Source: Polyangium fumosum
GTDB lineage: Bacteria; Myxococcota_A; Polyangia; Polyangiales; Polyangiaceae
DNA: 64,000 bases
Assembly (NCBI RefSeq): GCF_005144585.1
Contig: NZ_SSMQ01000001.1
Span: 434,001-498,000, forward strand
Direction of reading: 5' to 3'
Shown: piece after piece, positions 1 through 64,000 of the stretch
Numbering within the stretch: the first letter of the stretch is position 1
Layout: each line of letters starts with the position of its first letter
Made by a program: the position numbers and the translations under genes
The notes under the pieces: model-generated
Databases searched by the model: none
Told to the model about the DNA's origin: nothing
The model's input: the letters and a program-made list of their open reading frames with translations, nothing else

Positions 1-276
1 CGCCTGGATGACGGCGCGTCCTTCGGTGTCCGGCGTCTCGTCGAGGACGACCCAATCGCCGACGGCCGGCATGTCGAGCGCGCTCTCGGCTTCATGCCGC
101 AGCCGGCCCGTGATGACGGCCCAGCGCTCGCTCGTCCCGTCGTGCACGCGGTAGGCGCCCCGGTGCTCGGTGACGACGCGGGCAGGCAGCCGCGGGGCCG
201 CATGCTCCGCGGCGTGCGCGGTGAAATGGCCGGCGAAAGAGGGGGTGAATCCGAGTCGGACGAGGTCGGGGTTCAT
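1..276 (-). CDS. rsgA: RsgA, ribosome small-subunit-dependent GTPase A (N-terminal part only)
   Basis: Only the first 92 residues are in the window; the gene runs off the left edge. The start is the ATG whose complement lies at 274-276. The visible part matches the N-terminal OB-fold of RsgA/YjeQ, with a stretch reading VVTEHRGAYRVHDG and then GRLRHEAES and PAVGDWVVLDE, all characteristic of that family. RsgA is a circularly permuted GTPase that assists late maturation of the 30S subunit in the cytoplasm. The GTPase motifs themselves would lie beyond the edge, so the call rests on the OB-fold alone. It lies 52 bases downstream of the glyS stop on the same strand. Confidence 0.85.
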   Translation of the reverse strand, partial: MNPDLVRLGFTPSFAGHFTAHAAEHAAPRLPARVVTEHRGAYRVHDGTSERWAVITGRLRHEAESALDMPAVGDWVVLDETPDTEGRAVIQA

Positions 277-328
277 GCGGGAGGTGTCGCTGCCCCGAGA
301 CCTTAGCAGAGGAGAGGACAGCCTTCCG

Positions 329-2413
329 TCAGGCTTCTTTCCGTTCGCCGAGCAGCTCCAGCCGCGCGATCGTCGCGCACGTCTCGCTGATGGCCCGCAT
401 GAGGCGCAGGCGATTCTCGCGGACGGGCAGGTCGTCCGTCATGACGAACACGTCGAGGAAGTAGCGGTGAAGCAGCGGCGCGAAGCTCGCGACCTCGCGC
501 AGCGCGCCCGCATAATCGCCCACGCGGCGCAGATCGACGAGCTTGGCCGCGAGCAACTGGTAGCCGTCGTGAACGGCCTTCTCGCTCGCATGATCCTCGG
601 CCCGCGGCGGGGTCGGCGTGCCGGCCGACGCGCCGCTCGCGATGTTGGTGGCGCGCTTGAAGACCTCGCCGACCCGCGCACGCGTGTCCGCGTCGAGGCC
701 CGCGAGCGCCGTCGCCCGCGCCCGCGCGTCGAGCGGTCGATCCGAAGCAACGGGCAACGCCGCCGCGACCGCGTCGCTCGGCAGCTTCGCTTCGAGCAGG
801 CCGCGCAGGCGCTCGGTGAAGAAGTCGCCGAGTTTGTCGCCGAGCTCGCCGGGCCCGAGGTCGAGCGAGACGCCGCCGTAGCCGTCGTACGCCGCGCGGA
901 ACGCGTCCGAGAGGCGCAGGTCGAACCCACGATCGAGCACGGTGCGCAGGATGCCGAGGCACGCGCGCCGCAGGCCGTAGGGATCGGCCGCGCCCGTCGG
1001 CGTGAGGCCGATGGCGAAGCAGCCGACGATGGTGTCGAGCCGATCCGCGATCGACACGAGCGCGCCCGCGTCCGACGGCGGCGTCGCTTCCTGCGCGCCC
1101 TTCGGCTGGTAATGCTCGCGGATCACGTCGGCGACCTCGGGGCTCGTGCCTTGCGCGAGCGCGTAGGAGCGCCCCATCTCGCCTTCGAGCTCGGGGAACT
1201 CGCCGACCATGAGCGAGACGAGGTCACACTTCGCGATGTGCGCGCCGCTCACCGCGGCCATGATCGTAGGCTCGGGGAGCTGGAGCAAAAGGCCGAGCTC
1301 ACGCGCGAGCCGCTCGACGCGCTCGGCCTTGCCGAGCATCGTGCCGAGCCGCTTCTGGAAGACGATGCCGGCGAGCTTCGTGCGCCGCTCGGCGAGGGGC
1401 ACCTTGACGTCTTCGCGATAGAAGAAGCGCGCGTCCGAGAGCCGCGCCCGCATCACGCTGTCGTTGCCGCGCCGGATGTTCCCCGGGTTCTCGGCGGTGT
1501 TCACGACCGAGAGGTACTTCGGCAGGAGCTTGCCATCCTGCCCTCGCAGGCCGAAGTACCGCTGGTGGCCCTTGGCGACCGCGAGGATCACGCGCTCGGG
1601 CAGCTCCAGGAACTCGTCGCCGTAGCCGCCCACGATCACGTGCGGCTCCTCGACGAGCGAGAGGTTCTCCTCGATGAGGAAGTCGTCCTCGATGAGCGTG
1701 CCGCCCGCCGACTTCGCGGCTTCGAGCAGGCGTTCGCGCATCCTCCGCGCGCGCTCTTCGGGATCGACGAGCACGTGCGCGGTGCGGAGCGCGTCCACGT
1801 ATGCGCCGGCCGAGCCGATCGAGATCATGCCCGGCGCGAGGAAGCGGTGGCCGTAGGTGACGCGCCCGCTCTTCACGCCGGCGACCTCGACGTCGAGCAC
1901 GTCCTCGCCGAAGAGCGCGATGATCCAGTGGATCGGCCTGCCGAACGCGAAGTCCCCCGCGCCCCAGCGCATCGATTTGCGGAAGGGGATCGACGTCGCG
2001 ATCTGCGCGAGGGCCTCGGGCAGGAGCGCGGCGGCGGCCTTGCCGGCTTCGCGCCGCGTGCCGACGAGGTACTCGCCTTTCGGCGTCTCGACGCGGCGCA
2101 GATCGGCCACGGCGCCGCCGATCTTCGACGCGAACGCCTCGGCCGCCTTCGTGGGCACGCCGTCCTTGAACGCGGCTTTGACGGGCGGACCCGTGACCTC
2201 TTCTTCGAGATCCGGCTGGCGCTCGGCGACGCCGGAGACGAGCACGGCGAGCCTGCGCGGCGTGCCGAGCGCGTGGATCGCGCCGTGCACGAGGCGCAGA
2301 TCCGAGAGGCGTTTCTTCAGGAGATCGGGGAGCGCGCGGAGCGCGGCGTCGACGAACGAAGCGGGCAGCTCCTCGCAGCCGATTTCGAGCAGGAGGTCGC
2401 GGGTCTGGGACAT
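329..2413 (-). CDS. glyS: Glycine--tRNA ligase, beta subunit
   Basis: 694 residues, the usual length for GlyS. The start was set at the ATG giving MSQTRDLLLEIGCEELPAS; the family begins this way (LLLEIGxEELPA), and a further in-frame ATG seven codons upstream is less likely. Other family features are the segment ending IHWIIALFGED near residue 200, VPLAERRTKLAGIVFQKRLG, and the C-terminal anticodon-binding-like helical region ending in FFLDVFVMTDD-type sequence (here YFLDVFVMTDDLPVRENRL). The alpha2beta2 enzyme charges tRNA-Gly in the cytoplasm. The alpha-subunit gene glyQ is not adjacent. The longest antisense frame here (170-4393) is a shadow of this gene. Confidence 0.96.
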   Translation of the reverse strand: MSQTRDLLLEIGCEELPASFVDAALRALPDLLKKRLSDLRLVHGAIHALGTPRRLAVLVSGVAERQPDLEEEVTGPPVKAAFKDGVPTKAAEAFASKIGGAVADLRRVETPKGEYLVGTRREAGKAAAALLPEALAQIATSIPFRKSMRWGAGDFAFGRPIHWIIALFGEDVLDVEVAGVKSGRVTYGHRFLAPGMISIGSAGAYVDALRTAHVLVDPEERARRMRERLLEAAKSAGGTLIEDDFLIEENLSLVEEPHVIVGGYGDEFLELPERVILAVAKGHQRYFGLRGQDGKLLPKYLSVVNTAENPGNIRRGNDSVMRARLSDARFFYREDVKVPLAERRTKLAGIVFQKRLGTMLGKAERVERLARELGLLLQLPEPTIMAAVSGAHIAKCDLVSLMVGEFPELEGEMGRSYALAQGTSPEVADVIREHYQPKGAQEATPPSDAGALVSIADRLDTIVGCFAIGLTPTGAADPYGLRRACLGILRTVLDRGFDLRLSDAFRAAYDGYGGVSLDLGPGELGDKLGDFFTERLRGLLEAKLPSDAVAAALPVASDRPLDARARATALAGLDADTRARVGEVFKRATNIASGASAGTPTPPRAEDHASEKAVHDGYQLLAAKLVDLRRVGDYAGALREVASFAPLLHRYFLDVFVMTDDLPVRENRLRLMRAISETCATIARLELLGERKEA

Positions 2414-2506
2414 GGGGCGCGCAAGGTAGCGCAAACGGGCGGCTTGGGGCAGGGGAAGCGTGGGGGACGGTGGGGCGTGGGTGGGTACGTCCCAGGCGCG
2501 AGGTGC

Positions 2507-2932
2507 CTAGTCCTCCAGACGCGCGAGCCTGCCCTCGGCGTTCAGCGCGCAGGTCGCCGTCAAGGCGCCCGAGAGCGTCGCCGTCAACTCGAGCTTCACC
2601 CGCAGCGACGTGTCGGTCAGCGTGAGGGTACCGCTTTTGATGGTCAGGCTTCGTGTCGTCCCGTCGATCGTCTCGGCGGGGCAACTGGCTTGACGCACCT
2701 GCGCGACATCCCCCTCCACGTCGGCGATGACCGTGGCGCCGCACGCGGCGTCCCACGCCACGGTATCGCCATTGTCGTACAAGGTCAGTTCGAGGGTCTC
2801 TTCCGTTTCGGGGACGGACGAACCATCGGAGCAATGGCCGCTCTGCGAGAGGTCCCCGACGAAGGTGCCATTCCAATCGGGACCGCAGGCGACGAGACAC
2901 AGGGCCAGGATCGAAGTTGCAAGCGTTTTCAT
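2507..2932 (-). CDS. Small predicted lipoprotein, function unknown
   Basis: 141 residues with a classic lipoprotein signal: hydrophobic MKTLATSILALCLVAC with the lipidation cysteine at residue 16, followed by GPDWNGTFVGDLSQSG. The mature part is rich in Thr/Ser and short beta-strand-like stretches (TLELTLYDNGDTV, SLTIKSGTLTLTDTSLRVKLELTATL) and holds several further Cys, suggesting a small secreted beta-rich domain. It starts 3 bases after the stop of the coiled-coil gene at 2936 and is therefore its operon partner. I do not recognise the family. Confidence 0.75.
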   Translation of the reverse strand: MKTLATSILALCLVACGPDWNGTFVGDLSQSGHCSDGSSVPETEETLELTLYDNGDTVAWDAACGATVIADVEGDVAQVRQASCPAETIDGTTRSLTIKSGTLTLTDTSLRVKLELTATLSGALTATCALNAEGRLARLED

Positions 2933-2935
2933 GGA

Positions 2936-3613
2936 TCACCCCTCGCTCGTGGCGCCCTTCTTCTTTCGCGGCTTCGCGAATCGGCTGAAGTACGACTCCA
3001 CCCGCGCGGCGTCGTTCGGAAACTTCTTCGTCAGGTCCGCGTGCAGCTTGATTCGCTCCTCCACCCAGCGGCGCTTCACGTCCGCGATCGTCTTCTCTTT
3101 CAAGAACGCGAGCTCTTCCTCGACCTTCGTGCACGCGGCGTCCGCGGCCTCGACGGCCTCCACGGCGCCGAGGAGCCGGGCGGAGTATTCGCCGTGGAGC
3201 GGCGTGAAGCCGGGCTTGTCCTTGTCCTCGTCGAGGGCCTTGAGGAGGGCGCGGACCCTCTTGGGCTCGACCTCGCGCGCGTCGGCCTCCGTCACGGAGC
3301 GGAGACCTTCGGGGAAATATCGACGATAACGCGGGTCGTCCCGGTTCTTGTTGCAGAGGTCGAAGAGGCGCAGGTCGAAGGAGCGGACGAGCCGATCGAC
3401 GACGCGGTCGCAGCCGGAGATCACGGCCTCGTGCACCTGGACCTGCTCCTCCAGGTCCTCTTGCTCGCGATGTTTGGTCTTCAGCTCGGCGTGGACGGCC
3501 GCGAAGCCGGCCTCCATCCCTTGCGTCTCGGCGTCCGCGCGGATGGCGGAGAGGGTGAAGGCGCCGCGCGTGCGGTACTGGTCGGTGGGGGTGTCCTCAC
3601 GAGGGTTGTCCAT
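2936..3613 (-). CDS. Coiled-coil protein sharing the A-family leader peptide
   Basis: 225 residues. The first about 23 residues (MDNPREDTPTDQYRTRGAF, then TLSA) match almost exactly the leader of the two A proteins at 4405 and 6065, while the body is unrelated. The body is highly charged and helical (KTKHREQEDLEEQVQVHEAV, KVEEELAFLKEKTI, RRWVEERIKLHADLTKKF), consistent with coiled coil, and ends in a basic RKKKG tail. There is no signal peptide or membrane span. The start was chosen because the promoter -10 box lies exactly where it would place transcription initiation at this ATG; an ATG 12 codons upstream would fall inside the promoter. The lipoprotein gene at 2507 follows after 3 bases. 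Function unknown. Confidence 0.75.
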   Translation of the reverse strand: MDNPREDTPTDQYRTRGAFTLSAIRADAETQGMEAGFAAVHAELKTKHREQEDLEEQVQVHEAVISGCDRVVDRLVRSFDLRLFDLCNKNRDDPRYRRYFPEGLRSVTEADAREVEPKRVRALLKALDEDKDKPGFTPLHGEYSARLLGAVEAVEAADAACTKVEEELAFLKEKTIADVKRRWVEERIKLHADLTKKFPNDAARVESYFSRFAKPRKKKGATSEG

Positions 3614-3619
3614 CCGTGC

Positions 3620-3649
3620 AGAGTACGTCCGCCCACGACGCGAGGGCAA
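3620..3649 (-). promoter_or_regulatory. Promoter of the leader-bearing coiled-coil gene, predicted leaderless
   Basis: Read on the minus strand: -35 TTGCCC (3644-3649), 18-bp spacer, -10 TACTCT (3620-3625). Six bases separate the -10 box from the ATG at 3613, so the predicted +1 is the A of the start codon. The same -10, spacer length and downstream GCACGG are found at 5254-5283 and 6899-6928. Confidence 0.6.
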
Positions 3650-3669
3650 GACCGTTGGTGTGCTCGGTG

Positions 3670-3868
3670 TGGTTCACGGCTCACCTTCGCTGGTTCCGCC
3701 GCCGTGTTTTGCTTTCCACTCCCGCTCCCTCTTCGAAGGCATGTCTCGGGTCATCTCCGCGAGCGCGAGCATGCTCTCGCCGAGCGAATCCCGGACGGGC
3801 ATCTCGACGGCAAAGTCCTCCGCTCCCGCCTCCGCGACGCGCCGCCATTTCTCGTCGACCGGCTGGCC
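3670..3868. repeat. Conserved 3' block of B1 (copy of 5312-5510)
   Basis: About 199 bp covering the last about 65 codons of B1. It aligns without gaps to 5312-5510 in B2 at an offset of 1642. The stretch 3740-3868 is almost base-identical, while the preceding coding parts of the two B genes differ substantially. Confidence 0.85.
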
Positions 3869-4408
3869 CACCTTCTCGGAGAGCTCGACCAGCCTGGGCA
3901 GGTGAGAGGGGATGCTCGCTGCATACAGCGGATCCTGATGGCCGAACGCCTCTTCGTACACCGAGAGGGCCTCCCGGTCCCTCCCGAGCGCCTGCAAGAT
4001 GGTCGCTTTGATCATGCCGACGAACCATCGATCCGTGACGTTCTCGAAGCCGAGCTGCGCCCAGGCTTCGGCCGCCTCCAGCGCCTCTTCGTACCGGCCA
4101 GCCTCATCAAGGATGAACGTACGCCCCATGGCGATGTTTCGAGCCAGCCATCCCGTATGATCGCGATGGCGGTTCGCTTCCCAGAGGGCATCCAGGCAAG
4201 CGAAGGCCTCCTCGTACTGCCCACGCTCCACCAAATCGAGCCTGTGCAGGAGTTGATCCTCGGACGCGTCCTGCACGGCCCAGCGGTCGAGGCACCTTGC
4301 ACAGAGCATCCCATGAAAGTTTCCGCGCGTGTACCTCTGGATGGCGGGATCTTTTTCGCAAATTGTGCAGAGTTGGGGCATATCCGCGGGTGATTGCATG
4401 ATATTCAC
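3674..4408 (-). CDS. B1: zinc-ribbon plus TPR-like protein, partner of A1
   Basis: 244 residues, GTG start overlapping the A1 stop (GTGA at 4405-4408), so translation is probably coupled. Near the N-terminus there is a CxxC-x18-CxxC zinc ribbon (CTIC ... CARC). The rest is a helical repeat region of TPR type, with motifs such as GQYEEAFACLDALWEANRHRDH, GRYEEALEAAEAWAQLG and GRDREALSVYEEAFGHQDP. The last about 65 residues (from VGQPVDEKWRRVAEAGAEDF) are nearly identical to B2, whereas residues 1-175 are only moderately similar. No signal peptide or membrane span, so cytosolic. Position directly after the variable C-terminus of A1 suggests a cognate binding partner, for example an immunity or adaptor protein; this is inference. 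Confidence 0.8.
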   Translation of the reverse strand: MNIMQSPADMPQLCTICEKDPAIQRYTRGNFHGMLCARCLDRWAVQDASEDQLLHRLDLVERGQYEEAFACLDALWEANRHRDHTGWLARNIAMGRTFILDEAGRYEEALEAAEAWAQLGFENVTDRWFVGMIKATILQALGRDREALSVYEEAFGHQDPLYAASIPSHLPRLVELSEKVGQPVDEKWRRVAEAGAEDFAVEMPVRDSLGESMLALAEMTRDMPSKREREWKAKHGGGTSEGEP

Positions 4409-5247
4409 TCCTGTGGAAGATCAGGTGGAATATATCCAGGCGGCGGACACTTCCGCATGGGCCAAGCTCCGCCATCGTTCAAGCAGGCGATATTGCACGC
4501 CTCGCATTGCTTTTTGTCCCCGAATACCCGGCGGTTCCACCACGGTTGGTATGGATCGTTGATGCACTCGACCAGCCGGTCAGCGCACTTTTCCCGCACC
4601 TTCTTCGGCCACCTCTTGATCGCCTCGACCACCTCCTCCTTCGGCTCGTCCTCCGCCAACACCACAGCCGCGATGACCACGACGACCACGACGATGACAA
4701 TCGTCACCCCCCCGGGGCCCGCGACGACCACCTCGGCCAACTTCACGAGTTCGGGCAGCACCGTGACGTTCGCCAGCACGCCTCGCGCGGGCAGGTGGCT
4801 GCCGTAGGAGACCAGCTCGGTCCTATCCGTCGAGAACCCCGCGTCCGCCATCGTCCGCAGCGCATTCATCATGCACCGTTCGAGCCCGGCGTCGTCGAGC
4901 CGCGGGCCCTTGGGCGCCACCGCCTGCACCCGGTCGTCCGTGAGCTCGACCTTGAAACCGATCTCGTACGCCTGGCGCCGAAGCCGCCCGGTACCCTCTT
5001 CCGCGCACGCTTGCAATGCACGGACCGTACGCGCAGGGAGCGAACCCTGCGTCCGCTCGGGCGCGACCGCATGTTCCTCGCTCGACCCGCACCCCATCGG
5101 CGCCACGCACACAGCTACGCATGTAGCCAGGAGCGCTGCCCACGCAAACCGCCCACCGCTCGCCCGCTCGCGCCGGAAGGCGGAGAGGGCGAACGCGCCG
5201 CGCGTGCGGTATGGGTCCGTGGGCGCGTCCTCCCGAGGGTCGTCCAT
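4405..5247 (-). CDS. A1: membrane/lipoprotein-like protein with variable six-Cys C-terminus
   Basis: 280 residues. Order: leader MDDPREDAPTDPYRTRGAF (1-19); hydrophobic segment 34-50 ending at Cys53 (APMGCGSS, a weak lipobox); central domain 60-170; very hydrophobic Val/Ile span 181-198 after GPGG; then a C-terminal domain with six Cys at 221, 228, 248, 251, 255 and 267. Residues 1-215 are almost identical to A2, but the C-terminal 60 residues differ except for the Cys. The first span is not at the extreme N-terminus, so export by a normal signal peptide is uncertain. B1 overlaps its stop. I do not recognise the family; the layout recalls polymorphic toxin-like surface proteins of myxobacteria (SitA-type), but no toxin motif is identifiable. 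Confidence 0.8.
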   Translation of the reverse strand: MDDPREDAPTDPYRTRGAFALSAFRRERASGGRFAWAALLATCVAVCVAPMGCGSSEEHAVAPERTQGSLPARTVRALQACAEEGTGRLRRQAYEIGFKVELTDDRVQAVAPKGPRLDDAGLERCMMNALRTMADAGFSTDRTELVSYGSHLPARGVLANVTVLPELVKLAEVVVAGPGGVTIVIVVVVVVIAAVVLAEDEPKEEVVEAIKRWPKKVREKCADRLVECINDPYQPWWNRRVFGDKKQCEACNIACLNDGGAWPMRKCPPPGYIPPDLPQE

Positions 5248-5297
5248 CCGTGCAGAGTACGTTGGCTCGCTTTTTCAGTGCAAGGCTCCGCACGTCG
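4596..5297. repeat. Conserved block of A1 (copy of 6241-6942)
   Basis: 702 bp covering the A1 promoter, leader and first about 215 codons. It aligns to 6241-6942 with no indel (offset 1645 throughout) and only scattered substitutions. Similarity drops abruptly beyond both ends. Confidence 0.9.
5254..5283 (-). promoter_or_regulatory. Promoter of A1, predicted leaderless
   Basis: Minus-strand -35 TTGCAC (5278-5283), 18-bp spacer, -10 TACTCT (5254-5259). If the -10 box occupies -12 to -7, +1 is the A of the A1 ATG at 5247. No Shine-Dalgarno sequence is available in such a transcript. The spacer is identical to that of A2 except for one base. Confidence 0.65.
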
Positions 5298-5311
5298 CGG
5301 CCCGCTCGGCA

Positions 5312-5510
5312 TGGTTCACGGTTTGTCTTCGCCGGTTCCACCGCCGTGGGTTGCTTCCCACTCCCGCTGCCTCTTCGACGGCATTTCTCGGGTCATCTCC
5401 GCGAGCGCGAGCATGCTCTCGCCGAGCGAATCCCGGACGGGCATCTCGACGGCAAAGTCCTCCGCTCCCGCCTCCGCGACGCGCCGCCATTTCTCGTCGA
5501 CCGGCTGGCC
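5312..5510. repeat. Conserved 3' block of B2 (copy of 3670-3868)
   Basis: Gap-free counterpart of 3670-3868, offset 1642. Together with the A blocks it brackets the diverged centre of each A-B unit. Confidence 0.85.
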
Positions 5511-6041
5511 GACGGCGTCTGAAAAATCGACCAGCCAATGCAGGTAATAGGGAATGGCCGAGGCATACCGCGGATCCTGATGGCTGAACGCCTCCTCGAA
5601 GATCGCCAGGGCTTCCTGAGGCCTCCCGAGCGCTTGCACGATTTGTGCTTTTGCGCTCCCGTGGAACCATCGATCCGTGACGTTATCAAAGGGGAACCGC
5701 CCCCACGCATCACACGCCTCGTCGGCCTCTGCGTAACGGCCCGCCTCGAACAGGACCGAGGATCGATCTCGGGTGATGCTTCGAGCCAGCCACTGGTCGT
5801 GATCGCGGTGGCGGTTCGCCTCCAGGAAGGCACCGATACCCGCGAGCACTTCCTCGTATCGCTCCTCGTCCTCCAACACCAGGAAATGGAGCCATGCGTG
5901 CTCGTAGGCATCTTGCACCTGCAGCCGGTCGAGGCAGGTCGCGCACACCCTTTTGGTAGACTTGGGCTGGATGTAAAGTTCGGTCGCGGGCTTCTTCCGG
6001 CAAAACCAGCAGAGCGGATGGGGTTCGTCGACGGACGGCAT
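5316..6041 (-). CDS. B2: zinc-ribbon plus TPR-like protein, partner of A2
   Basis: 241 residues, paralogue of B1. The start was placed at the ATG giving MPSVDEPHPLCWFC because it is preceded by AGGAGGGAG at good spacing. ATGs at 6059 and 6131 are in frame, but the latter would overlap A2 by 67 bases. The CxxC-x18-CxxC ribbon (CWFC ... CATC) has the same spacing as in B1. TPR-like helices follow (ERYEEVLAGIGAFLEANRHRDH, GRYAEADEACDAW, GRPQEALAIFEEAFSHQDP), then a C-terminal block almost identical to B1. It lies 23 bases after the A2 stop. Predicted cytosolic; function unknown. Confidence 0.8.
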   Translation of the reverse strand: MPSVDEPHPLCWFCRKKPATELYIQPKSTKRVCATCLDRLQVQDAYEHAWLHFLVLEDEERYEEVLAGIGAFLEANRHRDHDQWLARSITRDRSSVLFEAGRYAEADEACDAWGRFPFDNVTDRWFHGSAKAQIVQALGRPQEALAIFEEAFSHQDPRYASAIPYYLHWLVDFSDAVGQPVDEKWRRVAEAGAEDFAVEMPVRDSLGESMLALAEMTREMPSKRQREWEATHGGGTGEDKP

Positions 6042-6064
6042 GTCGTCTCCCTCCTGCATCGGAT

Positions 6065-6892
6065 TCAGTTCGGTTTCCAACCCGGCGGCGGACATTTGTA
6101 GTTTGGCCATTGGCCCTTGTCCTTTTTGCACTCGTCAAAACATGAACGACAGTCCTTCTTTTCTCCGAACATTTCCTGGTTCCAATCCGGCTGATATTGA
6201 TTTCCGAGACACTCGTCGAACCGGGGCTGGCACTTTTCCAGGACCTTCCTGGGCCACCTCTTGATCGCCTCGACCACCTCCTCCTGCGGCTTGTCCTCCG
6301 ACAACACGACGGCCGCGATGACCACGACGACCACGACCACGACGATCGTCACCCCCCCGGGGCCCGCGACGACCACCTCGGCCAGCTTGACGATCTCGGG
6401 TAGAACCGTGACGTTCGCCAGCACGCCTCGCGCGGGCAGGTGGCCGCCGTAGGAGACCAGCTCGGTCCTATCCGTCGAGAACCCCGCGTCCGCCATCGTC
6501 CGCAGCGCATTCATCATGCACCGTTCGAGCCCGGCGTCGTCGAGCCGCGGGCCCTTGGGCGCCACCGCCTGCACCCGGTCGTCCGTGAGCTCGACCTTGA
6601 AACCGATCTCGTACGCCTGGCGCCGAAGCCGCCCGGTACCCTCTTCCGCGCACGCTTGCAATGCACGGACCGTACGCGCAGGGAGCGAACCCTGCGTCCG
6701 CTCGGGCGCGACCGCATGTTCCTCGCTCGACCCGCACCCCATCGGCGCCACGCACACAGCTACGCATGTAGCCAGGAGCGCTGCCCACGCAAACCGCCCA
6801 CCGCTCGCCCGCTCGCGCCGGAAGGCGGAGAGGGCGAACGCGCCGCGCGTGCGGTATGGGTCCGTGGGCGCGTCCTCCCGAGGGTCGTCCAT
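6065..6892 (-). CDS. A2: membrane/lipoprotein-like protein with variable six-Cys C-terminus
   Basis: 275 residues, paralogue of A1 with near identity over residues 1-215: leader, hydrophobic segment ending at Cys53, and the GPGGVTIVVVVVVVVIAAVV span. The C-terminal about 60 residues keep the exact cysteine spacing of A1 (C-x6-C-x19-C-x2-C-x3-C-x11-C) and the CPPPG ending, but most other positions are changed. B2 follows on the same strand. A recent tandem duplication with retained or introduced divergence at the A/B junction explains the pattern. No enzymatic motif seen. Confidence 0.8.
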   Translation of the reverse strand: MDDPREDAPTDPYRTRGAFALSAFRRERASGGRFAWAALLATCVAVCVAPMGCGSSEEHAVAPERTQGSLPARTVRALQACAEEGTGRLRRQAYEIGFKVELTDDRVQAVAPKGPRLDDAGLERCMMNALRTMADAGFSTDRTELVSYGGHLPARGVLANVTVLPEIVKLAEVVVAGPGGVTIVVVVVVVVIAAVVLSEDKPQEEVVEAIKRWPRKVLEKCQPRFDECLGNQYQPDWNQEMFGEKKDCRSCFDECKKDKGQWPNYKCPPPGWKPN

Positions 6893-6942
6893 CCGTGCAG
6901 AGTACGTTGGCTCGCTTCTTCAGTGCAAGGCTCCGCACGTCG
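6241..6942. repeat. Conserved block of A2 (copy of 4596-5297)
   Basis: Second copy of the 702-bp promoter/leader/A N-terminal block; see 4596-5297. Confidence 0.9.
6899..6928 (-). promoter_or_regulatory. Promoter of A2, predicted leaderless
   Basis: Minus-strand -35 TTGCAC (6923-6928), 18-bp spacer, -10 TACTCT (6899-6904); predicted +1 is the A of the ATG at 6892. The 42-bp minisatellite lies about 50 bp upstream. Confidence 0.65.
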
Positions 6943-6978
6943 AGGACGGCGCAGAGGGGCCTTGGAAGCTTCCGCGTC

Positions 6979-7146
6979 GTGCAGGGACGTGTACCGAGGG
7001 CCGTTCGTGTCGTCCGCGGCGTGCAGGGACGTGCACCGAGGGCCGTTCGTGTCGTCCGCGGCGTGCGGGGAGTGTGCTCGAAGGCCGTTCGAGCCGTCCG
7101 CGTCGTGCGGAGATGAGCACCGAGGGGCGTTCGTGTCGTCCGCGGG
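6979..7146. repeat. Four tandem copies of a 42-bp unit
   Basis: Units at 6979-7020, 7021-7062, 7063-7104 and 7105-7146, each beginning GTGC and ending in CGTCCGCG plus two bases. Units 1 and 2 differ at a single position; units 3 and 4 are more diverged. A degenerate partial copy may precede at about 6940-6978. The unit length is a multiple of three, so several frames stay open, but no gene with a start and ribosome site uses it. It sits between the lipoprotein gene at 7151 and the A2 promoter. Confidence 0.85.
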
Positions 7147-7150
7147 CCGC

Positions 7151-8278
7151 TCAGAGCAGATTCGCCGCCGCGAGCGAGAACATCGGGCCGTCCGCGCCGG
7201 TCGCGCCGCTCTGGCTCTCCAGGCCTTTGACGAAAAGCGTCCCGGTACCGACCGCCACCGGGTACTTGTAGACGACGCTGTTGTCACGCGCGTCGAGCAA
7301 GAGCGGCGTCGTGGTTTCGTTTTCGAGGTCGTAGGCGAAGAGCCCGAAGTTGCCCTCGTAGACGATCTTGTTCTTGAATTTGCACCACGTCATGTCGTGG
7401 CCCGGGTGATGCGCCTCGACGAACGTCTTGTTCATCGAATAGCTGGCCTTGATCTTCTCCGTGATGTTCTCGCGCGTGTCCGAGGCCTTGTCGTAGCGGA
7501 AGAACTCACGGTCCTGCGAGTAGACGGCCCCGCCGGGATAAAAATCCGCGCCGCCGACGCGCTTGTCGTTCTGCACCCATTTCGCCTTCATGTCGGTGAG
7601 CTCCGCGAGCCAGAGGCGGCCCCCTTCGCTGAACATGAGCGTCGTACCGTTGACGGCGAAGTTGGTGAATTCGCCCATCACGTTGGGCGCGATGAGGTCG
7701 TCGAGCGCGAGCACGTCCGTCGGGTTCGCCTGACCGGGTGTCCACTTTTGAAGGACGTACTTGCCGGTGTCGCCGTGGATCACCGTGACGTAGAGATCGT
7801 CGCCCGTCACCGAATAGGCCCACCATTTCTGGCCGAAGGGCGGCGCGGGCAGGACGAGCTTGCCGCGTGCCATTTCGGGGGTGCCGGCGGCATAGGTGTT
7901 CGCGCCGTCGAGCTCGTTCATCGAGGCGACCATGGTGCTCGACGCCGCGAAATTGATGTTGTCCACCGGGTTCGGGCTCGAGACGCCCGTGAGGTAGGGC
8001 TTGAAGGTATAATCGGTGCGTTGCTTCTTGCTGTCGTCGAAGCTGCGGAGGAGCGGGTTTCCGCTCCCGACCTCGACCCAGTAGAGGGTATTGCCGGTGG
8101 CGAAGAAGTCCTGCGCCGGCGTCTCGATGAAGACGTCGCGTCTCCCTTCGAGCTCCTCGCGCAGGGCCTCGAACTCGGCGAGGTCCTCCTCCTGCGTTTG
8201 CTCCTCACCGCCATTGGCTCCGCAGCCGGCGAGGAAGAAGGCCGTGAGGCAAGCGGCGACCGTTCGAAGACCGTTCAT
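7151..8278 (-). CDS. Predicted lipoprotein, possibly beta-propeller, function unknown
   Basis: 375 residues from the ATG at 8278, which has a strong Shine-Dalgarno (AAGGAGCTCTC). Signal MNGLRTVAACLTAFFLAGC with lipidation Cys19. An acidic linker (EEQTQEEDLAEFEALREELEG) is followed by a region of repeated short beta-like segments with aromatic blades (TLYWVEVGSGNPLLRSF, KWWAYSVTGDDLYVTVIHGD, LMFSEGGRLWLAELTD, NKIVYEGNFGLFAYDLEN), resembling the TolB/propeller-like lipoproteins of myxobacteria. No catalytic motif. It has its own promoter and a palindromic operator just upstream. Function not identifiable. Confidence 0.8.
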   Translation of the reverse strand: MNGLRTVAACLTAFFLAGCGANGGEEQTQEEDLAEFEALREELEGRRDVFIETPAQDFFATGNTLYWVEVGSGNPLLRSFDDSKKQRTDYTFKPYLTGVSSPNPVDNINFAASSTMVASMNELDGANTYAAGTPEMARGKLVLPAPPFGQKWWAYSVTGDDLYVTVIHGDTGKYVLQKWTPGQANPTDVLALDDLIAPNVMGEFTNFAVNGTTLMFSEGGRLWLAELTDMKAKWVQNDKRVGGADFYPGGAVYSQDREFFRYDKASDTRENITEKIKASYSMNKTFVEAHHPGHDMTWCKFKNKIVYEGNFGLFAYDLENETTTPLLLDARDNSVVYKYPVAVGTGTLFVKGLESQSGATGADGPMFSLAAANLL

Positions 8279-8301
8279 GAGAGCTCCTTTGTCGGGGGCA
8301 G

Positions 8302-8329
8302 AGGATAGGAAATTCGCCCGCAGCATCAA
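8302..8329 (-). promoter_or_regulatory. Promoter of the lipoprotein gene at 7151
   Basis: Minus-strand -35 TTGATG (8324-8329), 16-bp spacer, -10 TATCCT (8302-8307), giving a leader of about 17 bases containing the AAGGAG ribosome site. Confidence 0.5.
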
Positions 8330-8331
8330 GG

Positions 8332-8361
8332 CATTGTTCACCCCGGAGGGGATGAACAATG
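8332..8361. promoter_or_regulatory. 30-bp palindrome, probable operator
   Basis: Perfect 9-bp inverted repeats CATTGTTCA (8332-8340) and TGAACAATG (8353-8361) with CCCC...GGGG inside. It begins 2 bp upstream of the -35 box at 8324-8329, which places its centre near -50, a typical activator or repressor position. It could alternatively be the dapB terminator hairpin, but no T-run follows on the minus strand. Confidence 0.5.
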
Positions 8362-8415
8362 TCCGAGCACGAGCCAAGGGAGGGAGGGCTCTCGTGGAAG
8401 GGGGCGCGACGCCGG

Positions 8416-9198
8416 TTACCCGAGCACGTCGGCCATCGAATACCGGCCCGCCGGTTTTCCGAACAGATAGCGCGCCGCGCGCAAGGCCCCGCGGGCAAAC
8501 AGGTCCCGGTTCGTCGCCCGGTGCGTCAATTCGAGCCGCTCGCCCGGGCCGAGGAGGTGCACCGTGTGATCGCCGATCACGTCGCCGCCCCGCACCGCAA
8601 AGACGCCGATTTCATCCGCCGCGCGGGGCCCCACGTTGCCCTCGCGCCCCGTGACCGTGCGCAATCCTTTTCGGGCGTCGCGCGCCGCGTCCGCGAGCCG
8701 CGTCGCCGTGCCGCTCGGCGAATCCACCTTCGCCTTGTGGTGCGTCTCGACGATCTCCACGTCGAACCCGAGGCCGAGCCGGCGCACCGCTTCGGCCACG
8801 ATCTCGGCGAGCACCTGCACGCCGAGGCTCGTGTTCGGCGCCCAGAGCACGGGGATCGTCGCGGACGCCTCGTCGAGCTTCTTTTCGGTGTCCGCGTCGA
8901 GCCGCGTCGTTCCGCTCACGACCGCGACGTTCTTCCGCCGCGCCACCGTGAGCACGCGCGAGAGCGCCTCGGGGCGCGAGAAATCGATCACCACGTCCGC
9001 CCCGAGGAGCGCCGAGGCCACGTCGTCGCCGATCGCCACGCCGAGGATGCCCGCGCCGGCCACTTCGCCCACGTCCCGCCCGAGGTGGGGGGATTGCGGG
9101 GAGGCAAGGGCCCCGACGATCGAAAAACCCTCCTGCGCGGCGAGGCGCACGATGCTTTGCCCCATGCGCCCCGTGGCGCCCGCGATCGCGAGCTTCAC
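8416..9198 (-). CDS. dapB: 4-hydroxy-tetrahydrodipicolinate reductase
   Basis: 260 residues, GTG start overlapping the dapA stop (GTGA at 9195-9198). N-terminal Rossmann motif KLAIAGATGRMGQSIV; VVIDFSRPEALSRVL; VVSGTT; the catalytic segment EIVETHHKAKVDSPSGTA matches the DapB signature E-x-H-H-x-x-K-x-D-x-P-S-G-T-A. NAD(P)H-dependent reduction in lysine and meso-diaminopimelate synthesis, cytoplasmic. Length is normal. Translationally coupled to dapA. Confidence 0.97.
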   Translation of the reverse strand: MKLAIAGATGRMGQSIVRLAAQEGFSIVGALASPQSPHLGRDVGEVAGAGILGVAIGDDVASALLGADVVIDFSRPEALSRVLTVARRKNVAVVSGTTRLDADTEKKLDEASATIPVLWAPNTSLGVQVLAEIVAEAVRRLGLGFDVEIVETHHKAKVDSPSGTATRLADAARDARKGLRTVTGREGNVGPRAADEIGVFAVRGGDVIGDHTVHLLGPGERLELTHRATNRDLFARGALRAARYLFGKPAGRYSMADVLG

Positions 9199-10106
9199 GA
9201 CGCGGCCTTCGGGAAGCTCGCGTCGAGCTGCGCGAGCGCCTCGGCCACCTTGCGTTGCGTGGCGTCGCTCGCCGGCAAAAGCGGCTGCCGCACCGCGGGC
9301 GTCATGCGGCCCATCGCCGCGAGCGCCGCCTTCGCAGGCGCCGGGTTGGGTTCGAGGAACATCGTGTTGTGCAGCTCGACGAGCGCGAAATGGCAGGCCC
9401 GCGCCCGCGCGAAATCGTTCGCCTGGAGCGCGCGCGTCACCTCGCTGACCTCGCGCGGTCGCACGTTCGACGTGACGCTGATGACCCCGCTCGCGCCCAC
9501 GGCGCCGAACGCCAGCGTGAGCGCGTCGTCGCCCGAGAGGACCGTGAGCCTGTCGCCGAGCTTGCGCTTGAGCTCCTGGCAACGGAGCACGTTGCCCGTC
9601 GCGTCCTTCAACGCGACCACGTTCGGCGCGCGCTCGCAGATCTGCGCCGTCGTCTCCGCCGAGAGGTCCACCACGCAGCGGCCCGGGATGTTGTAGAGGA
9701 CGATCGGGGCGGGGACCGCGCGCGCGATCGAGAGGACGTGCTCGCGCATGCCGTCCTGCGAGGGCTTGTTGTAGTACGGCATCACGACCATGACGGCGTC
9801 GGCGCCCGCCGCGAGCGCCGCCTTCGACGCGCTGATCGTCTTCTTCGTGGAGAACGATCCCGTCCCGGCCACGACGGGCACGCGTCCCTTCGCGACCTCG
9901 ACGACACGCTTGATCACGAGGACCTGCTCTTCGTCCGAGAGCGTCGGCGATTCGCCCGTGGTGCCACAAGGCACGAGGCCCGAGACGCCCCCCGCGATCT
10001 GCGCCTCGACGAGCGCGTCGAGCGCGACGAGATCAACAGCGTCGCCATCCGTGGTGAACGGCGTGACGAGCGCGGTAAACGTGCCTGAGAACGTGAGGGT
10101 TTGCAT
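9195..10106 (-). CDS. dapA: 4-hydroxy-tetrahydrodipicolinate synthase
   Basis: 303 residues from the ATG giving MQTLTFSGTFTALVTPF; upstream in-frame codons lack family similarity. TIM-barrel class I aldolase with GTTGESPTLSDEE, the substrate-site YNIPGRC with its Tyr, and the Schiff-base lysine in VVALKDATGN. Condenses pyruvate with aspartate semialdehyde at the entry to the DAP/lysine branch. Forms a two-gene operon with dapB. Confidence 0.97.
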   Translation of the reverse strand: MQTLTFSGTFTALVTPFTTDGDAVDLVALDALVEAQIAGGVSGLVPCGTTGESPTLSDEEQVLVIKRVVEVAKGRVPVVAGTGSFSTKKTISASKAALAAGADAVMVVMPYYNKPSQDGMREHVLSIARAVPAPIVLYNIPGRCVVDLSAETTAQICERAPNVVALKDATGNVLRCQELKRKLGDRLTVLSGDDALTLAFGAVGASGVISVTSNVRPREVSEVTRALQANDFARARACHFALVELHNTMFLEPNPAPAKAALAAMGRMTPAVRQPLLPASDATQRKVAEALAQLDASFPKAAS

Positions 10107-10307
10107 CTGCGCGCGACCTTGGATGCCTTCGCGAGGCACGTCAAGTTTCCGCGGCCCCGGCCGCACGTCGTGATGAGGACGGACGGAGGAACGCGGAGAA
10201 ATACGGGCAGGGAAGCGGATGCTGCGCCGGATCGCGCGCCGGATCGAGCACGCAAGGGGCGCGGACGCGACCTTGCCAAGGGCAACACAAGGACCCACGT
10301 TCCGACC

Positions 10308-10556
10308 ATGCAGTCGCTGATGGACAAAGCTCTGATGGGATATGTCGAGCTCCAGGTGGGCTCGCTGAAGGTCGAGATCCCGATCCGCGCGGCTGGGGAG
10401 GCTTCCTCGGCAGAGCCGGCTGCGAGGTTCGAGATGGAAGGCGACGCGTGCGCGATCGTCGTGCGAGGGGACGCGACGTCGAAGCAGGTCGAGCGCGCGA
10501 TGCAGCGGGCCGCCCGCGAGGCCGTGCGTCAGCTCTCGCGGAAGCTGCTGAACTAA
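10308..10556 (+). CDS. Small hypothetical protein
   Basis: 82 residues, MQSLMDKALMGYVELQVGSLK at the start, then an acidic/Ala-rich middle, a strand-like CAIVVRGDATSKQVERAM, and a basic helical end (REAVRQLSRKLLN). No signal or membrane span. Divergent from dapA across a 201-base gap. The start is the ATG at 10308; the upstream part of the open frame is low-complexity Arg-rich and probably non-coding. Function unknown. Confidence 0.55.
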   Translation: MQSLMDKALMGYVELQVGSLKVEIPIRAAGEASSAEPAARFEMEGDACAIVVRGDATSKQVERAMQRAAREAVRQLSRKLLN

Positions 10557-10646
10557 CGAGGCAGCACGAGCATTTCGAATACCATGCTAGGCTCGCGCAC
10601 CGGATGAGCTAGCTGCCCGGCCTCCGGCGGACGGGCGCGGGAGAGC

Positions 10647-11288
10647 ATGGCTTTGGGTCGAACGGCACGAACGGGAGTGGGGTCTTTGCCCCACGGTCGG
10701 ACCAGGATCGGCACGTGGGTGACGGCGGCGGCGCTCGGCGTCGCGACGCTCACGGGACAGCCGAGCAAAGCCGCGGCCGAGCCGGTCGTCGGCACGGCAA
10801 AGGGGATCGTGGGCGGCGCCCTGCTCGGCGGCGAGATCGTCGCGATCGGGATGGGCGCGTTCGGCGTGAGCAAGGGCTGGCCGTACCTCGTGTTCCCCCC
10901 GCTCGCCGCAGTCGGCGGCGGGATCGGCGGTTACTTCATCGAGCAGGCGGCGCCGCCGGCCGAGGTGCCGCTCTACATGCTGGCAGGCGGCATGGCGCTC
11001 GTGATCCCGACGATCATCGTCACGTTGAACGCCACGCTCTACAAGGCGCCGGAGAGCTACCCGAACGAGCCTGTGCAGAACCAGCCGGCGGGGGAGCCGG
11101 CCTTGCCGCGGACGAGCAAGCGTCCGGTGCACGTGCCGATGTCGTTTGTGGACGTGCACGAAGGGCGGCTCGCGCTCGGCGTGCCCGCGGTGGAGATTCG
11201 CCCGGTGTACACGCAGGAAGAGATGGCGAAGTTCGGGGTCGCGCAGGCGCGCGAGGTGAAAATCCCGGTCTTTCAGGCGAGCTTTTGA
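10647..11288 (+). CDS. Hypothetical membrane protein
   Basis: 213 residues. A hydrophobic start (residues 22-36) is followed by two strongly hydrophobic Gly-rich spans, roughly 52-70 (GIVGGALLGGEIVAIGMGAFG) and 78-98 (YLVFPPLAAVGGGIGGYFI), and a third at about 107-126 (LYMLAGGMALVIPTIIVTLNATL). The C-terminal about 85 residues are soluble (MSFVDVHEGRLALGVPAVEIRPVYTQEEMAKFGV). No family recognised. The next gene follows after about 105 bases on the same strand. Confidence 0.7.
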   Translation: MALGRTARTGVGSLPHGRTRIGTWVTAAALGVATLTGQPSKAAAEPVVGTAKGIVGGALLGGEIVAIGMGAFGVSKGWPYLVFPPLAAVGGGIGGYFIEQAAPPAEVPLYMLAGGMALVIPTIIVTLNATLYKAPESYPNEPVQNQPAGEPALPRTSKRPVHVPMSFVDVHEGRLALGVPAVEIRPVYTQEEMAKFGVAQAREVKIPVFQASF

Positions 11289-11393
11289 GAACGACAGAGC
11301 GCCCGGGGCGTGCCGCGGAGGCACGTTGCGCGGGCGCTCCCGGGCGGGGACACTGAGGCAGGCGGGCACGCGCGGCGCGGGCCCGAAACCGCC

Positions 11394-12182
11394 ATGTCCC
11401 GCATCTATCCGGTCGAAGCCTACTCGTATGCGTCGCGCTTCAACCTGCGCGAGGTCGAGGCCTGGTTGCCGCCCGACCGCGGCATGCGCTCGACGAAGAC
11501 GCAGCTCATCGTGTCGCTCGACGGCGATCGGCTCGCCTACCTCTTCGACTTCGGGGCGATCGTGTTCGTGAACGTCCCCGACGCCGAGCGCGAGGGCATC
11601 GTCGAGACGTTCAACAACAAGCTCCAGCAAGAGCCGCATCCGCCGCTGCGCGAGAGCTTCCTCATCGAGGTGCGTCCCGGCTCCGCCATGGAGGTCGGCT
11701 TCGATCGGGTGGTCGTGCCGGACATCGCCGCGACGACCATGGACGTCATCGCCACCGTGATCGCGCAGTCCGTGGCGATCGACTACTACGACGAGGACGT
11801 GCAGGCGATCCTGGATCGCGTGGGCGCCGTGGCCGGCGAGGTCGCTCGGCAAGGGCGACCGCTCGGCAGGACACGCGATTTCGTGCGGTTCGTGGGCACG
11901 GCGATGGCCTCGCAGGTCGAGATCATCTCGGCGATCTCGCTGCTCGACAAACCCGACCTCACCTGGGAGAACGAGGCCGCCGATCGCCTGCACGACAAGC
12001 TGCGGCACACGCTCGAGATCCAGGAGCGCTACAAGGCGCTGGAGTTCAAGCTGTCGACGATCCGCGAGAGCCTGGGGACGCTGATCGAGTTCAGCCAGAC
12101 GCGCCGCATGCTCTTCCTCGAAGGCTCGATCGTGGCGCTCATCGTGTTCGAGATCCTGCTCAGCTTGTTGAAGCTGAACTGA
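11394..12182 (+). CDS. RMND1/Sif2-Sif3 family protein (DUF155)
   Basis: 262 residues beginning MSRIYPVEAYSYASRFNLRE. The sequence matches the DUF155 (COG1723) layout: an N-terminal alpha/beta domain, a central helical region (QSVAIDYYDEDVQAILDRVG), and a C-terminal section RYKALEFKLSTIRESLGTL-IEFSQTRRMLFLEGSIVALIVFEILLSL in which the last about 20 residues form a membrane anchor. Eukaryotic homologues are mitochondrial membrane proteins needed for translation; the bacterial role is not established. Predicted inner-membrane, tail-anchored. Confidence 0.85.
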   Translation: MSRIYPVEAYSYASRFNLREVEAWLPPDRGMRSTKTQLIVSLDGDRLAYLFDFGAIVFVNVPDAEREGIVETFNNKLQQEPHPPLRESFLIEVRPGSAMEVGFDRVVVPDIAATTMDVIATVIAQSVAIDYYDEDVQAILDRVGAVAGEVARQGRPLGRTRDFVRFVGTAMASQVEIISAISLLDKPDLTWENEAADRLHDKLRHTLEIQERYKALEFKLSTIRESLGTLIEFSQTRRMLFLEGSIVALIVFEILLSLLKLN

Positions 12183-12650
12183 TCAGAACCGAGCGCGCAT
12201 GGCGACGAGGGTGCCGATCACGCACGCGGCGAGCGCGAAGATCGCAGCGGCCACGTACCCGAGGCGCGCGGCGCGGCAGAAGGCGCGCGAGGAAGCGTCG
12301 TGGCGCGCGGGGTCGGCCGCGAGGAGGGCCAGGAGCGCGAGGCAGGCAAAGACGAGCGCGCCGAAGGAGAGGTGCAGCTTGCGCTCGAAGAGCCAGCCGA
12401 GCGCGCGCGAGGCGAGGAAGAGGCGCTGGCGGAGGTGGACGCGGTACGGGAGATCGAGGAAGGCGCCCGTCGCGAAGGAGGCCACGACGAGGGAGGTCGT
12501 CGCCGCGGATGCGAGGCGGATCCAGCGCGCGAGCGGCGCGTCCTTGCGGAGGCGTACGAGGGCGACGGCGAGCGCGACGAGGGCGAGGGCCGAGATCCAG
12601 GCGACGACGGCGTGGACGAGCGCGACGCGGCGGAGGAGCTCGGACGTCAT
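12183..12650 (-). CDS. Four-span membrane protein, last gene of the radical SAM operon
   Basis: 155 residues with four hydrophobic spans at about 7-30, 44-62, 92-112 and 128-150. Starts MTSELLRRVALVHAVVAWIS; the ATG overlaps the stop of the upstream gene (ATGA at 12647-12650). The layout resembles small DUF-type integral membrane proteins with conserved Arg/His near span edges (RVHLRQRLFLASRALGWLFERKLHLSFGA), but I cannot name the family. Context places it with the radical SAM enzyme. Confidence 0.7.
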   Translation of the reverse strand: MTSELLRRVALVHAVVAWISALALVALAVALVRLRKDAPLARWIRLASAATTSLVVASFATGAFLDLPYRVHLRQRLFLASRALGWLFERKLHLSFGALVFACLALLALLAADPARHDASSRAFCRAARLGYVAAAIFALAACVIGTLVAMRARF

Positions 12651-12955
12651 GGGACGAGCGCTCCCTGGAGGGCCAGCGCGATCGCGGCGGCAAAGGTGAA
12701 ACGCACGAGCCAGACGGCGGCGGCCTCGATCGATCGGGAGGCGAGCGCGTGGCCGCCGAAGACCGCCGCGCCGCCGGCATACGCGGCGAGGAGCGCGCGC
12801 CACACGAAGCGGCTGCGATCCGACCAGACGACGATCGCCGGATCGGGCTCGGGGAACCACCGGGACTCGATCAGCCGAAGCACGACGTAGGCGAGCGCCG
12901 CCCCCGCGAAGCCGAACGCGAGCGCCACGAAGAGCCGTCTACGCGTCGCCGGCAC
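12647..12955 (-). CDS. Small membrane protein in the radical SAM operon
   Basis: 102 residues from the GTG at 12955, preceded by AGAGGAG; a second GTG 16 codons upstream (13003) is possible but lacks such a site. Spans at about 8-27 (LFVALAFGFAGAALAYVVLRL), 48-63 and 74-95. It overlaps the radical SAM gene's 3' end by 17 bases and the next gene by 4. No recognised family; the gene order suggests a role with the products of the operon. Confidence 0.65.
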   Translation of the reverse strand: MPATRRRLFVALAFGFAGAALAYVVLRLIESRWFPEPDPAIVVWSDRSRFVWRALLAAYAGGAAVFGGHALASRSIEAAAVWLVRFTFAAAIALALQGALVP

Positions 12956-14129
12956 GTGCGCGCTCCTCTGCGCTTTGCGTCCGCGCGTGATGGGCGCGGA
13001 CACGCGGGCACTCCGGATCCGGGCCGAGCGCGCCGCCGAGGTGCGTCGCGACCACGCGGCATCCGCCCCGGCACACCGAGCGGATCTCGCAGGACCGGCA
13101 AGGCTCGGCGTCGTGCGGCGCGCGCCAGGCTTCGAGCGTCGTGTCCGTCGCCCACGCCGCGCGCGCGCCGCCTTGCCACGCGTCCTCGGCCCGCGCGTCC
13201 GCGGCCGGCGCGAAGCTGCACGGCGCGAGCGCTCCGTCGATCCGCACGGCCGCGAGGTAACGCCCCGCCTCGCAGCCGAGCACGCCGAACCGCGCGAGCG
13301 CCGCCGCGTCCCGCACGTGGCCCGAGAGGAGCGGCACGAGCGAGCAGTCGACGCGGATCGCGAGGTTCGTCGTGGCGAAGAGCGCTTCGAGCGTGGGCCC
13401 GAGCGCGTCGACCTGCGCCGGCGAGAGCCGCGTCGCCAGGTACGAGACGTCCGCCGCGCGTCCTGCGGGTTTGTACCGAAGGAGCTGAAGCTCGCGCGCG
13501 CCGAGCGACGCCGCCCGCCGCGCCGTCTCGGGGAGCGCGTCGAACGTCTTCTGCGTGAGCACCACGTTGATCCCGAACGGCACGCCGGCCTCCGCGAGCA
13601 GCCGCATCGCCCGCTCCGCGATGCGCGCGCCTTCCCAGCCGCGCACCTCGCCGTACGCCGCGCCCTCGCCGTCGTAGCTCACGTTCACCTGCGCGAAGCT
13701 CGCGAGCTCCTGCGCCCGCTCGTTCGTCATGCCGATGCCACTCGTGGTGAGCACGGGGACGAGCCCGAGGCGCCGGGCGGCGCGGCCGAGCTCGCCGAGG
13801 TCGGGCCTCGTGAGCGGCTCGCCGCCTCCGAACGCCACCGTGAACACGCCCGCCGCCGCGAGCGCCGCGAGCCGCGCCGTGATCACCTCGAACGGCGGGC
13901 TCTCGCCGTCGGGCCGCGCGTCGAGGTAACACCCCTTGCACCCGGCCCCGCATCGCGACGTGACCGCCACGTGTGCTTCGAGGGGCCTCGCTCGGCGCGC
14001 CGTCTCCGCGTCTCGCCAGACCACGCCGCCCGCGAGCCCGAGCCGCTCGGCCGCGCTGCGATCGATCGCCACGAGCGTGCCGTCGTCGAGCCGCACCCAC
14101 GCGCCGAACGGTTCAACGCGCGCCCGCAT
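12939..14129 (-). CDS. Radical SAM / SPASM-domain enzyme
   Basis: 396 residues. The radical SAM cluster motif is CxxxCxxC at Cys60, Cys64 and Cys67 (RCGAGCKGCYLDA), followed by the SAM-binding GGGEP (VAFGGGEPLTRPDL). The C-terminal third is Cys-rich (GCEAG, APCSF, PCRSCEIRSVCRGGCRVV, ECP), the pattern of a SPASM domain holding auxiliary [4Fe-4S] clusters. An N-terminal 50-residue extension (FGAWVRLDDGTLVAIDRSAA) precedes the barrel. SPASM enzymes usually modify ribosomal peptides or activate proteins. A Shine-Dalgarno (GAGGGAGGCG) precedes the ATG, and the gene starts inside the end of the 98-residue gene upstream. Substrate unknown. Confidence 0.9.
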   Translation of the reverse strand: MRARVEPFGAWVRLDDGTLVAIDRSAAERLGLAGGVVWRDAETARRARPLEAHVAVTSRCGAGCKGCYLDARPDGESPPFEVITARLAALAAAGVFTVAFGGGEPLTRPDLGELGRAARRLGLVPVLTTSGIGMTNERAQELASFAQVNVSYDGEGAAYGEVRGWEGARIAERAMRLLAEAGVPFGINVVLTQKTFDALPETARRAASLGARELQLLRYKPAGRAADVSYLATRLSPAQVDALGPTLEALFATTNLAIRVDCSLVPLLSGHVRDAAALARFGVLGCEAGRYLAAVRIDGALAPCSFAPAADARAEDAWQGGARAAWATDTTLEAWRAPHDAEPCRSCEIRSVCRGGCRVVATHLGGALGPDPECPRVRAHHARTQSAEERARAGDA

Positions 14130-14409
14130 CGCCTCCCTCGTCGTGTTTCCCGTCGCGCTCGCCGCGCGCCTTGTCCTTGCGCTCCTCCGCGTCGCCCCCG
14201 AACGCCGCCGCGATCCCCGCCATCACCACGCCCGCGGTGACGGCCGAGAGAAACAAGAGATCGAGCGCGCTCCCCACCGACGAGCAGTTCGCCCCGGGGC
14301 CCCTGCGCACCACGAGGATCTCGTCCGCCGCGATCGGCCCCGGCCCGATCTCCACGGCGCCCTCCGGATCACGGCGCGCCTCGTCCCCGTCGTCCCGCTC
14401 GTCTCTCAC
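14113..14409 (-). CDS. Small single-span protein with GANCSS motif, candidate radical SAM substrate
   Basis: 98 residues, GTG start overlapping the upstream stop (GTGA, 14406-14409); overlaps the radical SAM gene by 17 bases. N-terminal about 30 residues acidic (RDERDDGDEARRDPEGAVE); then EILVVRRGPGANCSSVGSAL (Cys42); one hydrophobic span about 49-71 (LDLLFLSAVTAGVVMAGIAAAFGG); and a charged C-terminus (EERKDKARGERDGKHDEGG). The acidic leader, compact GPGANCSS motif and position immediately before a SPASM enzyme suggest a modified peptide or small membrane protein, but this is inference. It could instead be an ordinary membrane subunit. Confidence 0.7.
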   Translation of the reverse strand: MRDERDDGDEARRDPEGAVEIGPGPIAADEILVVRRGPGANCSSVGSALDLLFLSAVTAGVVMAGIAAAFGGDAEERKDKARGERDGKHDEGGDAGAR

Positions 14410-15422
14410 AACCCGAAGCTCTCCAGGTAGCCCGCGTTCGCGCCTTCGAGCGACAGGAACGCCGCAGCGAGCACGCCGATCATGCACACGACCGCGCGAC
14501 CGATCCGCGCGGCCGTGCGCCCGTCCCGCGACCCGAGCCGCCACGCCCGCGCCACGATGTCCACGCCGAGCACGCCAAACCCGAGCCACAAGAACGGCCG
14601 CACGTCGCCCTCGCCGTGATGCCGGACCAGGATCGCCGCCGCGCCCCCGAGGTAAAGCGCGAAGGCCACCGACGAAGGGCGGATCACGGCGCGCACGATC
14701 GCCTCGGGATCACGCCCCGGCTTCCGGAAGAGACGCACGATCGACAGCGCGCCGATGAGCCCGAGCGCGCCGAGCACGCCCGACGCGACCCGCGCGATCT
14801 TGGCGCGACGCACGAGCCGCCCGATCTCGGCGTACAAGCTCGGAACGAGGTCCGGAGCCTGCGACACCGCGCGGTAGGCCGCCGCGAGATCCCCCCGTTC
14901 ACGCTCGAGCGCCGCGAGCTCGTTCAGCGCGAGCGCGCGCGTGAGCTTGTCGGCTGCGGGATCCGCGATCGCCTCGCCGAGCGCGGCTGCGGCCCGGTTC
15001 GGATCGTCGAAGCGATGCCAGAACGCCTCGGCCACGATGAGCCGTGCCTCGGCGCGCACGCGGCCGGGCGGGAAGGTCGCGGCGTCGCGCGCGAGGGCTT
15101 CGATCGTGGCGCGGTCCGGGCTCGGCGTCCTGCGCACGGCTTCGAGGCGCGCGAGGGGCGCGAAGTCCCCTTCGGCGTGGGCGCGAAGATCGGCGGCGCG
15201 CGTGCGGGCCATCCGGGCGAACGGCGCGGAGGGATCGATCGCCAGGACCGCCTCGTACCCCGCGAGCGCCTCGCCGAACCTGAGCTCGGCGGCGGCTCGT
15301 TCGGCTTGCTCGTACGTCGCCTTGGCCCTCGCGCGCTCGTCCGGTGCGGCCGGCTCGGCGGAGGCCACGGAGGCGAGCCCGAGCACGACGGCGAGCACCC
15401 CCGCGCGGAGCGTCATCACCAC
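14406..15422 (-). CDS. Exported TPR-like protein with C-terminal membrane spans
   Basis: 338 residues, first gene of the five-gene operon. Signal peptide (about 1-22, ending ASVASAEP). Residues 30-185 form TPR-like helices (RAKATYEQAERAAAELRFGEALAGYEAVLAIDP; ALALNELAALERERGDLAAAYRAV). Then spans at about 207-226, 250-266, 275-296 and 308-327. Ends GANAGYLESFGL. Probably an inner-membrane protein with a periplasmic repeat domain. A second ATG two codons in is an equally good start. No family recognised. Confidence 0.75.
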   Translation of the reverse strand: MVMTLRAGVLAVVLGLASVASAEPAAPDERARAKATYEQAERAAAELRFGEALAGYEAVLAIDPSAPFARMARTRAADLRAHAEGDFAPLARLEAVRRTPSPDRATIEALARDAATFPPGRVRAEARLIVAEAFWHRFDDPNRAAAALGEAIADPAADKLTRALALNELAALERERGDLAAAYRAVSQAPDLVPSLYAEIGRLVRRAKIARVASGVLGALGLIGALSIVRLFRKPGRDPEAIVRAVIRPSSVAFALYLGGAAAILVRHHGEGDVRPFLWLGFGVLGVDIVARAWRLGSRDGRTAARIGRAVVCMIGVLAAAFLSLEGANAGYLESFGL

Positions 15423-15449
15423 GGCAGCCTAGCGCGGTTCGTGCTGCTG

Positions 15450-15495
15450 GAAAAACGCATCGGCCTCCGAACGCGCGAGGCGCCCGGAGGCCGAT
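15450..15495 (-). terminator. Intrinsic terminator of the Gly-rich lipoprotein gene
   Basis: Perfect 11-bp inverted repeat (15459-15469 and 15485-15495, ATCGGCCTCCG and its complement) 30 bases after the stop at 15526, followed on the minus strand by GCGTTTTTCC. A textbook hairpin plus T-run. Confidence 0.85.
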
Positions 15496-15525
15496 CCTTC
15501 GATCAGAGCGGGTTCTCCCGACGAA

Positions 15526-16551
<1,026 letters not shown>

Positions 16552-16813
16552 CCGAAAAGCTCCTACTTCACCGACAACGGACGTCGCCGGGTCACGAGAG
16601 ACCTGGGGGTTGGCCGCGAGTGCGGGCCGGGCAAACGCGTGGTCGGCAGACGACCCGAGCGTGCGCCACTCGTTCGCCTATAGCCGAACTCGTGATGGGA
16701 GCGAAGCAGATGTCGCCGGAATTCGCTGTTTTTCGGGGGACGAAGCGTTGCAACAGGGCCAAACCGCCGTGCGGCGTGTCGCGTCCTGGACGGGAAACCC
16801 GAAAAACGCGGAC

Positions 16814-17095
16814 CTAAGGTTTGGTTTCTCCCTTGTCCGCGGCGCCCTCGGGCGTGCACGCGAGGCACTCGAGGCCCTGGATCTCCACCGAGACCTTCTG
16901 CGCCACGCCGAGCCCGTAAGGGCAGTGCCTGCACTTCGAGTGGCAGCAGTAGCCGCGCTTCAGGTGGTAGACCGACGTGAAGACGACCTTCTGGGCTTCC
17001 TTGTAGAAGTCCACGCCTTCGAGGAGCTGGCTGAACTTGGGGAGTGCTTTCGACAAAGCCACCGCCTCACGGATCCACGTCGCTCGTTCGATCAA
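16814..17095 (-). CDS. DUF5522-type small Cys protein
   Basis: 93 residues. Core VVFTSVYHLKRGYCCHSKCRHCPYGLG matches the short DUF5522 family, in which a YHLKRGYCC-x3-CRHCPY motif dominates; the four Cys and His suggest metal binding. A second Cys pair (LECLACT) near the C-terminus is extra. No signal peptide. It is downstream of efp on the same strand, with 66 bases between them. Biochemical role not known to me. Confidence 0.8.
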   Translation of the reverse strand: MIERATWIREAVALSKALPKFSQLLEGVDFYKEAQKVVFTSVYHLKRGYCCHSKCRHCPYGLGVAQKVSVEIQGLECLACTPEGAADKGETKP

Positions 17096-17161
17096 AGCAC
17101 GAACGACGACGCTGCGGTAGCTCTGTCGAAAGCCCGGTCTCTTCCGCGGGGAAGGACCTTT

Positions 17162-17728
17162 TCAGCGGTTCACACGCTCGAGGTACTTGCCGCCCTCGGT
17201 GTCGACCTTGACCCACTCGCCTTCCTTGACGAAGAGCGGGACGTTGATGATCGCGCCGGTCGAGAGCGTGGCGGGCTTGGTGGCGCCGCTCGCGGTGTCG
17301 CCCTTCACGCCCGGCTCGCAGGTCGTGATCTGGAGGACGACGCTCGGCGGAATTTCGATGCCGATCGGCTGCTCGTTGAAGAGCGTGACGTCGACGTTCA
17401 TGCCGTCGGAGAGCCACTGGGCATCCTCGCCGATCTTGTCGCCGGGGACGTTGATCTGCTCGCCCGTGTTCTGGTCCATGAACACGAAGTCGGAGCCTTC
17501 CGGGTAGATGTACTGGTACGTGCGCGTCTCGACGTTCGCCGGCTCGAGCTTCTCGCCGGACTTGAACGTCCGCTCCAGCACGTTGCCGTTTGCCATGTTC
17601 TTCAGCTTCACCCGGGTGAAGGCCTGACCTTTGCCAGGCTTAACGAACTGGAACTCGATGACGGAGAAGGGATCCTTGCTCCCATCGAGCATCATCTTGA
17701 GGCCTTTACGGATGTCGCTCGTGTCCAT
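17162..17728 (-). CDS. efp: Translation elongation factor P
   Basis: 188 residues, full length. Starts MDTSDIRKGLKMMLDGSKDP. The loop VKPGKGQAFTRVKLKN carries the tip lysine (Lys33) that is post-translationally modified in many bacteria. C-terminal signature VDTEGGKYLERVNR with GEWVKVDT. EF-P binds the ribosome between P and E sites and relieves stalling at proline runs, relevant in a genome with Pro-rich proteins such as those encoded here. No modification gene (epmA/epmB type) is seen nearby. Confidence 0.97.
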   Translation of the reverse strand: MDTSDIRKGLKMMLDGSKDPFSVIEFQFVKPGKGQAFTRVKLKNMANGNVLERTFKSGEKLEPANVETRTYQYIYPEGSDFVFMDQNTGEQINVPGDKIGEDAQWLSDGMNVDVTLFNEQPIGIEIPPSVVLQITTCEPGVKGDTASGATKPATLSTGAIINVPLFVKEGEWVKVDTEGGKYLERVNR

Positions 17729-17832
17729 GCGGGGCGCTTCCTGGTAGCTTGACTTGGGCGCCCCCCTTAGCACAGGCATGGGGGTGACGCACAAGGGGCG
17801 AGGCGACGACCCCACCCTGCCTACGCAAGATC

Positions 17833-18693
17833 ATGGATCAATTCGACGACGAGTTACGGGAGATCAAGCGTGAGATCGTCGAGTCCCGCGGGCTCATCAT
17901 CAAGACGAACAACCTCACGAACGCCCTGGCGGCCGACCTCAAGACGATCTCCAAGCGTCAGCTCGGCTTCGAGCGGCGGGCGTTCTGGAACAGCGCCAGC
18001 GCCAACTTGCTCTTCGTCCTGGTCGTGATCGGCGTGGTGAAGCTCGCCTGGGATGCGCGCATCGACTCGGTGCAAGCCGAGACCAAGCAGGCGCAGGACA
18101 AGATCCTGAAGCTCGACACCGACGTGAAGGAGATGCAGCGGCGCGCGGACGACCGGACGCGGGCGGAGTCGGCGGCGGCGGCCTTTTACGAGCTCGTACG
18201 AGCGGGCCGGCGGCAGGAGATCATCGACGGCTTCGAGGCGCTGCGGAAGGAGCCGCTCTCGCGGGCCGAGCTCGCCTTCTTCACGGACGCGGTGGACACG
18301 GCGCGGGCCGAGCTCGGCATCAAGAGCTACCAGCTCGGGCTCGATCACTTGCGCACGGGCCGCTGGCACGAGGCGGCCGTCGCGTTCGAGGACGCGATCC
18401 GGATGAAGGAGAACGCGGCGCACACGCCCTCGGCGCGGCTGAACCTCGCGCGCGCCTACCGGAAGCTGAACCGGCAGCGCGACGCGATCCCGATGTTGAT
18501 GCAGCTCTCCGAGGCCTCGGCGGACAAGGAGATCACCGACGACGCGATGTTCCTGCTCTGCGAGTGCCTCGTCGACATCCAGGCCTGGAACGACGCGAAG
18601 ACCACGCTGCGCGCCTTCATCCGCCGCTTCCCGGACAGCCCGTTCCTGAACGACGCGCGGATGGAGCTGGCGGACATTTCGCTGAAGCATTGA
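17833..18693 (+). CDS. Membrane-anchored coiled-coil/TPR protein
   Basis: 286 residues. N-terminal charged helix (DELREIKREIVESRGLI), one membrane span at about 54-73 (SANLLFVLVVIGVVKLAWDA), coiled coil 75-115 (ETKQAQDKILKLDTDVKEMQRR), then TPR-like repeats to the end (LGLDHLRTGRWHEAAVAFEDAIRM, ARLNLARAYRKLNRQRDAIPM, LCECLVDIQAWNDAKTTLRAF). Resembles CpoB/YbgF-like TPR proteins without being assignable. Divergent from efp. Its 3' end is followed at once by the 43-bp repeat array. Confidence 0.8.
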   Translation: MDQFDDELREIKREIVESRGLIIKTNNLTNALAADLKTISKRQLGFERRAFWNSASANLLFVLVVIGVVKLAWDARIDSVQAETKQAQDKILKLDTDVKEMQRRADDRTRAESAAAAFYELVRAGRRQEIIDGFEALRKEPLSRAELAFFTDAVDTARAELGIKSYQLGLDHLRTGRWHEAAVAFEDAIRMKENAAHTPSARLNLARAYRKLNRQRDAIPMLMQLSEASADKEITDDAMFLLCECLVDIQAWNDAKTTLRAFIRRFPDSPFLNDARMELADISLKH

Positions 18694-18719
18694 GGGGAGG
18701 ACGCCCAGGGGCGCCCAAA

Positions 18720-19105
18720 AACCCTGCCGGCCGATCGGACCTGGCGTTGGGGCCTCCCCAAAGACCACGCCGGCCACCCGGACCTTGGCGTTGGGGCCTC
18801 CCCAAAGACCCTTCCGGCCGATGGGACCTGCATTTGGGGCTTGCCCATGACCGCTCCCAACCGCCCGGACCCGCCTTTGGGGCCTCCCCAAGGATCACGC
18901 CGGCCACCCGGACCTGGCGTTGGGGCCTCCCCAAGGACCACGCCGGCCACCCGGACCTGGCTTTGGGGCCTCCCCATGACCGATTCCAACGGACGGGACC
19001 TGTCTTTGGGGCGTCCCCATGACCGATCCCGACCGACGGGACCTGTCTTTGGGGCGTCCCCATGACCGATCCCGACCGATCGGACCTGTCTTTGGGGCGT
19101 TCCCG
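18720..19105. repeat. Nine tandem copies of a 43-bp palindrome-containing unit
   Basis: The marker TTGGGGC recurs at 18747, 18791, 18834, 18877, 18920, 18963, 19006, 19049 and 19092, i.e. steps of 43 (44 once). Each unit contains TTGGGG-CCT-CCCCAA or a variant (later units have GGGGCGTCCCC), a 6-bp inverted repeat able to form a hairpin. Central units are diverged in the 20 bases between hairpins. 43 is not a multiple of three and no frame carries a plausible gene. The whole 18694-19278 interval otherwise holds only the two hairpins at 19105-19141 and the ribosome site of the next gene. Confidence 0.9.
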
Positions 19106-19141
19106 CTCCATTTTGGAGCACCCAGCGCTCCGTTTTGGAGC
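19105..19141. repeat. Two tandem short hairpins
   Basis: GCTCC-ATTTT-GGAGC at 19105-19119 and GCTCC-GTTTT-GGAGC at 19127-19141. Each is a 5-bp stem with a T-rich loop. They could act as terminators for the TPR gene upstream or as a protein-binding pair; no T-run follows. Confidence 0.5.
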
Positions 19142-19278
19142 ATCTCGCCCGTCCCTTCACGCCGGAACCCGCGCGGTGTGCACCTTGGCCAATCATCCAC
19201 GCCCGCGCGACCGACTTGCCTTTCCCGAGCGTTTTGGGTCTACCATGTGAGCGCGGGTACCTGCGAAAGAGGAGCGCG

Positions 19279-20169
19279 ATGACGTTGATCGGGCCGTGGC
19301 CGAAGAAGTGGAAGGATACGCGGAACGTCACGTTCGACGTGTATCCGACGGCGTATCAGGGCACCTTGAACTACGGCCTGAGCCGGCAGCACGCGCTCGG
19401 GGGGATCTTTCCCACCGCCGAATCACTCGCGGCCCGCGCGCGCGGCGAGAGCCCTCGGGACGAGCTGACCCTCGTCGACAAACCGATCCCGAGCGGGGGC
19501 TTTGGCAACATCCCGCGGGCGGCGACGGGGGGCATGCAGGCGGCCGGGCTTCAGGCGGTTCGGCTCAACATCGGCGAGACGCTTTATCGGTTCGGCGACG
19601 CGGGCGGGCACAAAGGGGGCTGGTGGAGCGGCCGGGAGGGCCTCTTTCGTATCCTCTTGCGCGTGGAGCCCACGCAGCAGGGAATGCCCGGCGTGCGCGG
19701 GGGCTCGGAGCTCGGGATCCGCGATTATGCCCGCAAGTACAGCGAGGTCCTCGGCGAGTGGGGGAGCCAGATGAAGTACCTTTATGCGACGCAGCTCCGG
19801 GGCGCCGTCATGGCGTTCCGCGGCATGGGCGCCTCGCAAAGGTCCAAGGAGATCACCATGATCGAGGGCGCCGATGGTCGCCCCCACGCGGTGACGTACG
19901 AGCACATGTCGGACGACAATCGGCAGATCTTCATCCCGAACGTCTACACGCGCATCGACGGCGCTCCCCCCGGCGAGCCTGCGTTCTTCGCGCCCGTCGT
20001 CAAATGGCACCCCGAGGTGCTGGAGCAATGCCTCGTCCCGCTGATACGAACGCGCCTCGGTCGGGGCGAGAAGTACCGCGCGATCATCGGCGATGTGGAA
20101 GCCTGGATGATGCGCGGCGACCGAAAAGCGCAATTCGGAGACCTGACGCCTCCCGCGCTCTCGGGGTGA
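19279..20169 (+). CDS. Unknown soluble protein
   Basis: 296 residues from the ATG at 19279, which has a good ribosome site (AGAGGAGCG). No signal peptide, span or coiled coil. Notable segments are ETLYRFGDAGGHKGGWWSGREGLFRILLRVEPTQ, GEWGSQMKYLYATQLRGAVMAFRGMG and the C-terminal VVKWHPEVLEQCLVPLIRTRLG. The YRFG...GGWWS arrangement faintly recalls the first motif of some ADP-ribosyltransferase-like toxin domains, but no catalytic set is convincing. Convergent with the esterase gene at 20176. Function not assigned. Confidence 0.75.
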   Translation: MTLIGPWPKKWKDTRNVTFDVYPTAYQGTLNYGLSRQHALGGIFPTAESLAARARGESPRDELTLVDKPIPSGGFGNIPRAATGGMQAAGLQAVRLNIGETLYRFGDAGGHKGGWWSGREGLFRILLRVEPTQQGMPGVRGGSELGIRDYARKYSEVLGEWGSQMKYLYATQLRGAVMAFRGMGASQRSKEITMIEGADGRPHAVTYEHMSDDNRQIFIPNVYTRIDGAPPGEPAFFAPVVKWHPEVLEQCLVPLIRTRLGRGEKYRAIIGDVEAWMMRGDRKAQFGDLTPPALSG

Positions 20170-20175
20170 GGACGC

Positions 20176-21543
20176 TCAAAGCCCCTTGAACAGATCCATC
20201 GGCCGGAACACCCGCGCCCGCCACGCCGCCTCGTTGTGCGGCGCTCCCGCCTCCCACCAGTGGTACACGTCCGATTGCAGCGTGTAGCCCACCGAGATCA
20301 GGACGTCCCGCATCTGCGCATTCTCGCAGGCGTTGTCCCCGAGCCCGACGTCGTCCTCGATCCCGTCGCCGTCCGTGTCCTTGCACTTGGCCTCATTTTC
20401 GGACTGGCCCAGCGCCGGGTCCCCGCCGCCCGAATCGAGGTAGAGCACCGTCGTACGATGGCCGTGTGACTCGTACCGCTCGATCATCGTCTCGTTCGTC
20501 GACGTCTCGCCCATCTTGCCCCAGCCCATCGTGCCCGACAGGCTCGCCGCGTACGCGTATTCGCCCGGGAACCGGTCCGCGATGTGGAATGAAATGAGCC
20601 CGCCGAGCGACGAGCCCATCGTGCCCACCTTCGGCGGCTCGCCGTAGCGGTCCGCGACGAGCTTGCGGACCGCGCCGTTCACGAAGTCCGCATACGCGTC
20701 GCCCTTGCCGCCCCAGGGCTCGACCGTGCCATTTTCGTCGAGATCGATGACGTCGGGCACATGCGTGTACTCGTCCATGCGACCGATGCCCGTGTTGTCG
20801 ATCCCCACGAGCATCATCCCCGCCGGCGCGCTGTCCAGGAGCCTCCAGCCGCCCCAGGCCGCCTCCGGATCGAACAGGTTTTGCCCGTCGTGCACATAAA
20901 GTACGTGCGTCGCCGTGCCCTCCGGCAGCCACACGTTCACCGTGCGCTCCGGCATTTGCGCGTCGCCGATCCGGAAGAAACGATCGAGGTGCGCCGCCGT
21001 GGGCGCGACGAGGCTGATTTCCCCGTTGTCGTCGTACGTGTACGAGCGCGCCCACGGGTCGGCCTCCCATAGCGTCTTGTTCGTGAACTTGTAGCGGCTC
21101 CCCGCCGCCACGTCTTTCACATGCAGCCAGCGAAAGCCCGCATTGTCGATTTGCATCGGGCTGCCCACCCAGCCGTCATGATCCCCCGCGACGAGGTCCA
21201 GGCTCGGGTCCGTCGACACGAAGAGATGCCCGCCCTCCACCCCCACGGGCCATCCGTCGCTCCCGGCGTATTTGTCCATCGTGCCTTCGAGGTCCGCGCG
21301 GAGCTCGGCGAGCAGGCCGTCGAGGCTCGTCGCGCTCGAACCGCCTTGCCCCGCGCCGCCCGTCCCGCCCGCGCCGCCGCCGCCCGCGCCTCCGAGGCCG
21401 CCGCCGCCTTGCCCGGATCCTCCCGTGCCTCCGCCATTCCCTCCGTCCCCGCAGCCGACGATCAGCGCCGCGAGCGCGACGAGCGTCGGGAACAAGAGCC
21501 CCGACCCGCGAACACGATCACCCAAGGAACGAGCGTTCGTCAT
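20176..21543 (-). CDS. Secreted esterase-family alpha/beta hydrolase (lipoprotein)
   Basis: 455 residues. Signal region ends LIVGC (Cys31), then a Gly-rich linker (GGNGGGTGGSGQGGGGLGGAGG). The catalytic domain follows the Fes/esterase D pattern: VWLPEGTATHVLYVHDGQNLF, nucleophile elbow GSSLGGL, acidic residue region VLYLDSGGGD, and a C-terminal His in GAPHNEAAWRAR. An acidic loop DTDGDGIEDD resembles a calcium-binding thrombospondin-type repeat. Predicted lipid-anchored and extracellular; substrate unknown, probably a carboxyl ester or polysaccharide-linked ester. Confidence 0.85.
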   Translation of the reverse strand: MTNARSLGDRVRGSGLLFPTLVALAALIVGCGDGGNGGGTGGSGQGGGGLGGAGGGGAGGTGGAGQGGSSATSLDGLLAELRADLEGTMDKYAGSDGWPVGVEGGHLFVSTDPSLDLVAGDHDGWVGSPMQIDNAGFRWLHVKDVAAGSRYKFTNKTLWEADPWARSYTYDDNGEISLVAPTAAHLDRFFRIGDAQMPERTVNVWLPEGTATHVLYVHDGQNLFDPEAAWGGWRLLDSAPAGMMLVGIDNTGIGRMDEYTHVPDVIDLDENGTVEPWGGKGDAYADFVNGAVRKLVADRYGEPPKVGTMGSSLGGLISFHIADRFPGEYAYAASLSGTMGWGKMGETSTNETMIERYESHGHRTTVLYLDSGGGDPALGQSENEAKCKDTDGDGIEDDVGLGDNACENAQMRDVLISVGYTLQSDVYHWWEAGAPHNEAAWRARVFRPMDLFKGL

Positions 21544-21621
21544 GACCTACCGCCTCCCGAATCCGCAAACGAAGCGCGGGAGTGTGGACGTGTGGCTCCG
21601 CAAAGGCAACGGCCCGCCGCG

Positions 21622-22983
21622 TCAGCGTCGCTTCCTTTGGCGCCCCTCGCGCTCCGCCTCCGCGGCCTCTTCCTCGGCGAGGCGCTCGTCGTCGGGCGCG
21701 TCCGTCGTGTCGCGCACGTCCACGCGGACGCGCTTCGACGCGTTCGGATCCTTTCCGTCCTGCACTTCGATCCGGGCGTCTTCGTGCCCCAGCGCCTCGG
21801 CGCGTCTGCGGATCACGCCCTTCGCGCGTTCGAGCGCGTCGTGCGCCTTCCTGCCCGCCTCGCTCACGTTGGCCGCCGCCTCGCGCAACGCCTTGCCGAA
21901 GAAGAGCGACAAGATTTGCAGCACGAAAGGCGCGACCACGCGCACGCCCACGAAGACCGCGAGCTGCGCGAACATGAGCCCGAACTGGATGAGCCCCGCG
22001 ATCGGACCGGGAATCATGTCCGAGCCCGGGTGCGACTCGTATTCACGCGCCCAGCGCTCTTGCCGCTCTTCCCAGCGCTCTTGTCGCCTCTCCCAGCGCT
22101 CGGCGCGCCGCTCCGCTCTGCGCTCTTGCTTGTCGGCTTTGCGCTCGGCCTTCGCCTCGCTCTTCGTGGCGTGCGGGTCCGCTTTCTTCGAGGGCGCCTC
22201 GCCGAGCTTCTGGAGGAGCGGCGCGAGCCGGCCCGCGCGCTTGTCCGGGTCGGGTTCGAGCATGGCCACGAGCGTGGCCACGAGCGCGGGGCGCGCCGAT
22301 CGACCGAGCGCGGCCTCGACGTCGATGGCGAGGCCTTTGTGCGGCAAATCCTCGGGCTGCCGGCCCGTGAGCATCGAGACGGCCGTCGCGCCGATCGCGT
22401 ACACGTCGGAGGCGGGCATCGCGCGGCCCTGGAACTGCTCGGGCGCCATGAACCCGAACGTGCCGACGACCGTGCTCCCGCCCTCGGGCTTCATCTTGTC
22501 GCGCACGGCGCCGAAATCGATCAGGGCAAACGATCCGTCGGGCCTCCGGAGCACGTTGCTCGGCTTGATGTCGCGGTGCACGACGGGCGGCGCGCGGCCG
22601 TGCAGGTAGTCGAGGATCGCCGACGCGTCGTGCAGGAAGCGGAGCACGTCGGCTTCGCTGAGCGTCGCGCCGCGCTTCTGCATCGCGGCGAGGCTCTCGC
22701 CCTCGATTTTCTGCGTGACGAGGAAGAGCTCGCCGCCCTCCTCGAAGTGCTCGACGTAGCGGGGCAGGCCCGGATGCGAGAGGCTCGCGAGCACGCGCGC
22801 CTCGCGCTCGGCGAGCTCCACCTCTTTCCAGCTCTTCGCGCCGCGCACGCGGAATCGTTTGACCGCGACCGGCTGGCCTTCCTTCTTGTCGACGGCCTCG
22901 AACGTCGCCCCTTGCCCGCCCTCGCCGAGGAGGCGCACGACCGCGTATCGACCGTCTCGCAAGTTGTCCGGTGCGTCGCTCAT
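21622..22983 (-). CDS. Membrane Ser/Thr protein kinase
   Basis: 453 residues from the ATG at 22983. Kinase domain 12-275: glycine loop LLGEGGQGATFEAV, Lys42 (VAVKRF), catalytic HRDIKPSN (Asp138), DFG 156-158, APE-like FMAPEQF. All key residues are present, so it should be active. A basic/acidic helical linker (KADKQERRAERRAERWERRQ) leads to a hydrophobic region of about 325-375 and an acidic C-terminal tail. Hanks-type kinase, typical of myxobacteria; the sensory end is not recognised. Divergent from the VWA lipoprotein gene at 23103. Confidence 0.92.
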   Translation of the reverse strand: MSDAPDNLRDGRYAVVRLLGEGGQGATFEAVDKKEGQPVAVKRFRVRGAKSWKEVELAEREARVLASLSHPGLPRYVEHFEEGGELFLVTQKIEGESLAAMQKRGATLSEADVLRFLHDASAILDYLHGRAPPVVHRDIKPSNVLRRPDGSFALIDFGAVRDKMKPEGGSTVVGTFGFMAPEQFQGRAMPASDVYAIGATAVSMLTGRQPEDLPHKGLAIDVEAALGRSARPALVATLVAMLEPDPDKRAGRLAPLLQKLGEAPSKKADPHATKSEAKAERKADKQERRAERRAERWERRQERWEERQERWAREYESHPGSDMIPGPIAGLIQFGLMFAQLAVFVGVRVVAPFVLQILSLFFGKALREAAANVSEAGRKAHDALERAKGVIRRRAEALGHEDARIEVQDGKDPNASKRVRVDVRDTTDAPDDERLAEEEAAEAEREGRQRKRR

Positions 22984-23064
22984 GGAGTCCGCAGGCACCG
23001 ACGATAGCGCGGAACCGCGGCCCGGGTGGAAGAGATTCTGTGTCGTCCGCACGATTCGCGCGCA

Positions 23065-23093
23065 TTGTTCACCGTCGCTCCGACTCGTGATAG
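23065..23093 (+). promoter_or_regulatory. Promoter of the VWA lipoprotein gene
   Basis: -35 TTGTTC (23065-23070), 17-bp spacer, -10 TGATAG (23088-23093). The predicted +1 is only about 3 bases before the ATG at 23103, although AGGAAGG lies in between, so either initiation is further upstream or the message is nearly leaderless. The segment GCATTGTTCACC (23062-23073) also occurs at 8331-8342. Confidence 0.35.
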
Positions 23094-23102
23094 GAAGGAT
23101 CC

Positions 23103-24338
23103 ATGCGAGTACGGAAAAAGCATTGGCTTGGGATGGCGGTAGGTGGTTTGTCGCTCGGGCTCGCGCTCGTGGGGGCGTGCTCGGCGTCGGGCGGGAGCGG
23201 GAGCGGGAGCGGCGCGAGTGAGGGCGCGGGCGCCTCCGGCGCTTCGGGGCAAGGCGGCGCGGGCGCATCGGGTGGCAATGGTCCCGGCGCGAGCGGGAGC
23301 GGCGGCGACATCTTCGTCGGGTCGAGCAGCGGCGTGGGCGGCGCGCTCCCGGACGCGGATACGTGTGCGAGCGTCTCGTCCGAGGCGACGGCGGGCAAGC
23401 AACCGGCGGATATCATCATCGCCGTCGACACCTCGGGCAGCATGTCCGAGGAGATCGCCCAGGTGCAGGCGAACCTGAACAAGTTCGCGCAGCTCATCAC
23501 GGCGAGCGGGATCGACGTGCACGTCGTGATGATCGCGGACGCCACGATGTGCATCCCCGCGCCGCTCGGCAGCGGGAGCTGCAATGGGATGGACGAGAAG
23601 CTGCCGAACTACCGGCACGTCGTGCAGACCGTCGCCAGCACGGACGCGTTCCAGCAGATCCTGAGCACATATCCGCAATGGAAGGACGTGCTCCGCCCGA
23701 ACGCGGTGAAGACGATCGCCGTCGTGTCGGACGACGACTCGGACATGGCCGCGAACACGTTCACGAACCAGCTCCTCGCGCTCGACCCGACGTTCCAGGG
23801 CTACAAGTTCGACGCGATCGTCTCCTTCGAAGGGGGCGATCAATGCGTTTTCCAGTGCGCCTTCAACTGCGGGGCCTGTCCATTCACCTGCTGCGACAAG
23901 CAGTCGCCCTTTTGCGAGCCGATCTCGGCGTCGGAGGGCAAGGTCTACAAGCAGCTCGTGCAGCAGACCGGCGGCGTGCTCGGAAACCTCTGCATCCAGA
24001 ACTTCGACGCGGTCTTCAACGACATGGCGACCGCCGTCGTCTCGGAGTCGAAGATCTCCTGCGATTACCCGATCCCCGTGCCGCCCGATGGCACGACAAT
24101 CGACCCGACGAAGGTCAACGTCGTCTACACGAACAGCAATGGCACGAAGACGACCATTTACAACGTCCCCGCGGGCCAGGGGGGTTGCGGCAATACGGGC
24201 GGCTGGTACTACGACGTCCCCAACGCCCCGACGAAGATCTCGATTTGCCAGAACACCTGCGCGGCCTTGCAGGGCGACGCGGGCGGGAAGCTCGAGGTGC
24301 TCTTCGGCTGCGAGACGCAGATCAAGCCGCCGGAATGA
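23103..24338 (+). CDS. Lipoprotein with von Willebrand factor A-like domain
   Basis: 411 residues. Lipobox at LVGAC (Cys26), Gly/Ala/Ser-rich linker to about residue 85, then a VWA domain: strand IIIAVDTSGSMSEE with a complete MIDAS DxSxS, later strand TIAVVSDDDSD supplying the distal Asp, and a Cys-rich insertion (CVFQCAFNCGACPFTCCDK). A second disulfide-rich tail follows (GGCGNTGGWYY, CQNTCAAL, GCETQ). MIDAS domains bind metal-coordinated protein ligands. Predicted outer-membrane or surface anchored. The partner is unknown. Confidence 0.88.
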   Translation: MRVRKKHWLGMAVGGLSLGLALVGACSASGGSGSGSGASEGAGASGASGQGGAGASGGNGPGASGSGGDIFVGSSSGVGGALPDADTCASVSSEATAGKQPADIIIAVDTSGSMSEEIAQVQANLNKFAQLITASGIDVHVVMIADATMCIPAPLGSGSCNGMDEKLPNYRHVVQTVASTDAFQQILSTYPQWKDVLRPNAVKTIAVVSDDDSDMAANTFTNQLLALDPTFQGYKFDAIVSFEGGDQCVFQCAFNCGACPFTCCDKQSPFCEPISASEGKVYKQLVQQTGGVLGNLCIQNFDAVFNDMATAVVSESKISCDYPIPVPPDGTTIDPTKVNVVYTNSNGTKTTIYNVPAGQGGCGNTGGWYYDVPNAPTKISICQNTCAALQGDAGGKLEVLFGCETQIKPPE

Positions 24339-24344
24339 GCGGCC

Positions 24345-25190
24345 TCAATCCTCCAGAGGCGCCCACGCGTGGCGCCGGACCCACGTGCCGAAGAGCGAAG
24401 CTTGCACGACCGCCGCGGTCGTGATCACGAGCCCCACGAAATACGCCCCGAAGAATGGGATGAACCCCACCGTATAGGCCGCGAGCAGGGCGGCCATCAC
24501 GCCTGCCGCGGTCGACGCGACGAACTGCCCGAGGAGCCTGCCGTAGGCCCGCGGATCGTGCGCGACGATCTTGTACCAGACGACGGGCCAGAGGCCATTG
24601 AGCGTGTGCCCCGTCAACGAGATCGCAAGAATGACCGCGGGCGTCATCGCGACCCCGATGAGCACGAGCGCCAGCGTGAGCCACACGTTCCCCGGCAGGA
24701 AGATCTCCGAGAGGATCGCCGGCCAGAAGCCGCCGAGCACGCAGACGAACCCCCGCAAGAACGAGAGAAAGAGATCCCAGCGCGAGGTAGAACGCGCCGA
24801 GAAGGGCAGCCCGGGGGCGTCGCGGCCCACGTGCTCGACGATCTGGAAATACACGGTGGAGAGCGTGCCCAGGTAGATCACGTTGAAAAACGTGGAGATC
24901 TGGGGCACGGGGAGCGCGGTGAGCCAGTAAGGCGCGGCGAGCGCCGCGAGGAGGAGCATGCCCTCCTCGTCGAAGGGGCGGCGCAAGGCGAGCATGAGGT
25001 CCTCGCGCTCCGGGCGCTCGGGCGCGGGCAGGGGCCGCGCGAAGGCGCCGCAGCGCGGGCACTTCGTCATGGGCCGCGCGTCATGGTCCGTGACGAGGAG
25101 CTCGAGGCAAGGCGTGCAATGGAGCGCGCCGCATAACGTGCATTCGTGCGTCGCGTTCGTCCCGGGGTGTGCTTGGCAGGGGCCCGCCAT
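24345..25190 (-). CDS. Zinc-ribbon membrane protein, YIP1-like
   Basis: 281 residues. N-terminal B-box-like ribbon (CQAHPGTNATHECTLCGALHCTPC) plus a second pair (KCPRCGAF), then about six hydrophobic spans from residue 75 on (LLLAALAAPYWLTAL, FVCVLGGFWPAILSEIF, WLTLALVLIGVAMTPAVILAIS, FVASTAAGVMAALLAAYTVGF, FFGAYFVGLVITTAAVVQASL). The layout matches the YIP1/DUF-type membrane proteins common in Polyangia. Predicted inner membrane with a cytosolic zinc domain. Convergent with the VWA gene (6 bases between stops). Confidence 0.75.
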   Translation of the reverse strand: MAGPCQAHPGTNATHECTLCGALHCTPCLELLVTDHDARPMTKCPRCGAFARPLPAPERPEREDLMLALRRPFDEEGMLLLAALAAPYWLTALPVPQISTFFNVIYLGTLSTVYFQIVEHVGRDAPGLPFSARSTSRWDLFLSFLRGFVCVLGGFWPAILSEIFLPGNVWLTLALVLIGVAMTPAVILAISLTGHTLNGLWPVVWYKIVAHDPRAYGRLLGQFVASTAAGVMAALLAAYTVGFIPFFGAYFVGLVITTAAVVQASLFGTWVRRHAWAPLED

Positions 25191-25240
25191 CGAAGGAGGA
25201 ATCCTTACCCGACCCAGGCGACGATGGCAATCGCGAGGCG

Positions 25241-26746
25241 TCAGGCGCCACGCACGAAACGCAATGTTTTCCCCGGTCGAAGCCGCGCGAGCGCGCCGAG
25301 CGACGCGCGGCGAACGACGGCGAGGACCGGATAACCACCCGTCGTCGGATGATCCGGCCCGAGCACGATGGGCGTGCCGTCTGTCGTGACCTGCACGGCG
25401 CCCCGGAGCATGGGAATGGGCAGCGCGAGATCGGGTCGATCCCGCGGGATGCTCGCGCCTTCGAGCCTTTGCCCGACGCGATCGCCGAGCCGCGAGACGG
25501 TGAACGTGGACGCGAGGAGCACGTCGAGCGCGTCCGCGGGAAAACGGCTCCGGTGCGGGCCTTCGTCGATTGCAATCGTGGCCATTGCGTCGTCCGCGGG
25601 CGGAGCGGAAGGGCGCGAAGGCTGCGCGGTGGCTCGATCGGAATCACCCACGGGCACGATGTCCCGCCGCCGGAGCGCGCGTCCATTCGCGCCGCCGAGC
25701 CGCGCCACGAGCAAGGTCGCCCGCGCGCCGAGCGCCGGCGGCACGTCCATTCCGCCGCGCGCCGCGAGGTACCGGACGGCGCGCGGGCCTTCCTCGACAC
25801 GGAACGAATCTCCATCTGCGAGATGAACGGGCGCCGCGCCGTCCACCGAAATCCACACGTCGCCCCGGGCCCGCACGAGCAGCGCGCCGAGCGGCACCTC
25901 GATCGCCGCTGCATCGGGCGTATTGCCGACGGCCTCGTTCGCGGCCGCGTGTGTCTCCGGATCGAGCGGCCCCGAAGGCGGGAGACCCCGCGCGAGTTGC
26001 CCCGCGCGTCCCCCGTCCTGCACCGTCGCGCACGCCGGCGCGGCTTCGATGACGAGGGCCCGCGTCGATGGTTCCTTGGGGACAACCTCTTTCCGCGCGG
26101 GCCCCACTTCCCCTGCCGCCACCGGCTCGAACCGCAGCCGATCCCCCGGCGCGAGCAACATCGGCGGATCACGGCTGGGATCAAAGAGCGCCACCCCGTG
26201 CGCGCGGCCGAGCAGGTTCCAGCCTCCGGGCGAATCAAAAGGATAGATTCCTGTGAAACTCCCCGCGATGCCGACGCTGCCCGCCGGCACGCGGGGGCGA
26301 GGGGAGGCGCGGCGCGGCAACACCAGCCGCGGATCGATGGGCCCGCAATACCCGAATCCCGGCAAGAACCCGACGAGCTCGACCGTCACTTCGCGCGCTG
26401 CATGGAGGCGCATGACCGCTTCTTTCGAGACGCCGAGCGCGGCCGCGACCGCTTCCAGATCCGGCCCGTCGTACACCACGGGGACCACGTGCGTGCGTCC
26501 GGGCACGTGCGCGCGCGCCGCGCCGGACGTCGCGGCCGCGATCGCCTGGACAACCTCGTCCGACCACGCGACGTTTGCCACGACGACCACGCCGCCGCCC
26601 ACCACCACGTCGCTCCCCGGAAACACCTCGCGCAGGGCCGCTGCCGCCGCGTGCGTTCGCGCGGCGCGATCCGGGGCATTCTCCACGCCGAGGTCGACGT
26701 ACACCGCCGATTCCCCGTACGGCAGGACCGCCGCTTCGCCGCTCAC
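25241..26746 (-). CDS. pxpBC: 5-oxoprolinase subunits PxpB and PxpC fused
   Basis: 501 residues, GTG start overlapping the pxpA stop (GTGA, 26743-26746). Residues 1-225 are the PxpB/allophanate hydrolase subunit 1-type domain: GESAVYVDLG at the start, HVVPVVYDGPDLEAVAAALG, and VGFLPGFGYCGPIDPRL with GSVGIAGSFTGIYPFDSPGGWNLLGR. Residues 240-501 are the PxpC (AHS2) domain: VQDGGRAGQLARGLPPSGPLDP, with GPDHPTTGGYPVLAVV. The two are separate genes in E. coli and B. subtilis. With PxpA they form the ATP-dependent 5-oxoprolinase that recycles pyroglutamate to glutamate. Confidence 0.92.
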   Translation of the reverse strand: MSGEAAVLPYGESAVYVDLGVENAPDRAARTHAAAAALREVFPGSDVVVGGGVVVVANVAWSDEVVQAIAAATSGAARAHVPGRTHVVPVVYDGPDLEAVAAALGVSKEAVMRLHAAREVTVELVGFLPGFGYCGPIDPRLVLPRRASPRPRVPAGSVGIAGSFTGIYPFDSPGGWNLLGRAHGVALFDPSRDPPMLLAPGDRLRFEPVAAGEVGPARKEVVPKEPSTRALVIEAAPACATVQDGGRAGQLARGLPPSGPLDPETHAAANEAVGNTPDAAAIEVPLGALLVRARGDVWISVDGAAPVHLADGDSFRVEEGPRAVRYLAARGGMDVPPALGARATLLVARLGGANGRALRRRDIVPVGDSDRATAQPSRPSAPPADDAMATIAIDEGPHRSRFPADALDVLLASTFTVSRLGDRVGQRLEGASIPRDRPDLALPIPMLRGAVQVTTDGTPIVLGPDHPTTGGYPVLAVVRRASLGALARLRPGKTLRFVRGA

Positions 26747-27453
26747 GCGCGCCCCTGCGATTCGAGGTGTCCCGCCGACACGAGCGCGTCGCGCACCGCC
26801 CGCGCAATCGTGAGCGCGCCGGGCGTATCGCCGTGCACGCAAAGCGTCTCGAACGTGCCCGCGCCCGCGAGGCGGCAGGCCTGCGCCCGCGCCGCCGCCG
26901 GATCCGTGATCAACGCGCCTTCTTGCGTGCGTGGCACGAGCTTCCCATCCGGCCCGTACGCCCGATCGGCGAACCCCTCCCGCACATAAGCGCGCCCCTG
27001 CGCCGCCGCGAGCCGGGCGAGCGCGCCCTCGGGCGGACCCACGAGCGCGACCGGAATACCGAGCGCCGCGTCGATTCCCTCGAGCACGGCCGCCGCGATC
27101 GCCGGATCCCGCGCCGCGTCGTGATAAAGCGCGCCGTGTGGCTTCACGGCCTCGACCGGAATGCCCACCCGCCGCGCCACCCGGGCGAGCGCCTCGACCT
27201 GCGTCCGCACCGACGCCGCGAGCTCCGCGCTCGGCATCCCCACGCTCGTCCGGCCAAACCCGGCGCGGTCTGGGTACGAGGGATGCGCGGCGAGCCGGGC
27301 GCCTGCCTGGCGCGCGAGCGCGCACGCCCGCTCCATCGAGGCCTCGTCGCCCGCGTGCCCGCCGCATGCGACGTTGACCATCGTCGCGATCGAATAAAGC
27401 TCCTCGGGCTCGCCCGGTAGCTCCCCGAGGTCCACGTTCAGCGATACGGCCAT
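26743..27453 (-). CDS. pxpA: 5-oxoprolinase subunit A (LamB/YcsF family)
   Basis: 236 residues, MAVSLNVDLGELPGEPEELY at the start. Family signatures NVACGGHAGD, HPSYPDRAGFGR, VKPHGALYHD, EGFADRAYGPDGKLVPRTQEGALI and LCVHGDTPGAL are all present. Works with the PxpBC fusion encoded directly downstream. The lipoprotein gene at 27474 lies only 20 bases upstream on the same strand and may be cotranscribed. Confidence 0.95.
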   Translation of the reverse strand: MAVSLNVDLGELPGEPEELYSIATMVNVACGGHAGDEASMERACALARQAGARLAAHPSYPDRAGFGRTSVGMPSAELAASVRTQVEALARVARRVGIPVEAVKPHGALYHDAARDPAIAAAVLEGIDAALGIPVALVGPPEGALARLAAAQGRAYVREGFADRAYGPDGKLVPRTQEGALITDPAAARAQACRLAGAGTFETLCVHGDTPGALTIARAVRDALVSAGHLESQGRA

Positions 27454-27473
27454 GACGCCCTCACCCTGCCATT

Positions 27474-28529
27474 CTAGGGATCCGACCGTACCACGGTCCA
27501 CGTGAGCGCGTGCCAGAACGCGCCCGCCGCAATGCCCGGCTGCGCGCCCACCGCGACGAACGTGAACGCCCGCCCGTCCTCGAAATCGGCCTGCGTGAGG
27601 CCGCCCCGCGCGAGGGCCGCATCGAGCGGCGACGCCGAGGTCTTCACGAACTGCCCCGGCACGAACGTGAGGATCTCCGTCTGCGCGATCGATCCCAATT
27701 CGAACCGCGCGACCTGCCGGAACGGCGGAAACGGCCCGACGGCGCCCGCCGTGAGCGAGGGCGCGACCTGCTGCGGCATTCCGCCCTCGGTCCCGGGCAC
27801 GAGCCGCACGTCGACGGAAGGCATCGGCTGCGCTGCATGCGCAGCCTGGAGCGAGAGATGGCCCTCCGCCGTCACGCGCGACATGGCCGCCGCGAGGAGG
27901 CCCGGATTCGGTGCGTTCGCCGAATACGTCGGGCCACAGGCTTCTCGTTCGAGCGGATCGGTATGGCCCGGCCCGCCGACGCAGCCCGTCGGCACGAGCA
28001 GGAGGCTCCGCTTGGCGACGAACGCCGACGCCGGGATCACGGCGACCGGCGCGACCACGACGCCCGCCGGCGTATTGCCCTCGGTGAGCGTCGCGCACCC
28101 GAGATCCTTGGTTTTCGTGAGATCCCCGGCGATGACGTACAGATACACGTCCTCGTCCGCGGGCAAGAGCATCGCCGGATCCACCCGCGCGGCCGCCGCA
28201 AACGCGAGCCCTGCCGGGTCGGCCGGATAAGGCGCGGGATCCCCGCCGTCGGGGTAGGGGACGAAGCAGAGCCGGATCGCCTCGTGATCGTTCACGCCAT
28301 TGACGATCGTGAGCACGGGCGGCGCATCGGGCTCGGGCACGACCTCGCCGCCGCCCGCGCCGCCCGCGCCGCCGCCGCCCGCGCCGCTCGACGACGACGC
28401 GCTCGAAGAGGCGCTCGTCGTGGGCGGGAGCGGGGCGTCCGTGCCCTCGGCGCAGCCTGCTTCGAGGCCAAACACGAGGGGCACGAGGGCGGCGAGGAGG
28501 ATCTTTGTCTGGCGAGGAAGGGCGGTCAT
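27474..28529 (-). CDS. Predicted lipoprotein, function unknown
   Basis: 351 residues. Signal ending GLEAGC (Cys26), Ser/Gly linker (TTSASSSASSSSGAGGGGAGG), then a domain with strand-rich blocks (LTIVNGVNDHEAIRLCFVPY, DEDVYLYVIAGDLTKTKDLGC, KRSLLLVPTGCVGGPGHTD, FELGSIAQTEILTFVPGQFV, ALTWTVVRSDP). Resembles the DUF4397-like extracellular domains found in Polyangiales lipoproteins, though I cannot confirm this. Surface-located by prediction. Confidence 0.78.
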   Translation of the reverse strand: MTALPRQTKILLAALVPLVFGLEAGCAEGTDAPLPPTTSASSSASSSSGAGGGGAGGAGGGEVVPEPDAPPVLTIVNGVNDHEAIRLCFVPYPDGGDPAPYPADPAGLAFAAAARVDPAMLLPADEDVYLYVIAGDLTKTKDLGCATLTEGNTPAGVVVAPVAVIPASAFVAKRSLLLVPTGCVGGPGHTDPLEREACGPTYSANAPNPGLLAAAMSRVTAEGHLSLQAAHAAQPMPSVDVRLVPGTEGGMPQQVAPSLTAGAVGPFPPFRQVARFELGSIAQTEILTFVPGQFVKTSASPLDAALARGGLTQADFEDGRAFTFVAVGAQPGIAAGAFWHALTWTVVRSDP

Positions 28530-28557
28530 GCGCCGAGTTTAGCGCGCGCCGGGGGAT

Positions 28558-30594
28558 TCAGCGTCGGATCGAGTAGACGAAGCTCGCCTTGGGCTGCCGG
28601 AGCCATCGCTCGGTGATCGTCTTCTTGAGATCCGCGTACGCGCCGGGCGCATCCACGTATTTCGCGACGAGCGCCTCGGCGCCGGGTTTGTCGCCGCTGC
28701 CCTTGATTTTCGCCACGATCCCCATGAGCTTCTTGCTCGCGGCCGGGAACGCGTCGAGCTTGACCGCGAAGCAGCCCGCGTCCGTGCCATTTTGCGCTTT
28801 TTCGCCTGCGTTCCAGGTGAGGACGCCCTCGTCGAGCAAAAAGCCCACCTGGATCGCCGCGAGTTGGCTGTAGTTCAGCGGGTGCTTGGCCTCGTCGTAC
28901 ATCCCGCGCGAGATGTGGCCGAAGGCCCAGGCGATGTCCCGCACGTGCGCGAAGTTCGCCTTGTTCTTGTCGATCGTGCCCCGCTCGACGAGCCAATCCG
29001 TGAAATAAAGCGCCGCCGATTGCGCCTTCAGCTCCTCCAGCGTGCTCGCGAGCGGCCCGCCGAAGATCTCGCTGTCGATCTTGCCGTTCACCGCATACTG
29101 GTGCGAAGGCCCGAGGTTGTGCGCAGCCTCGTGCAGGACCGTGCTCATGAGCTGCGGCCCCGGGTCGTCCGTGTACGAGGCCATCGTCGCGCCGCAGAAC
29201 AACGACGCCGCGAGCCCCCGCTGCGAGGCGATGCTGTCCGGGTCGGTATAAAAATTCGTCATCGCGACCGTGCGGCCGCGCCCCTCGTTGCCCACGGGGC
29301 CGAAGTTCGGCAGGCTCTGGCCGATCGTCGCGCCAAACGCGTCCCGCGAATCGCCCGCGTTCAAGATGACCGTGATGAAATCGGGCAGCTTGAAGGACAC
29401 CTTCTGCGCCGTATACGGCGGCCCGGCGAGCGCCGCGAGCGCCTGCTCCATGTCCTGCTTCAGCGGATCGAGCTTCTCCTTCCATTCGATCGATCCCTGG
29501 TCGATCCGCGCGAAGCTCACGTGGAAGCCCGCCTTCTCGCTGCACGGCTCGAAATACGTCTCGTCCGGGCCGATGCGCAGGTACCATTTCGAGTTGAACG
29601 TGCTCATCCGCGCCCAGGCCTCGTCCGCCTCGAACCAGCTCCCGTCCCGGAACGCCTTCGCGGCAGCACGCAGATACGCCTGGAACGAGGCCTCGTCCGG
29701 ATTCGTGATCGCCTCGGCCGCCGCGTCGAGCTCACGCGCCACGGCCTGCATGTCGTTCTCGTAGGCCCGCTGGTACGGCACGGGCTTGAGCGCGTCGCCC
29801 TCGCCCGTCACCACGACGAACGGATTCATGAGCGCGCGGGCATCCGGGCGCGCGGCGAGCGTTTTGCAGAAATCGGGCTTCGATTGCAATTCGGCGGGAT
29901 AAAGCCCCGAGGGGACGCGCTTCTCTTCGCCCGGCGCCCGCGGGATCGCGTAACAATTGACGTCGCCCTTCGTGGGCGGCGCCTCGCATTGCGGGCCCTG
30001 GTTCCGGTAGAAGAGCCGCCGGCTCGCCGGATCGTCTGCGGGGACCTTCGACGCGAGCGAGAGCGTGCCTGTCTGCTTCTGGTAGAGCTTCTCGACGAGC
30101 CGCGCCGCCGCGAGCACGTGGTTCACGATCGCCCGATCCTCGTCGGTCGCAGCGCTGCCGCGGAAATCCGAGGCGACGAGCGTGGGCCGGCCCGCGTCGA
30201 GCTCGCGCAGGACGGCCTTGCGGCGCTCGACCTCGCCGGGCGCGAGGCCCGCGAACTTCGGACCGTTCTTCACGAAGTCCACGATCGAGGCGTACGCGCT
30301 GCCGAACGTCGGGTTGAAGGCGCCGGACGAGACCCAGGAGGACTCCTCCGTGGGCGCGGCGGCCCAGAGCACCGCGAGCTCGCTCGGATCGAGCGTGCCG
30401 TCGCGATCGGCATCCTCGGTCCAGAAGAGCGGTAGATCGAGGGCGACCGCAGCACGATTGAAGTCCGCGCGAGGCACCGCATCGAACGTGGCCAGCCAGA
30501 CCCCGTCCGGCGAGACGGCCGGCGGCGCGCCGCCGCACGAGGCAGAGAGCGCGAGGACCCACGGAAACGCGAGGCGAGGCCAGGAAAAACGCAT
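28558..30594 (-). CDS. Lipoprotein metallopeptidase, M49-like (HExxH)
   Basis: 678 residues. Start chosen at MRFSWPRLAFPWVLALSASC, a lipoprotein signal. An EF-hand-like loop DADRDGTLDPSE is near residue 55. The zinc motif HEAAHNLGPSHQY is at His488-His492, and 30 residues on comes EELKAQ (Glu520/521), where dipeptidyl-peptidase III-type enzymes have their third ligand (EExxA). The segment AFGHISRGMYDEAKHPLNYSQLAAIQVGFLLDEG also fits that fold. Probably an outer-surface peptidase; the M49 assignment is by motif only. Confidence 0.75.
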   Translation of the reverse strand: MRFSWPRLAFPWVLALSASCGGAPPAVSPDGVWLATFDAVPRADFNRAAVALDLPLFWTEDADRDGTLDPSELAVLWAAAPTEESSWVSSGAFNPTFGSAYASIVDFVKNGPKFAGLAPGEVERRKAVLRELDAGRPTLVASDFRGSAATDEDRAIVNHVLAAARLVEKLYQKQTGTLSLASKVPADDPASRRLFYRNQGPQCEAPPTKGDVNCYAIPRAPGEEKRVPSGLYPAELQSKPDFCKTLAARPDARALMNPFVVVTGEGDALKPVPYQRAYENDMQAVARELDAAAEAITNPDEASFQAYLRAAAKAFRDGSWFEADEAWARMSTFNSKWYLRIGPDETYFEPCSEKAGFHVSFARIDQGSIEWKEKLDPLKQDMEQALAALAGPPYTAQKVSFKLPDFITVILNAGDSRDAFGATIGQSLPNFGPVGNEGRGRTVAMTNFYTDPDSIASQRGLAASLFCGATMASYTDDPGPQLMSTVLHEAAHNLGPSHQYAVNGKIDSEIFGGPLASTLEELKAQSAALYFTDWLVERGTIDKNKANFAHVRDIAWAFGHISRGMYDEAKHPLNYSQLAAIQVGFLLDEGVLTWNAGEKAQNGTDAGCFAVKLDAFPAASKKLMGIVAKIKGSGDKPGAEALVAKYVDAPGAYADLKKTITERWLRQPKASFVYSIRR

Positions 30595-30641
30595 GCGCCC
30601 TTCTATCACGAGGGGCCCGGAAGTAGGCTTCCCAAAGCCCC

Positions 30642-31823
30642 GTGACCGCACGTGATTCGAAGACGCTCCGCCTCACCCGTTCCGCCGCCGCCTCCGTTCG
30701 TCGAGGTCATCCCTGGGTGTTTCGAGAAGGCCTCGCCCGGCCGCCGAAGCTCGACTCGGGCACGGCCGTCTCGCTCGCGAGCGAGGAGGGCGAGCCGCTC
30801 GGCGTGGGCCTCTGGGACGAGTCCTCCCCCATCGCCGTGCGCGTCTTCGGCAAGAGCGGGCGCCTCGACGAGCGCGCGTTGCTCGAGCGGATCGAACGCG
30901 CCTTCGCCCGCCGCGAGGCGTTCGTCGGGCCTGACACCGACGCCTACCGCCTCTGCAACGGCGAAGGCGACCACGTGCCCGGCCTCGTGATCGACAGGTA
31001 CGCGCACGTCGCGATCGTCCGCCTCGACGGCGATCACCTCGACCCCTGGATCGAAAAGCTCGCGCCGAAGATCGCGCGCGTCCTCGCCGGGCGCGGCGTG
31101 CGCAGCGTCGCGCTCCGCCGCGCCCGCGACGAGGCCGGCGATCGTCGCATCCGCCCGCTCGCAGGCGAGGAGCCCGAGGACCGCGTGATCGTGCGCGAGA
31201 ACGGGATGGCGATGGAGGTCGACCTCGCGCACGGGCAGAAGACGGGCGCGTTCCTCGATCAACGCGACAACCGCGCCCGCGTCCGCGCGTTCGGCTCGCG
31301 CCGCGCCCGCGCGCTGAACCTCTACAGCTACGCGGGCGGCTTCTCGGTCGCGGCCGCGCTCGGCGGCGCCGCGCACGTGACCTCGGTCGACGTCGCCGCC
31401 GCCGCGCACGCGACCGCGCAACGCTCGTTCCGCGCGAACGGGCTCGACCCGGCGAAACACGCGTTCGTCACGGCGGACGCCTTCGCCTTCCTCGAAGCGG
31501 CAGCGCGACGCGGCGACAAGTTCGACCTCATCGTGTCGGATCCGCCGAGCTTCGCGCCGAACGAGCGGACGAAGCCGCGCGCGCTCACCGCGTACCGCAA
31601 GCTCCACGGCGCGCTCGCGAAGGTGCTCGCCCCGGGCGGGCTGCTCTGCGCGGCGTCGTGTTCGAGCCACGTGTCGGCCGAGGACTTCCTCGACACGCTC
31701 GACGACGCCGCGCTCGGTCGCGACGATCTCTCGCTCGTGGCCATGCACGGACAGCCGCCCGATCACCCGACGCTGCCTGCGTGGTTCGAAGGCCGGTACT
31801 TGAAGTTCGCCGTCCTCGCCTGA
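30642..31823 (+). CDS. RlmI-type class I rRNA methyltransferase
   Basis: 393 residues: N-terminal PUA-like domain (LTRSAAASVRRGHPWVFREGL), an EEHD-type middle domain (YRLCNGEGDHVPGLVIDRY), and a C-terminal Rossmann methyltransferase with SAM motif LNLYSYAGGFSVAAALGGAAHVTSVD, the motif FDLIVSDPPSFAPN and the cysteine-bearing ASCSSHVS. Same architecture as RlmI (23S rRNA m5C1962). Divergent from the metallopeptidase gene. The exact site cannot be decided from sequence. Confidence 0.88.
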   Translation: MTARDSKTLRLTRSAAASVRRGHPWVFREGLARPPKLDSGTAVSLASEEGEPLGVGLWDESSPIAVRVFGKSGRLDERALLERIERAFARREAFVGPDTDAYRLCNGEGDHVPGLVIDRYAHVAIVRLDGDHLDPWIEKLAPKIARVLAGRGVRSVALRRARDEAGDRRIRPLAGEEPEDRVIVRENGMAMEVDLAHGQKTGAFLDQRDNRARVRAFGSRRARALNLYSYAGGFSVAAALGGAAHVTSVDVAAAAHATAQRSFRANGLDPAKHAFVTADAFAFLEAAARRGDKFDLIVSDPPSFAPNERTKPRALTAYRKLHGALAKVLAPGGLLCAASCSSHVSAEDFLDTLDDAALGRDDLSLVAMHGQPPDHPTLPAWFEGRYLKFAVLA

Positions 31824-31843
31824 GGGTTCGTCCGCGCGAACCC
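31824..31843. terminator. Hairpin after the methyltransferase stop
   Basis: GGGTTCG and CGAACCC separated by 6 bases, starting directly after the TGA at 31821-31823. Lies between convergent genes. No T-run, so a factor-dependent or simple stabilising hairpin is as likely. Confidence 0.4.
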
Positions 31844-31872
31844 GTTGGGCGTGAAACGATCAGGCGCGCCGA

Positions 31873-33537
31873 TCAGAAGCCGGGGTCACGCACGCTGGGC
31901 AGGTTGTCCTGGCCGCCCGGCTTCGGGGTGCCGGTGCTCTTCGTGCTCGGCGATTTCGTGGTGCCGGCCCCGGTGGTCGTGGTCGTGGCCTTCGTCGTCG
32001 CGCCGCCCTGGTTGTGCGTCGCGGGGGGCACGGCGGCGCTCGTCGAGGGCGCGGCGCTCGTGACGGGCGAGGGGAGGGGGGTCGGCGTGGGCGCAGGTGT
32101 GGTCGCCGCGGGCGCCATCGTGGTGACGGAAGGTTGCGTCGCGGGCTCGGGCGTCGTCGAGCCTTGCGAGAAGGCGAGGACCGCGCCGCCGATCGCGAGC
32201 ACGCCGATCGCGCCGAACACCACGGCGAGCTTCTTCTTTCCGCCTCCCGTAAAGGCCGCGATGTCGTCGTCGACGTCGGCGACGATCGCGGCCGCCGTCG
32301 GCGACGAGGGCGCGCCTTGCGCGTGGAGCGTGCCGGGCACGAGGCTCGCGCGGCCGTGCGCGATCGTGGCGATGTCGGGCATCGATCCGGGCGGCGGCGG
32401 GATCGACTGCAGGCCCGGCGGGATCGTGGGCATACGATTGCCGAGCAGCCCCGGCGGGATCGTCCCTCCGTTCGCCCGCGCCTGCGCGAGGAGCGCGGCG
32501 CGTTGCGCCTTGAGCTGCTCGCGTTGCTCGGCGCGCTCGTCGGCGACCTTGAGGCCATCCCGAATCGCCGCGCGGCGCTTGTCGGCGCGCTCGCCGAGCA
32601 TGGACCTGACGAACGCGACCACGTCCTCGTCGGGCTGCCCTGCGAGCTTGAGCTCCGCGATCCCACGATCGAGCGCGCGCGCGAACTCGGCCATCGACGG
32701 GTAGCGTTTGTCGGCCTCCTTCTCGAGCGCCTTCATGACGATCTCGTTCAGGAGCGTCGGGCAGTTCGGCATCGCCGAGAGCAACGACGGCGCCGGCTCT
32801 TTGTCGCAGATCCGTCGCAGCGTGATCATGTCGTTGTCCCCGCGGAACGGGTGCTTCGAGGCGAGGAGCTGGTAGAGCACGATGCCGAGCGCGAAGACGT
32901 CCGTGCGGCGATCCACGGCCCTTCCGAGCGCTTGTTCGGGCGACATGAACGGCACCTTGCCCTTGAGCTGGCCGTCCTTCGTCGCGCCCGTATCCGAGAC
33001 CGCCGTGGCCTTGGCCACGCCGAAGTCCACGATCTTCACGACGCCGTCGTACGTGACGAGGATGTTCTGCGGCGAGACGTCGCGGTGCACGAGCCCCACG
33101 AGCTCGCCGGCTTCGTTCTGCAGCTCGTGCGCGGCATGCAGGCCGAGCGCGGCGTTGAGGCAGACGCGGAGCGCGATGAGCATCGGGACGCCGCCCTTCT
33201 GCCGGGCCGCGCGCGCGAGCTGGCTGAGCGGCTCGCCGTCGATCCACTCCATCACGATGTAGATCAGCCCGTCCTGCTCGCCGAGATCGAGGATCTCGCA
33301 GACGTGCGGGTGGCGGATGCGCGAGGCGAGGCCCGCCTCCGCGAGGAACATGTCCTCGAACTGCGGATCCTGCGACAGCTCGGGCAGCATCGTCTTGACC
33401 GCGACGATCTTCTGAAAGCCGCGCGTGCCCTTCATGCGCGCGGCCCACACGACGGCCATGCCGCCCTGCGCAATCGGCACGAGCAGCTCGTAGCGCCCCA
33501 GCGTATGCCCCGCCCCCACGTCCCCGAGCGAGCTCAT
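31873..33537 (-). CDS. Ser/Thr protein kinase with Pro/Thr-rich extracytoplasmic tail
   Basis: 554 residues from the ATG at 33537. Kinase domain 15-290: loop PIAQGGMAVVWAA, Lys48 (VAVKTM), HRDVSPQN (Asp153; the Ser in place of the usual Lys is common in myxobacterial kinases), DFG 171-173, FMSPEQ. A charged helical linker (RAEQREQLKAQRAALLAQAR), Pro-rich segment, one span at about 438-460 (KLAVVFGAIGVLAIGGAVLAF), and a Thr/Pro/Ser-rich C-terminus follow. Predicted active, bitopic. Signal unknown. Confidence 0.92.
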   Translation of the reverse strand: MSSLGDVGAGHTLGRYELLVPIAQGGMAVVWAARMKGTRGFQKIVAVKTMLPELSQDPQFEDMFLAEAGLASRIRHPHVCEILDLGEQDGLIYIVMEWIDGEPLSQLARAARQKGGVPMLIALRVCLNAALGLHAAHELQNEAGELVGLVHRDVSPQNILVTYDGVVKIVDFGVAKATAVSDTGATKDGQLKGKVPFMSPEQALGRAVDRRTDVFALGIVLYQLLASKHPFRGDNDMITLRRICDKEPAPSLLSAMPNCPTLLNEIVMKALEKEADKRYPSMAEFARALDRGIAELKLAGQPDEDVVAFVRSMLGERADKRRAAIRDGLKVADERAEQREQLKAQRAALLAQARANGGTIPPGLLGNRMPTIPPGLQSIPPPPGSMPDIATIAHGRASLVPGTLHAQGAPSSPTAAAIVADVDDDIAAFTGGGKKKLAVVFGAIGVLAIGGAVLAFSQGSTTPEPATQPSVTTMAPAATTPAPTPTPLPSPVTSAAPSTSAAVPPATHNQGGATTKATTTTTGAGTTKSPSTKSTGTPKPGGQDNLPSVRDPGF

Positions 33538-33667
33538 GCGTCCCCCCTCAAAGCCCCGCGCGCGCACAAAACGCGGCCGTCCAAGCTCCTCGCCCGGTCT
33601 CGCAGCTCGTACCTCGCCGGACCCTGCACGATGTCGTCCGTCAGGATCGCAGAAGGACGGCCAAGCC

Positions 33668-34858
33668 TCAAGAAGATCGCAACAAGCCGTCCGGGTCGAA
33701 ACTCTCCGCGCAGCCCAGCAAAAACCGCACGATCGCCTCTGCCTTCGGCACGAGTGTCGCCACCTCGATGTGCTCGTCGTGCGTGTGAAAGCCCGCGCCA
33801 CGCGGCCCGAGGCCGTCGATCGACGGGATGCCGAGCGCCGCTGTCGTCGCCGCGTCCGAGCCACCGCCCACGAGCGGCGCCTCGCCGTCGCCGAGTCCTG
33901 CTGCGCGCGCGCACGCGGCATACGCTTCGTAGAGCGCTGCAGAAGCCGCTGTACGTTCGAGCGACGATCGCGCGATGCCGCCCATCACCGTCAACGTCGT
34001 CCCCGCGATTGCCGTTTCCTTCGCCACGTTCGCGAGCGCTGCGAGGAGCGCCTCTCCGTCGGCGCGCCGCTCGTAGCGGAAATCGAGCTCGGCCTCGGCG
34101 TGATCGGGCACGGTGTTTTTCGACTGTCCGCCGCGGATCGTTCCGACGTTCACGGTCACGCCGCGCGTGGCGTCGGTGAGCTGTTGCGCGTGATCGATGA
34201 AGCGCGCGAGCGCCCAGATCGCATTCGCGCCGTCCGCGTGCGCATTGCCCGCATGCGCGGCTTTCCCCGCGGCGACGACACGCGCGCTGCCCGTGCCCTT
34301 GCGCGACGTGATCACGAGGTCCTTCGCGCGCCCCGCCTCGAACACGAGCGCCGCGCGCGCGCCGGCGAGCTCCTCGGCGATCACACGTTGTCCCTCGGGA
34401 GAACCAACCTCCTCGTCCGACACGATCACCACGCGCATCGGCACACGCGCGAGCACGCCCACGTGCGCGAGCGCGCGCATCGCTTCGAGCACCACGACGA
34501 GCCCGCCCTTCATGTCGAGCACGCCGGGCCCACGCGCGATCGGCCCCTCGCGCCGGAACCCCTCGAAGGTCCCCGGCGGAAACACCGTATCGAGGTGCCC
34601 CACGATCGCCACGCACCCCGCGGCCGAGCGCTCCGCCGCCTCCGTCCGCGCGACCCAGTGCGGCGCATACCGATCGCTCGCGCGCGCGCGCACCGAGCTC
34701 ACGCCCTCGATCCCGCGAAGCTCCGCCGCGAGCATCTCGCCCACGCGCGACCCGCCCGGCACGTTGTCCGTGAACGAGTTCACGCCGACGAGCGCTTCGA
34801 GCAGCAAGAGCGCCGCTTCTTCCCGCGCCCGGAGGTGCGTCTTCGCCGCCTCGATCAT
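33668..34858 (-). CDS. M20-family metallopeptidase
   Basis: 396 residues. Metal-binding signatures: GHLDTVFP (His, Asp), PGVLDMKGGLVVVLEAM (bridging Asp), VSDEEVGSPEG (catalytic Glu and metal Glu), FEAGR, and the C-terminal GFHTHDEHIEV (His). The dimerisation domain has RYERRADGEALLAAL. Closest in motif pattern to the ArgE/DapE/CPG2 branch; the GGGSDAATTAALGIPSIDGLGP stretch is typical of CPG2-like carboxypeptidases. The start is the first ATG; a TTG 6 codons upstream is possible. Confidence 0.9.
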   Translation of the reverse strand: MIEAAKTHLRAREEAALLLLEALVGVNSFTDNVPGGSRVGEMLAAELRGIEGVSSVRARASDRYAPHWVARTEAAERSAAGCVAIVGHLDTVFPPGTFEGFRREGPIARGPGVLDMKGGLVVVLEAMRALAHVGVLARVPMRVVIVSDEEVGSPEGQRVIAEELAGARAALVFEAGRAKDLVITSRKGTGSARVVAAGKAAHAGNAHADGANAIWALARFIDHAQQLTDATRGVTVNVGTIRGGQSKNTVPDHAEAELDFRYERRADGEALLAALANVAKETAIAGTTLTVMGGIARSSLERTAASAALYEAYAACARAAGLGDGEAPLVGGGSDAATTAALGIPSIDGLGPRGAGFHTHDEHIEVATLVPKAEAIVRFLLGCAESFDPDGLLRSS

Positions 34859-34976
34859 GCGCGGAGCTTCGTCCAAAACGCACGGATTGACGAGCCCTCC
34901 GCGCGCCTTGCCCGCGTGATGGCGTGCGCTACATGACAGGGAATCTGGACAAGGCGCGGTTGTTGGTTGGGGCAGG

Positions 34977-35546
34977 GTGCGCGGCCGGATGAATTTGCTC
35001 CACACGCTGGAAATCCATGCGTCCGAGATCTTCGTGGGCATGGGTGTCTTCGGGTTGAGCCTTGCGCTCAGCCTGGCCGCGGTGGCGCTCGTGGTCGTGC
35101 GGCTCGACGCCGCGCACTTCGAAGAGGCGCGGGGCCCAGGGCGCTTCCTCGCCGGCCGTCCGGCATGGCAGCGCGCCCTCGGGATCGCCGGCAAGAACCT
35201 GCTCGGGTTTTTCCTGGTCATTCTCGGGATCCTGATGTCCCTGCCCGGCGTGCCGGGACAAGGGTTGCTCACGATCTTCATCGGCCTCGTCCTCCTGGAC
35301 GTCCCCGGCAAACGCGCGATCGAGCGGCGGATCGTGGCGATTCCAGCGGTGCTCCGTACGTGCAACCGCCTGCGCGCTCGTTTCGGCAAGCCGCCGTTTA
35401 CCTTAACGGCGGGGCAGCGCGCGGAGGAAGGCGACGAGCTCGCGGACAAACGGATCCGAGACGGATTCGAGCCGCGCGAGGGCCTCGGCGCGCGGAAGCT
35501 CCCCCACGAAGAGCGCCCGAAACGCCCGCTTCAGCGCGACGCGTGA
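34977..35546 (+). CDS. Small membrane protein, PGPGW-like
   Basis: 189 residues from GTG 34977 (ATG at 34989 also possible). Two spans: about 24-45 (VFGLSLALSLAAVALVVVRL) and 75-110 (LLGFFLVILGILMSLPGVPGQGLLTIFIGLVLLDVPGKR), the latter carrying the motif of PGPGW-type putative transmembrane proteins, followed by a short basic tail. The last about 47 residues are encoded antisense to lpxA (convergent overlap of 144 bases) and look like a read-through tail. Function unknown. Confidence 0.65.
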   Translation: MRGRMNLLHTLEIHASEIFVGMGVFGLSLALSLAAVALVVVRLDAAHFEEARGPGRFLAGRPAWQRALGIAGKNLLGFFLVILGILMSLPGVPGQGLLTIFIGLVLLDVPGKRAIERRIVAIPAVLRTCNRLRARFGKPPFTLTAGQRAEEGDELADKRIRDGFEPREGLGARKLPHEERPKRPLQRDA

Positions 35547-36167
35547 TTCGAGCGGAACGCCCGTCCGTTCGAGCCCCACACGGTTCAACGCGCGCACGCG
35601 CGCCCGGTTTCCCTCGGCGATCACGAACGGCGGCACGTCACGCTCCACCATCGACCCGCCCGCGAGGAACGCGCGCGCGCCCACGCGGACGAAGGGCGCC
35701 ACCGCGACGTGACCACCCGTCACCACGTGATCCCCGAGCACGACGTGCCCCGCGAGCAACGTGCCGTTCGCGAGCGTGACGCGATCCCCGACGACCACGT
35801 CGTGCGCGACGTGCACGCCGACCATGAAGAGCCCCGCGCTCCCGATGCGGGTCACGCCGCCGCCGTGCCCGGTGCCGCGATGCGCCGTCACGTGCTCGCG
35901 AAATAGGTTGTCGTCGCCCACGACGAGCGTCGTGGGCTCGCCCGCATACCGCCGATCCTGCGGCGCGCCCCCGATCACGGCGAACGAATGGACCACGTTG
36001 CGGCGCCCGATCCGGCTGCCCGCCGCGATCACCGCGTGCGCCTCGACGCGGCAGCCATCGCCGATCTCGCAGTCGCCCTCGATCACGGCGAAGGGGCCCA
36101 CGACGACGTCCACGCCGAGCTTCGCCCCGGGATCGACATGCGCGAGCGGATGGATCGAGACGGCCAC
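35403..36167 (-). CDS. lpxA: Acyl-ACP--UDP-N-acetylglucosamine O-acyltransferase
   Basis: 254 residues. Left-handed beta-helix hexapeptide repeats through residue 185, the LpxA-specific GAPQDRRYAGEPTTLVVGDDN-LFREHVTAHRGT block, and catalytic His122 in VHVAHDVVVGDR. The C-terminal helical domain starts near VGLERTGVP. First step of lipid A synthesis in the cytoplasm. Here it stands alone rather than in the common lpxD-fabZ-lpxA-lpxB cluster. Its 3' end overlaps the convergent membrane-protein gene. Confidence 0.93.
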   Translation of the reverse strand: MAVSIHPLAHVDPGAKLGVDVVVGPFAVIEGDCEIGDGCRVEAHAVIAAGSRIGRRNVVHSFAVIGGAPQDRRYAGEPTTLVVGDDNLFREHVTAHRGTGHGGGVTRIGSAGLFMVGVHVAHDVVVGDRVTLANGTLLAGHVVLGDHVVTGGHVAVAPFVRVGARAFLAGGSMVERDVPPFVIAEGNRARVRALNRVGLERTGVPLESRVALKRAFRALFVGELPRAEALARLESVSDPFVRELVAFLRALPRR

Positions 36168-36224
36168 GGGCGGCGCATTGTCGTGACGGGCGCCGCGCTT
36201 GGCAAGGCGAACCCCCTCGAAAGA

Positions 36225-36274
36225 AGCGCCGCGCGAGGCCGGCCGGCCGAAGCCTGCGCCAAAACCTCGCGCGG
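36225..36274 (-). terminator. Terminator-like hairpin after the SIMPL gene
   Basis: 10-bp inverted repeat CCGCGCGAGG (36229-36238) / CCTCGCGCGG (36265-36274), loop 26, 12 bases past the stop at 36287. Followed on the minus strand by a moderately T-rich CTTCTTTC. Confidence 0.45.
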
Positions 36275-36286
36275 ACGCGGGATCCG

Positions 36287-37111
36287 TCAGTGGTTCGAGA
36301 AGTGGTACCGGGCGGTCACGCTCGCCGTGATCGTGAGCTCGCCGGGCTCGATCGTCGTCTCGATCTTGAGCGAGGCCGCTGCGATGCCCGCGTCGAGGAA
36401 GATCGGCGACAGGCGGCCCTGGGATCCATCCAGGCTGTGCAGCCCGAGCAGACGCACGCCCGACGTGGCCGCGAGGATCTTCGCGTTCCGCTCCGCGTCC
36501 ACGGCCGCGAGGTGCAGCGCCTTGGCCTGCGCTTCCTCCGGGCGCGCGAGGAAAAACGAGATCCCCTGCACCACGTTCGCGCCCGCGCTGACGCCCGCGT
36601 CCACGAGCTTTGCCGCCTGCGTCCCGAGCTCCGTCACCTCCGCGGGGCGCAGCGTGATCGACAGCGTGTTCTGCGCGCGATAGCCGACGATCTTCGCCGC
36701 GCGGCCGGCCTTGGGCTCGTCGTGGAGCGGCTGGATCTGCAGCGCCGCCGTTTGCAGCGTGAGGCCGTCGAGGCCGAGCTTCTCGATCGCGCTCGTCACG
36801 TGCGCCATCTTGCGGGCGAGCTCGGCCTGCGCCTGCTCCAGCGTCTTCGCCCGGACCTCGACCCCGAGCTCGGCGCGCATCGCGTCGGGCTTCGCCACGA
36901 TCTGGCCCTGGCCGCTCGTCGTGATGAGCTCCGTGAGCTGCTCTTGCAGGACGATGCTCGTCTGCCCCTTCGCGCCCTCATGCGCCCCGGCGCCGCTGCT
37001 CTTCGCCTCGGCCTTCGCATGCGCGGAAGCGCTCGGGGAAACGAACGACAGGACTCCGAGCACCGCGCCCGCGAGACGCGAGCTGGTCTGGAGAAGTTTC
37101 GCCATGGCCAT
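36287..37111 (-). CDS. SIMPL-domain (DUF541) periplasmic protein
   Basis: 274 residues. Signal peptide 1-31 (LLQTSSRLAGAVLGVLSFVSPSASAHA). The SIMPL/DUF541 fold is indicated by ITTSGQGQIVAKPDAMRAELGVEVRAKT, LDGLTLQTAALQIQPLHDE, VGYRAQNTLSITLRPAEVTELG, GANVVQGISFFLARPEEAQAKAL and the terminal PGELTITASVTARYHF. Members are periplasmic or secreted proteins of unclear role (BP26 of Brucella, YggE of E. coli). Start at the first of two close ATGs (37111, 37105). Confidence 0.9.
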   Translation of the reverse strand: MAMAKLLQTSSRLAGAVLGVLSFVSPSASAHAKAEAKSSGAGAHEGAKGQTSIVLQEQLTELITTSGQGQIVAKPDAMRAELGVEVRAKTLEQAQAELARKMAHVTSAIEKLGLDGLTLQTAALQIQPLHDEPKAGRAAKIVGYRAQNTLSITLRPAEVTELGTQAAKLVDAGVSAGANVVQGISFFLARPEEAQAKALHLAAVDAERNAKILAATSGVRLLGLHSLDGSQGRLSPIFLDAGIAAASLKIETTIEPGELTITASVTARYHFSNH

Positions 37112-37254
37112 GATGTCCCCCCCTTTTCCCGCGCGGGTAACGTGTCTCCGCGCGCGATTCACGACATGGCGGACGAACCGCCACGTGCTCCGAGGCGAGC
37201 ATGGGGCCCGCGCCGTGCTTTGGCCAGATGGGGACGGACGGACGGCTCGGACGC

Positions 37255-37293
37255 GAAAACGGCCCGCTACGAAGGCAAAACGCCGCGGGCCGT
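37255..37293 (-). terminator. Terminator of the pseudokinase gene
   Basis: 9-bp perfect stem ACGGCCCGC (37259-37267) / GCGGGCCGT (37285-37293), loop 17, followed on the minus strand by TTTTCGC. Located 27 bases after the stop at 37320. Confidence 0.6.
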
Positions 37294-37319
37294 GGGAGGG
37301 GAAAACGCGCGCGGAACGA

Positions 37320-39050
37320 TTACTTGCACTTCTTGAAGAGACCGACGCCCGTGCATTTTTGGCCGGTCTTCGCCGTGCTGGTCGGCTTCGTCGTCGCCGT
37401 GGGGGTCGTCTTCGCCGTGCTGCCGCCGCCGCTGCCGCTCGACTTCGCGGTGCTCGCGGTCTGCGCCGTCTCTTTCGGGGCCTCGGCGAGCTTGAATTCC
37501 TTCTCGAACTTCTTGCCGGCCTCGATCGTGATCTCTTCGCTCTGCGTGACGTACCCGGCCTTCGAGAGCTCGATCTTGTGCGCGCCCGGCGCGAGCTTGA
37601 GCTTCGACGGATCCTCGATCGCCTTGTCGTCGACCTTGATCGTGTCGCAGCCCGGGCTGCACTTGATCGCGACCTCGACCTCCTCGGCCGCGGGAGGCGG
37701 CGTCGGCGGCGGCGCCTCGCCCGTGCCCGTGGGCGCGCCGCTCTCGCTGCTCGTGGTGGGCGCGCCCGTCGGCGTGATGGCAATCGGCGCGTTCGGGTCG
37801 TCGCCCTCTGTCTTGTCCTTGCCGCCCATCACGATGAACGCGCCCACCGCGCCGCCGATGAGCAGCACCGCCGCGACGCCGATGATGATCGGCAGCTTCT
37901 TCGAGCCGCCGCCGCCATCCATCGGCAGGCGCGGCGCCGCCGTCGTCGGCGCCATCGGGCCGGGGCCCATGCCCATGCCCATGCCCATGTCCGCGTTCGC
38001 CGGCGCGCCAGCGCCCTGACCACCCATGCCCGCCCCGCCCATGCCCATGCCTGCGGGCGGAGGCGGCGGCGGGTAGCCCGAGCCATCATTCTGGCCCACC
38101 GGCTGGTAGACCGGCACGGCGGCCGTCGGGCCCATCGGATCGGCGCCGCCGATCGCGGGGAACGCGATGGTCGCGTTCGTGGCCATCTCGGGCATGTTCG
38201 CCGCGGCCGAGAAGGCCACCGCGAGCTCGCTGGCCTGGCGGAAGCGCTCGTTCGGATCGATCGCGAGCGCGCGGTTGAACACGGCGTCGAGCACCGGCGA
38301 GACCAGCGCGCCGAGCTCCTGGGCGCGCTGGGACGCGGGCTGACGCGGGCCGACGAGCTCGTGTTGCCACGACGCGAGGTCGGGCTGCGCGCCCTGGCAC
38401 GAGCGCCAATATGGCCGGCCCGTGAGCGCGTAGAAGAGCACGAGCCCCATCGCGAACACGTCGGCCGCGGGGCCCGCGGGCGCGCCGCCTTGCATCTGCT
38501 CGGGCGCGACCCAGGGCGCCGCGATCCCGTAGCCCTCGTTCGTCTGCACGTAGCTCCGCGCGAGGCCCGCGCCGAAGTCCATGATGCGCACGGCGAAGCC
38601 TTGCGGCGCGACGAACACGTTCGTCGGCTTGAGCGCGTGGTGCATGAGCTGCCGCACGTGGGCGTTGTCCAGCGTGCGCGCCATGTTCTGCGCGATCTGC
38701 GAGACCTCTTGCGGCGAGAGCGGGCGCTGCGAGACGAGCTGCGCGAGCGACGGCGTCGGCGAGAGCTCCGTCACCGTGAAGGGCGCGGCGGTCTGCGGAT
38801 CGTAGCCCGCGTCGAGGACCGGCAGCACGGCGTCGGGCGGCAGCCCGTTCGTCGCCGTGTAGATCTGCTCGATCATCGTCATCACTTCGGGGCGCTGCGC
38901 GATGGTCGGCGCGTAGATACGCACCGCCATCGCGCGCCCCGTCGCATCGACGACGCGGTAGGTGGCCGAGGAGCCACCGTTGCCCAGGAGAGCCTGGACC
39001 GAGTATTTCTGCGCGATGACGTAGCCGGTGGAGAGCTGGGGCGCGGTCAC
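37320..39050 (-). CDS. Pseudokinase with PEGA-like extracytoplasmic domain
   Basis: 576 residues. Kinase-fold N-terminus (12-290) with LLGNGGSSATYRVV, but the beta3 lysine is Arg44 (MAVRIY) and the catalytic HRDLK is HHALK (Ala139 replaces the catalytic Asp; Lys141 and Asn144 are kept). DFG (158-160) and a PWVAPEQM segment remain. A Gly/Met/Pro-rich linker follows (GMGMGGAGMGGQGAGA), a span at about 400-420 (KLPIIIGVAAVLLIGGAVGAFIV), and then a PEGA-type domain (IKCSPGCDTIKVDDKAIEDPSKLKLAPGAHKIELSKAGY). Probably catalytically dead and a signalling scaffold. Confidence 0.88.
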   Translation of the reverse strand: MTAPQLSTGYVIAQKYSVQALLGNGGSSATYRVVDATGRAMAVRIYAPTIAQRPEVMTMIEQIYTATNGLPPDAVLPVLDAGYDPQTAAPFTVTELSPTPSLAQLVSQRPLSPQEVSQIAQNMARTLDNAHVRQLMHHALKPTNVFVAPQGFAVRIMDFGAGLARSYVQTNEGYGIAAPWVAPEQMQGGAPAGPAADVFAMGLVLFYALTGRPYWRSCQGAQPDLASWQHELVGPRQPASQRAQELGALVSPVLDAVFNRALAIDPNERFRQASELAVAFSAAANMPEMATNATIAFPAIGGADPMGPTAAVPVYQPVGQNDGSGYPPPPPPAGMGMGGAGMGGQGAGAPANADMGMGMGMGPGPMAPTTAAPRLPMDGGGGSKKLPIIIGVAAVLLIGGAVGAFIVMGGKDKTEGDDPNAPIAITPTGAPTTSSESGAPTGTGEAPPPTPPPAAEEVEVAIKCSPGCDTIKVDDKAIEDPSKLKLAPGAHKIELSKAGYVTQSEEITIEAGKKFEKEFKLAEAPKETAQTASTAKSSGSGGGSTAKTTPTATTKPTSTAKTGQKCTGVGLFKKCK

Positions 39051-39058
39051 GACGTTCC

Positions 39059-39700
39059 TTATTCGGCCTTGATGGACTCGATCGCTTTGCTCACCGCGCC
39101 CATGCCGGCCTCGTCATCATCGGCTGCGAAGCCCAGGCCGAGCAGCGCCGGTTCGCCGTCCTTGAGCGGCGCTTGCAGCACGAGCAGCGTGCCCTTCTTC
39201 TTGCCGCGCTCCGAGCCCGCCGCCGTCCAGACGTTGAGCTTGACGCCGTTGACCTCTTGCACGTTGTCGGGCTTCTTCCAGTTGACCTTGTAGCCCTTCG
39301 GCAAGGTGACGGTGGTCGTCTTGACGAGCTCCGCCAGCGCCGTTTCGCGCGCCGCCAGGTCCTTCTTCGCGTCCTTGTCCGGCGTGTACGAGCCGAACAC
39401 GACAACCGCGCCCTCTTCCGAGGCCTGCGCGATCGTCTGCGACTCACCCTGCGCGTACACCCACTTTTCTGCGGGCTGGAACAGGACCTTGGCGCTCTTG
39501 ACCTTCGCCGTCGTGTCCTTCTTGGCGGCGCACTTCTCGTCGAGCGCCTCGCACTTCGGAGGAGGCGGCGGGGGCTTCACTTCGTCCGTCTCACCGCCCG
39601 TCTTCGACGGGTCGTTGGGTTCGGGTTGGTTCCCTCCGCAGGCCGCGGCGACGAGGAGAAGAGCGAGGGGGGCGATTGCTTTGAAGGTGCGGTTGACCAT
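39059..39700 (-). CDS. Predicted lipoprotein upstream of the pseudokinase
   Basis: 213 residues. Lipobox LLVAAAC (Cys21) followed by GGNQPEPNDPSK, a Pro run (KPPPPPPKCEALDEKC), then a soluble domain (VLFQPAEKWVYAQGESQTIAQASEEGAVVVFGSY; LPKGYKVNWKKPDNVQEVNGVKLNVWTAAGSERGKKKGTLLVLQ). The gene ends 8 bases before the pseudokinase start, so the two are probably one transcript and may function together. Function unknown. Confidence 0.8.
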   Translation of the reverse strand: MVNRTFKAIAPLALLLVAAACGGNQPEPNDPSKTGGETDEVKPPPPPPKCEALDEKCAAKKDTTAKVKSAKVLFQPAEKWVYAQGESQTIAQASEEGAVVVFGSYTPDKDAKKDLAARETALAELVKTTTVTLPKGYKVNWKKPDNVQEVNGVKLNVWTAAGSERGKKKGTLLVLQAPLKDGEPALLGLGFAADDDEAGMGAVSKAIESIKAE

Positions 39701-39816
39701 GCGCAAATCCGAGCGTGTCAGATGCCAGCCGGCGTCCGCAAGTATTTCGGGTCTCGCCCCCCCCACCTTCGCCGCCGGATCCTGGGGCGCGGGGAGCGCA
39801 CGGCAGAAAAAAAGCG

Positions 39817-40524
39817 TCAGGGCTTCTTCTTCATCCCGGGCAGGTAGGCTTTTTCGGGCGCCTGCTCGAGGAACTCGATCTTCTCGGCCGTCATGATCCC
39901 GTACTTCGGGTTCGCGGCGGCGCCCGAGCTCGCCTTCGTGAACGTCACCGAATAGGTGCCCGTCACCTTGACCTTCGCCCCGATGTTGGGGATCGGGTTC
40001 GGCAGGTCCGCGCCCCAGAACTCGTCGGCGAGCTTCGCCTCGCCTTCCTTGCCCTTCGGCTGCTTGTCGATCGCCTCGATCAACGTGAAGACCTGCGCGA
40101 AGTTCGACGCCCAGCCCATGACGTCGATCATGTCCTTCGTCTCGCCCTTCTCGTCCGCGATCGCGAAGGTCGGGATCGGCGCCTTGCAGTCCGGCGCATC
40201 CCCCTTGCCCGTCTTGTGGATCGAGCACGCCGGCGCGTCGGCGTAGTTCGTCTTGACGATGTAGCCGACGATCGACACCTGCTTCGCGTTGACGTCCTCG
40301 AAGTGCACGCGGCTGCGGAGATCGTGCGTGATGCCCCAGATCGTGAACGCGCCGTCCGGCGTCTTCTTCTGCTTCTGCGGGAGCGTCGGCACGGCGGGCA
40401 GCGCGGCCTTCTTGCCGCTCACGGCGGGCTTGGCCTTGTACGGCTCCTCCGACGGTCCGCAGCCGAGCACGGCCGAGCCTGTCAGGGAGGCGAGGGCGAA
40501 AACGAGTGCATGTCGGACGTTCAT
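39817..40524 (-). CDS. Predicted lipoprotein with OB-fold-like domain
   Basis: 235 residues. Signal ending SAVLGC (Cys22). The mature domain contains VHFEDVNAKQVSIVGYIVKTNYADAPACSIHKTGKGDAPDCKAPI-type sequence and NIGAKVKVTGTYSVTFTKASSGAAANPKYGIMTAEKIEFLEQAP, reminiscent of tOB/BOF-like folds (strand-rich, VxGxY). First gene of the 39059-40524 pair, 116 bases before the next lipoprotein start. The start at MNVRHALVF fits the signal. Confidence 0.78.
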   Translation of the reverse strand: MNVRHALVFALASLTGSAVLGCGPSEEPYKAKPAVSGKKAALPAVPTLPQKQKKTPDGAFTIWGITHDLRSRVHFEDVNAKQVSIVGYIVKTNYADAPACSIHKTGKGDAPDCKAPIPTFAIADEKGETKDMIDVMGWASNFAQVFTLIEAIDKQPKGKEGEAKLADEFWGADLPNPIPNIGAKVKVTGTYSVTFTKASSGAAANPKYGIMTAEKIEFLEQAPEKAYLPGMKKKP

Positions 40525-40767
40525 GGGTCTCTCCGGGCCGCTCGAGGGCACGCCCTCGGGCACAGGCAGCCGCCCTGGGTAGGGGGATTGGGCTGGAAAG
40601 GGCTAACACGATGGCGCACGGCGCGTAAAGAGATTCGCCGAAGGAGAGGGGCGCGGGAGCCTCGACCCCTCATAACGAGGCGCTCGAGCGGCCCAACAGG
40701 CCCGTCCAAACCCGTCGGCGTCGTGAGCGTCGCGTAGGCCACGAAGGTAGGGTAGTCTCCACGAACC

Positions 40768-42033
40768 ATGCGCGAGACGAAGCTGCGCGCCCCGTTCGAG
40801 ACCTCAAGTGTCCTCGTCATGATCCTGGCGGGTGGGGAAGGCCGGAGACTCGGCCCTCTCACCTCGGATCGCGCCAAGCCGGCGGTTCCGTTCGGCGGGC
40901 GCTACCGGATCATCGACATCGTGCTCTCGAACTTCGTCAACTCGGGGCTGCACAAGATCAAAATCCTCACGCAGTACAAGAGCGCGTCGCTCGACGAGCA
41001 CATCGCACGGGCCTGGCGCCTGTCGCCGATGCTCGACAACTTCATCGAGACGATCCCGGCGCAGCAGCGCACGGGCAAGAGCTGGTTCAAGGGCTCGGCC
41101 GACGCCGTCTACCAGACCCAGCACGTCATCACGGACGAGTCGCCCACGCACGTCTGCATCTTCGGCGGCGACCACGTCTACAAGATGGACATGCGCCAGA
41201 TGCTCGACGAGCACCTCGAGCGCAACGCCGAGGTGACCGTCGCGGCCATCCCCGTGCCGCGCAAGGAGGCCCGGGAGTTCGGCGTGATCGAGGCCGACGC
41301 GAACGGCCGGATCATCGCCTTCCACGAGAAGGTCGCCGATCCGCCGCCGATGCCCGGTCACCCCGACCTCGCCCTCGCGTCGATGGGCAACTACATCTTC
41401 AACACGGGCAACCTCCTCGACGCGCTCGAGCAGGACGCGAAGAACGAGCAGAGCGCGCACGACTTCGGGCGCGACATCATCCCGTACCTGGTCAAGAACG
41501 GAAAGCGCGCGTTCGTCTACGATTTCCAGACGAACCGCGTGCCCGGCGAGGACGAAGGCTCGAACGCGTACTGGCGCGACATCGGTACGATCGACGCGTA
41601 CTGGGCCGCGCAGATGGATCTCATCAGCGTCCAGCCCGCCTTCAACCTCTACAACCAGCGCTGGCCGATCCGCACCGCGATGAGCCATGATCCGCCGGCG
41701 AAGTTCGTCTTCCGCGACGAGTGGAACGCGCGCGTCGGCATCGCGACCGAGAGCCTCGTCTCGCTCGGCTGCATCATCTCCGGCGGTCGCATCCATCGGA
41801 GCGTCCTTTCGAACCGCTGCCGCGTGAACTCGTTCAGCCACGTGGAGGAGAGCGTGCTCTTCGAGAACGTGGTGATCGGTCGGCACGCCAAGATCCGCCG
41901 CGCGATCATCGACAAGGACGTCGAGGTCCCGTCGGGGGCCGAGATCGGCTACAACCTCGAGGAAGACAGGAAGCGCTGGTACGTGAGCGAGGGCGGAATC
42001 GTCGTCATCCCCAAGCGCGCCAAGATCGGCTGA
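40768..42033 (+). CDS. glgC: Glucose-1-phosphate adenylyltransferase
   Basis: 421 residues. Nucleotide-binding AGGEGRRLGPLT with SDRAKPAVPFGGRYRIIDI; GTADAVYQ-type segment (GSADAVYQTQHVI); FGGDHVYKMD; glucose-1-P site EFGVIEAD with F-x-EK (FHEKVADP); SMGNYIF; YWRDIGTIDAYW; C-terminal beta-helix. Makes ADP-glucose for glycogen or trehalose synthesis in the cytoplasm. Length and all signature blocks are normal. The phosphoesterase gene follows after 9 bases. Confidence 0.96.
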   Translation: MRETKLRAPFETSSVLVMILAGGEGRRLGPLTSDRAKPAVPFGGRYRIIDIVLSNFVNSGLHKIKILTQYKSASLDEHIARAWRLSPMLDNFIETIPAQQRTGKSWFKGSADAVYQTQHVITDESPTHVCIFGGDHVYKMDMRQMLDEHLERNAEVTVAAIPVPRKEAREFGVIEADANGRIIAFHEKVADPPPMPGHPDLALASMGNYIFNTGNLLDALEQDAKNEQSAHDFGRDIIPYLVKNGKRAFVYDFQTNRVPGEDEGSNAYWRDIGTIDAYWAAQMDLISVQPAFNLYNQRWPIRTAMSHDPPAKFVFRDEWNARVGIATESLVSLGCIISGGRIHRSVLSNRCRVNSFSHVEESVLFENVVIGRHAKIRRAIIDKDVEVPSGAEIGYNLEEDRKRWYVSEGGIVVIPKRAKIG

Positions 42034-42042
42034 ACGGGAGAG

Positions 42043-42732
42043 ATGGGTCGAACGGTCGTGGTCGGCGACCTGCACGGATGCAGGGGTGAACTCGAAGATT
42101 TGCTCGGCCACGTCGGGTTCTGCGCGGACGATCGTCTGATCTCCGTCGGCGACCTCGTCGTGCGCGGCCCCGATCCAGCAGGCACGATCGAGCTGCTCCG
42201 CAAGCTCCAGGCGCGCGCCGTGCGCGGCAACCACGAGGATCGGCTCCTGCGTTACCGGCAAGCGCCGCCGGGCATCGGCCCGCAGCTCGGGAGCCTGCAA
42301 CGCGAGGTCGTGCGCGCGCTGCGCCGCCGGCACTGGGAGTACCTCGCGTCGTTGCCGCTCTGGCTCGACCTGCCGGAGCACGGCCTGCGCGTCGTGCACG
42401 CCGGCGTCGATCCGACGCTGCCGATCGAACAACAGAGCCCGCGCACGTTGATGTACGTGCGTTCGCTCAACGTCGGCGGCACGCCCGAGGAGCGGCGCGG
42501 CGCCATCTTGTGGGGCGAGCGGTACGTGGGGCCGCCGCACCTCGTCTTCGGGCACAACGCCCTCGAGCAGCCGCAGATCCACCGTCACGCGACAGGCATC
42601 GACACGGGTTGCGTGTACGGCGGCCGCCTCACGGCGATGGTGCTGCGCGCGGGTGAACACCCGCCGCCGCCCGAGGATCGCCGGAGCGTGCTCGTGAGCG
42701 TGCCGGCGCGAAGGACCTACTACCCGCGCTGA
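42043..42732 (+). CDS. Metallophosphoesterase, PrpA/ApaH-like
   Basis: 229 residues. All calcineurin-type motifs are present: GDLHG (residues 8-12, DxH), GDLVVRGPD (GDxxxRG), GNHED, VVHAGV and FGHN. The family includes small bacterial phosphoprotein phosphatases and symmetrical Ap4A hydrolases; substrate cannot be told. Coupled with glgC (9-base gap), so possibly a phosphatase acting on glycogen metabolism or general phosphoproteins. Confidence 0.9.
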   Translation: MGRTVVVGDLHGCRGELEDLLGHVGFCADDRLISVGDLVVRGPDPAGTIELLRKLQARAVRGNHEDRLLRYRQAPPGIGPQLGSLQREVVRALRRRHWEYLASLPLWLDLPEHGLRVVHAGVDPTLPIEQQSPRTLMYVRSLNVGGTPEERRGAILWGERYVGPPHLVFGHNALEQPQIHRHATGIDTGCVYGGRLTAMVLRAGEHPPPPEDRRSVLVSVPARRTYYPR

Positions 42733-42788
42733 AGAGCGATCAAACCGGCTCTCGCCAACGGCGCGCGTTTCCGGCTACCCTCTCGCCC

Positions 42789-43691
42789 ATGCGCTCCGTC
42801 TGGCCTCGCCTCGCCGCGATGCTCGCCCTCACGGCTGCTTGCCATTCTGCGTTCGTCGTCGCGACGCCCTCCCTCGCGTTCGCGCAAGCCGCTGCCAAAG
42901 GCGACAAGGCCAGCGTCACCTCGCTCATCCAGCGCGGCAGCGCGCTCTTCGACGACGCCGAGTACGAAGAGTCGATCCAGACCCTCTCGGCCGCGCTCCT
43001 GCGCCCCGGCACGAGCAAGCAGGAGAAGATCGAGATCTACCGCCTGCTCGCCTACAACTACATCGTGCTCAAGCGCGCGGACGAGGCGGACGCCGCCGTG
43101 CGCGGGCTGCTCGTGCTCGACGAGACGTACAGCTTGCCGCCGACCGAGTCGCCGCGCTTCAAGGACTTCTTCAAGGCGACGCGCGAGAAGTGGGAGTCCG
43201 AGGGCAAGCCGGGCCGCGAGAAGGTCGACTCGCCTGCGGCCGAAAAGCCGATCCGCATCATGCACACCTCGCCCGCGCAGGTCCCGCCGGGCACGTTGAT
43301 CAAGCTCACGGGCCGCGTCGAAGATCCGGACGGCCGCGTGCGCGCGATGCAGCTCGCGTATCGCGCGGGCGCGGAGGGCAAGTTCATCCTCGTGCCGGCG
43401 AGCTACACGCTCGGCGAGTTTCGCGCGCAGATCCCGAGCGACGCGGTCAAACCTCCGCTCGTCGAGTACTACCTGCAGGCGATCGACAAGGGCGGCTTGC
43501 CGCTCACCTCGCGCGGCGACGCGGCCACGCCGCTGCGCATCGCCGTGCCTGCGGCGCAGAAGGGCGGCGTGCTGACGAGCCCGTGGTTCTGGGTGCCCGT
43601 CGGCCTCGCGGTCGTGGGCGGCGGCGTGGCCGCGACGTACATCCTCCTCAACCAGAGGACCTCGACCGTGACGATTCGCGTGACGGAGTAG
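42789..43691 (+). CDS. Exported TPR-like protein with C-terminal anchor
   Basis: 300 residues. Signal peptide 1-32 (LAAMLALTAACHSAFVVATPSLAFAQA). TPR-like region 40-110 (SLIQRGSALFDDAEYEESIQTLSAALL; YRLLAYNYIVLKRADEADAAVRGLLVLD), then an Ig-like/beta domain (IMHTSPAQVPPGTLIKLTGRVEDPDGRVRAMQLAYR). One membrane span near the C-terminus (WFWVPVGLAVVGGGVAATYILL). Similar periplasmic proteins occur widely in myxobacteria without known function. Same strand as prmA. Confidence 0.8.
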   Translation: MRSVWPRLAAMLALTAACHSAFVVATPSLAFAQAAAKGDKASVTSLIQRGSALFDDAEYEESIQTLSAALLRPGTSKQEKIEIYRLLAYNYIVLKRADEADAAVRGLLVLDETYSLPPTESPRFKDFFKATREKWESEGKPGREKVDSPAAEKPIRIMHTSPAQVPPGTLIKLTGRVEDPDGRVRAMQLAYRAGAEGKFILVPASYTLGEFRAQIPSDAVKPPLVEYYLQAIDKGGLPLTSRGDAATPLRIAVPAAQKGGVLTSPWFWVPVGLAVVGGGVAATYILLNQRTSTVTIRVTE

Positions 43692-43741
43692 CCGATCCCG
43701 AGTGGCCAAGAGGCCCGATCCGCGCCAAACCTGCCTCACCC

Positions 43742-44638
43742 ATGACCGAGCCCGTTTATCCGTTCGTCGCCGTCGACGTCCCTCGCGATCGAGTTGAAGA
43801 GCTCGGCGCAACCCTCTTCGATCTCGGCGCCATGGGCGTCGAGGAGCGCGACGAGCAGACGCTCGCGAAAGGCGCGGGCTCCGGGAAGGTGACCCTCGTC
43901 GCGAGCTTCTCCACGCGAGAGGAAGCCGACCAGGCGATCGCGGCGCTCGTCGAGGAGGATGCCTCGCTCGCGCCGCGCATCGAAGAGATCGTGGGCGACG
44001 CCTGGCGCGACGCCTGGAAGCAGCACTTCGAGCCGTTTCAGTTCACGCCCGACGTGATCGTGGTGCCGCCGTGGGTCGCGTACGAGAAGAAGCACGCGGA
44101 CGAGCACGTGCTCGAGCTCGAACCGGGCCGCGCCTTCGGCACGGGCTTGCATGCGACGACCGCGCTCGTCGCCGAGATGCTTCACGATCGTAAGAGTTCG
44201 CTCTCCGGCGCGCGTGTGCTCGACGTCGGCACGGGCAGCGGGATCCTCGCGCTCGTCGCGCTGATCTACGGCGCCGCGAGCGCGCTCGCGATCGACAATG
44301 ACGCCGAGGTGATCGACGTCGTGCGCGAGAACGCCGAGCGCAACCACCTCGCCGATCGCATCGTCGTGCGCGAGCAGACGATCGAGAGCGTGACCGAGCC
44401 GTTCCCCGTGGTGCTCGCGAACATCGAGACGCGCGTGCTCCGTCCGATCGCGGAGGATCTTGCGCGCGCGGTTTCGCCTTCGGGCCTCTTGATCCTCTCG
44501 GGCATCCTCGCGGCCGAGCACGACGAGATCGTCGCGCGGTACACCTCGCTCGCGCGCCCGCTCCGCCACCTCGAGACGCGCCGCCGCGGTGACGGTACGG
44601 GTGACGACTGGGTCGCGATCGCGTTTGCTGCGTCATGA
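43742..44638 (+). CDS. prmA: Ribosomal protein L11 methyltransferase
   Basis: 298 residues. SAM-binding VLDVGTGSGILALVALIYGA, GRAFGTGLHATT (the PrmA FGTG-HxTT motif), and VLANIETRVLRPIA (NIxxxxL motif). N-terminal substrate-recognition domain FVAVDVPRDRVEELGATLFDLGAMGVEERD. Trimethylates L11 in the cytoplasm. The stop overlaps the rsmE start (ATGA, 44635-44638); prmA-rsmE is a common bacterial pair. Confidence 0.94.
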   Translation: MTEPVYPFVAVDVPRDRVEELGATLFDLGAMGVEERDEQTLAKGAGSGKVTLVASFSTREEADQAIAALVEEDASLAPRIEEIVGDAWRDAWKQHFEPFQFTPDVIVVPPWVAYEKKHADEHVLELEPGRAFGTGLHATTALVAEMLHDRKSSLSGARVLDVGTGSGILALVALIYGAASALAIDNDAEVIDVVRENAERNHLADRIVVREQTIESVTEPFPVVLANIETRVLRPIAEDLARAVSPSGLLILSGILAAEHDEIVARYTSLARPLRHLETRRRGDGTGDDWVAIAFAAS

Positions 44639-45363
44639 GAGGCCCGCTGCGTGTCCCCGTCGCCCGCGTCGAAGCGGGCTCTTCGATCCTCGACGAGGAC
44701 GCCTCCCGCTACGTCGCGCGTGTGCATCGAAAGCGCCTCGGGGATCGCGTGGTGCTCTTCGATCCCGACCGTGCGATCGAGGCTGACGCCGAGATCACCG
44801 CGATCGATCGCGCGAGCGTCGCCGTCGTCGTCGAAGCGCCGCGCGCGGCCACGTTCCTCCCGGCGCGCCGCGTGACGCTCCTCCAGGCCACGTGCAAGAG
44901 CGATAAGTTCGACGCCATCGTGCGCGACGCGACCGAGCTCGGCGCGAGCCGCGTGGTCCCGATCAACGCCGAGCGATCCGTGGGCCGCCCTGCGGACGGC
45001 CGTGCTGCGCGGTGGCGGCGCATCGCGGTCGAGGCCGCGCGGCAATGCGGACGCGGCGATGCGCCTGCGATCTCGTCGCCGATGGAGCTCGTGGAGGCCG
45101 TGCAGCTCTTCGCGTCGGGCGAGGGCGTGAACGGCTTCTGCCTGGATCCAGCGGCCGACGCGCCGCTCGGCCCGGCGCTCCGGCGCCTCGGCCCGGAGGT
45201 CGAGCTCGCGTTCGTCGTGGGCCCCGAGGGAGGTTTGTCGCCGGCCGAGATCGAGGCCTGCACCTCGGCTGGCCTCGCGCGTGTCTCGTTCGGCCCGCTC
45301 ACGCTCCGCGCCGAGACGGTATGCGCGGCGGTGCTCGGGGCGGTCGTGCTGCTCTCCCGATAA
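44635..45363 (+). CDS. rsmE: 16S rRNA m3U1498 methyltransferase
   Basis: 242 residues. SPOUT-class knot motifs GPEGGLSPAEIEAC and LTLRAETVCAAVLGAV are diagnostic, with the N-terminal PUA-like part HRKRLGDRVVLFDPDRA and the KSDKFDAIVRDATELGASRVVPINAERSV block. Translationally coupled to prmA. Confidence 0.95.
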   Translation: MRGPLRVPVARVEAGSSILDEDASRYVARVHRKRLGDRVVLFDPDRAIEADAEITAIDRASVAVVVEAPRAATFLPARRVTLLQATCKSDKFDAIVRDATELGASRVVPINAERSVGRPADGRAARWRRIAVEAARQCGRGDAPAISSPMELVEAVQLFASGEGVNGFCLDPAADAPLGPALRRLGPEVELAFVVGPEGGLSPAEIEACTSAGLARVSFGPLTLRAETVCAAVLGAVVLLSR

Positions 45364-45364
45364 C

Positions 45365-45400
45365 GTCCCCGCCGGGGACAAACACCGGCCGGGGACAAAC
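45365..45400 (+). promoter_or_regulatory. Hairpin and direct repeat upstream of the histidine kinase
   Basis: GTCCCC-GCC-GGGGAC (45365-45379), right after the rsmE stop, can serve as its terminator. The right half is also the first of two direct copies of CCGGGGACAAAC, spaced 17 bp apart, ending near 45400, 13 bp before the -35 box of the next gene: a possible operator. Confidence 0.4.
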
Positions 45401-45412
45401 CGTGCAACGGAC

Positions 45413-45441
45413 TTGACAAACCCGGGCGCCCGGCATCACCT
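45413..45441 (+). promoter_or_regulatory. Promoter of the histidine kinase operon, possibly leaderless
   Basis: Consensus -35 TTGACA (45413-45418), 17-bp spacer, weak -10 TCACCT (45436-45441). With standard geometry +1 is the G of the GTG start at 45448. There is no Shine-Dalgarno upstream of this start. Confidence 0.45.
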
Positions 45442-45447
45442 TCCGGC

Positions 45448-46995
45448 GTGTCTTTCCTCGACGACGTGCGCCGCACTCTCGACCGCCCGGAGGGTTCTTC
45501 GTGGGCGCTCTCGGGGCTCGGCGCGCATCGAAAGACGCTGCTCGACGCCCTCGAAGCGCTCGAAGCGCGCGGCGAGCCCGAGGAGAAAATCGAGCGCCTG
45601 CACGACGTCTGGTCCGACAAGCTCGGGGCGTTCGTCCAGGAAATGCAGCGATGGCTCGAAGGCGGCCTCGCGTTTGGCGCGAGCGCCGCGGAGCTCCACG
45701 CGCTCATCGACGTCGCGCTCCGCCGCCGGCTCGGTTTGTCCGACTCGGCCGGCTCGCGCACCCGCGATCGCGAGCTCGATCGCCTCTCCAGCGAAGTCCT
45801 CTTCTCCATCCAGCGCCCCGAGCGCACCCCGAGCCTCTGGCCCGAGCGATATGCGCTCGAAGTCCGGGCATTACGTCGCGCCGAGGGCGAGACGCTCCTC
45901 ACGCCCATTGGCCGGCTCGTCCTCAGCCTGCCCGAGCGGGACGCCGTCCGCTGGCTGCTCGCGGTCGAAGTCGCGCAATCCCGCGGGCCCTCGGATCCGT
46001 GGCGCCTCTCGCGCGCGGCGGCGGCGCGCCTCGTCGCGGCCCGCAGGCTCCGCGTCTTCTGGTATGGCAGCGAGGTAGCCGCGCATCCCCAATCGCTCGA
46101 TCGCCTCGCCGCGCTCGGCCTCCTTTCGTTCGAGGACGAGGCCGAGGAGGCGCTCACCACATACGAGCTCACCGAGAATGGCGCCGAGCTGCTCGCCGAG
46201 GTCGCGTCCGGCGATACGCCGATGGTCCTGCTCGCCGGTGCGCTCATTCAGGACGAGACGGCCGCCGTCCTCGACCGCATTCGCGCGGCCACCGCATTGA
46301 TCCAGCGCGAGAGCGCCGCCTTCGCCATGACCCGCCATGCGCGTATGGTCGCGCACGAGATCCGCAATGCCCTGGTCCCCGTGCGCGAGGCCATCGACGA
46401 CCTCTTCGCCGCGCTCCAGCGGGATGGCCGCGGGCCGCTCGTCGATCGGCACGGCGCCACCATCACGGGCGGCGTCGACCGCATTTTCCGGTTCATGACC
46501 GAAATGGCGCAGGTCGTCGAGCGCGCCGGCCCGCCGCCCGAGCCTTTCGACGTCGCGGCGGCCATCGAGGACGCGCTCGCCGCCCTCGCCGAGGAGCTCG
46601 GCCGCGTGGCCCTTTTCGATCGGCCCCGCTTCCTCCCGCCCGTCCGTGGACGCCGCGACCGGTTCGTCCTGGCCATCGTCGATTTGCTCCGCAATGCGGC
46701 GCGCGCCCGCGACGACCGACCGGCTGAAATTCGCGTCGCCGCCACGCTCGACGCGGATGGCGCCATCGTCGTCACCGTCGACGATGACGGGCCGGGCGTC
46801 CCGCCCGAGTATCGAAAAGCGATTTTTGCGCCCGGATTTTCCTTGCGGCCGGGCGGGACGGGGCAGGGGCTCGCGCTCGTGCGTGAGGTCGCGCGGGCGG
46901 AGCTCGGCGGCGAGGCGTATTGCGAGGAGAGCCCGCTCGGCGGGGCTCGATTCGTCCTTCGCCTGCCGGTGGACGCCGGAAGGAGCGCCGCGTGA
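45448..46995 (+). CDS. Soluble sensor histidine kinase with winged-helix-like region
   Basis: 515 residues, GTG start. No signal peptide or membrane span. Residues 1-200 are helical with no recognised sensor; residues about 205-255 (SLDRLAALGLLSFEDEAEEA ... YELTENGAELLAEVA) look like a winged-helix wing. DHp helix with phospho-acceptor His303 in MVAHEIRNALVPV; ATPase domain with N-box Asn416 (DLLRNAARA), G1 DDDGPGVP (445-452) and G2 GGTGQGLALV (469-478). Complete, so autophosphorylation is expected. The stop overlaps the GTG of the REC-nuclease gene, making that its obvious partner. Confidence 0.9.
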   Translation: MSFLDDVRRTLDRPEGSSWALSGLGAHRKTLLDALEALEARGEPEEKIERLHDVWSDKLGAFVQEMQRWLEGGLAFGASAAELHALIDVALRRRLGLSDSAGSRTRDRELDRLSSEVLFSIQRPERTPSLWPERYALEVRALRRAEGETLLTPIGRLVLSLPERDAVRWLLAVEVAQSRGPSDPWRLSRAAAARLVAARRLRVFWYGSEVAAHPQSLDRLAALGLLSFEDEAEEALTTYELTENGAELLAEVASGDTPMVLLAGALIQDETAAVLDRIRAATALIQRESAAFAMTRHARMVAHEIRNALVPVREAIDDLFAALQRDGRGPLVDRHGATITGGVDRIFRFMTEMAQVVERAGPPPEPFDVAAAIEDALAALAEELGRVALFDRPRFLPPVRGRRDRFVLAIVDLLRNAARARDDRPAEIRVAATLDADGAIVVTVDDDGPGVPPEYRKAIFAPGFSLRPGGTGQGLALVREVARAELGGEAYCEESPLGGARFVLRLPVDAGRSAA

Positions 46996-47924
46996 GACCG
47001 ATGGGCCGCATCTTGATCATCGACGACGACCCGAGCTTTTTGCAGCTCTATCGCGCTCGGCTCGGCGCCGAGGGGTATCTCGTCGAGACTGCGGACGAGA
47101 TCGAAAAGGCGCTCGCGCGGCTCGACCAGGGCGGCTGGGACGTCGTGCTCGTCGATCAGAAGCTCGACGGCAAGACGGGCCCGGACACCGGCCTCGACCT
47201 CGTCTCCGAGGTTTCCCGTCGCGCGCCGCTCGCGAAGACCATCCTCGTCACGGGGTATGCCACGGAGGCCGCGGTCACGCGGGCTTTCCAGGACGGCGCC
47301 TATGATTACCTCGAAAAAGGCCCGATCTTCCGGGTCCTCTTGCTGGCAAAACTGCGCAATGCGCTCGAAGCCGTGCGGGCGCACCATTTCGGCGAGCTCT
47401 CCTCGGACGAGGCCGAGGCGGCGATTCGCGACACCTGGGTCGCGGCCGAGAGCGAGACGGACCCGAACCGCAAGGGCAAGCTGCTCGAAGACCTCATGGT
47501 CCTCGTCTTCAAGACGATCCCCGGTTTTCGCCACGCCTCGGCCCGTCGCCGCAACGAGGAGGAGGAGATCGACCTCGTCATCCGCAACGAATCCACCGAT
47601 CCTTTCTGGGTGAACGAACGCACGTCGTACATCCTCGCCGAATGCAAGAACTGGACGAGGCCCGCGGGCGCCACGGAGATTCGTAGCTTTCTGTGGAAGC
47701 TCTCGCGCAAGTTCAATCGCTCGCGCCTCGGCCTTTTCATCGCGCCGGGCGGGTTTTCCGCGCCCCTCCGCAGCGATCTGCACGGCGAGCGCCGGGATGA
47801 TTACCTCGTCCTTCTCATCAACAAGGCGGATTTGCGGGAGCTCGTCCACGCGCCGGATCGAAATGCCTTCCTGAAGAAGCTGCACGAGCGGGCCGTGCTC
47901 GAATTGCACGGCGAGAACCGCTGA
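46992..47924 (+). CDS. Response regulator with PD-(D/E)XK nuclease output domain
   Basis: 310 residues. The GTG at 46992 overlaps the kinase stop (GTGA) and is preceded by GGAAGGAG; the ATG at 47001 is too far from that site. Receiver domain 1-125: acidic pocket DDD 11-13, phospho-acceptor Asp55 (VVLVDQKL), Thr87 (LVTGYA), Lys109 (YLEKGP). Residues 145-300 form a restriction-endonuclease-like domain: Glu166 (KGKLLEDLM), Asp194 (EEEIDLVI) and the Glu217-x-Lys219 pair (YILAECKNW), with flanking strands GLFIAPGGF and DYLVLLINK, as in Mrr-type nucleases. So phosphorylation probably gates a nuclease. No DNA-binding HTH domain. Confidence 0.88.
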   Translation: MRPMGRILIIDDDPSFLQLYRARLGAEGYLVETADEIEKALARLDQGGWDVVLVDQKLDGKTGPDTGLDLVSEVSRRAPLAKTILVTGYATEAAVTRAFQDGAYDYLEKGPIFRVLLLAKLRNALEAVRAHHFGELSSDEAEAAIRDTWVAAESETDPNRKGKLLEDLMVLVFKTIPGFRHASARRRNEEEEIDLVIRNESTDPFWVNERTSYILAECKNWTRPAGATEIRSFLWKLSRKFNRSRLGLFIAPGGFSAPLRSDLHGERRDDYLVLLINKADLRELVHAPDRNAFLKKLHERAVLELHGENR

Positions 47925-47931
47925 AGCGCCT

Positions 47932-49410
47932 TCACCTCTTGCGCGCGCCGATCAGCCGCCGCAGCGCCTCGGCCAGCGTCGGGTAGGTCCGGCGTGATTG
48001 CATGTCGACGCCGAGGTCCACCATCGTCTTCGCCACGCTCGGCCCGATGCCAGAGAGCAGCCCCGTCGCGCCGACGAGCTCCACGCTGCGCATCACGTTC
48101 GAGAGGTGCTGCGCCGCCTCCGCGTCGACCGTGTCCACGCCCGTCAGGTCGAGGATCACCGCGCTCGATTGCCTACCCACGACCTCGGTGAGCAGCCGTT
48201 CGAGCAGGATGCTCGCGCGGGCCTGGTCGATCGATCCGATCAGCGGCACGACGAGCACACCCTGCCAAACCTCGATCACCGGGCTCGACAGTCCGACGAT
48301 GGCTTGCTGCTGCGATTGGATCAGCGCGAGCTGTTCTTCGAGCCGACGGTGGTTCTCTACGTGATCGGTCACGTTCTCCGCCACGGAGTAGATACGCACC
48401 ACGCGCTCGCCAAACGTATCGCGCACCGGGATGATCGTGTTACGCCAGTGCGTCGTGGCAAAGGACGTCCCGGAGACGAACTGCTCCCCGGCGAACGCCC
48501 GCTTCATGTCCGCCTTGAAATCCTCGCGGTTGCTGTAAAGCTCGTAGAGGTTTGTCCCAACGAGTTCGCCTGGCATGATGCCGAGGTCCTTGAGGCCATT
48601 GCCCAGGGACATCTTGCACGTCCCGTCCGCGTCCATGGCCCAGATCGCGAGGGGCAGCTCCGCGAGCGCCCGGATCAAGGCCTTGGCCTGGAGGGTCTCT
48701 TCCGAGTTCTCATTGGCGCGGAGAGAGAATCCGACGATCGCGCTGACATTGCCGGCTGCGTCTCGCACGGGCGTGAGGCGGCGTATCCAGTAGGACATGC
48801 CCTCGATGCTGTCCCCGTAAAGCTCCTCCCCCGCGAGGGCGCGTTCGGTCTCCTCCCGGGCGACCGATCCGGGGGGATAGATCTGGAGCGCATTCATGCC
48901 GACGATCGCGCCCGGCGCGAGTCCGAAATGGGCGAGCCCTTTCCCTTCAGAGACCAGGATCGTCCCATCCTTGGCGATCGCCCAGAGGATGCCCTCGAAT
49001 CGATCGAAGATTTTGCCGAGGAGCACGGTCCGAAGCGGGACGGGCTCGTCTTTTTCGACGAGGGGAGAAAGCGGCGCTGGAATGTCCGCGCGAGGCTCCG
49101 CGGGGCCGTCCATCCGGACGCATACCCCACCATGACCGGTGGGCCATGTGGTCCAGCGGTTCGCCGTGCCTGTCGCGAGACGGGCGAAAAACGTCGATTT
49201 CTGCGATTGCCCGCTCGCCACGGCCGCGCAGGCCGACGACACGACGCTCCGATCCGCCGCGTCGAAGAGCGTGAGCAGCGACGAGGCCTCGCCGAGCGCC
49301 AGGCGCGCGGCTTCATTATGCGCCACGACCACGTCGCCTTCGACGAGCAACAGCGGATCCGGGCACCCGTCGAACATTCCGCCGAGATGGCGGTATATGT
49401 CGCCGATCAT
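47932..49410 (-). CDS. PAS-PAS-STAS regulator, RsbR-like
   Basis: 492 residues. Two or three PAS folds: N-terminal GMFDGCPDPLLLVEGDVVVAHNEAARLAL, then FEGILWAIAKDGTILVSEGKGLAHFG with a PAC-like ERLTPVRDAAGNVSAIVGFS block, and LPLAIWAMDADGTCKMSLGNGLKDLG with YSNREDFKADM. The C-terminal STAS domain (about 395-490) contains VLVVPLIGSIDQARASILLERLL and AVILDLTGVDTVDAEAAQHL, as in RsbR/stressosome proteins. No kinase or HTH. Probably a sensory component of a partner-switching pathway. Convergent with the nuclease regulator (7 bases apart). Confidence 0.85.
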   Translation of the reverse strand: MIGDIYRHLGGMFDGCPDPLLLVEGDVVVAHNEAARLALGEASSLLTLFDAADRSVVSSACAAVASGQSQKSTFFARLATGTANRWTTWPTGHGGVCVRMDGPAEPRADIPAPLSPLVEKDEPVPLRTVLLGKIFDRFEGILWAIAKDGTILVSEGKGLAHFGLAPGAIVGMNALQIYPPGSVAREETERALAGEELYGDSIEGMSYWIRRLTPVRDAAGNVSAIVGFSLRANENSEETLQAKALIRALAELPLAIWAMDADGTCKMSLGNGLKDLGIMPGELVGTNLYELYSNREDFKADMKRAFAGEQFVSGTSFATTHWRNTIIPVRDTFGERVVRIYSVAENVTDHVENHRRLEEQLALIQSQQQAIVGLSSPVIEVWQGVLVVPLIGSIDQARASILLERLLTEVVGRQSSAVILDLTGVDTVDAEAAQHLSNVMRSVELVGATGLLSGIGPSVAKTMVDLGVDMQSRRTYPTLAEALRRLIGARKR

Positions 49411-49509
49411 GAGAGCGGCTCTAACAGAGAAGGGAGAAAGGCACAACCCGAGGCGTCATCCAGGTGCCTCTTCCATGAACATTGGTAATGTATGCACGTA
49501 TTCGGCCTC

Positions 49510-51165
49510 TCAGAGCGGGTGCACGGGCTCGTGCGCCGCCTTTTTTCCGGCGAGGAAGCCAAAGACGAGGGCCGGGCCGATCGTCCCGCCCGCGCCCCAG
49601 TATCCGCGGCCGGCCGGGGATGCAATGCAATTGCCGGCGCCGAAGAGGCCCGGGATCCCCGTGCCATCGGGCCGGAGCACACGCCCGTCCGTCCCGGTGA
49701 TCGGGCCGCCGCAGGTATCGAGCGTCCCGGCGCCGAGGATCACCGCATAATAAGGCCCGCTCGCCGACATCGGATGCATCGTGCGGTTCGCCGTCACGCT
49801 GCGCGACGGCCCTTGCCAGGCATTCTCGAACGACGTGGCGCCGCGCTGGAAATCGAGGTCCACGCCCGTCGCCGCGAAGCCATTGAAGCGTGTGATCGTG
49901 GCATCCAGATTCGTCACGAAATTCGGATCGAGCTTCACGGAGGGCACGACGCCGCTCGCCGCGAACCGCTGGCCGCGCAGCGCGTCGAGACGCGCGTCGA
50001 TCGCCGCGGCGAGCGCCGCGCGGGTATTCGCCTTGATCACGAACGGAGGCAACGTCCCCGGGGCGGGCACGACGCCACGCCACGGCCAGGACGTTGGCTC
50101 CTGGGCCACGGCCTCGTCCCAGATCATGAACTGAACGAGGTTCGGCTCGTCGGTCCCGAGCGCCAGGAAATGGCTCTGCGCCCGGACGTGATAAGGCATT
50201 TTCTCGTTGACGCACCGGCGCCCGCACTTGTTGACGAGGATCGTGCTGTCGCCATAGACTCCAAAGGCGATCGCGCCGACGTTCGTGACGTGGCCGTTCT
50301 GCGCCGCGGCTTCCTCGATCGCGAGCTGAAAATAAAATCCATTCGACAGGTTCCCGATCGCGGCGCCGAGGCTCGCGGCGATATCCAAAAAGTCGCCCTT
50401 GCCCGTGGGCACGCTGCCCGTGCCGAAGAGCGGTCCTCGTTGCAACCCGAGCACCTTCCCGCGCGCGTGCGAAAAGCCGCCCGTCGCGAACACGACCGCG
50501 CGCCGCGCCCGCGCCCGCTTGCGCGCGCCGTGGTGTTCGATCTCCACGCCGACCACCTCGCCGTCCTTCTTCTGGATCGCGCCGACGACCCGATGGTTCG
50601 TGCGAATGGGGACGTGCCTCGCTTGGAGCCAATCGATCATCGACTGCGTCAGGAGGTAGCCCGGCCATCCGACCAGGCCCGGGGGCGCATTGCCGAGCAC
50701 GCGCCCATACGGTGATACGTTCTCGGGCAGGCCGGCGTGGTAGTCCGGATCCGAGATCGGGCTCGGGGAGAAGCCAAAACCCGGGTAGATGATGGGGAAC
50801 AGGGCGCCGAGCTGGGTGAGCTCGTCGATCACGTCGGAGCCGTGATCATAAAACGCCGCGAGCAGATCGTACTCGCGCTTCGGCAGGCCGAGATGGGACG
50901 CCGCCGGGTCGTAGAGCGACGGATAAGAGAGGCGAGCCATGAGCTTCAGCGCGTCGAGGCGCGGATCCATGAGGCCCTGCGCGCGCATCAGCGAGTTGTT
51001 GGGGATCCAGAATGCGCCACCCGATATCGAGGCGGTGCCTCCGGGCTGCGGGCCCGCCTCCAGCAAGAGCACCGATACGCCCTCGTGCACGGCCGCCACC
51101 GCCGCCGCGAGCGCCGCGGCCCCAGCTCCGACGATCACCACGTCCGCATCATAATGCCAAGTCAT
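49510..51165 (-). CDS. FAD-dependent oxidoreductase (fumarate reductase/ketosteroid dehydrogenase type)
   Basis: 551 residues. N-terminal dinucleotide fold DVVIVGAGAAALAAAVAAVHEG with LLEAGPQPGGTASISGG; ATGGFSHARGKVLG; C-terminal FAD contact LFGAGNCIASPAGRGYWGAG-GTIGPALVFGFLAG. The layout matches the flavoprotein subunit family of fumarate reductase and 3-ketosteroid-1-dehydrogenases. No signal peptide. Divergent from the amidohydrolase gene across 277 bases. Substrate not identifiable. Confidence 0.88.
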   Translation of the reverse strand: MTWHYDADVVIVGAGAAALAAAVAAVHEGVSVLLLEAGPQPGGTASISGGAFWIPNNSLMRAQGLMDPRLDALKLMARLSYPSLYDPAASHLGLPKREYDLLAAFYDHGSDVIDELTQLGALFPIIYPGFGFSPSPISDPDYHAGLPENVSPYGRVLGNAPPGLVGWPGYLLTQSMIDWLQARHVPIRTNHRVVGAIQKKDGEVVGVEIEHHGARKRARARRAVVFATGGFSHARGKVLGLQRGPLFGTGSVPTGKGDFLDIAASLGAAIGNLSNGFYFQLAIEEAAAQNGHVTNVGAIAFGVYGDSTILVNKCGRRCVNEKMPYHVRAQSHFLALGTDEPNLVQFMIWDEAVAQEPTSWPWRGVVPAPGTLPPFVIKANTRAALAAAIDARLDALRGQRFAASGVVPSVKLDPNFVTNLDATITRFNGFAATGVDLDFQRGATSFENAWQGPSRSVTANRTMHPMSASGPYYAVILGAGTLDTCGGPITGTDGRVLRPDGTGIPGLFGAGNCIASPAGRGYWGAGGTIGPALVFGFLAGKKAAHEPVHPL

Positions 51166-51442
51166 ACAGGTGCTCCTTGTTCGAGGAGCGAATCGATGAT
51201 CCGCCCACGATTACCCAATCTAACCGATCCCGCCCCCACGCCGCGCAGAATTTCCGTTCGAGGAGCACGGTTTTGTCCCCTTGGCCATTCTGTGCCAGGG
51301 GGCGCGGCCCGGCGTGGCAGGGGAGTTGCCTTGCTCGCGCTTTCCGCATGAAGCGCGGACGGTGGGCTCGCGGGTCCGGCTCGCCGGCTTAGATTTCCTG
51401 GGCGAGCGCGCTATCGTGGCGCGTTGGCCCAGGAGGTCCATC

Positions 51443-52771
51443 ATGCCCCGGATTGCCAGGATGTTGTGCATCACCGCCGTCGCGGGCGGGTGCGTCGGGA
51501 CCCCGGCGATCGCGCAGTACGATATCGGCGGACGGATGGATTTCCTGCCGCCTGCGCGGGAGATCAATCGCGTCGCCGAAGCTCCCGCCGGCCGAACCCT
51601 GGCCATCACGGGCGCGACGCTCTTCGACGGGCGCGGCGCGCCGCCCGTGCCCGACGCGGTCGTCGTCGTCCGGGAGGGGCGTATCCTCGCCGTCGGCCCG
51701 CGCGATTCCGTGGACATCCCCGCGGGCGCGGAGATCGTCGATGCCACGGGACAATCCGTCATGCCCGGCCTCATCGACGCCCATTTTCACCTCGACGGCG
51801 ACATTCCCCTGCCGTCCCTGTTTCTCCAGCGCGGCGTGACCTCCCTGCGCGACCCGGGCGCATGGATCGAGGCGTATGACCCGGTGCGCTCTTCCGCCGC
51901 CCCGATTCCACGCCTCTTTTTGACCGGGCCGCACCTCGACGCGCCCCCGCCCGCGCACCCGAAGGACGCGCTCATCGTCCTCGATCCAGCCGAGGCGCGC
52001 GCCGCCGTCCATCGCCTCGCGGACCAGGGCGCGTCGGCCATCAAGATTTATTATCGATTGCCCCTCGGCACCATCCGCGCCGTCAACGAGGCTGCCCACG
52101 AGCGGGGCCTCATCACCACGGCGCACCTCGAAATCGCGGACGCGGGCGACGCCGTGCGCGCCGGGCTCGATGGCGTGGAGCACGTCACCTCGTTCGGCAC
52201 CGCGATCGTGCCGCTCCGTGAGGCAGAAGATTTTCGACAGGCCGTCCTCGCGGACAACGCCGCCCGTGGCCCGACTCGTTATGCGCTCTGGAGCAACGTC
52301 GACCTGGATTCCCCGCGCGTTCGGGCGATCCTCGACCTGCTCGTCTCCGAGGGCACCTTCTTCACGCCCACGCTCGCTATTTTCGAACGCCGCCCGGGCG
52401 ACCCCGGGAGCAACGACGTCGAGGCCCGCGCTTTCACCAACATGCTCGGCTTCGTCCGCCGCGCGCACGGCTCCGGCGTGCGTATCGTGGTCGGCTCCCA
52501 TTCTGCGGTACCCCACGCCGAGCGCGGAGATGCTTACGTCCGCGAAATGGAGCTCCTCTACGAGGCTGGCCTCTCCCGGGGCGAGATCCTTTCGGCCGCC
52601 ACGCTGGAGAACGCGAGATTTTTTCGTATCCAGGACCGGCTGGGGACCCTCGAACCCGGCAAAATCGCCGATTTGATCCTCGTCCGCGGCAACCCTGGCG
52701 AGGACCTCTCCGCCCTGCGCGACGTCCGTCGGGTCATGCTGAACGGGGTGTGGGTCGGGCCTCCCCGCTGA
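51443..52771 (+). CDS. Exported amidohydrolase (imidazolonepropionase-like)
   Basis: 442 residues from the ATG at 51443, preceded by a perfect AGGAGG (51431-51436). Signal peptide 1-26 (MLCITAVAGGCVGTPAIAQ). Metal ligands: DAHFHLDGD (HxH), ASAIKIYYRLP (bridging Lys), TTAHLEIADAG, DGVEHVTSFG, and GSHSAVPHAERG near the C-terminal active-site region. C-terminal RLGTLEPGKIADLILVRGNP is the usual signature. Probably a periplasmic metal-dependent hydrolase of a cyclic amide or dipeptide (prolidase-like group). Confidence 0.9.
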   Translation: MPRIARMLCITAVAGGCVGTPAIAQYDIGGRMDFLPPAREINRVAEAPAGRTLAITGATLFDGRGAPPVPDAVVVVREGRILAVGPRDSVDIPAGAEIVDATGQSVMPGLIDAHFHLDGDIPLPSLFLQRGVTSLRDPGAWIEAYDPVRSSAAPIPRLFLTGPHLDAPPPAHPKDALIVLDPAEARAAVHRLADQGASAIKIYYRLPLGTIRAVNEAAHERGLITTAHLEIADAGDAVRAGLDGVEHVTSFGTAIVPLREAEDFRQAVLADNAARGPTRYALWSNVDLDSPRVRAILDLLVSEGTFFTPTLAIFERRPGDPGSNDVEARAFTNMLGFVRRAHGSGVRIVVGSHSAVPHAERGDAYVREMELLYEAGLSRGEILSAATLENARFFRIQDRLGTLEPGKIADLILVRGNPGEDLSALRDVRRVMLNGVWVGPPR

Positions 52772-52836
52772 ACCGGGTCGCTCTTCGCGCGCACGGGCTT
52801 CGCCTCGCCGCCGCTTTCGTGTACAATCCGCCCCGC

Positions 52837-53958
52837 ATGCGCGGCGCCATCCTCTTCAACGGCAATGCCGAGTCCGATGAATGGCTCGTTCGGGCCGCGG
52901 CCCCATTCCTCGCGACGTCTCGCCACAAGGATCCGGCCGTCGCCGCCACGCGCCGCACCCTGCTCGTGACGGCCGGCTGGGCCGAGCACGAGTACGACGA
53001 GGCGCACGTCAAGCGCGCGCTCAACACCGCGGGCTTCCCCTCGGTCTTCGAGGAGGGCTTCGACCGCGCGCACGAGAACCTTTCCTTGCTGTCCGAGCTC
53101 GACGGCGTCCTTGCCGAGGCGCCCGAGCTCGCCGAGGCGTTTCGCGAGCTGCGCCGCGCCGAAGCCACCGCGCGAAGGTTTTACCTCGAGCACAACGCAC
53201 ATACGATCGACCTCTTCCGCCGCACGCTGCGCGAGGCGAAATCCGAGGCACCCGACACCGATCTCCAGAGCTTGCTCGCCGACATGACCCACCCCACGGG
53301 CCCGCGCGCGCTCGCCCGCCACGCCCTCGCGCGCGAGCTCCGGCGCGCGTTCCGCACGCTCGAATCGAACGACGACCACCTCTTCGAGCTCTTCGGCGAT
53401 ATCGAGCGCCGCGCCTTCGACGCCGCCGGCGCCCTCTACCACCCGGCGTTTCGCGCCGCCAAGGAGCGGCTCGAAGCGCGCATCCTCTCCGCGAGCAACA
53501 TCTTCCTCTTCGGCGGCCGCCTCGACCTCCTGCTCGGCGCGCTCCGGTTCTTCCGCCTGCGCGACGTCTTCGTCGAGGCCTTGCGGCGCGGCGCGCAGAT
53601 CGTCGCCGTCTCTGCGGGCGCGATGGTCCTCTGCGAGCGTGTCATCGTGTATGACGATTTCGCCGAGACCCCGCGTGATTTCCAGCTCTACGACCGCGGC
53701 CTAGGCATCGTGCAGGACATCCAGATCTTCCCGCATTGCATGGAGCGCATTCAAACGGACGACCCCGACAACCTCGCGTACCTCGCGCGGAGGTTCCGCC
53801 ATCATGCGTGCGTCGGCCTGAACCAGCGCTCGCTCCTCCTGCTCGACCTCGCGCCGCGCCGGGCCGTGAGCGTCGGCGCGGGCGATGGTGTGTACGCCTT
53901 CGGCCCCGACGGGAGGAAACGCTGCCATCGCGCCGGTGAGGAGGTCGCGATCTCGTGA
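52837..53958 (+). CDS. Peptidase S51/class I glutamine amidotransferase-like protein
   Basis: 373 residues beginning MRGAILFNGNAESDEWLVRA. The C-terminal half contains the nucleophile-elbow-like IVAVSAGAMVLCE and FLFGGRLDLLLGALRFFRL, reminiscent of cyanophycinase/PepE (Ser in SAG). The N-terminal half has an alpha/beta start (RTLLVTAGWAEHEYDEAHV) plus a long charged helical insertion (ELAEAFRELRRAEATARRFYLEH). Whether it is an active peptidase is uncertain. The stop overlaps the GTG of the next gene. Confidence 0.75.
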   Translation: MRGAILFNGNAESDEWLVRAAAPFLATSRHKDPAVAATRRTLLVTAGWAEHEYDEAHVKRALNTAGFPSVFEEGFDRAHENLSLLSELDGVLAEAPELAEAFRELRRAEATARRFYLEHNAHTIDLFRRTLREAKSEAPDTDLQSLLADMTHPTGPRALARHALARELRRAFRTLESNDDHLFELFGDIERRAFDAAGALYHPAFRAAKERLEARILSASNIFLFGGRLDLLLGALRFFRLRDVFVEALRRGAQIVAVSAGAMVLCERVIVYDDFAETPRDFQLYDRGLGIVQDIQIFPHCMERIQTDDPDNLAYLARRFRHHACVGLNQRSLLLLDLAPRRAVSVGAGDGVYAFGPDGRKRCHRAGEEVAIS

Positions 53959-54935
53959 ATGGCATGGGCGACGGGAAAAACCGGGTGTTTTCGTTCCTCG
54001 GTCATTGGTTCACCATCGCGCCGGTCGCGCGGCACACGCTCGCGCCGCGCCGCGTCTCCGCGTCGGTGCCGTTCCGGCTGACGGTCCCGGACGCGAAATA
54101 CGGCGACATCCGCCTCTCGGGCCGCTTGCACCACGCGCCCTCCGAGACGCTGCTCGTCGTCGTCCACGGCCTCGGGGGCGACGTCCGCAGCCATTACGTG
54201 CTCTCGGCCGCGCGCGCCGCCGAGGCGGCCGGGATCGCGAGCCTACGCGTGAATCTGCGGGGCTCCGACCGCACAGGCGAGGACATTTACCACGCGGCCA
54301 TCACCCAGGACCTCCACGCGACCCTCGCGAGCGCGGACCTCGCCCGGTATTCGCGCATTCTCCTCCTCGGATATTCGCTCGGCGGGCACATCGTCCTCCG
54401 CGCCGCGACTGAATCGACCCTCGACGCCCGCGTCCGCGCTGTCGCCGCGGTTTGCCCGCCGCTCGACCTCTTCGTCGGCGCGCGCGCCATCGACGAGCCT
54501 GGGCGGCTCTTGTATCGACGCCACGTCCTGTCGGCCATCAAAGAGATTTATACTGAGGTCGCCGGCCGTCGCCCCGTCCCCTTGCCGCTCGCCGAGGCGC
54601 GCCGCATCGCCACGATCCGCGACTGGGACGAGCATATCGTGGCGCCGCGCTTCGGCTTCCGCGGCGCCGACCATTATTATGGGGAGTCGAGCGTCGCGCC
54701 GCGCCTCGCGACGCTCGCCGTCCCCTCGCTCGTCGTGGCCGCCGAGCATGATCCCATGGTCCCTGCCCACACGCTGCTGCCCGTTCTCTCCGGCGCGCGC
54801 CCGCCGCTCGATGTGCGCTGGATCGATCGCGGCGGGCACGTCGGTTTTCCGGCCCGCGTCGACCTCGGTTTTCCCGGGCCGGGCGGGCTCGAAGATCAGG
54901 TCGTCGCGTGGCTCCGGGACCACGCGGGCGGTTGA
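53955..54935 (+). CDS. YheT-like alpha/beta hydrolase
   Basis: 326 residues; GTG start overlapping the upstream stop (GTGA). VVVHGLGGDVRSHYV (oxyanion region), nucleophile LLLGYSLGGHIVLRAA (Ser), acid VVAAEHDPMVP (Asp), and the catalytic His in DRGGHVGFPA. The motif spacing and the GIASLRVNLRGSDRTGEDIYHA segment fit the YheT/COG0429 branch. No signal peptide. Substrate unknown. Confidence 0.85.
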   Translation: MNGMGDGKNRVFSFLGHWFTIAPVARHTLAPRRVSASVPFRLTVPDAKYGDIRLSGRLHHAPSETLLVVVHGLGGDVRSHYVLSAARAAEAAGIASLRVNLRGSDRTGEDIYHAAITQDLHATLASADLARYSRILLLGYSLGGHIVLRAATESTLDARVRAVAAVCPPLDLFVGARAIDEPGRLLYRRHVLSAIKEIYTEVAGRRPVPLPLAEARRIATIRDWDEHIVAPRFGFRGADHYYGESSVAPRLATLAVPSLVVAAEHDPMVPAHTLLPVLSGARPPLDVRWIDRGGHVGFPARVDLGFPGPGGLEDQVVAWLRDHAGG

Positions 54936-54939
54936 ACGG

Positions 54940-55530
54940 TCAGAACTTGCACTCCCCCGGCATGTCCGGGCTGAAGCAGGTCTGGTCGCAGGGGCAGATG
55001 ATCGCGCCCGCGCACGTGCCCCCGATGCAATCCACGTCGGCCCAGCACTTCGGCAGCGGCACCTTTTCCTTGCAGCGGGTCCCGGCGCACGTATTCGTGA
55101 TCGGGCAATCCAACTGCTTCATGCAACAACCGTCCACGCCCGGGCATGTCGATGTATCGATCGTGCCCGGGGGACACTCCCACTTGCCACTCACGCAGAG
55201 GGGAGCCGTGGTCTCCATGGATTGGCAGTGTGGCGCGCACTTCGGCTTGTCTACGCCACACGGGATGGAGCCTCCGCCCGCGCCACCGCTGCCCGCGTTG
55301 CTGCCCCCTTGACCACCCCCGATGCCGCCCGTGCCGCCATTGCCGCCGCCTACGCCGCCCATGCCGCCGCTGCTGGAACTGCTGCCGCCCTGGCCGGCGC
55401 TGCCGCCTTCCCCTGTGTCTTCACCCCCTTCGCCGCCGTTCCCCGAGGGCGGCTCGTAACTTCCGAGCCCGCACGCGGCGAACCCCAACGAAACGATCGC
55501 GATCGAAACAAAGTCAAGTCGATGGTCCAT
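54940..55530 (-). CDS. Cys-rich lipoprotein (paralogue of 55592)
   Basis: 196 residues. Lipoprotein signal MDHRLDFVSIAIVSLGFAAC (Cys20), GLGSYEPPSGNGGEGGE then a Gly/Ser linker to about residue 85, and a mature domain of about 105 residues with 18 Cys (CGVDKPKCAPHC, CPGVDGCCMKQLDCPI, CWADVDCIGGTCAG, CPCDQTCFSP). The signal and cysteine pattern are shared with the gene immediately upstream at 55592 (a tandem duplicate). Predicted outer-surface, disulfide-rich; role unknown. Confidence 0.83.
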   Translation of the reverse strand: MDHRLDFVSIAIVSLGFAACGLGSYEPPSGNGGEGGEDTGEGGSAGQGGSSSSSGGMGGVGGGNGGTGGIGGGQGGSNAGSGGAGGGSIPCGVDKPKCAPHCQSMETTAPLCVSGKWECPPGTIDTSTCPGVDGCCMKQLDCPITNTCAGTRCKEKVPLPKCWADVDCIGGTCAGAIICPCDQTCFSPDMPGECKF

Positions 55531-55591
55531 GCCCCCGATTGTATCACGGAACCGGGGGCAGGCCCATCCGGTGGATCGACCGCGATTCGGG

Positions 55592-56155
55592 TCACTGTGG
55601 CATGCATGTCCCCGGCGTGTCCGGCAGGAGGCACTCCGCCATGCAAGCGCATACCTGGGCTCCGATGCAATACGGCATCGAGGTCGGGCAATCGTTGTCG
55701 ATGAAGCAGGACGGGAATGACAGCCGCTCCTTGCAGCGGTCATTGATGCACCTGGTCCCCTCCGGGCATTGCGGATCTGTGTTCGCACAGCATCCGCCCG
55801 CGGATTTGCAGACGTCACGAGGGATCGTGCCCATGGGACAAACCCACGTCGAGCCCTTGCAGAACGGCTCGGCGACCACCTCGGATTCGCAGTGCTGCAC
55901 GCAGCCCGGCTTGCTGTCATTGCAAGTCGGCATGCTGCCCCCGCTGCCACCATTGCCGCCGTTTCCGCTGCCGCCGACGCCGCTCGAGGTGACCGTTCCG
56001 CTGCCCCCGTTGCCGTTGCTGCCTGTGCCCCCACCGCCCGCGCCCTCACCCCCTTCGCCCCCGTTCCCCGTCGGCGGCTGATAACTCCCGAGACCACACG
56101 CGGCGAACAGCACGGAAAGAATCGCGATCGAGCCGAAGTGAAGTCGATGGTTCAT
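55592..56155 (-). CDS. Cys-rich lipoprotein (paralogue of 54940)
   Basis: 187 residues. Signal MNHRLHFGSIAILSVLFAAC (Cys20) followed by GLGSYQPPTGNGGEGGE, almost as in the downstream copy. Gly-rich linker, then a Cys-rich domain with the same order of motifs (CNDSKPGCVQHC, CPMGTIPRDVC, GGCCANTDPQC, CFIDNDCPTSMPYC, CACMAECLLPDTPGTC). The linker and domain sequences differ clearly, so the duplication is not recent. It lies 13 bases before the stop of the kinase-STAND gene. Confidence 0.83.
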   Translation of the reverse strand: MNHRLHFGSIAILSVLFAACGLGSYQPPTGNGGEGGEGAGGGGTGSNGNGGSGTVTSSGVGGSGNGGNGGSGGSMPTCNDSKPGCVQHCESEVVAEPFCKGSTWVCPMGTIPRDVCKSAGGCCANTDPQCPEGTRCINDRCKERLSFPSCFIDNDCPTSMPYCIGAQVCACMAECLLPDTPGTCMPQ

Positions 56156-56168
56156 GCCATCGCTTCTA

Positions 56169-59100
56169 TCACGGAATGGCGAACGACCATATCACCGTGA
56201 ACGGCTTGCCCTCGAACGGCTGCACGTTCACCTGCCGGAACGCCCGATCCACGCACGCCCCGACCTTCGTCCCCACGAAACGCTCGTCGAGCGAGACGGC
56301 CGAGACCGTGCCGTTCGGGTCGAGGACGAGCGCGACCTTGCCATTGCCCTTCGGCTCGGACGCGTCCTCGCGCTTGCAGGACGACGCGACCACCTTGGCC
56401 TGTGACAGCTTCGAGTACGCCTCGCCGGGCACCACCGACCGCGCCACGGGGCCGCCGCGCGGCTGCGGCGGCAGCACCGTCACCGGCCCCGTGAGTCCGG
56501 GCTCCACCACGGGCGGCGGGATGTTTTCGGTTTCTCGCAAAAGATCTTCGAGCGGCTCGGGAAGCTTTGCGTTGTCGCGCTCCTGCTTGACGATGTACTC
56601 GTCGAGCTGGCGGACGACGCTCGAATCGAGCGCCGTGGGCTCCTTCGGCTCGGAGGCCGACGCTTTCGCCTGAAGCGCGAGCGAACCCTGCACGAGCTTC
56701 AGCGCCGTGAGCGCCGCCTTCACCTCGGCCTCGCGTTTCTCGGCCTCTTTTTGCCCCGAGACGGCCCGCTCCCGGTCGGCTTGCGCCTTCGATTCCCGCG
56801 CGAGCGCGAGCGCCGCCTCGGCCTTCGCCATCGCCGTGTCCGCCTCGGCCTGCGCGCGCTTGGCCTCCAGGTCGACGTACACCGTCCCCGCCCCGAGCGC
56901 GATGGCGCCGGCGAGGATGCCGACCACGCCCACGATGATGCGGCTCCGCTGCGCGGCCGCGACGCTGGCCGTGTAAAACCGTTTCGCCGCGCCTTCGAGG
57001 CGAAGCTGCCGCACGCGCAGGATCTCTTCGAGCAGCAGCAGGCGGCGCCTGCGCCAGAGCAGCTCGGGGTCCGGTTTGTCGTCCCAAACCTTGGCCGCGT
57101 CCTCGAAATCCTCGATGACGAGCCGCTCCTCCCGCTCGCTCGCGACCCAGTCCCGGAGCCTGCCCCAGTGCACGAGCAGCGCCTCGTGGGCGAGCGTGAC
57201 GAGCTCGACCTCGCCGTCCTTGCGCCGCTCGGTCTCGCGCAGGACGAGCCGCGCCTCCGCGAAGACCTGCACGACCGCGCGCGCGGCGGGGCCGATCTCG
57301 CGCACGAGGTCACCGATCGGCCGCGTCATGCGCGCCCCCGCGGGCGTCGTCAGCGAGAGCAGGACGCGTTGCACCACGCGCTCGGTGCCCGCCTCCTTCA
57401 CTGCGCGATCCAGCGTCTCGTTCGCGTGCCGCGAGAGCGCGCCGGAGAACTCGATCGCGCGGAGCGACGATCGCGTGACGAGCTTGTTCGCGCGATCGCG
57501 GCTGCGCCAAAGCTCGCGCAGCGCGAACTCGACGAGCGGCATCGATCCGGCCGTCGTCTCCAGCGCTTCGATGAGCTCCTTGCGCAGCCGCGGATCCTCG
57601 AACGAGTATCCGTAGCTCTCGAACGCCGCGTCGACGACCTCGCCCCACGCGGCCGATCCGAGCGGCGAGACGAGCACCGCGCCGCGCGTGATCACGCGGC
57701 CGACCTGCTCGTGCGCGAGGATCGGATCGAGCAGGTCGCGCCGCGCCGTCACCACGACGCGCAGGCCCGGCCAGGGGCGCTCGCCGAGGCGCGAGAGCAG
57801 GTCGAGCGTCCACGTCTGGCTCTTGCCGGCGGGGCCCTGCGCGAGCGTGGCGATCTCTTCGAGCTGATCGACGAGCAGCACGAGCCCGCGCTTGCTCTGC
57901 GCGAGCCACGCCTCGACCTGCGCGGCCGCCTCCTCGGGCGAGCGCCGCGGATCGATGCCCATGTGAAAGAGCGCCGTCGTGAGGACCTGCCGCGGGTCGG
58001 TGCCCGGCGAGATCAGGACGGTCTCCCATTGCCGCGGACCGCCGAGCGCGCCGTCGGCGATCGCGGGCAGGATGCCGGCGCGCGCGAGGCTCGATTTGCC
58101 GCTCCCGCTCGGGCCGAGCAGCGCCGCGAGCCCGCGTGTGCGCAAGACTTCGAGCGCCGCCGCGACCTCGACCCTGCGGCCGAAGAACACGTCGCGGTGC
58201 TCCTTCTCGAAACGTTCGAGCCCGCGAAACGGCCCGTCTTCCTCCGGCGGGAGCGCGCGCCTCCGACCGACGAGCGCGCTGCGAATACGTTCGAGCTCGA
58301 TCGCCACGATCTCGGCCGATCGGGGCCGCTCCTCCGGCGCGGGGGCGAGCAGCGCTTCCACGAGATCCCCGAGCGAGGCCGGCAGCTCCGACACGAGCTC
58401 GGCGAGACGCGGCGGCCGCTTTCGCCCGTGGAGGACCTCCTCGTCGAGCGAGCCTCGGCCCGCCGCGGGCGTCCGACCGACGAGGCACACGAAGAGCACC
58501 GCGCCGAGCGCATAGAGGTCACTCGCGCTCGTCGCGGGCGAGAGATCCCGCCAGCAGACAGGATCGACGAACCCGCGTTTGCCTCCGATCGCCTCGAGCG
58601 GCGAACGAAACCCCCGATCACTCGGGCGATCACCCGGCGTACCGGGCGCGCTCGGGATCTTCGATCGCATCGAGGGAATGGTTTGTCCGGGCGTCGACGT
58701 CGGCGACGCGGCCGAGATGCCGAAATCGATCAACTTGTACGCCGCGGGGGTCCCGAGCAGCGCGGCGTCGACGACGACGTTCGCGGGCGAGATGTCGCGG
58801 TGCACGAGCCCGGCGCCGTGAACCGCGACGAGGGCGGAGGCGATCGCGATGCCGGCGTCGATCGTCTCGCGCACCGAGAGCGTTTGCTTGTCGCGCAGCC
58901 GTTCGCCGAGCGACTCGCCCGCGACGTACTCCATCGCGAGCCCGATGACGCCACGCGCCTCGTCGACGGGGAGCTGGTAGAAGCGAACGACGTTCGGGTG
59001 CTCGACGCGGCAGAGCCGCGCGGCCTCGTCGATGATCGCTTGCCTTCCGGCCTCGCCGCCCGCGTCGAGCGCGAAGAGCTTCACCGCCGAGAGCCGGAGC

Positions 59101-59249
59101 TTCGTCGTGCCCGCGGTCTCCTCGGCCAGCCAAACCGGCGCGAAGCCACCTCGACCGAGCTGTCGCACGAGCCAGAACGCCCCGATGCGCCGCTCGGCAT
59201 CGGGGAGATCGGTCAGCCGACGGACAGCTTCGGGCAGGGCGCTCGACAT
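56169..59249 (-). CDS. Ser/Thr kinase fused to a STAND NTPase with AgmX/PglI-like C-terminus
   Basis: 1026 residues. Kinase 20-330: QLGRGGFAPVWLA, Lys57 (AVKLF), HRDISPAN (Asp152), DFG 175-177. Then the nSTAND1-type NTPase starting FRGLERFEKEHRDVFFGRR: P-loop GPSGSGKSS (379-387), Walker B LVLLVDQLEE (Asp461), and an arginine-containing STARRD-like VVTARRDLLD. Next come a helical region, a span at about 800-820 (IIVGVVGILAGAIALGAGTVYV), a coiled coil (AQAEADTAMAKAEAALALARESK), and a C-terminal strand domain with NGTVSAVSLDERFVGTKVGACVDRAF and VQPFEGKPFTVIWSF. The last block resembles AgmX/PglI and TonB-like C-termini. Predicted active kinase. No WD40 repeats follow. Confidence 0.9.
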   Translation of the reverse strand: MSSALPEAVRRLTDLPDAERRIGAFWLVRQLGRGGFAPVWLAEETAGTTKLRLSAVKLFALDAGGEAGRQAIIDEAARLCRVEHPNVVRFYQLPVDEARGVIGLAMEYVAGESLGERLRDKQTLSVRETIDAGIAIASALVAVHGAGLVHRDISPANVVVDAALLGTPAAYKLIDFGISAASPTSTPGQTIPSMRSKIPSAPGTPGDRPSDRGFRSPLEAIGGKRGFVDPVCWRDLSPATSASDLYALGAVLFVCLVGRTPAAGRGSLDEEVLHGRKRPPRLAELVSELPASLGDLVEALLAPAPEERPRSAEIVAIELERIRSALVGRRRALPPEEDGPFRGLERFEKEHRDVFFGRRVEVAAALEVLRTRGLAALLGPSGSGKSSLARAGILPAIADGALGGPRQWETVLISPGTDPRQVLTTALFHMGIDPRRSPEEAAAQVEAWLAQSKRGLVLLVDQLEEIATLAQGPAGKSQTWTLDLLSRLGERPWPGLRVVVTARRDLLDPILAHEQVGRVITRGAVLVSPLGSAAWGEVVDAAFESYGYSFEDPRLRKELIEALETTAGSMPLVEFALRELWRSRDRANKLVTRSSLRAIEFSGALSRHANETLDRAVKEAGTERVVQRVLLSLTTPAGARMTRPIGDLVREIGPAARAVVQVFAEARLVLRETERRKDGEVELVTLAHEALLVHWGRLRDWVASEREERLVIEDFEDAAKVWDDKPDPELLWRRRRLLLLEEILRVRQLRLEGAAKRFYTASVAAAQRSRIIVGVVGILAGAIALGAGTVYVDLEAKRAQAEADTAMAKAEAALALARESKAQADRERAVSGQKEAEKREAEVKAALTALKLVQGSLALQAKASASEPKEPTALDSSVVRQLDEYIVKQERDNAKLPEPLEDLLRETENIPPPVVEPGLTGPVTVLPPQPRGGPVARSVVPGEAYSKLSQAKVVASSCKREDASEPKGNGKVALVLDPNGTVSAVSLDERFVGTKVGACVDRAFRQVNVQPFEGKPFTVIWSFAIP

Positions 59250-59393
59250 GCCAGGGAGGACATTCTCGCGAGGCCAGGGGGGCGTGTCAAATGGAGCCGA
59301 CGTAAGCTCGAAACGACGTACGAGAGCGACGGAAGAGCCAGCGCGCGGGGCCCGTCGGGTGCTGTGCGGCCGCCTGGAAATACCGGGGCATGA

Positions 59394-59606
59394 TCACAGC
59401 TTCGTGAGCACACCCTCGATACGCACGGTGACGGGGACCTCGAACACGCCGGAGAGGCCGCCGCTGGTGTAGGCGTAATGGCGCATCACGAACGCGCCCT
59501 CTGCGTCGGTGCGCGTGACGAAGCGGGTCGTGACCTTGCCATTCTGGTTGAGCTCCGCGGTCAACCAATCGGCCGTTCTCGTTCGGGTTTGCCGCGTAAA
59601 ACGCAT
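59394..59606 (-). CDS. Short orphan coding fragment, possibly a gene remnant
   Basis: About 70 residues, MRFTRQTRTRTADWLTAELNQ and then NGKVTTRFVTRTDAEGAFVMRHYAYTSGG-LSGVFEVPVTVRIEGVLTKL. The strand pattern looks like the last part of a larger beta-rich domain (a carboxypeptidase-regulatory or Ig-like fold) lacking its front. No Shine-Dalgarno and no neighbour supplying the missing part. Could be a decayed gene. Confidence 0.35.
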   Translation of the reverse strand: MRFTRQTRTRTADWLTAELNQNGKVTTRFVTRTDAEGAFVMRHYAYTSGGLSGVFEVPVTVRIEGVLTKL

Positions 59607-59667
59607 CGTCACGGCGACGCTCGCGTGGGGACGTCGGCGGGCCCGCCCGCGCTGCATTCGCGGGTCG

Positions 59668-60594
59668 TCAGCGCTCGTCGTCGACCACGAGCCAGGCGCC
59701 GAGCGCCTCCGCCGACAGGTCGAGGATGAGGTCGCTGACGCGGTCCGCCCCCTCCTCGCGGACCCGCGTGGCCAGCCGCGCGCGTTCCTCGGGGCTCAGG
59801 CGACGGCGCAGACGGCGCTCGAACAGATGCACGAGCGGGACGAGTTTGCCCTCCTCGCGTCCCTCCTCGCGTCCCTCCTCGCGTCCCTCCTCGCGTCCCT
59901 CCTCGCGACCTTGCTGGACATACCTGCGGACGAACTCGCTCTGATACTCATAGTTCGGAATCGTCATGAGTTCCTCCAGGGCCGTCCGGGCTGCCTCGCT
60001 CAGGGAGGTTAGCACGAGATCCTCGTACAGTGTGGCGCGTTCCGGATCGAGCCCGACGCTCGCGGCCAGCGCCGCTATGGCCACGGCGAGTCCTCCCTCG
60101 CTCCGCCCGTGCGCCATCACCGAGAGCACGGACAGCTCCGGCCTTGCCCGCGCTTCGGGGATGTCTTTCACCACCGGAACGCCGTCCGGCCCGAGCACGA
60201 GGGGTGTCACGGAGGCCTCGCCAGGGCCGAGCACGATCGGCTGCGAGAGACGCGCCGCCAGCGCCGCGTCCGGCGTGATGACCAGCAAGCACGCAGGACA
60301 GCGGTAACGAGCCCGCGCTCCCGCCACGTAGGCCGGCCACGCAAATCGTTTGTCTGGGTCCCATTGGAGTTGCGCCTCGACGATGATGACCAGGACCGGC
60401 CGATCGTCGAGCAAGAGCACGAGCAGATCGGCCCGAAGCTCCCGCGGGATGATGTCCGAAAGCTCCGCGGGCGCGATGCGCGCTTCGGTGAAGCGTGGCA
60501 ATGGCACCCCGAGCGCCTCGTGGAGCAGCTCCGCGGCCATCACGGGCCGGTTCCTGAAGAGCTCGACGATCGCCTCGTGCAGCAGGGAAGGCAC
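59668..60594 (-). CDS. Rpn-like / PD-(D/E)XK transposase-family protein
   Basis: 308 residues from the GTG giving (V/M)PSLLHEAIVELFRNRP; upstream codons are unsupported. The core LRADLLVLLLDD ... VLVIIVEAQLQWDPDKRFAWPAYV has the D...ExQ arrangement of the recombination-promoting (Rpn)/YhgA-like and related PD-(D/E)XK families. A charged tail contains five GREE repeats (QQGREEGREEGREEG), encoded by the 12-bp repeat at 59851-59910, and then LFERRLRRRLSPEERARLATRV. Members appear often and scattered in myxobacterial genomes, but their role here is unknown. Confidence 0.7.
   Translation of the reverse strand: MPSLLHEAIVELFRNRPVMAAELLHEALGVPLPRFTEARIAPAELSDIIPRELRADLLVLLLDDRPVLVIIVEAQLQWDPDKRFAWPAYVAGARARYRCPACLLVITPDAALAARLSQPIVLGPGEASVTPLVLGPDGVPVVKDIPEARARPELSVLSVMAHGRSEGGLAVAIAALAASVGLDPERATLYEDLVLTSLSEAARTALEELMTIPNYEYQSEFVRRYVQQGREEGREEGREEGREEGREEGKLVPLVHLFERRLRRRLSPEERARLATRVREEGADRVSDLILDLSAEALGAWLVVDDER
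59851..59910. repeat. Five tandem copies of a 12-bp in-frame repeat
   Basis: Unit CTCCTCGCGTCC (plus strand) five times, the last with one change; encodes (Gly-Arg-Glu-Glu)n on the minus strand inside the Rpn-like gene. Slippage-prone, so the count may vary between strains without a frameshift. Confidence 0.9.
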
Positions 60595-60667
60595 CAGCGC
60601 GTGCGTACGCCGGGGCGATGGTTCGGTCAAGAAAAACGTTTTCCCGGGAGCACACGCGCTCCCCGCA

Positions 60668-61342
60668 TCACTTCCCCGGCGGCTGCACGTCGAAGAAGAG
60701 CGCCATGAAAAACACCCGGTCGTGCGTCCATCCCGAAGCATCCTCCCGGCTCCGGAGCATGAAGCCCGCGTCGAGGCGCGTCTGGGGCGAGAGCATGCGC
60801 GCGAGGCCGATCAGCGCGCGGTTTTGGTTCAGGCCGAGCCCCGAGAGGTCCACGAGCACCTCGTCCCAGACGAACGGGATCCATTTGGCGCCCTTCGGCG
60901 CGTAGTTGATCCGGAGCTGGTTGCGGTACCGATACCTCGTCTCCGTATCGCGAAACCTCGCCTCGAAGCGGTTGCGGTCGTTCCACGTGAAATCGCCGAT
61001 CCGCCCGAAGAAATTCGGCTCGAACTCGAAGCGCGCCTCCTGCGCGAATGCACCCGTCGGCAAGCGATCGGCATAAATCGTCCCGTGGACCCCCACGAAC
61101 AGGAAGTCCGTCAAGAAAAACAGCGGCCCCGTCCGGAGGAACGACTGGTGCAACCCCCCGCTTCGACCGTTCATGCGCGACTCGGCGTACACGCGCAGGT
61201 CGATGCGGGGGAACGTCGGCTTGTCCGTCCGGACGATCGGCACGCGGTTCTCCGACCAGAGCCAGACTTCGTAATCAGCATGCGCCTCGGACGCGAGGCC
61301 GAGCGTGAGGAGGGCGGCGGGGACGGCGAGGGCGCGCTTCAT
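60668..61342 (-). CDS. DUF2490-like exported beta-barrel protein
   Basis: 224 residues. Signal peptide 1-22 (ALAVPAALLTLGLASEAHA) then a strand-rich mature part: DYEVWLWSENRVPIVRTDK, RIDLRVYAESRMN, FFLTDFLFVGVHGTIYADR, FGRIGDFTWNDRNRFEARFRDTETRYRYRNQLRINYAPKG, RALIGLARMLSPQTRLDAGFMLRSRED, FFMALFFDVQPPGK. Alternating hydrophobic strands and the NDRNRFE-RYRNQLR motif are characteristic of DUF2490. Probably outer-membrane. Confidence 0.85.
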   Translation of the reverse strand: MKRALAVPAALLTLGLASEAHADYEVWLWSENRVPIVRTDKPTFPRIDLRVYAESRMNGRSGGLHQSFLRTGPLFFLTDFLFVGVHGTIYADRLPTGAFAQEARFEFEPNFFGRIGDFTWNDRNRFEARFRDTETRYRYRNQLRINYAPKGAKWIPFVWDEVLVDLSGLGLNQNRALIGLARMLSPQTRLDAGFMLRSREDASGWTHDRVFFMALFFDVQPPGK

Positions 61343-61388
61343 ACCCCGAGTCGAGCCACAGGTTTCGTTGGTGGTCAAGCGATCGGGC

Positions 61389-63518
61389 CTACGCGCCCTG
61401 ATCGAGCACCGCGGACGTGCTTTGCCAGCTTCCGATGTCGCGCGGCACGAGGTTCGCCCCGCCGCCGCGCGCGTCCATGACACGCGCCCCCTCGTGCGTG
61501 AACGTGATGCCGACGAGCGGCGGCGCGCCCGCATCCTTCTCGTACATCGTCCGCCAGACCGGCGACGTCGAGCCCGCTTGCCGCCGCATCACCGAGGACA
61601 TCGTCACGAGCCACGGCAGGCCCACCGGATCGAGCGCCATCGCCACCGGCCGATCCTTGGCCTCGACCTCCTCGGGCATCACCGCGCCGCGATCCAGGCC
61701 GAGCACGAAGCCTTCGCCCGCCGCCCACGCGAGGCGCTCGCCGCTGCAAAGCGCCGCGAACAGCGCGGGTTTGTCCTGCACGCCCGTCGCGTACACCGTC
61801 GTCTGCCCGTCGTAGCTCGCGAACAACGCGCGCCCGCGCGTGCCCTTCGCGTTCGCGCCCACGACGAGCATGCCATAAGGGCCCGAGGAGAGCGCGATCA
61901 CGTGGCCCGAGAGGGGCAGCGCGACGGGCTTGGACCACGCCTCGTCGTTCCACAACCAGAGCTCGGGCAAGCTGTCCTCGTCGCCCTCGACGGCTGCCGT
62001 GACGACGGCGAACGTCTGCCCATCCCCGAGCGCGGCTTCGATCGGGCACTCGCGTGGAGGCAACACGAGCGGCACGATCTGACCGGGCCGCACGAGCCGC
62101 ACGTGCGAGGGGCCGACGAGCGCGAAGCCCGCGTGAGGACCACGCACGACGAACGTCGTCGCGGCGACGATCGGCGCGTCCGTGGGCCCGACGGGGATGG
62201 GCAAGGCGCGTGGACCCCAGAGGTACATCAGCCGCCCGCCGAAGCGCGCGAGCGCGCGGCCGTCGGGCTGGAACGCGATGTTACCGGGCCGGAGCGGCGG
62301 TAGCAGCACACCCTTGATCTCGACGGGCTGGAGCTCGACGATCTCCGCGGTCGGCTCCAGCGTCACCGCGGGGGCCGCGAGCGCCTGCGTCGTGCGGAAC
62401 GCGGTCGTCGCGCGATCCTCGCGGGCGGCGCGGGCCTTCCAGCGCGAGGCCGCCGATTCGAGCAGGGGCAAGAGCGCGTCGGCGAAAGCGCGGGCCGAGT
62501 CGAAGCGGGAAGGCGCCTCGCGCGGGGCGAGCGCATGCGCGGCCTCCTCGTTGCGTAGCGGCTCGGGCAGGGCCGGTGAAGCGCCCTTGCCGAGCACGCG
62601 ATCGAGCTCGGTGAGCGTCGCGCGATCGGTGGCGAAGCCGGGATGCAGGCGCGGCGCTGTCACGAGCGATCGGCGCTCGCCGGTGACGAGAAAGCCGTTG
62701 TCCCAGGGCCCGCGGCACCAGTGCTCGCCTCCGAGGACGAACCACACGACGGCGGCGAGCGCGTGCACGTCGGTCCACGGGCCGATGAGCGGGTTCTTCT
62801 CGCCGGGGCGCGAGAGCCACTGCTCGGTGCCCGCGTACTCGCGCGTGAGCGCGGCGATCGTGTAGGTCGCGTCGGCGACGCGGGCGATGCCGCAGTCGGC
62901 GATCTTCGGCGTCTCGTCGCCGATGGGCCCGACGATGAGCACGTTGTCGGGCTTGAGATCGCGGTGGATGATGCCCTCGTCGTGGAGCGCGAGCACGCCC
63001 TCCACGATGCCGCGGCAGAGGCGCAGGGCGCGGATCGGATCACAGCCGTCGGGCGCGCGCGTGACGCGATCGGCGAGCGACGATCCATCGGGCCCGCCGT
63101 CGACGTATTCGAGCGCGAGCCATGGCAGCTTCACGGTCCGACCGCGCACGTCGACGGGCGCCTCGCCCATGCCGTAGAAGCCCACGACGAACTCGGTGGG
63201 CGGCGTGCGGTCCATGATGCGGCTCAGTGCCGTGGCTTCGCGCTCCGCGAGCTGACCCGCGAAGATCCCCTCTTGCATGAGGTCCGACACCATGGCCGGC
63301 TTCATGACCTTCACGGCGATGCGGGGCGGACAGAGCGGCGAGAGCGCGCTCGATCGCCTTCCGGGATCGACCTCGGCGAGGAACACGCTCGACATGCCAC
63401 CCACGCCGAGCAGCCTGGCGAGGCGTGCGCCGGTGGGGCTGCCCCACGCGTCCGAGAGCGTGGGCGCGCCGCGCGCGAGGTCGCGGAGATCGACGTCTTG
63501 GGAGCGCAGGAGCGGCAT
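61389..63518 (-). CDS. Ser/Thr kinase-like protein with DCG motif and propeller-like C-terminus
   Basis: 709 residues from the ATG at 63518. Kinase domain 32-370: GVGGMSSVFLAEV, Lys70 (IAVKVM), HRDLKPDN (Asp187), but the DFG triplet is DCG (208-210, KIADCGIARV); the metal-binding Asp is retained. The C-terminal 340 residues contain repeated strand blocks (RPGNIAFQPDGRALARFGGRLMYLWGP, AALGDGQTFAVVTAAV, YGMLVVGANAKGTRGRALFASYDGQTTVYATG, SGERLAWAAGEGFVLG) suggesting a beta-propeller. No membrane span, so cytosolic. A Phe-to-Cys change in DFG is compatible with activity. Confidence 0.88.
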   Translation of the reverse strand: MPLLRSQDVDLRDLARGAPTLSDAWGSPTGARLARLLGVGGMSSVFLAEVDPGRRSSALSPLCPPRIAVKVMKPAMVSDLMQEGIFAGQLAEREATALSRIMDRTPPTEFVVGFYGMGEAPVDVRGRTVKLPWLALEYVDGGPDGSSLADRVTRAPDGCDPIRALRLCRGIVEGVLALHDEGIIHRDLKPDNVLIVGPIGDETPKIADCGIARVADATYTIAALTREYAGTEQWLSRPGEKNPLIGPWTDVHALAAVVWFVLGGEHWCRGPWDNGFLVTGERRSLVTAPRLHPGFATDRATLTELDRVLGKGASPALPEPLRNEEAAHALAPREAPSRFDSARAFADALLPLLESAASRWKARAAREDRATTAFRTTQALAAPAVTLEPTAEIVELQPVEIKGVLLPPLRPGNIAFQPDGRALARFGGRLMYLWGPRALPIPVGPTDAPIVAATTFVVRGPHAGFALVGPSHVRLVRPGQIVPLVLPPRECPIEAALGDGQTFAVVTAAVEGDEDSLPELWLWNDEAWSKPVALPLSGHVIALSSGPYGMLVVGANAKGTRGRALFASYDGQTTVYATGVQDKPALFAALCSGERLAWAAGEGFVLGLDRGAVMPEEVEAKDRPVAMALDPVGLPWLVTMSSVMRRQAGSTSPVWRTMYEKDAGAPPLVGITFTHEGARVMDARGGGANLVPRDIGSWQSTSAVLDQGA

Positions 63519-64000
63519 GCTCGGGGAGCGATGGTAGGCGCGGATGGTGCCTGCCGTCAAAGTGCGCGACGGATGAGCGGAGGCGAAGGCGGAGGGCGCG
63601 CACGTCGCAGGGCTTGAAAGGGGAAGGCGCGCCCGGGTTCCAGCGTGCCTGCGCGCGTTCGGCGCGCTTGGGTTCGTCGGAGAGATCAACGACGCAATCG
63701 ACGCCGTGATCAAGGAGCTACCCCCGGCTCGCCGGATCCGGAGGAAGCTCGCCCGGCTATCCTTGAGCGGTGCGCGAACGGGCGCGGAGCATCGGCAGGG
63801 GCCAGAGGGGCATGGTGTGTGGTGCCGAAGGGTCCTGGATTTGTCTTGCGGAGTGGGTTCGCATCGTGAGAACCATACTTCTGTGGGCCTGGGTGATGCG
63901 GGGAGCTTCTGGTCAACGAGCCACGTTCGCGCCGCGGGGGGGCGAGCCGTAGCGCCGATCCGCAGCGCAGCGCCTCTTCGCCTCTCATCGATCAAGTGGG
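63519..64000. other. 482-base stretch at the right edge with no supportable gene
   Basis: I find no frame with a start codon, ribosome site and recognisable sequence. One plus-strand frame stays open from about 63570 to the window end and contains EINDAIDAVIKELPPARRIRRKLARL, but it has no ATG, GTG or TTG start and may be a gene remnant. Two of the bases nearest the kinase gene probably belong to its promoter, which I could not resolve. Confidence 0.5.

What the first reader, a model, noticed from the sequence alone, without database searches (positions are those of the whole stretch)
46992..47924. Response regulator whose output domain is a PD-(D/E)XK nuclease
Seen: a complete receiver domain (Asp55, Thr87, Lys109) joined to a domain with the restriction-endonuclease constellation Glu166, Asp194 and Glu217-x-Lys219. 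Known: nearly all response regulators end in DNA-binding, enzymatic c-di-GMP or protein-binding domains; nuclease outputs are rare. Inference: a phosphorylation-gated nuclease, which could serve defence against invading DNA, damage response or programmed genome cleavage.
Basis: partly seen in the sequence, partly recalled or inferred. Interest (0 to 1): 0.85.

Follow-up and report, generated by a model that had tools for sequence, protein, structure and literature searches.

The report
Kinase-switched DNA-cutting enzyme pair
A soil bacterium of the genus Polyangium carries two tightly coupled genes, a sensor kinase and a protein switch joined to a predicted DNA-cutting enzyme; similar pairs sit at different places in other bacteria, which suggests a self-contained alarm that cuts DNA when its sensor is triggered.

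Summary
P0001 (46992-47924, +) is a receiver domain joined to an Mrr-type PD-(D/E)XK nuclease domain, both above Pfam cut-offs. The model has the alpha-beta-beta-beta-alpha-beta core.

The real unit is larger. A soluble histidine kinase gene (45448-46995) overlaps the regulator by 4 nt. Its homologue lies directly upstream in 18 of 19 assessable Myxococcota loci (one truncated); a shorter kinase, same overlap, in one Planctomycetota contig. Flanking genes are mostly unshared.

Relatives of both ends occur in immune-like proteins: the nuclease with NACHT-like and AAA-type ATPase parts; the sensor region fused to an EAD7-like domain between NACHT and EAD-NB-ARC-TPR genes.

Best reading: a phosphorylation-gated nuclease module, probably for defence or cell suicide, working like Detocs but not filed as a member. 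Cleavage, phosphotransfer and defence are untested; ten neighbours annotated in six other loci show no defence gene.

The parts
45448..46995 (+). Soluble sensor histidine kinase, 515 aa
   Evidence: HATPase_c 403-509, E 6e-19; H303, E304, N307, N416, D446, G448, G450, G470, G472, G474 invariant in 16 of 16. Pfam HisKA is matched by 7 of 16 members and not by this one, so its phosphoacceptor domain rests on the alignment and the model. Strongest 19-residue hydropathy 1.38, no membrane span evident
45841..46212 (+). Winged-helix-like part of the kinase sensor region (residues 132-255), after a helical region (1-122)
   Evidence: model (mean pLDDT 80, pTM 0.47); profile of residues 1-285 against PDB gave 6 chains at E<=10, four of them winged-helix regulators at profile positions 199-283: 3f3x E 0.01, 4ejo 0.022, 9fa0 0.15, 7l1i 0.5; weak but consistent
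46354..46356 (+). His303 codon, predicted phospho-donor in RHARMVAHEIRNAL
   Evidence: invariant in 16 of 16
46992..46995 (+). GTGA: kinase stop overlaps regulator start by 4 nt
   Evidence: 4-nt overlap in 16 of 17 loci with the start codons used; in the 17th (L056) an ATG 18 nt further up gives ATGA with the kinase stop
46992..47924 (+). Response regulator with nuclease output, 310 aa
47010..47321 (+). Receiver domain (residues 7-110)
   Evidence: Pfam Response_reg E 2.1e-18; VIA Z 21.8 to 3crn_A, 129 residues, rmsd 1.6
47154..47156 (+). Asp55 codon, predicted phospho-acceptor
   Evidence: 18 of 18 receiver rows
47481..47843 (+). Mrr_cat PD-(D/E)XK domain (residues 164-284)
   Evidence: Pfam 24.8 bits, cut-off 21; core topology
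47487..47489 (+). Glu166 codon (helix before the sheet)
   Evidence: 29 of 29; 42 of 44
47571..47573 (+). Asp194 codon (motif EEID)
   Evidence: 29 of 29; 44 of 44
47640..47648 (+). Glu217-Cys218-Lys219 codons (ExK)
   Evidence: E217 and K219 29 of 29; 44 of 44
45376..45421 (+). Direct repeats GGACAAAC (45376, 45393), then TTGACAAAC (45413), in front of the kinase gene; possible promoter or operator
   Evidence: present with varying copy number in the five Polyangium relatives looked at, the last copy at the same distance from the start. Repeat pair 4 times in the own genome, reversed control 0. Against specificity: single similar sites are enriched elsewhere in the window, 7 found against 1.3 expected, five of them outside this stretch; no sigma-70-like site

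Best explanation
It is a self-contained two-gene two-component module. A cytosolic histidine kinase, whose N-terminal helical plus winged-helix-like region acts as the sensor, detects an intracellular signal (inferred), autophosphorylates on His303 (inferred from conservation) and passes the phosphate to Asp55 of the response regulator (inferred from gene overlap, co-conservation and parallel divergence). Phosphorylation releases or dimerises the C-terminal Mrr-type PD-(D/E)XK domain, which then cuts DNA (inferred). The most likely use is defence against invading DNA or phage, possibly by killing the infected cell (inferred from other proteins that carry related nuclease and sensor domains). 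It works like the defensive two-component system Detocs, with a nuclease in place of the ATP-cleaving effector.
For: Receiver and Mrr_cat above Pfam cut-offs; residues of both active sites conserved; core fold in the model. Homologous kinase directly upstream in 18 of 19 Myxococcota loci with upstream sequence, three of the 18 being Polyangium, and a kinase in the one Planctomycetota locus with the same 4-nt overlap. Kinase and regulator distances correlate: r 0.88 over 17 pairs, 0.82 over 15 without L037 and L058; 0 of 5000 permutations as high in either. Flanks differ between loci: in 18 loci, beyond the close relatives L043/L044 and L048/L051, only one unidentified gene family recurs (L037, L044 downstream, L055 upstream; 31-35% identity). 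Patchy: 12 of 192 class genomes, 8 of 377 in a phylum draw, 6 of 6 in the genus. Related nuclease domains are joined to a NACHT-like part (L057) and an ATPase part (L064). The sensor region (E 3e-56) is fused in L122 to an EAD7-like domain; that domain has 17 matches in the genome, itself included; the gene on one side has NACHT (E 3.8e-11), that on the other starts with the same domain and has NB-ARC (E 1.3e-9) and TPR. PMC7159879 (passages read) lists Mrr-like nucleases among effectors of such conflict systems.
Against: No activity, phosphotransfer or phage phenotype is known. No recognised defence gene among the ten neighbours annotated in six other loci; no relative confirmed in viral contigs. 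PADLOC matches only the receiver part of the regulator (SduA, PD-T4-6) and not the kinase. The regulator is in all 6 genus genomes and the pair stands behind rsmE in the five relatives looked at, which also fits a stable physiological role. Below Pfam cut-offs: EAD7 in L122, NACHT in L057, AAA_16 and nSTAND1 in L064 (whose KAP_NTPase match is above); L057's nuclease part matches UPF0102 weakly and not Mrr_cat at E<=0.05. L052 has no kinase beside it, and L045 shows only the catalytic end of one. The permutation test ignores shared species history.
Confidence: 0.58

Rival explanations
1. Same phosphorylation-gated nuclease, but for DNA damage response, DNA processing or programmed genome cleavage during development rather than defence.
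For: Present in all 6 genus genomes and under purifying selection; neighbours annotated elsewhere are metabolic or miscellaneous genes.
Against: Patchy outside the genus and in different surroundings; related nuclease and sensor domains in NTPase and EAD-type proteins. No damage-response motif was sought.
Confidence: 0.17
2. The kinase holds the nuclease off: the unphosphorylated regulator is active and loss of the kinase signal unleashes it, as in a toxin-antitoxin pair.
For: Close adjacency and 4-nt overlap of the two genes, kinase first, as is common for an antitoxin (established knowledge).
Against: L052 has a regulator with all catalytic residues but no neighbouring kinase, which should be toxic unless silenced or controlled from elsewhere.
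Confidence: 0.13
3. The C-terminal domain binds nucleic acid without cutting, and the protein is an unusual DNA-binding regulator.
For: Most response regulators bind DNA (established knowledge).
Against: The catalytic positions are invariant in 29 of 29 rows spanning receiver-fused, ATPase-fused and stand-alone forms, which binding alone would not require.
Confidence: 0.07
4. The receiver responds to a ligand or nucleotide instead of the neighbouring kinase.
For: Such receivers are proposed in PMC8195603 and for Cam2 in PMC11229360 (passages read).
Against: Those receivers are described as occurring without a kinase; here a kinase is adjacent in 18 of 19 loci and D12, D55, T87, K109 are intact.
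Confidence: 0.05

Closest known systems
Detocs (defensive two-component system)
   Same: A two-component system used against phage (glossary passage of PMC11249213 read). That it consists of a kinase and a receiver-effector protein is recalled.
   Different: Detocs is described as a three-gene family whose best-described effector is an ATP-cleaving PNP domain. Here two genes and a nuclease effector. That Detocs has a stand-alone receiver and a TPR sensor, and that some Detocs operons carry other effectors, is recalled; the original paper was not held.
[quoted passage not shown]
   Same: Nuclease, histidine kinase and winged helix together in a defence setting (passage of PMC12839542).
   Different: There all are in one protein with an RNase of another fold; here kinase and nuclease are separate proteins and a receiver domain carries the nuclease.
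HEF_HK / Response_reg_2 gene pairs
   Same: Adjacent kinase-like and regulator-like genes associated with restriction-modification systems (abstract and passages of PMC8011034).
   Different: Other domain families: PF19191 and PF19192 are not among the Pfam matches here; no nuclease fusion was described in the passages I saw.
EAD/STAND-type conflict systems
   Same: Mrr-like nucleases serve as effectors there (PMC7159879 passage); relatives of this nuclease and of this sensor region occur in such proteins.
   Different: The module itself has no EAD and no STAND NTPase; the signal is predicted to pass through histidine and aspartate phosphorylation.
PorX-type response regulators (PglZ output)
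   Same: Response regulator whose output domain acts on phosphodiester bonds of oligonucleotides (passage in PMC12839542).
   Different: Different output fold (PglZ), not PD-(D/E)XK.
Mrr type IV restriction enzyme
   Same: Mrr_cat domain.
   Different: Pfam's Mrr N-terminal domain was not matched; the input is a receiver domain.
Shedu (SduA)
   Same: PADLOC's SduA model aligns over its positions 8-107 with this receiver (E 7e-5), a hint, not tested further, that some SduA proteins join a receiver to another PD-(D/E)XK family.
   Different: No match of the nuclease domain to DUF4263.
Type I-B CoCoNuTs (CnuA)
   Same: Receiver domain in a restriction-related system, with phosphorylation proposed as control (PMC11090510 passages).
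   Different: There the receiver is joined to coiled coils and a PYD/CARD-like domain, not to the nuclease.

Membership tests
Two-component response regulator | Receiver fold with acidic pocket, phospho-Asp, Thr, Lys | tested here: met
   Pfam E 2.1e-18; D12, D55 18 of 18; T87, K109 19 of 19; Z 21.8 to 3crn_A
Two-component response regulator | Cognate histidine kinase | tested here: met
   overlapping kinase gene; adjacent in 18 of 19 loci; parallel divergence. Adjacency, not phosphotransfer, was tested
Two-component response regulator | Phosphorylation of Asp55 changes output | not testable with these tools
   needs biochemistry
Mrr_cat PD-(D/E)XK nuclease | Profile match above curated cut-off | tested here: met
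   24.8 bits against 21; 28 of 29 A2 rows match at E<=0.1
Mrr_cat PD-(D/E)XK nuclease | Conserved E...D...ExK | tested here: met
   29 of 29 at each of four positions; wider set 42 to 44 of 44
Mrr_cat PD-(D/E)XK nuclease | Alpha-beta-beta-beta-alpha-beta core | tested here: met
   order of elements in the model; pLDDT 72 to 93 by blocks over 151-250
Mrr_cat PD-(D/E)XK nuclease | Structural superposition on solved Mrr/HJC nucleases | tested here: inconclusive
   receiver hits fill the rows shown
Mrr_cat PD-(D/E)XK nuclease | Cleaves DNA | not testable with these tools
   needs biochemistry
Detocs | Three-gene operon | tested here: not met
   only kinase and regulator recur together across loci
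Detocs | PNP effector in its best-described form | tested here: not met
   Mrr_cat instead; other effectors in some Detocs are recalled only
Detocs | TPR-type sensor on the kinase (recalled) | tested here: not met
   no TPR family among the 7 Pfam families that 16 kinases match at E<=0.1
Detocs | Protects against phage | not testable with these tools
   needs experiment
EAD/STAND conflict system | EAD or STAND NTPase in the module | tested here: not met
   no such domain in kinase or regulator; seen only in other proteins with related domains
Shedu | DUF4263 nuclease domain | tested here: not met
   only the receiver part matched PADLOC SduA; no DUF4263 among Pfam matches at E<=1
Mrr type IV restriction enzyme | Mrr N-terminal domain | tested here: not met
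   Pfam matches of P0001 at E<=1 are Response_reg, Mrr_cat and a sub-threshold ATP-synt_F
HEF_HK / Response_reg_2 pair | PF19191 kinase and PF19192 regulator domains | tested here: not met
   neither is among the Pfam matches

The most novel reading that the evidence does not exclude
A mobile immune module of its own kind: a cytosolic kinase whose winged-helix sensor recognises foreign or damaged DNA directly and, by a single phosphotransfer, switches on an endonuclease, so that the whole path from DNA sensing to DNA cutting is two proteins. Its sensor and its nuclease are both interchangeable with those of EAD- and NTPase-wired immune proteins, so histidine-aspartate phosphotransfer would be one of several interchangeable wires in bacterial immunity.
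Probability: 0.25. Interest if true: 0.85.

Novelty: new variant of a known kind. Interest (0 to 1): 0.64.

Why it matters
Two-component systems mostly end in transcription control or second-messenger enzymes (established knowledge). A phosphotransfer path that ends in DNA cleavage would be a fast, transcription-independent response, and it would be a compact, testable case of a bacterial alarm in which sensor, wire and effector are exchangeable: a related sensor region appears on a kinase and on an EAD-like adaptor, and related nuclease domains on a receiver and on ATPases.

Tried and rejected
Viral contigs: 9 pattern matches, none confirmed as a relative. Plasmids: 4 of 72,556 records match the nuclease domain, at 29.5-34% identity. 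Solved structures by sequence: none for the nuclease profile at E<=1. Foldseek and VIA list receivers or receiver-containing proteins in the 50 rows shown each for the regulator, and Foldseek lists kinases for the kinase model (50 rows), so neither tests the nuclease or sensor part. NCBIfam: in the 25 rows shown for each of the two proteins, only receiver or kinase models far below cut-offs. Sigma-70 scan of 45300-48000: none; two terminator-like sites against 1.7 expected.

Considered and rejected: chance fusion or annotation error (fusion conserved; dN/dS low); degenerate nuclease; orphan regulator (kinase adjacent); member of Detocs, Shedu, classical Mrr or HEF_HK pairs (see Membership tests).

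Literature searches whose listings, and the passages I read, showed no paper on a receiver fused to an Mrr nuclease. Listings were capped (25 of 12,266), and the library lacks most subscription papers, among them the original Detocs paper, so absence from print is not claimed. DefensePredictor (PMC13092281, two figure legends seen) names HATPase and REC domains among predicted defence systems; the figure could not be seen.

Limits of counts. Searches scored at most 12, at most 6 and at most 18 candidates per genome, so those tallies are lower bounds; include the own genome and share several others. One search used a home-made gene caller on 16 of 20 Myxococcota loci that missed the kinase in L050 and L054; one search repeated the comparison without gene calling on 17 of the 20 and L058 (L038, L039 near-duplicates of L037 and L046 without upstream sequence left out). 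A2 holds the window and 28 of the 47 loci; left out: L037-L039, L059, L061-L063, L066, L067, L069, L071, L072, L074, L076, L078, L080-L083. One search restored all of these but L038, L039, L066 and L067. The distance comparison used the window, 15 of 20 Myxococcota loci and L058; left out L038, L039, L045 (kinase truncated), L046 (contig end), L052 (no kinase). The kinase alignment A3 has 16 rows, two of them Polyangium. The tree (40 rows) groups the 18 Myxococcota receiver rows at 90/93, short of its mark for firm support; L058 pairs only weakly (83/16) with L057, so one or two origins of the fusion cannot be decided.
Full report
What is there. The ORF at 46992-47924 (+) gives 310 aa. Residues 7-110 match Response_reg and residues 164-284 match Mrr_cat, both above Pfam's curated cut-offs. 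The window lies in a 12.98 Mb genome of 201 contigs; its nearest named relatives are Polyangium species, 96-98% identical over the nuclease domain. The own genome has 44 matches to the protein; one covers both domains, and the other 43 lie in or little beyond the receiver part, the longest reaching residue 199 at E 2.6e-7.

Conservation. In a first alignment of 13 homologues D12, D55, T87, K109, E166, D194, E217 and K219 are invariant, gaps ignored. In A2 (29 rows, including NACHT-like, ATPase-fused and stand-alone forms) E166, D194, E217 and K219 are 29 of 29, and the four receiver residues are invariant in each row with letters there. In the widest set (44 rows) D194, E217 and K219 are 44 of 44 and E166 42 of 44, with gaps in two archaeal rows. 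Eight comparisons within Polyangium, five of them different, give dN/dS 0.02-0.10 over the whole gene.

Structure. AlphaFold2 on A2 gave mean pLDDT 90.1. The nuclease part runs helix 158-174 (with E166), strand 182-187, strand 192-198 (with D194), strand 213-218 (with E217, K219 next), helix 227-239, strand 246-250: the alpha-beta-beta-beta-alpha-beta order that defines the PD-(D/E)XK core (established knowledge). A long helix 113-135 leads out of the receiver. Database superposition of the nuclease part was not possible because receiver structures filled the lists.

The partner. The gene before it, 45448-46995, is a histidine kinase (HATPase_c E 6e-19; no HisKA match of its own; HisKA in 7 of 16 relatives) whose stop overlaps the regulator's start by four bases. 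Of the 20 Myxococcota receiver-nuclease loci, 19 have sequence upstream of the regulator; 18 of these have the homologous kinase there by tblastn, three of them Polyangium. L052 has none; L045 shows only the catalytic end; L046 is cut by a contig end. L058, a Planctomycetota contig, has a shorter kinase without the sensor region, again overlapping by 4 nt (HATPase_c E 1.3e-14). The overlap is 4 nt in 16 of 17 loci with the starts I used; in the seventeenth, L056, an upstream ATG forms ATGA with the kinase stop. Kinase and regulator distances correlate at r 0.88 in 17 pairs and 0.82 in 15, with 0 of 5000 permutations as high. The permutation ignores shared species history, so part of this reflects common descent.

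The sensor. The kinase has no evident membrane span. Its model (mean pLDDT 80, pTM 0.47) shows a helical region 1-122 and a part with the helix and strand order of a winged helix at 132-255. A profile of the region gives six PDB chains at E<=10, four of them MarR- or PadR-type winged-helix regulators, the best at E 0.01 and 0.022; Pfam finds a winged-helix family in one of 16 members at E 0.063. This is suggestive only; what it senses is unknown.

Distribution and setting. The regulator occurs in 12 of 192 genomes drawn from the class (E<=1e-30), in 8 of 377 drawn from the phylum (E<=1e-25; the draws share genomes, and few candidates per genome were scored) and in 6 of 6 of the genus. Flanks were compared in two ways. 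With called genes in 16 loci nothing but kinase and regulator is shared, save between the close relatives L043/L044 and L048/L051. Without gene calling, in 18 loci, the same two pairs share flanks and one further, unidentified family recurs in L037, L044 and L055 at 31-35% identity, downstream in two and upstream in one. In the window the pair follows rsmE; among 27 rsmE loci, the best-scoring from other genera of the family, with 1.5 kb flanks, prmA is found beside rsmE in 18 and neither the kinase nor the downstream STAS gene in any. So the pair seems to have come in behind an old housekeeping pair. Ten neighbours annotated in six other loci were metabolic or miscellaneous genes such as pyruvate kinase, a glycosyl hydrolase and a P450, none a recognised defence gene; this counts against a defence-island setting.

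Related parts, other wiring. The scan with the nuclease profile brought 47 loci. Besides receiver fusions they include L057, whose upstream part has a NACHT-like match below cut-off (E 0.0045) and whose nuclease part keeps the motif but is matched by Pfam only weakly, as UPF0102; L064 (Mrr_cat E 3.1e-12 behind an ATPase region: KAP_NTPase above, AAA_16 and nSTAND1 below cut-off); and L071/L072 (HSDR_N-like below cut-off, Mrr_cat above). The scan with the sensor profile found 14 of 192 class genomes. In L122 the sensor region is followed not by a kinase but by an EAD7-like domain (E 0.0097, below cut-off). That domain has 17 matches in the genome, itself included, 11 in G011, 4 in G020 and none in G000. 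The gene on one side encodes NACHT (E 3.8e-11, above cut-off); the gene on the other begins with the same EAD and carries NB-ARC (E 1.3e-9) and TPR repeats, both above cut-off. More distant sensor relatives (L123-L126) sit on kinase-like proteins in which I saw no clear H-box.

Interpretation. Shown: the fusion, both intact active-site sets, the core topology in a model, the coupled kinase, the largely unshared flanks, and the occurrence of related end domains in other proteins. Inferred: phosphotransfer, activation by phosphate, DNA cleavage, and a role in defence. I put about 0.85 on a functional kinase-to-nuclease path and about 0.58 on the full reading with defence.

Compared with the known. 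Detocs is the closest by function: a three-gene defensive two-component family whose best-described effector cleaves ATP (PMC11249213 glossary passage; its composition otherwise recalled). This module fails the gene-number and effector features, so it works like Detocs but is not filed there. Schlafen RNases fused to a minimal kinase and a wHTH beside BREX loci, and PorX with its oligonucleotide-cleaving PglZ output, are other precedents (passages of PMC12839542), and HEF_HK/Response_reg_2 pairs are linked with restriction systems (PMC8011034, abstract and passages). Conflict-system surveys list Mrr-like nucleases and, separately, receiver domains among effectors; one says no kinase domains were found among its vWA-associated effectors, the other that the receivers occur independently of kinases (PMC7159879 and PMC8195603 passages). 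A kinase-coupled receiver-nuclease is therefore a new variant as far as my searches go.

Checking. 

Noticed in passing
window 45376-45421: Direct repeats GGACAAAC of varying number in front of the kinase gene in Polyangium; the repeat pair occurs 4 times in the genome, reversed control 0. Single similar sites are enriched across the window, 7 against 1.3 expected, so it may be a general promoter element.
   Followed up: partly
L122 (G066:C129): Sensor region fused to an EAD7-like domain, between a NACHT gene and a gene with the same EAD, NB-ARC and TPR.
   Followed up: partly
L123-L126: Distant relatives of the sensor region on kinase-like proteins without a clear H-box; in L124 the following genes look like a SWIM-type protein and a vWA protein (read by eye), an arrangement repeated in part in L125 and L126.
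   Followed up: no
L026 / G122:C2:121783-122672: The kinase sensor region appears as two separate matches, apparently in different frames, in this genome: frameshift or assembly error beside an intact regulator.
   Followed up: no
window 47932-49446 (-); L037:10983-12380 (-): The convergent neighbour of the regulator has PAS and STAS domains; in L037, another Polyangium, a PAS-STAS protein lies about 4.5 kb further off, with other called genes in between, so the downstream flank differs within the genus.
   Followed up: partly
L052 and L056; L040 and L047; L046 and L055: Three genomes each carry two copies of the regulator; in Paraliomyxa one copy (L052) lacks the kinase and has Gly in place of Asp11.
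   Followed up: partly
L058:812-1870 (-): A tyrosine-recombinase-like ORF (by eye) upstream of the Planctomycetota pair, a hint of mobility.
   Followed up: no
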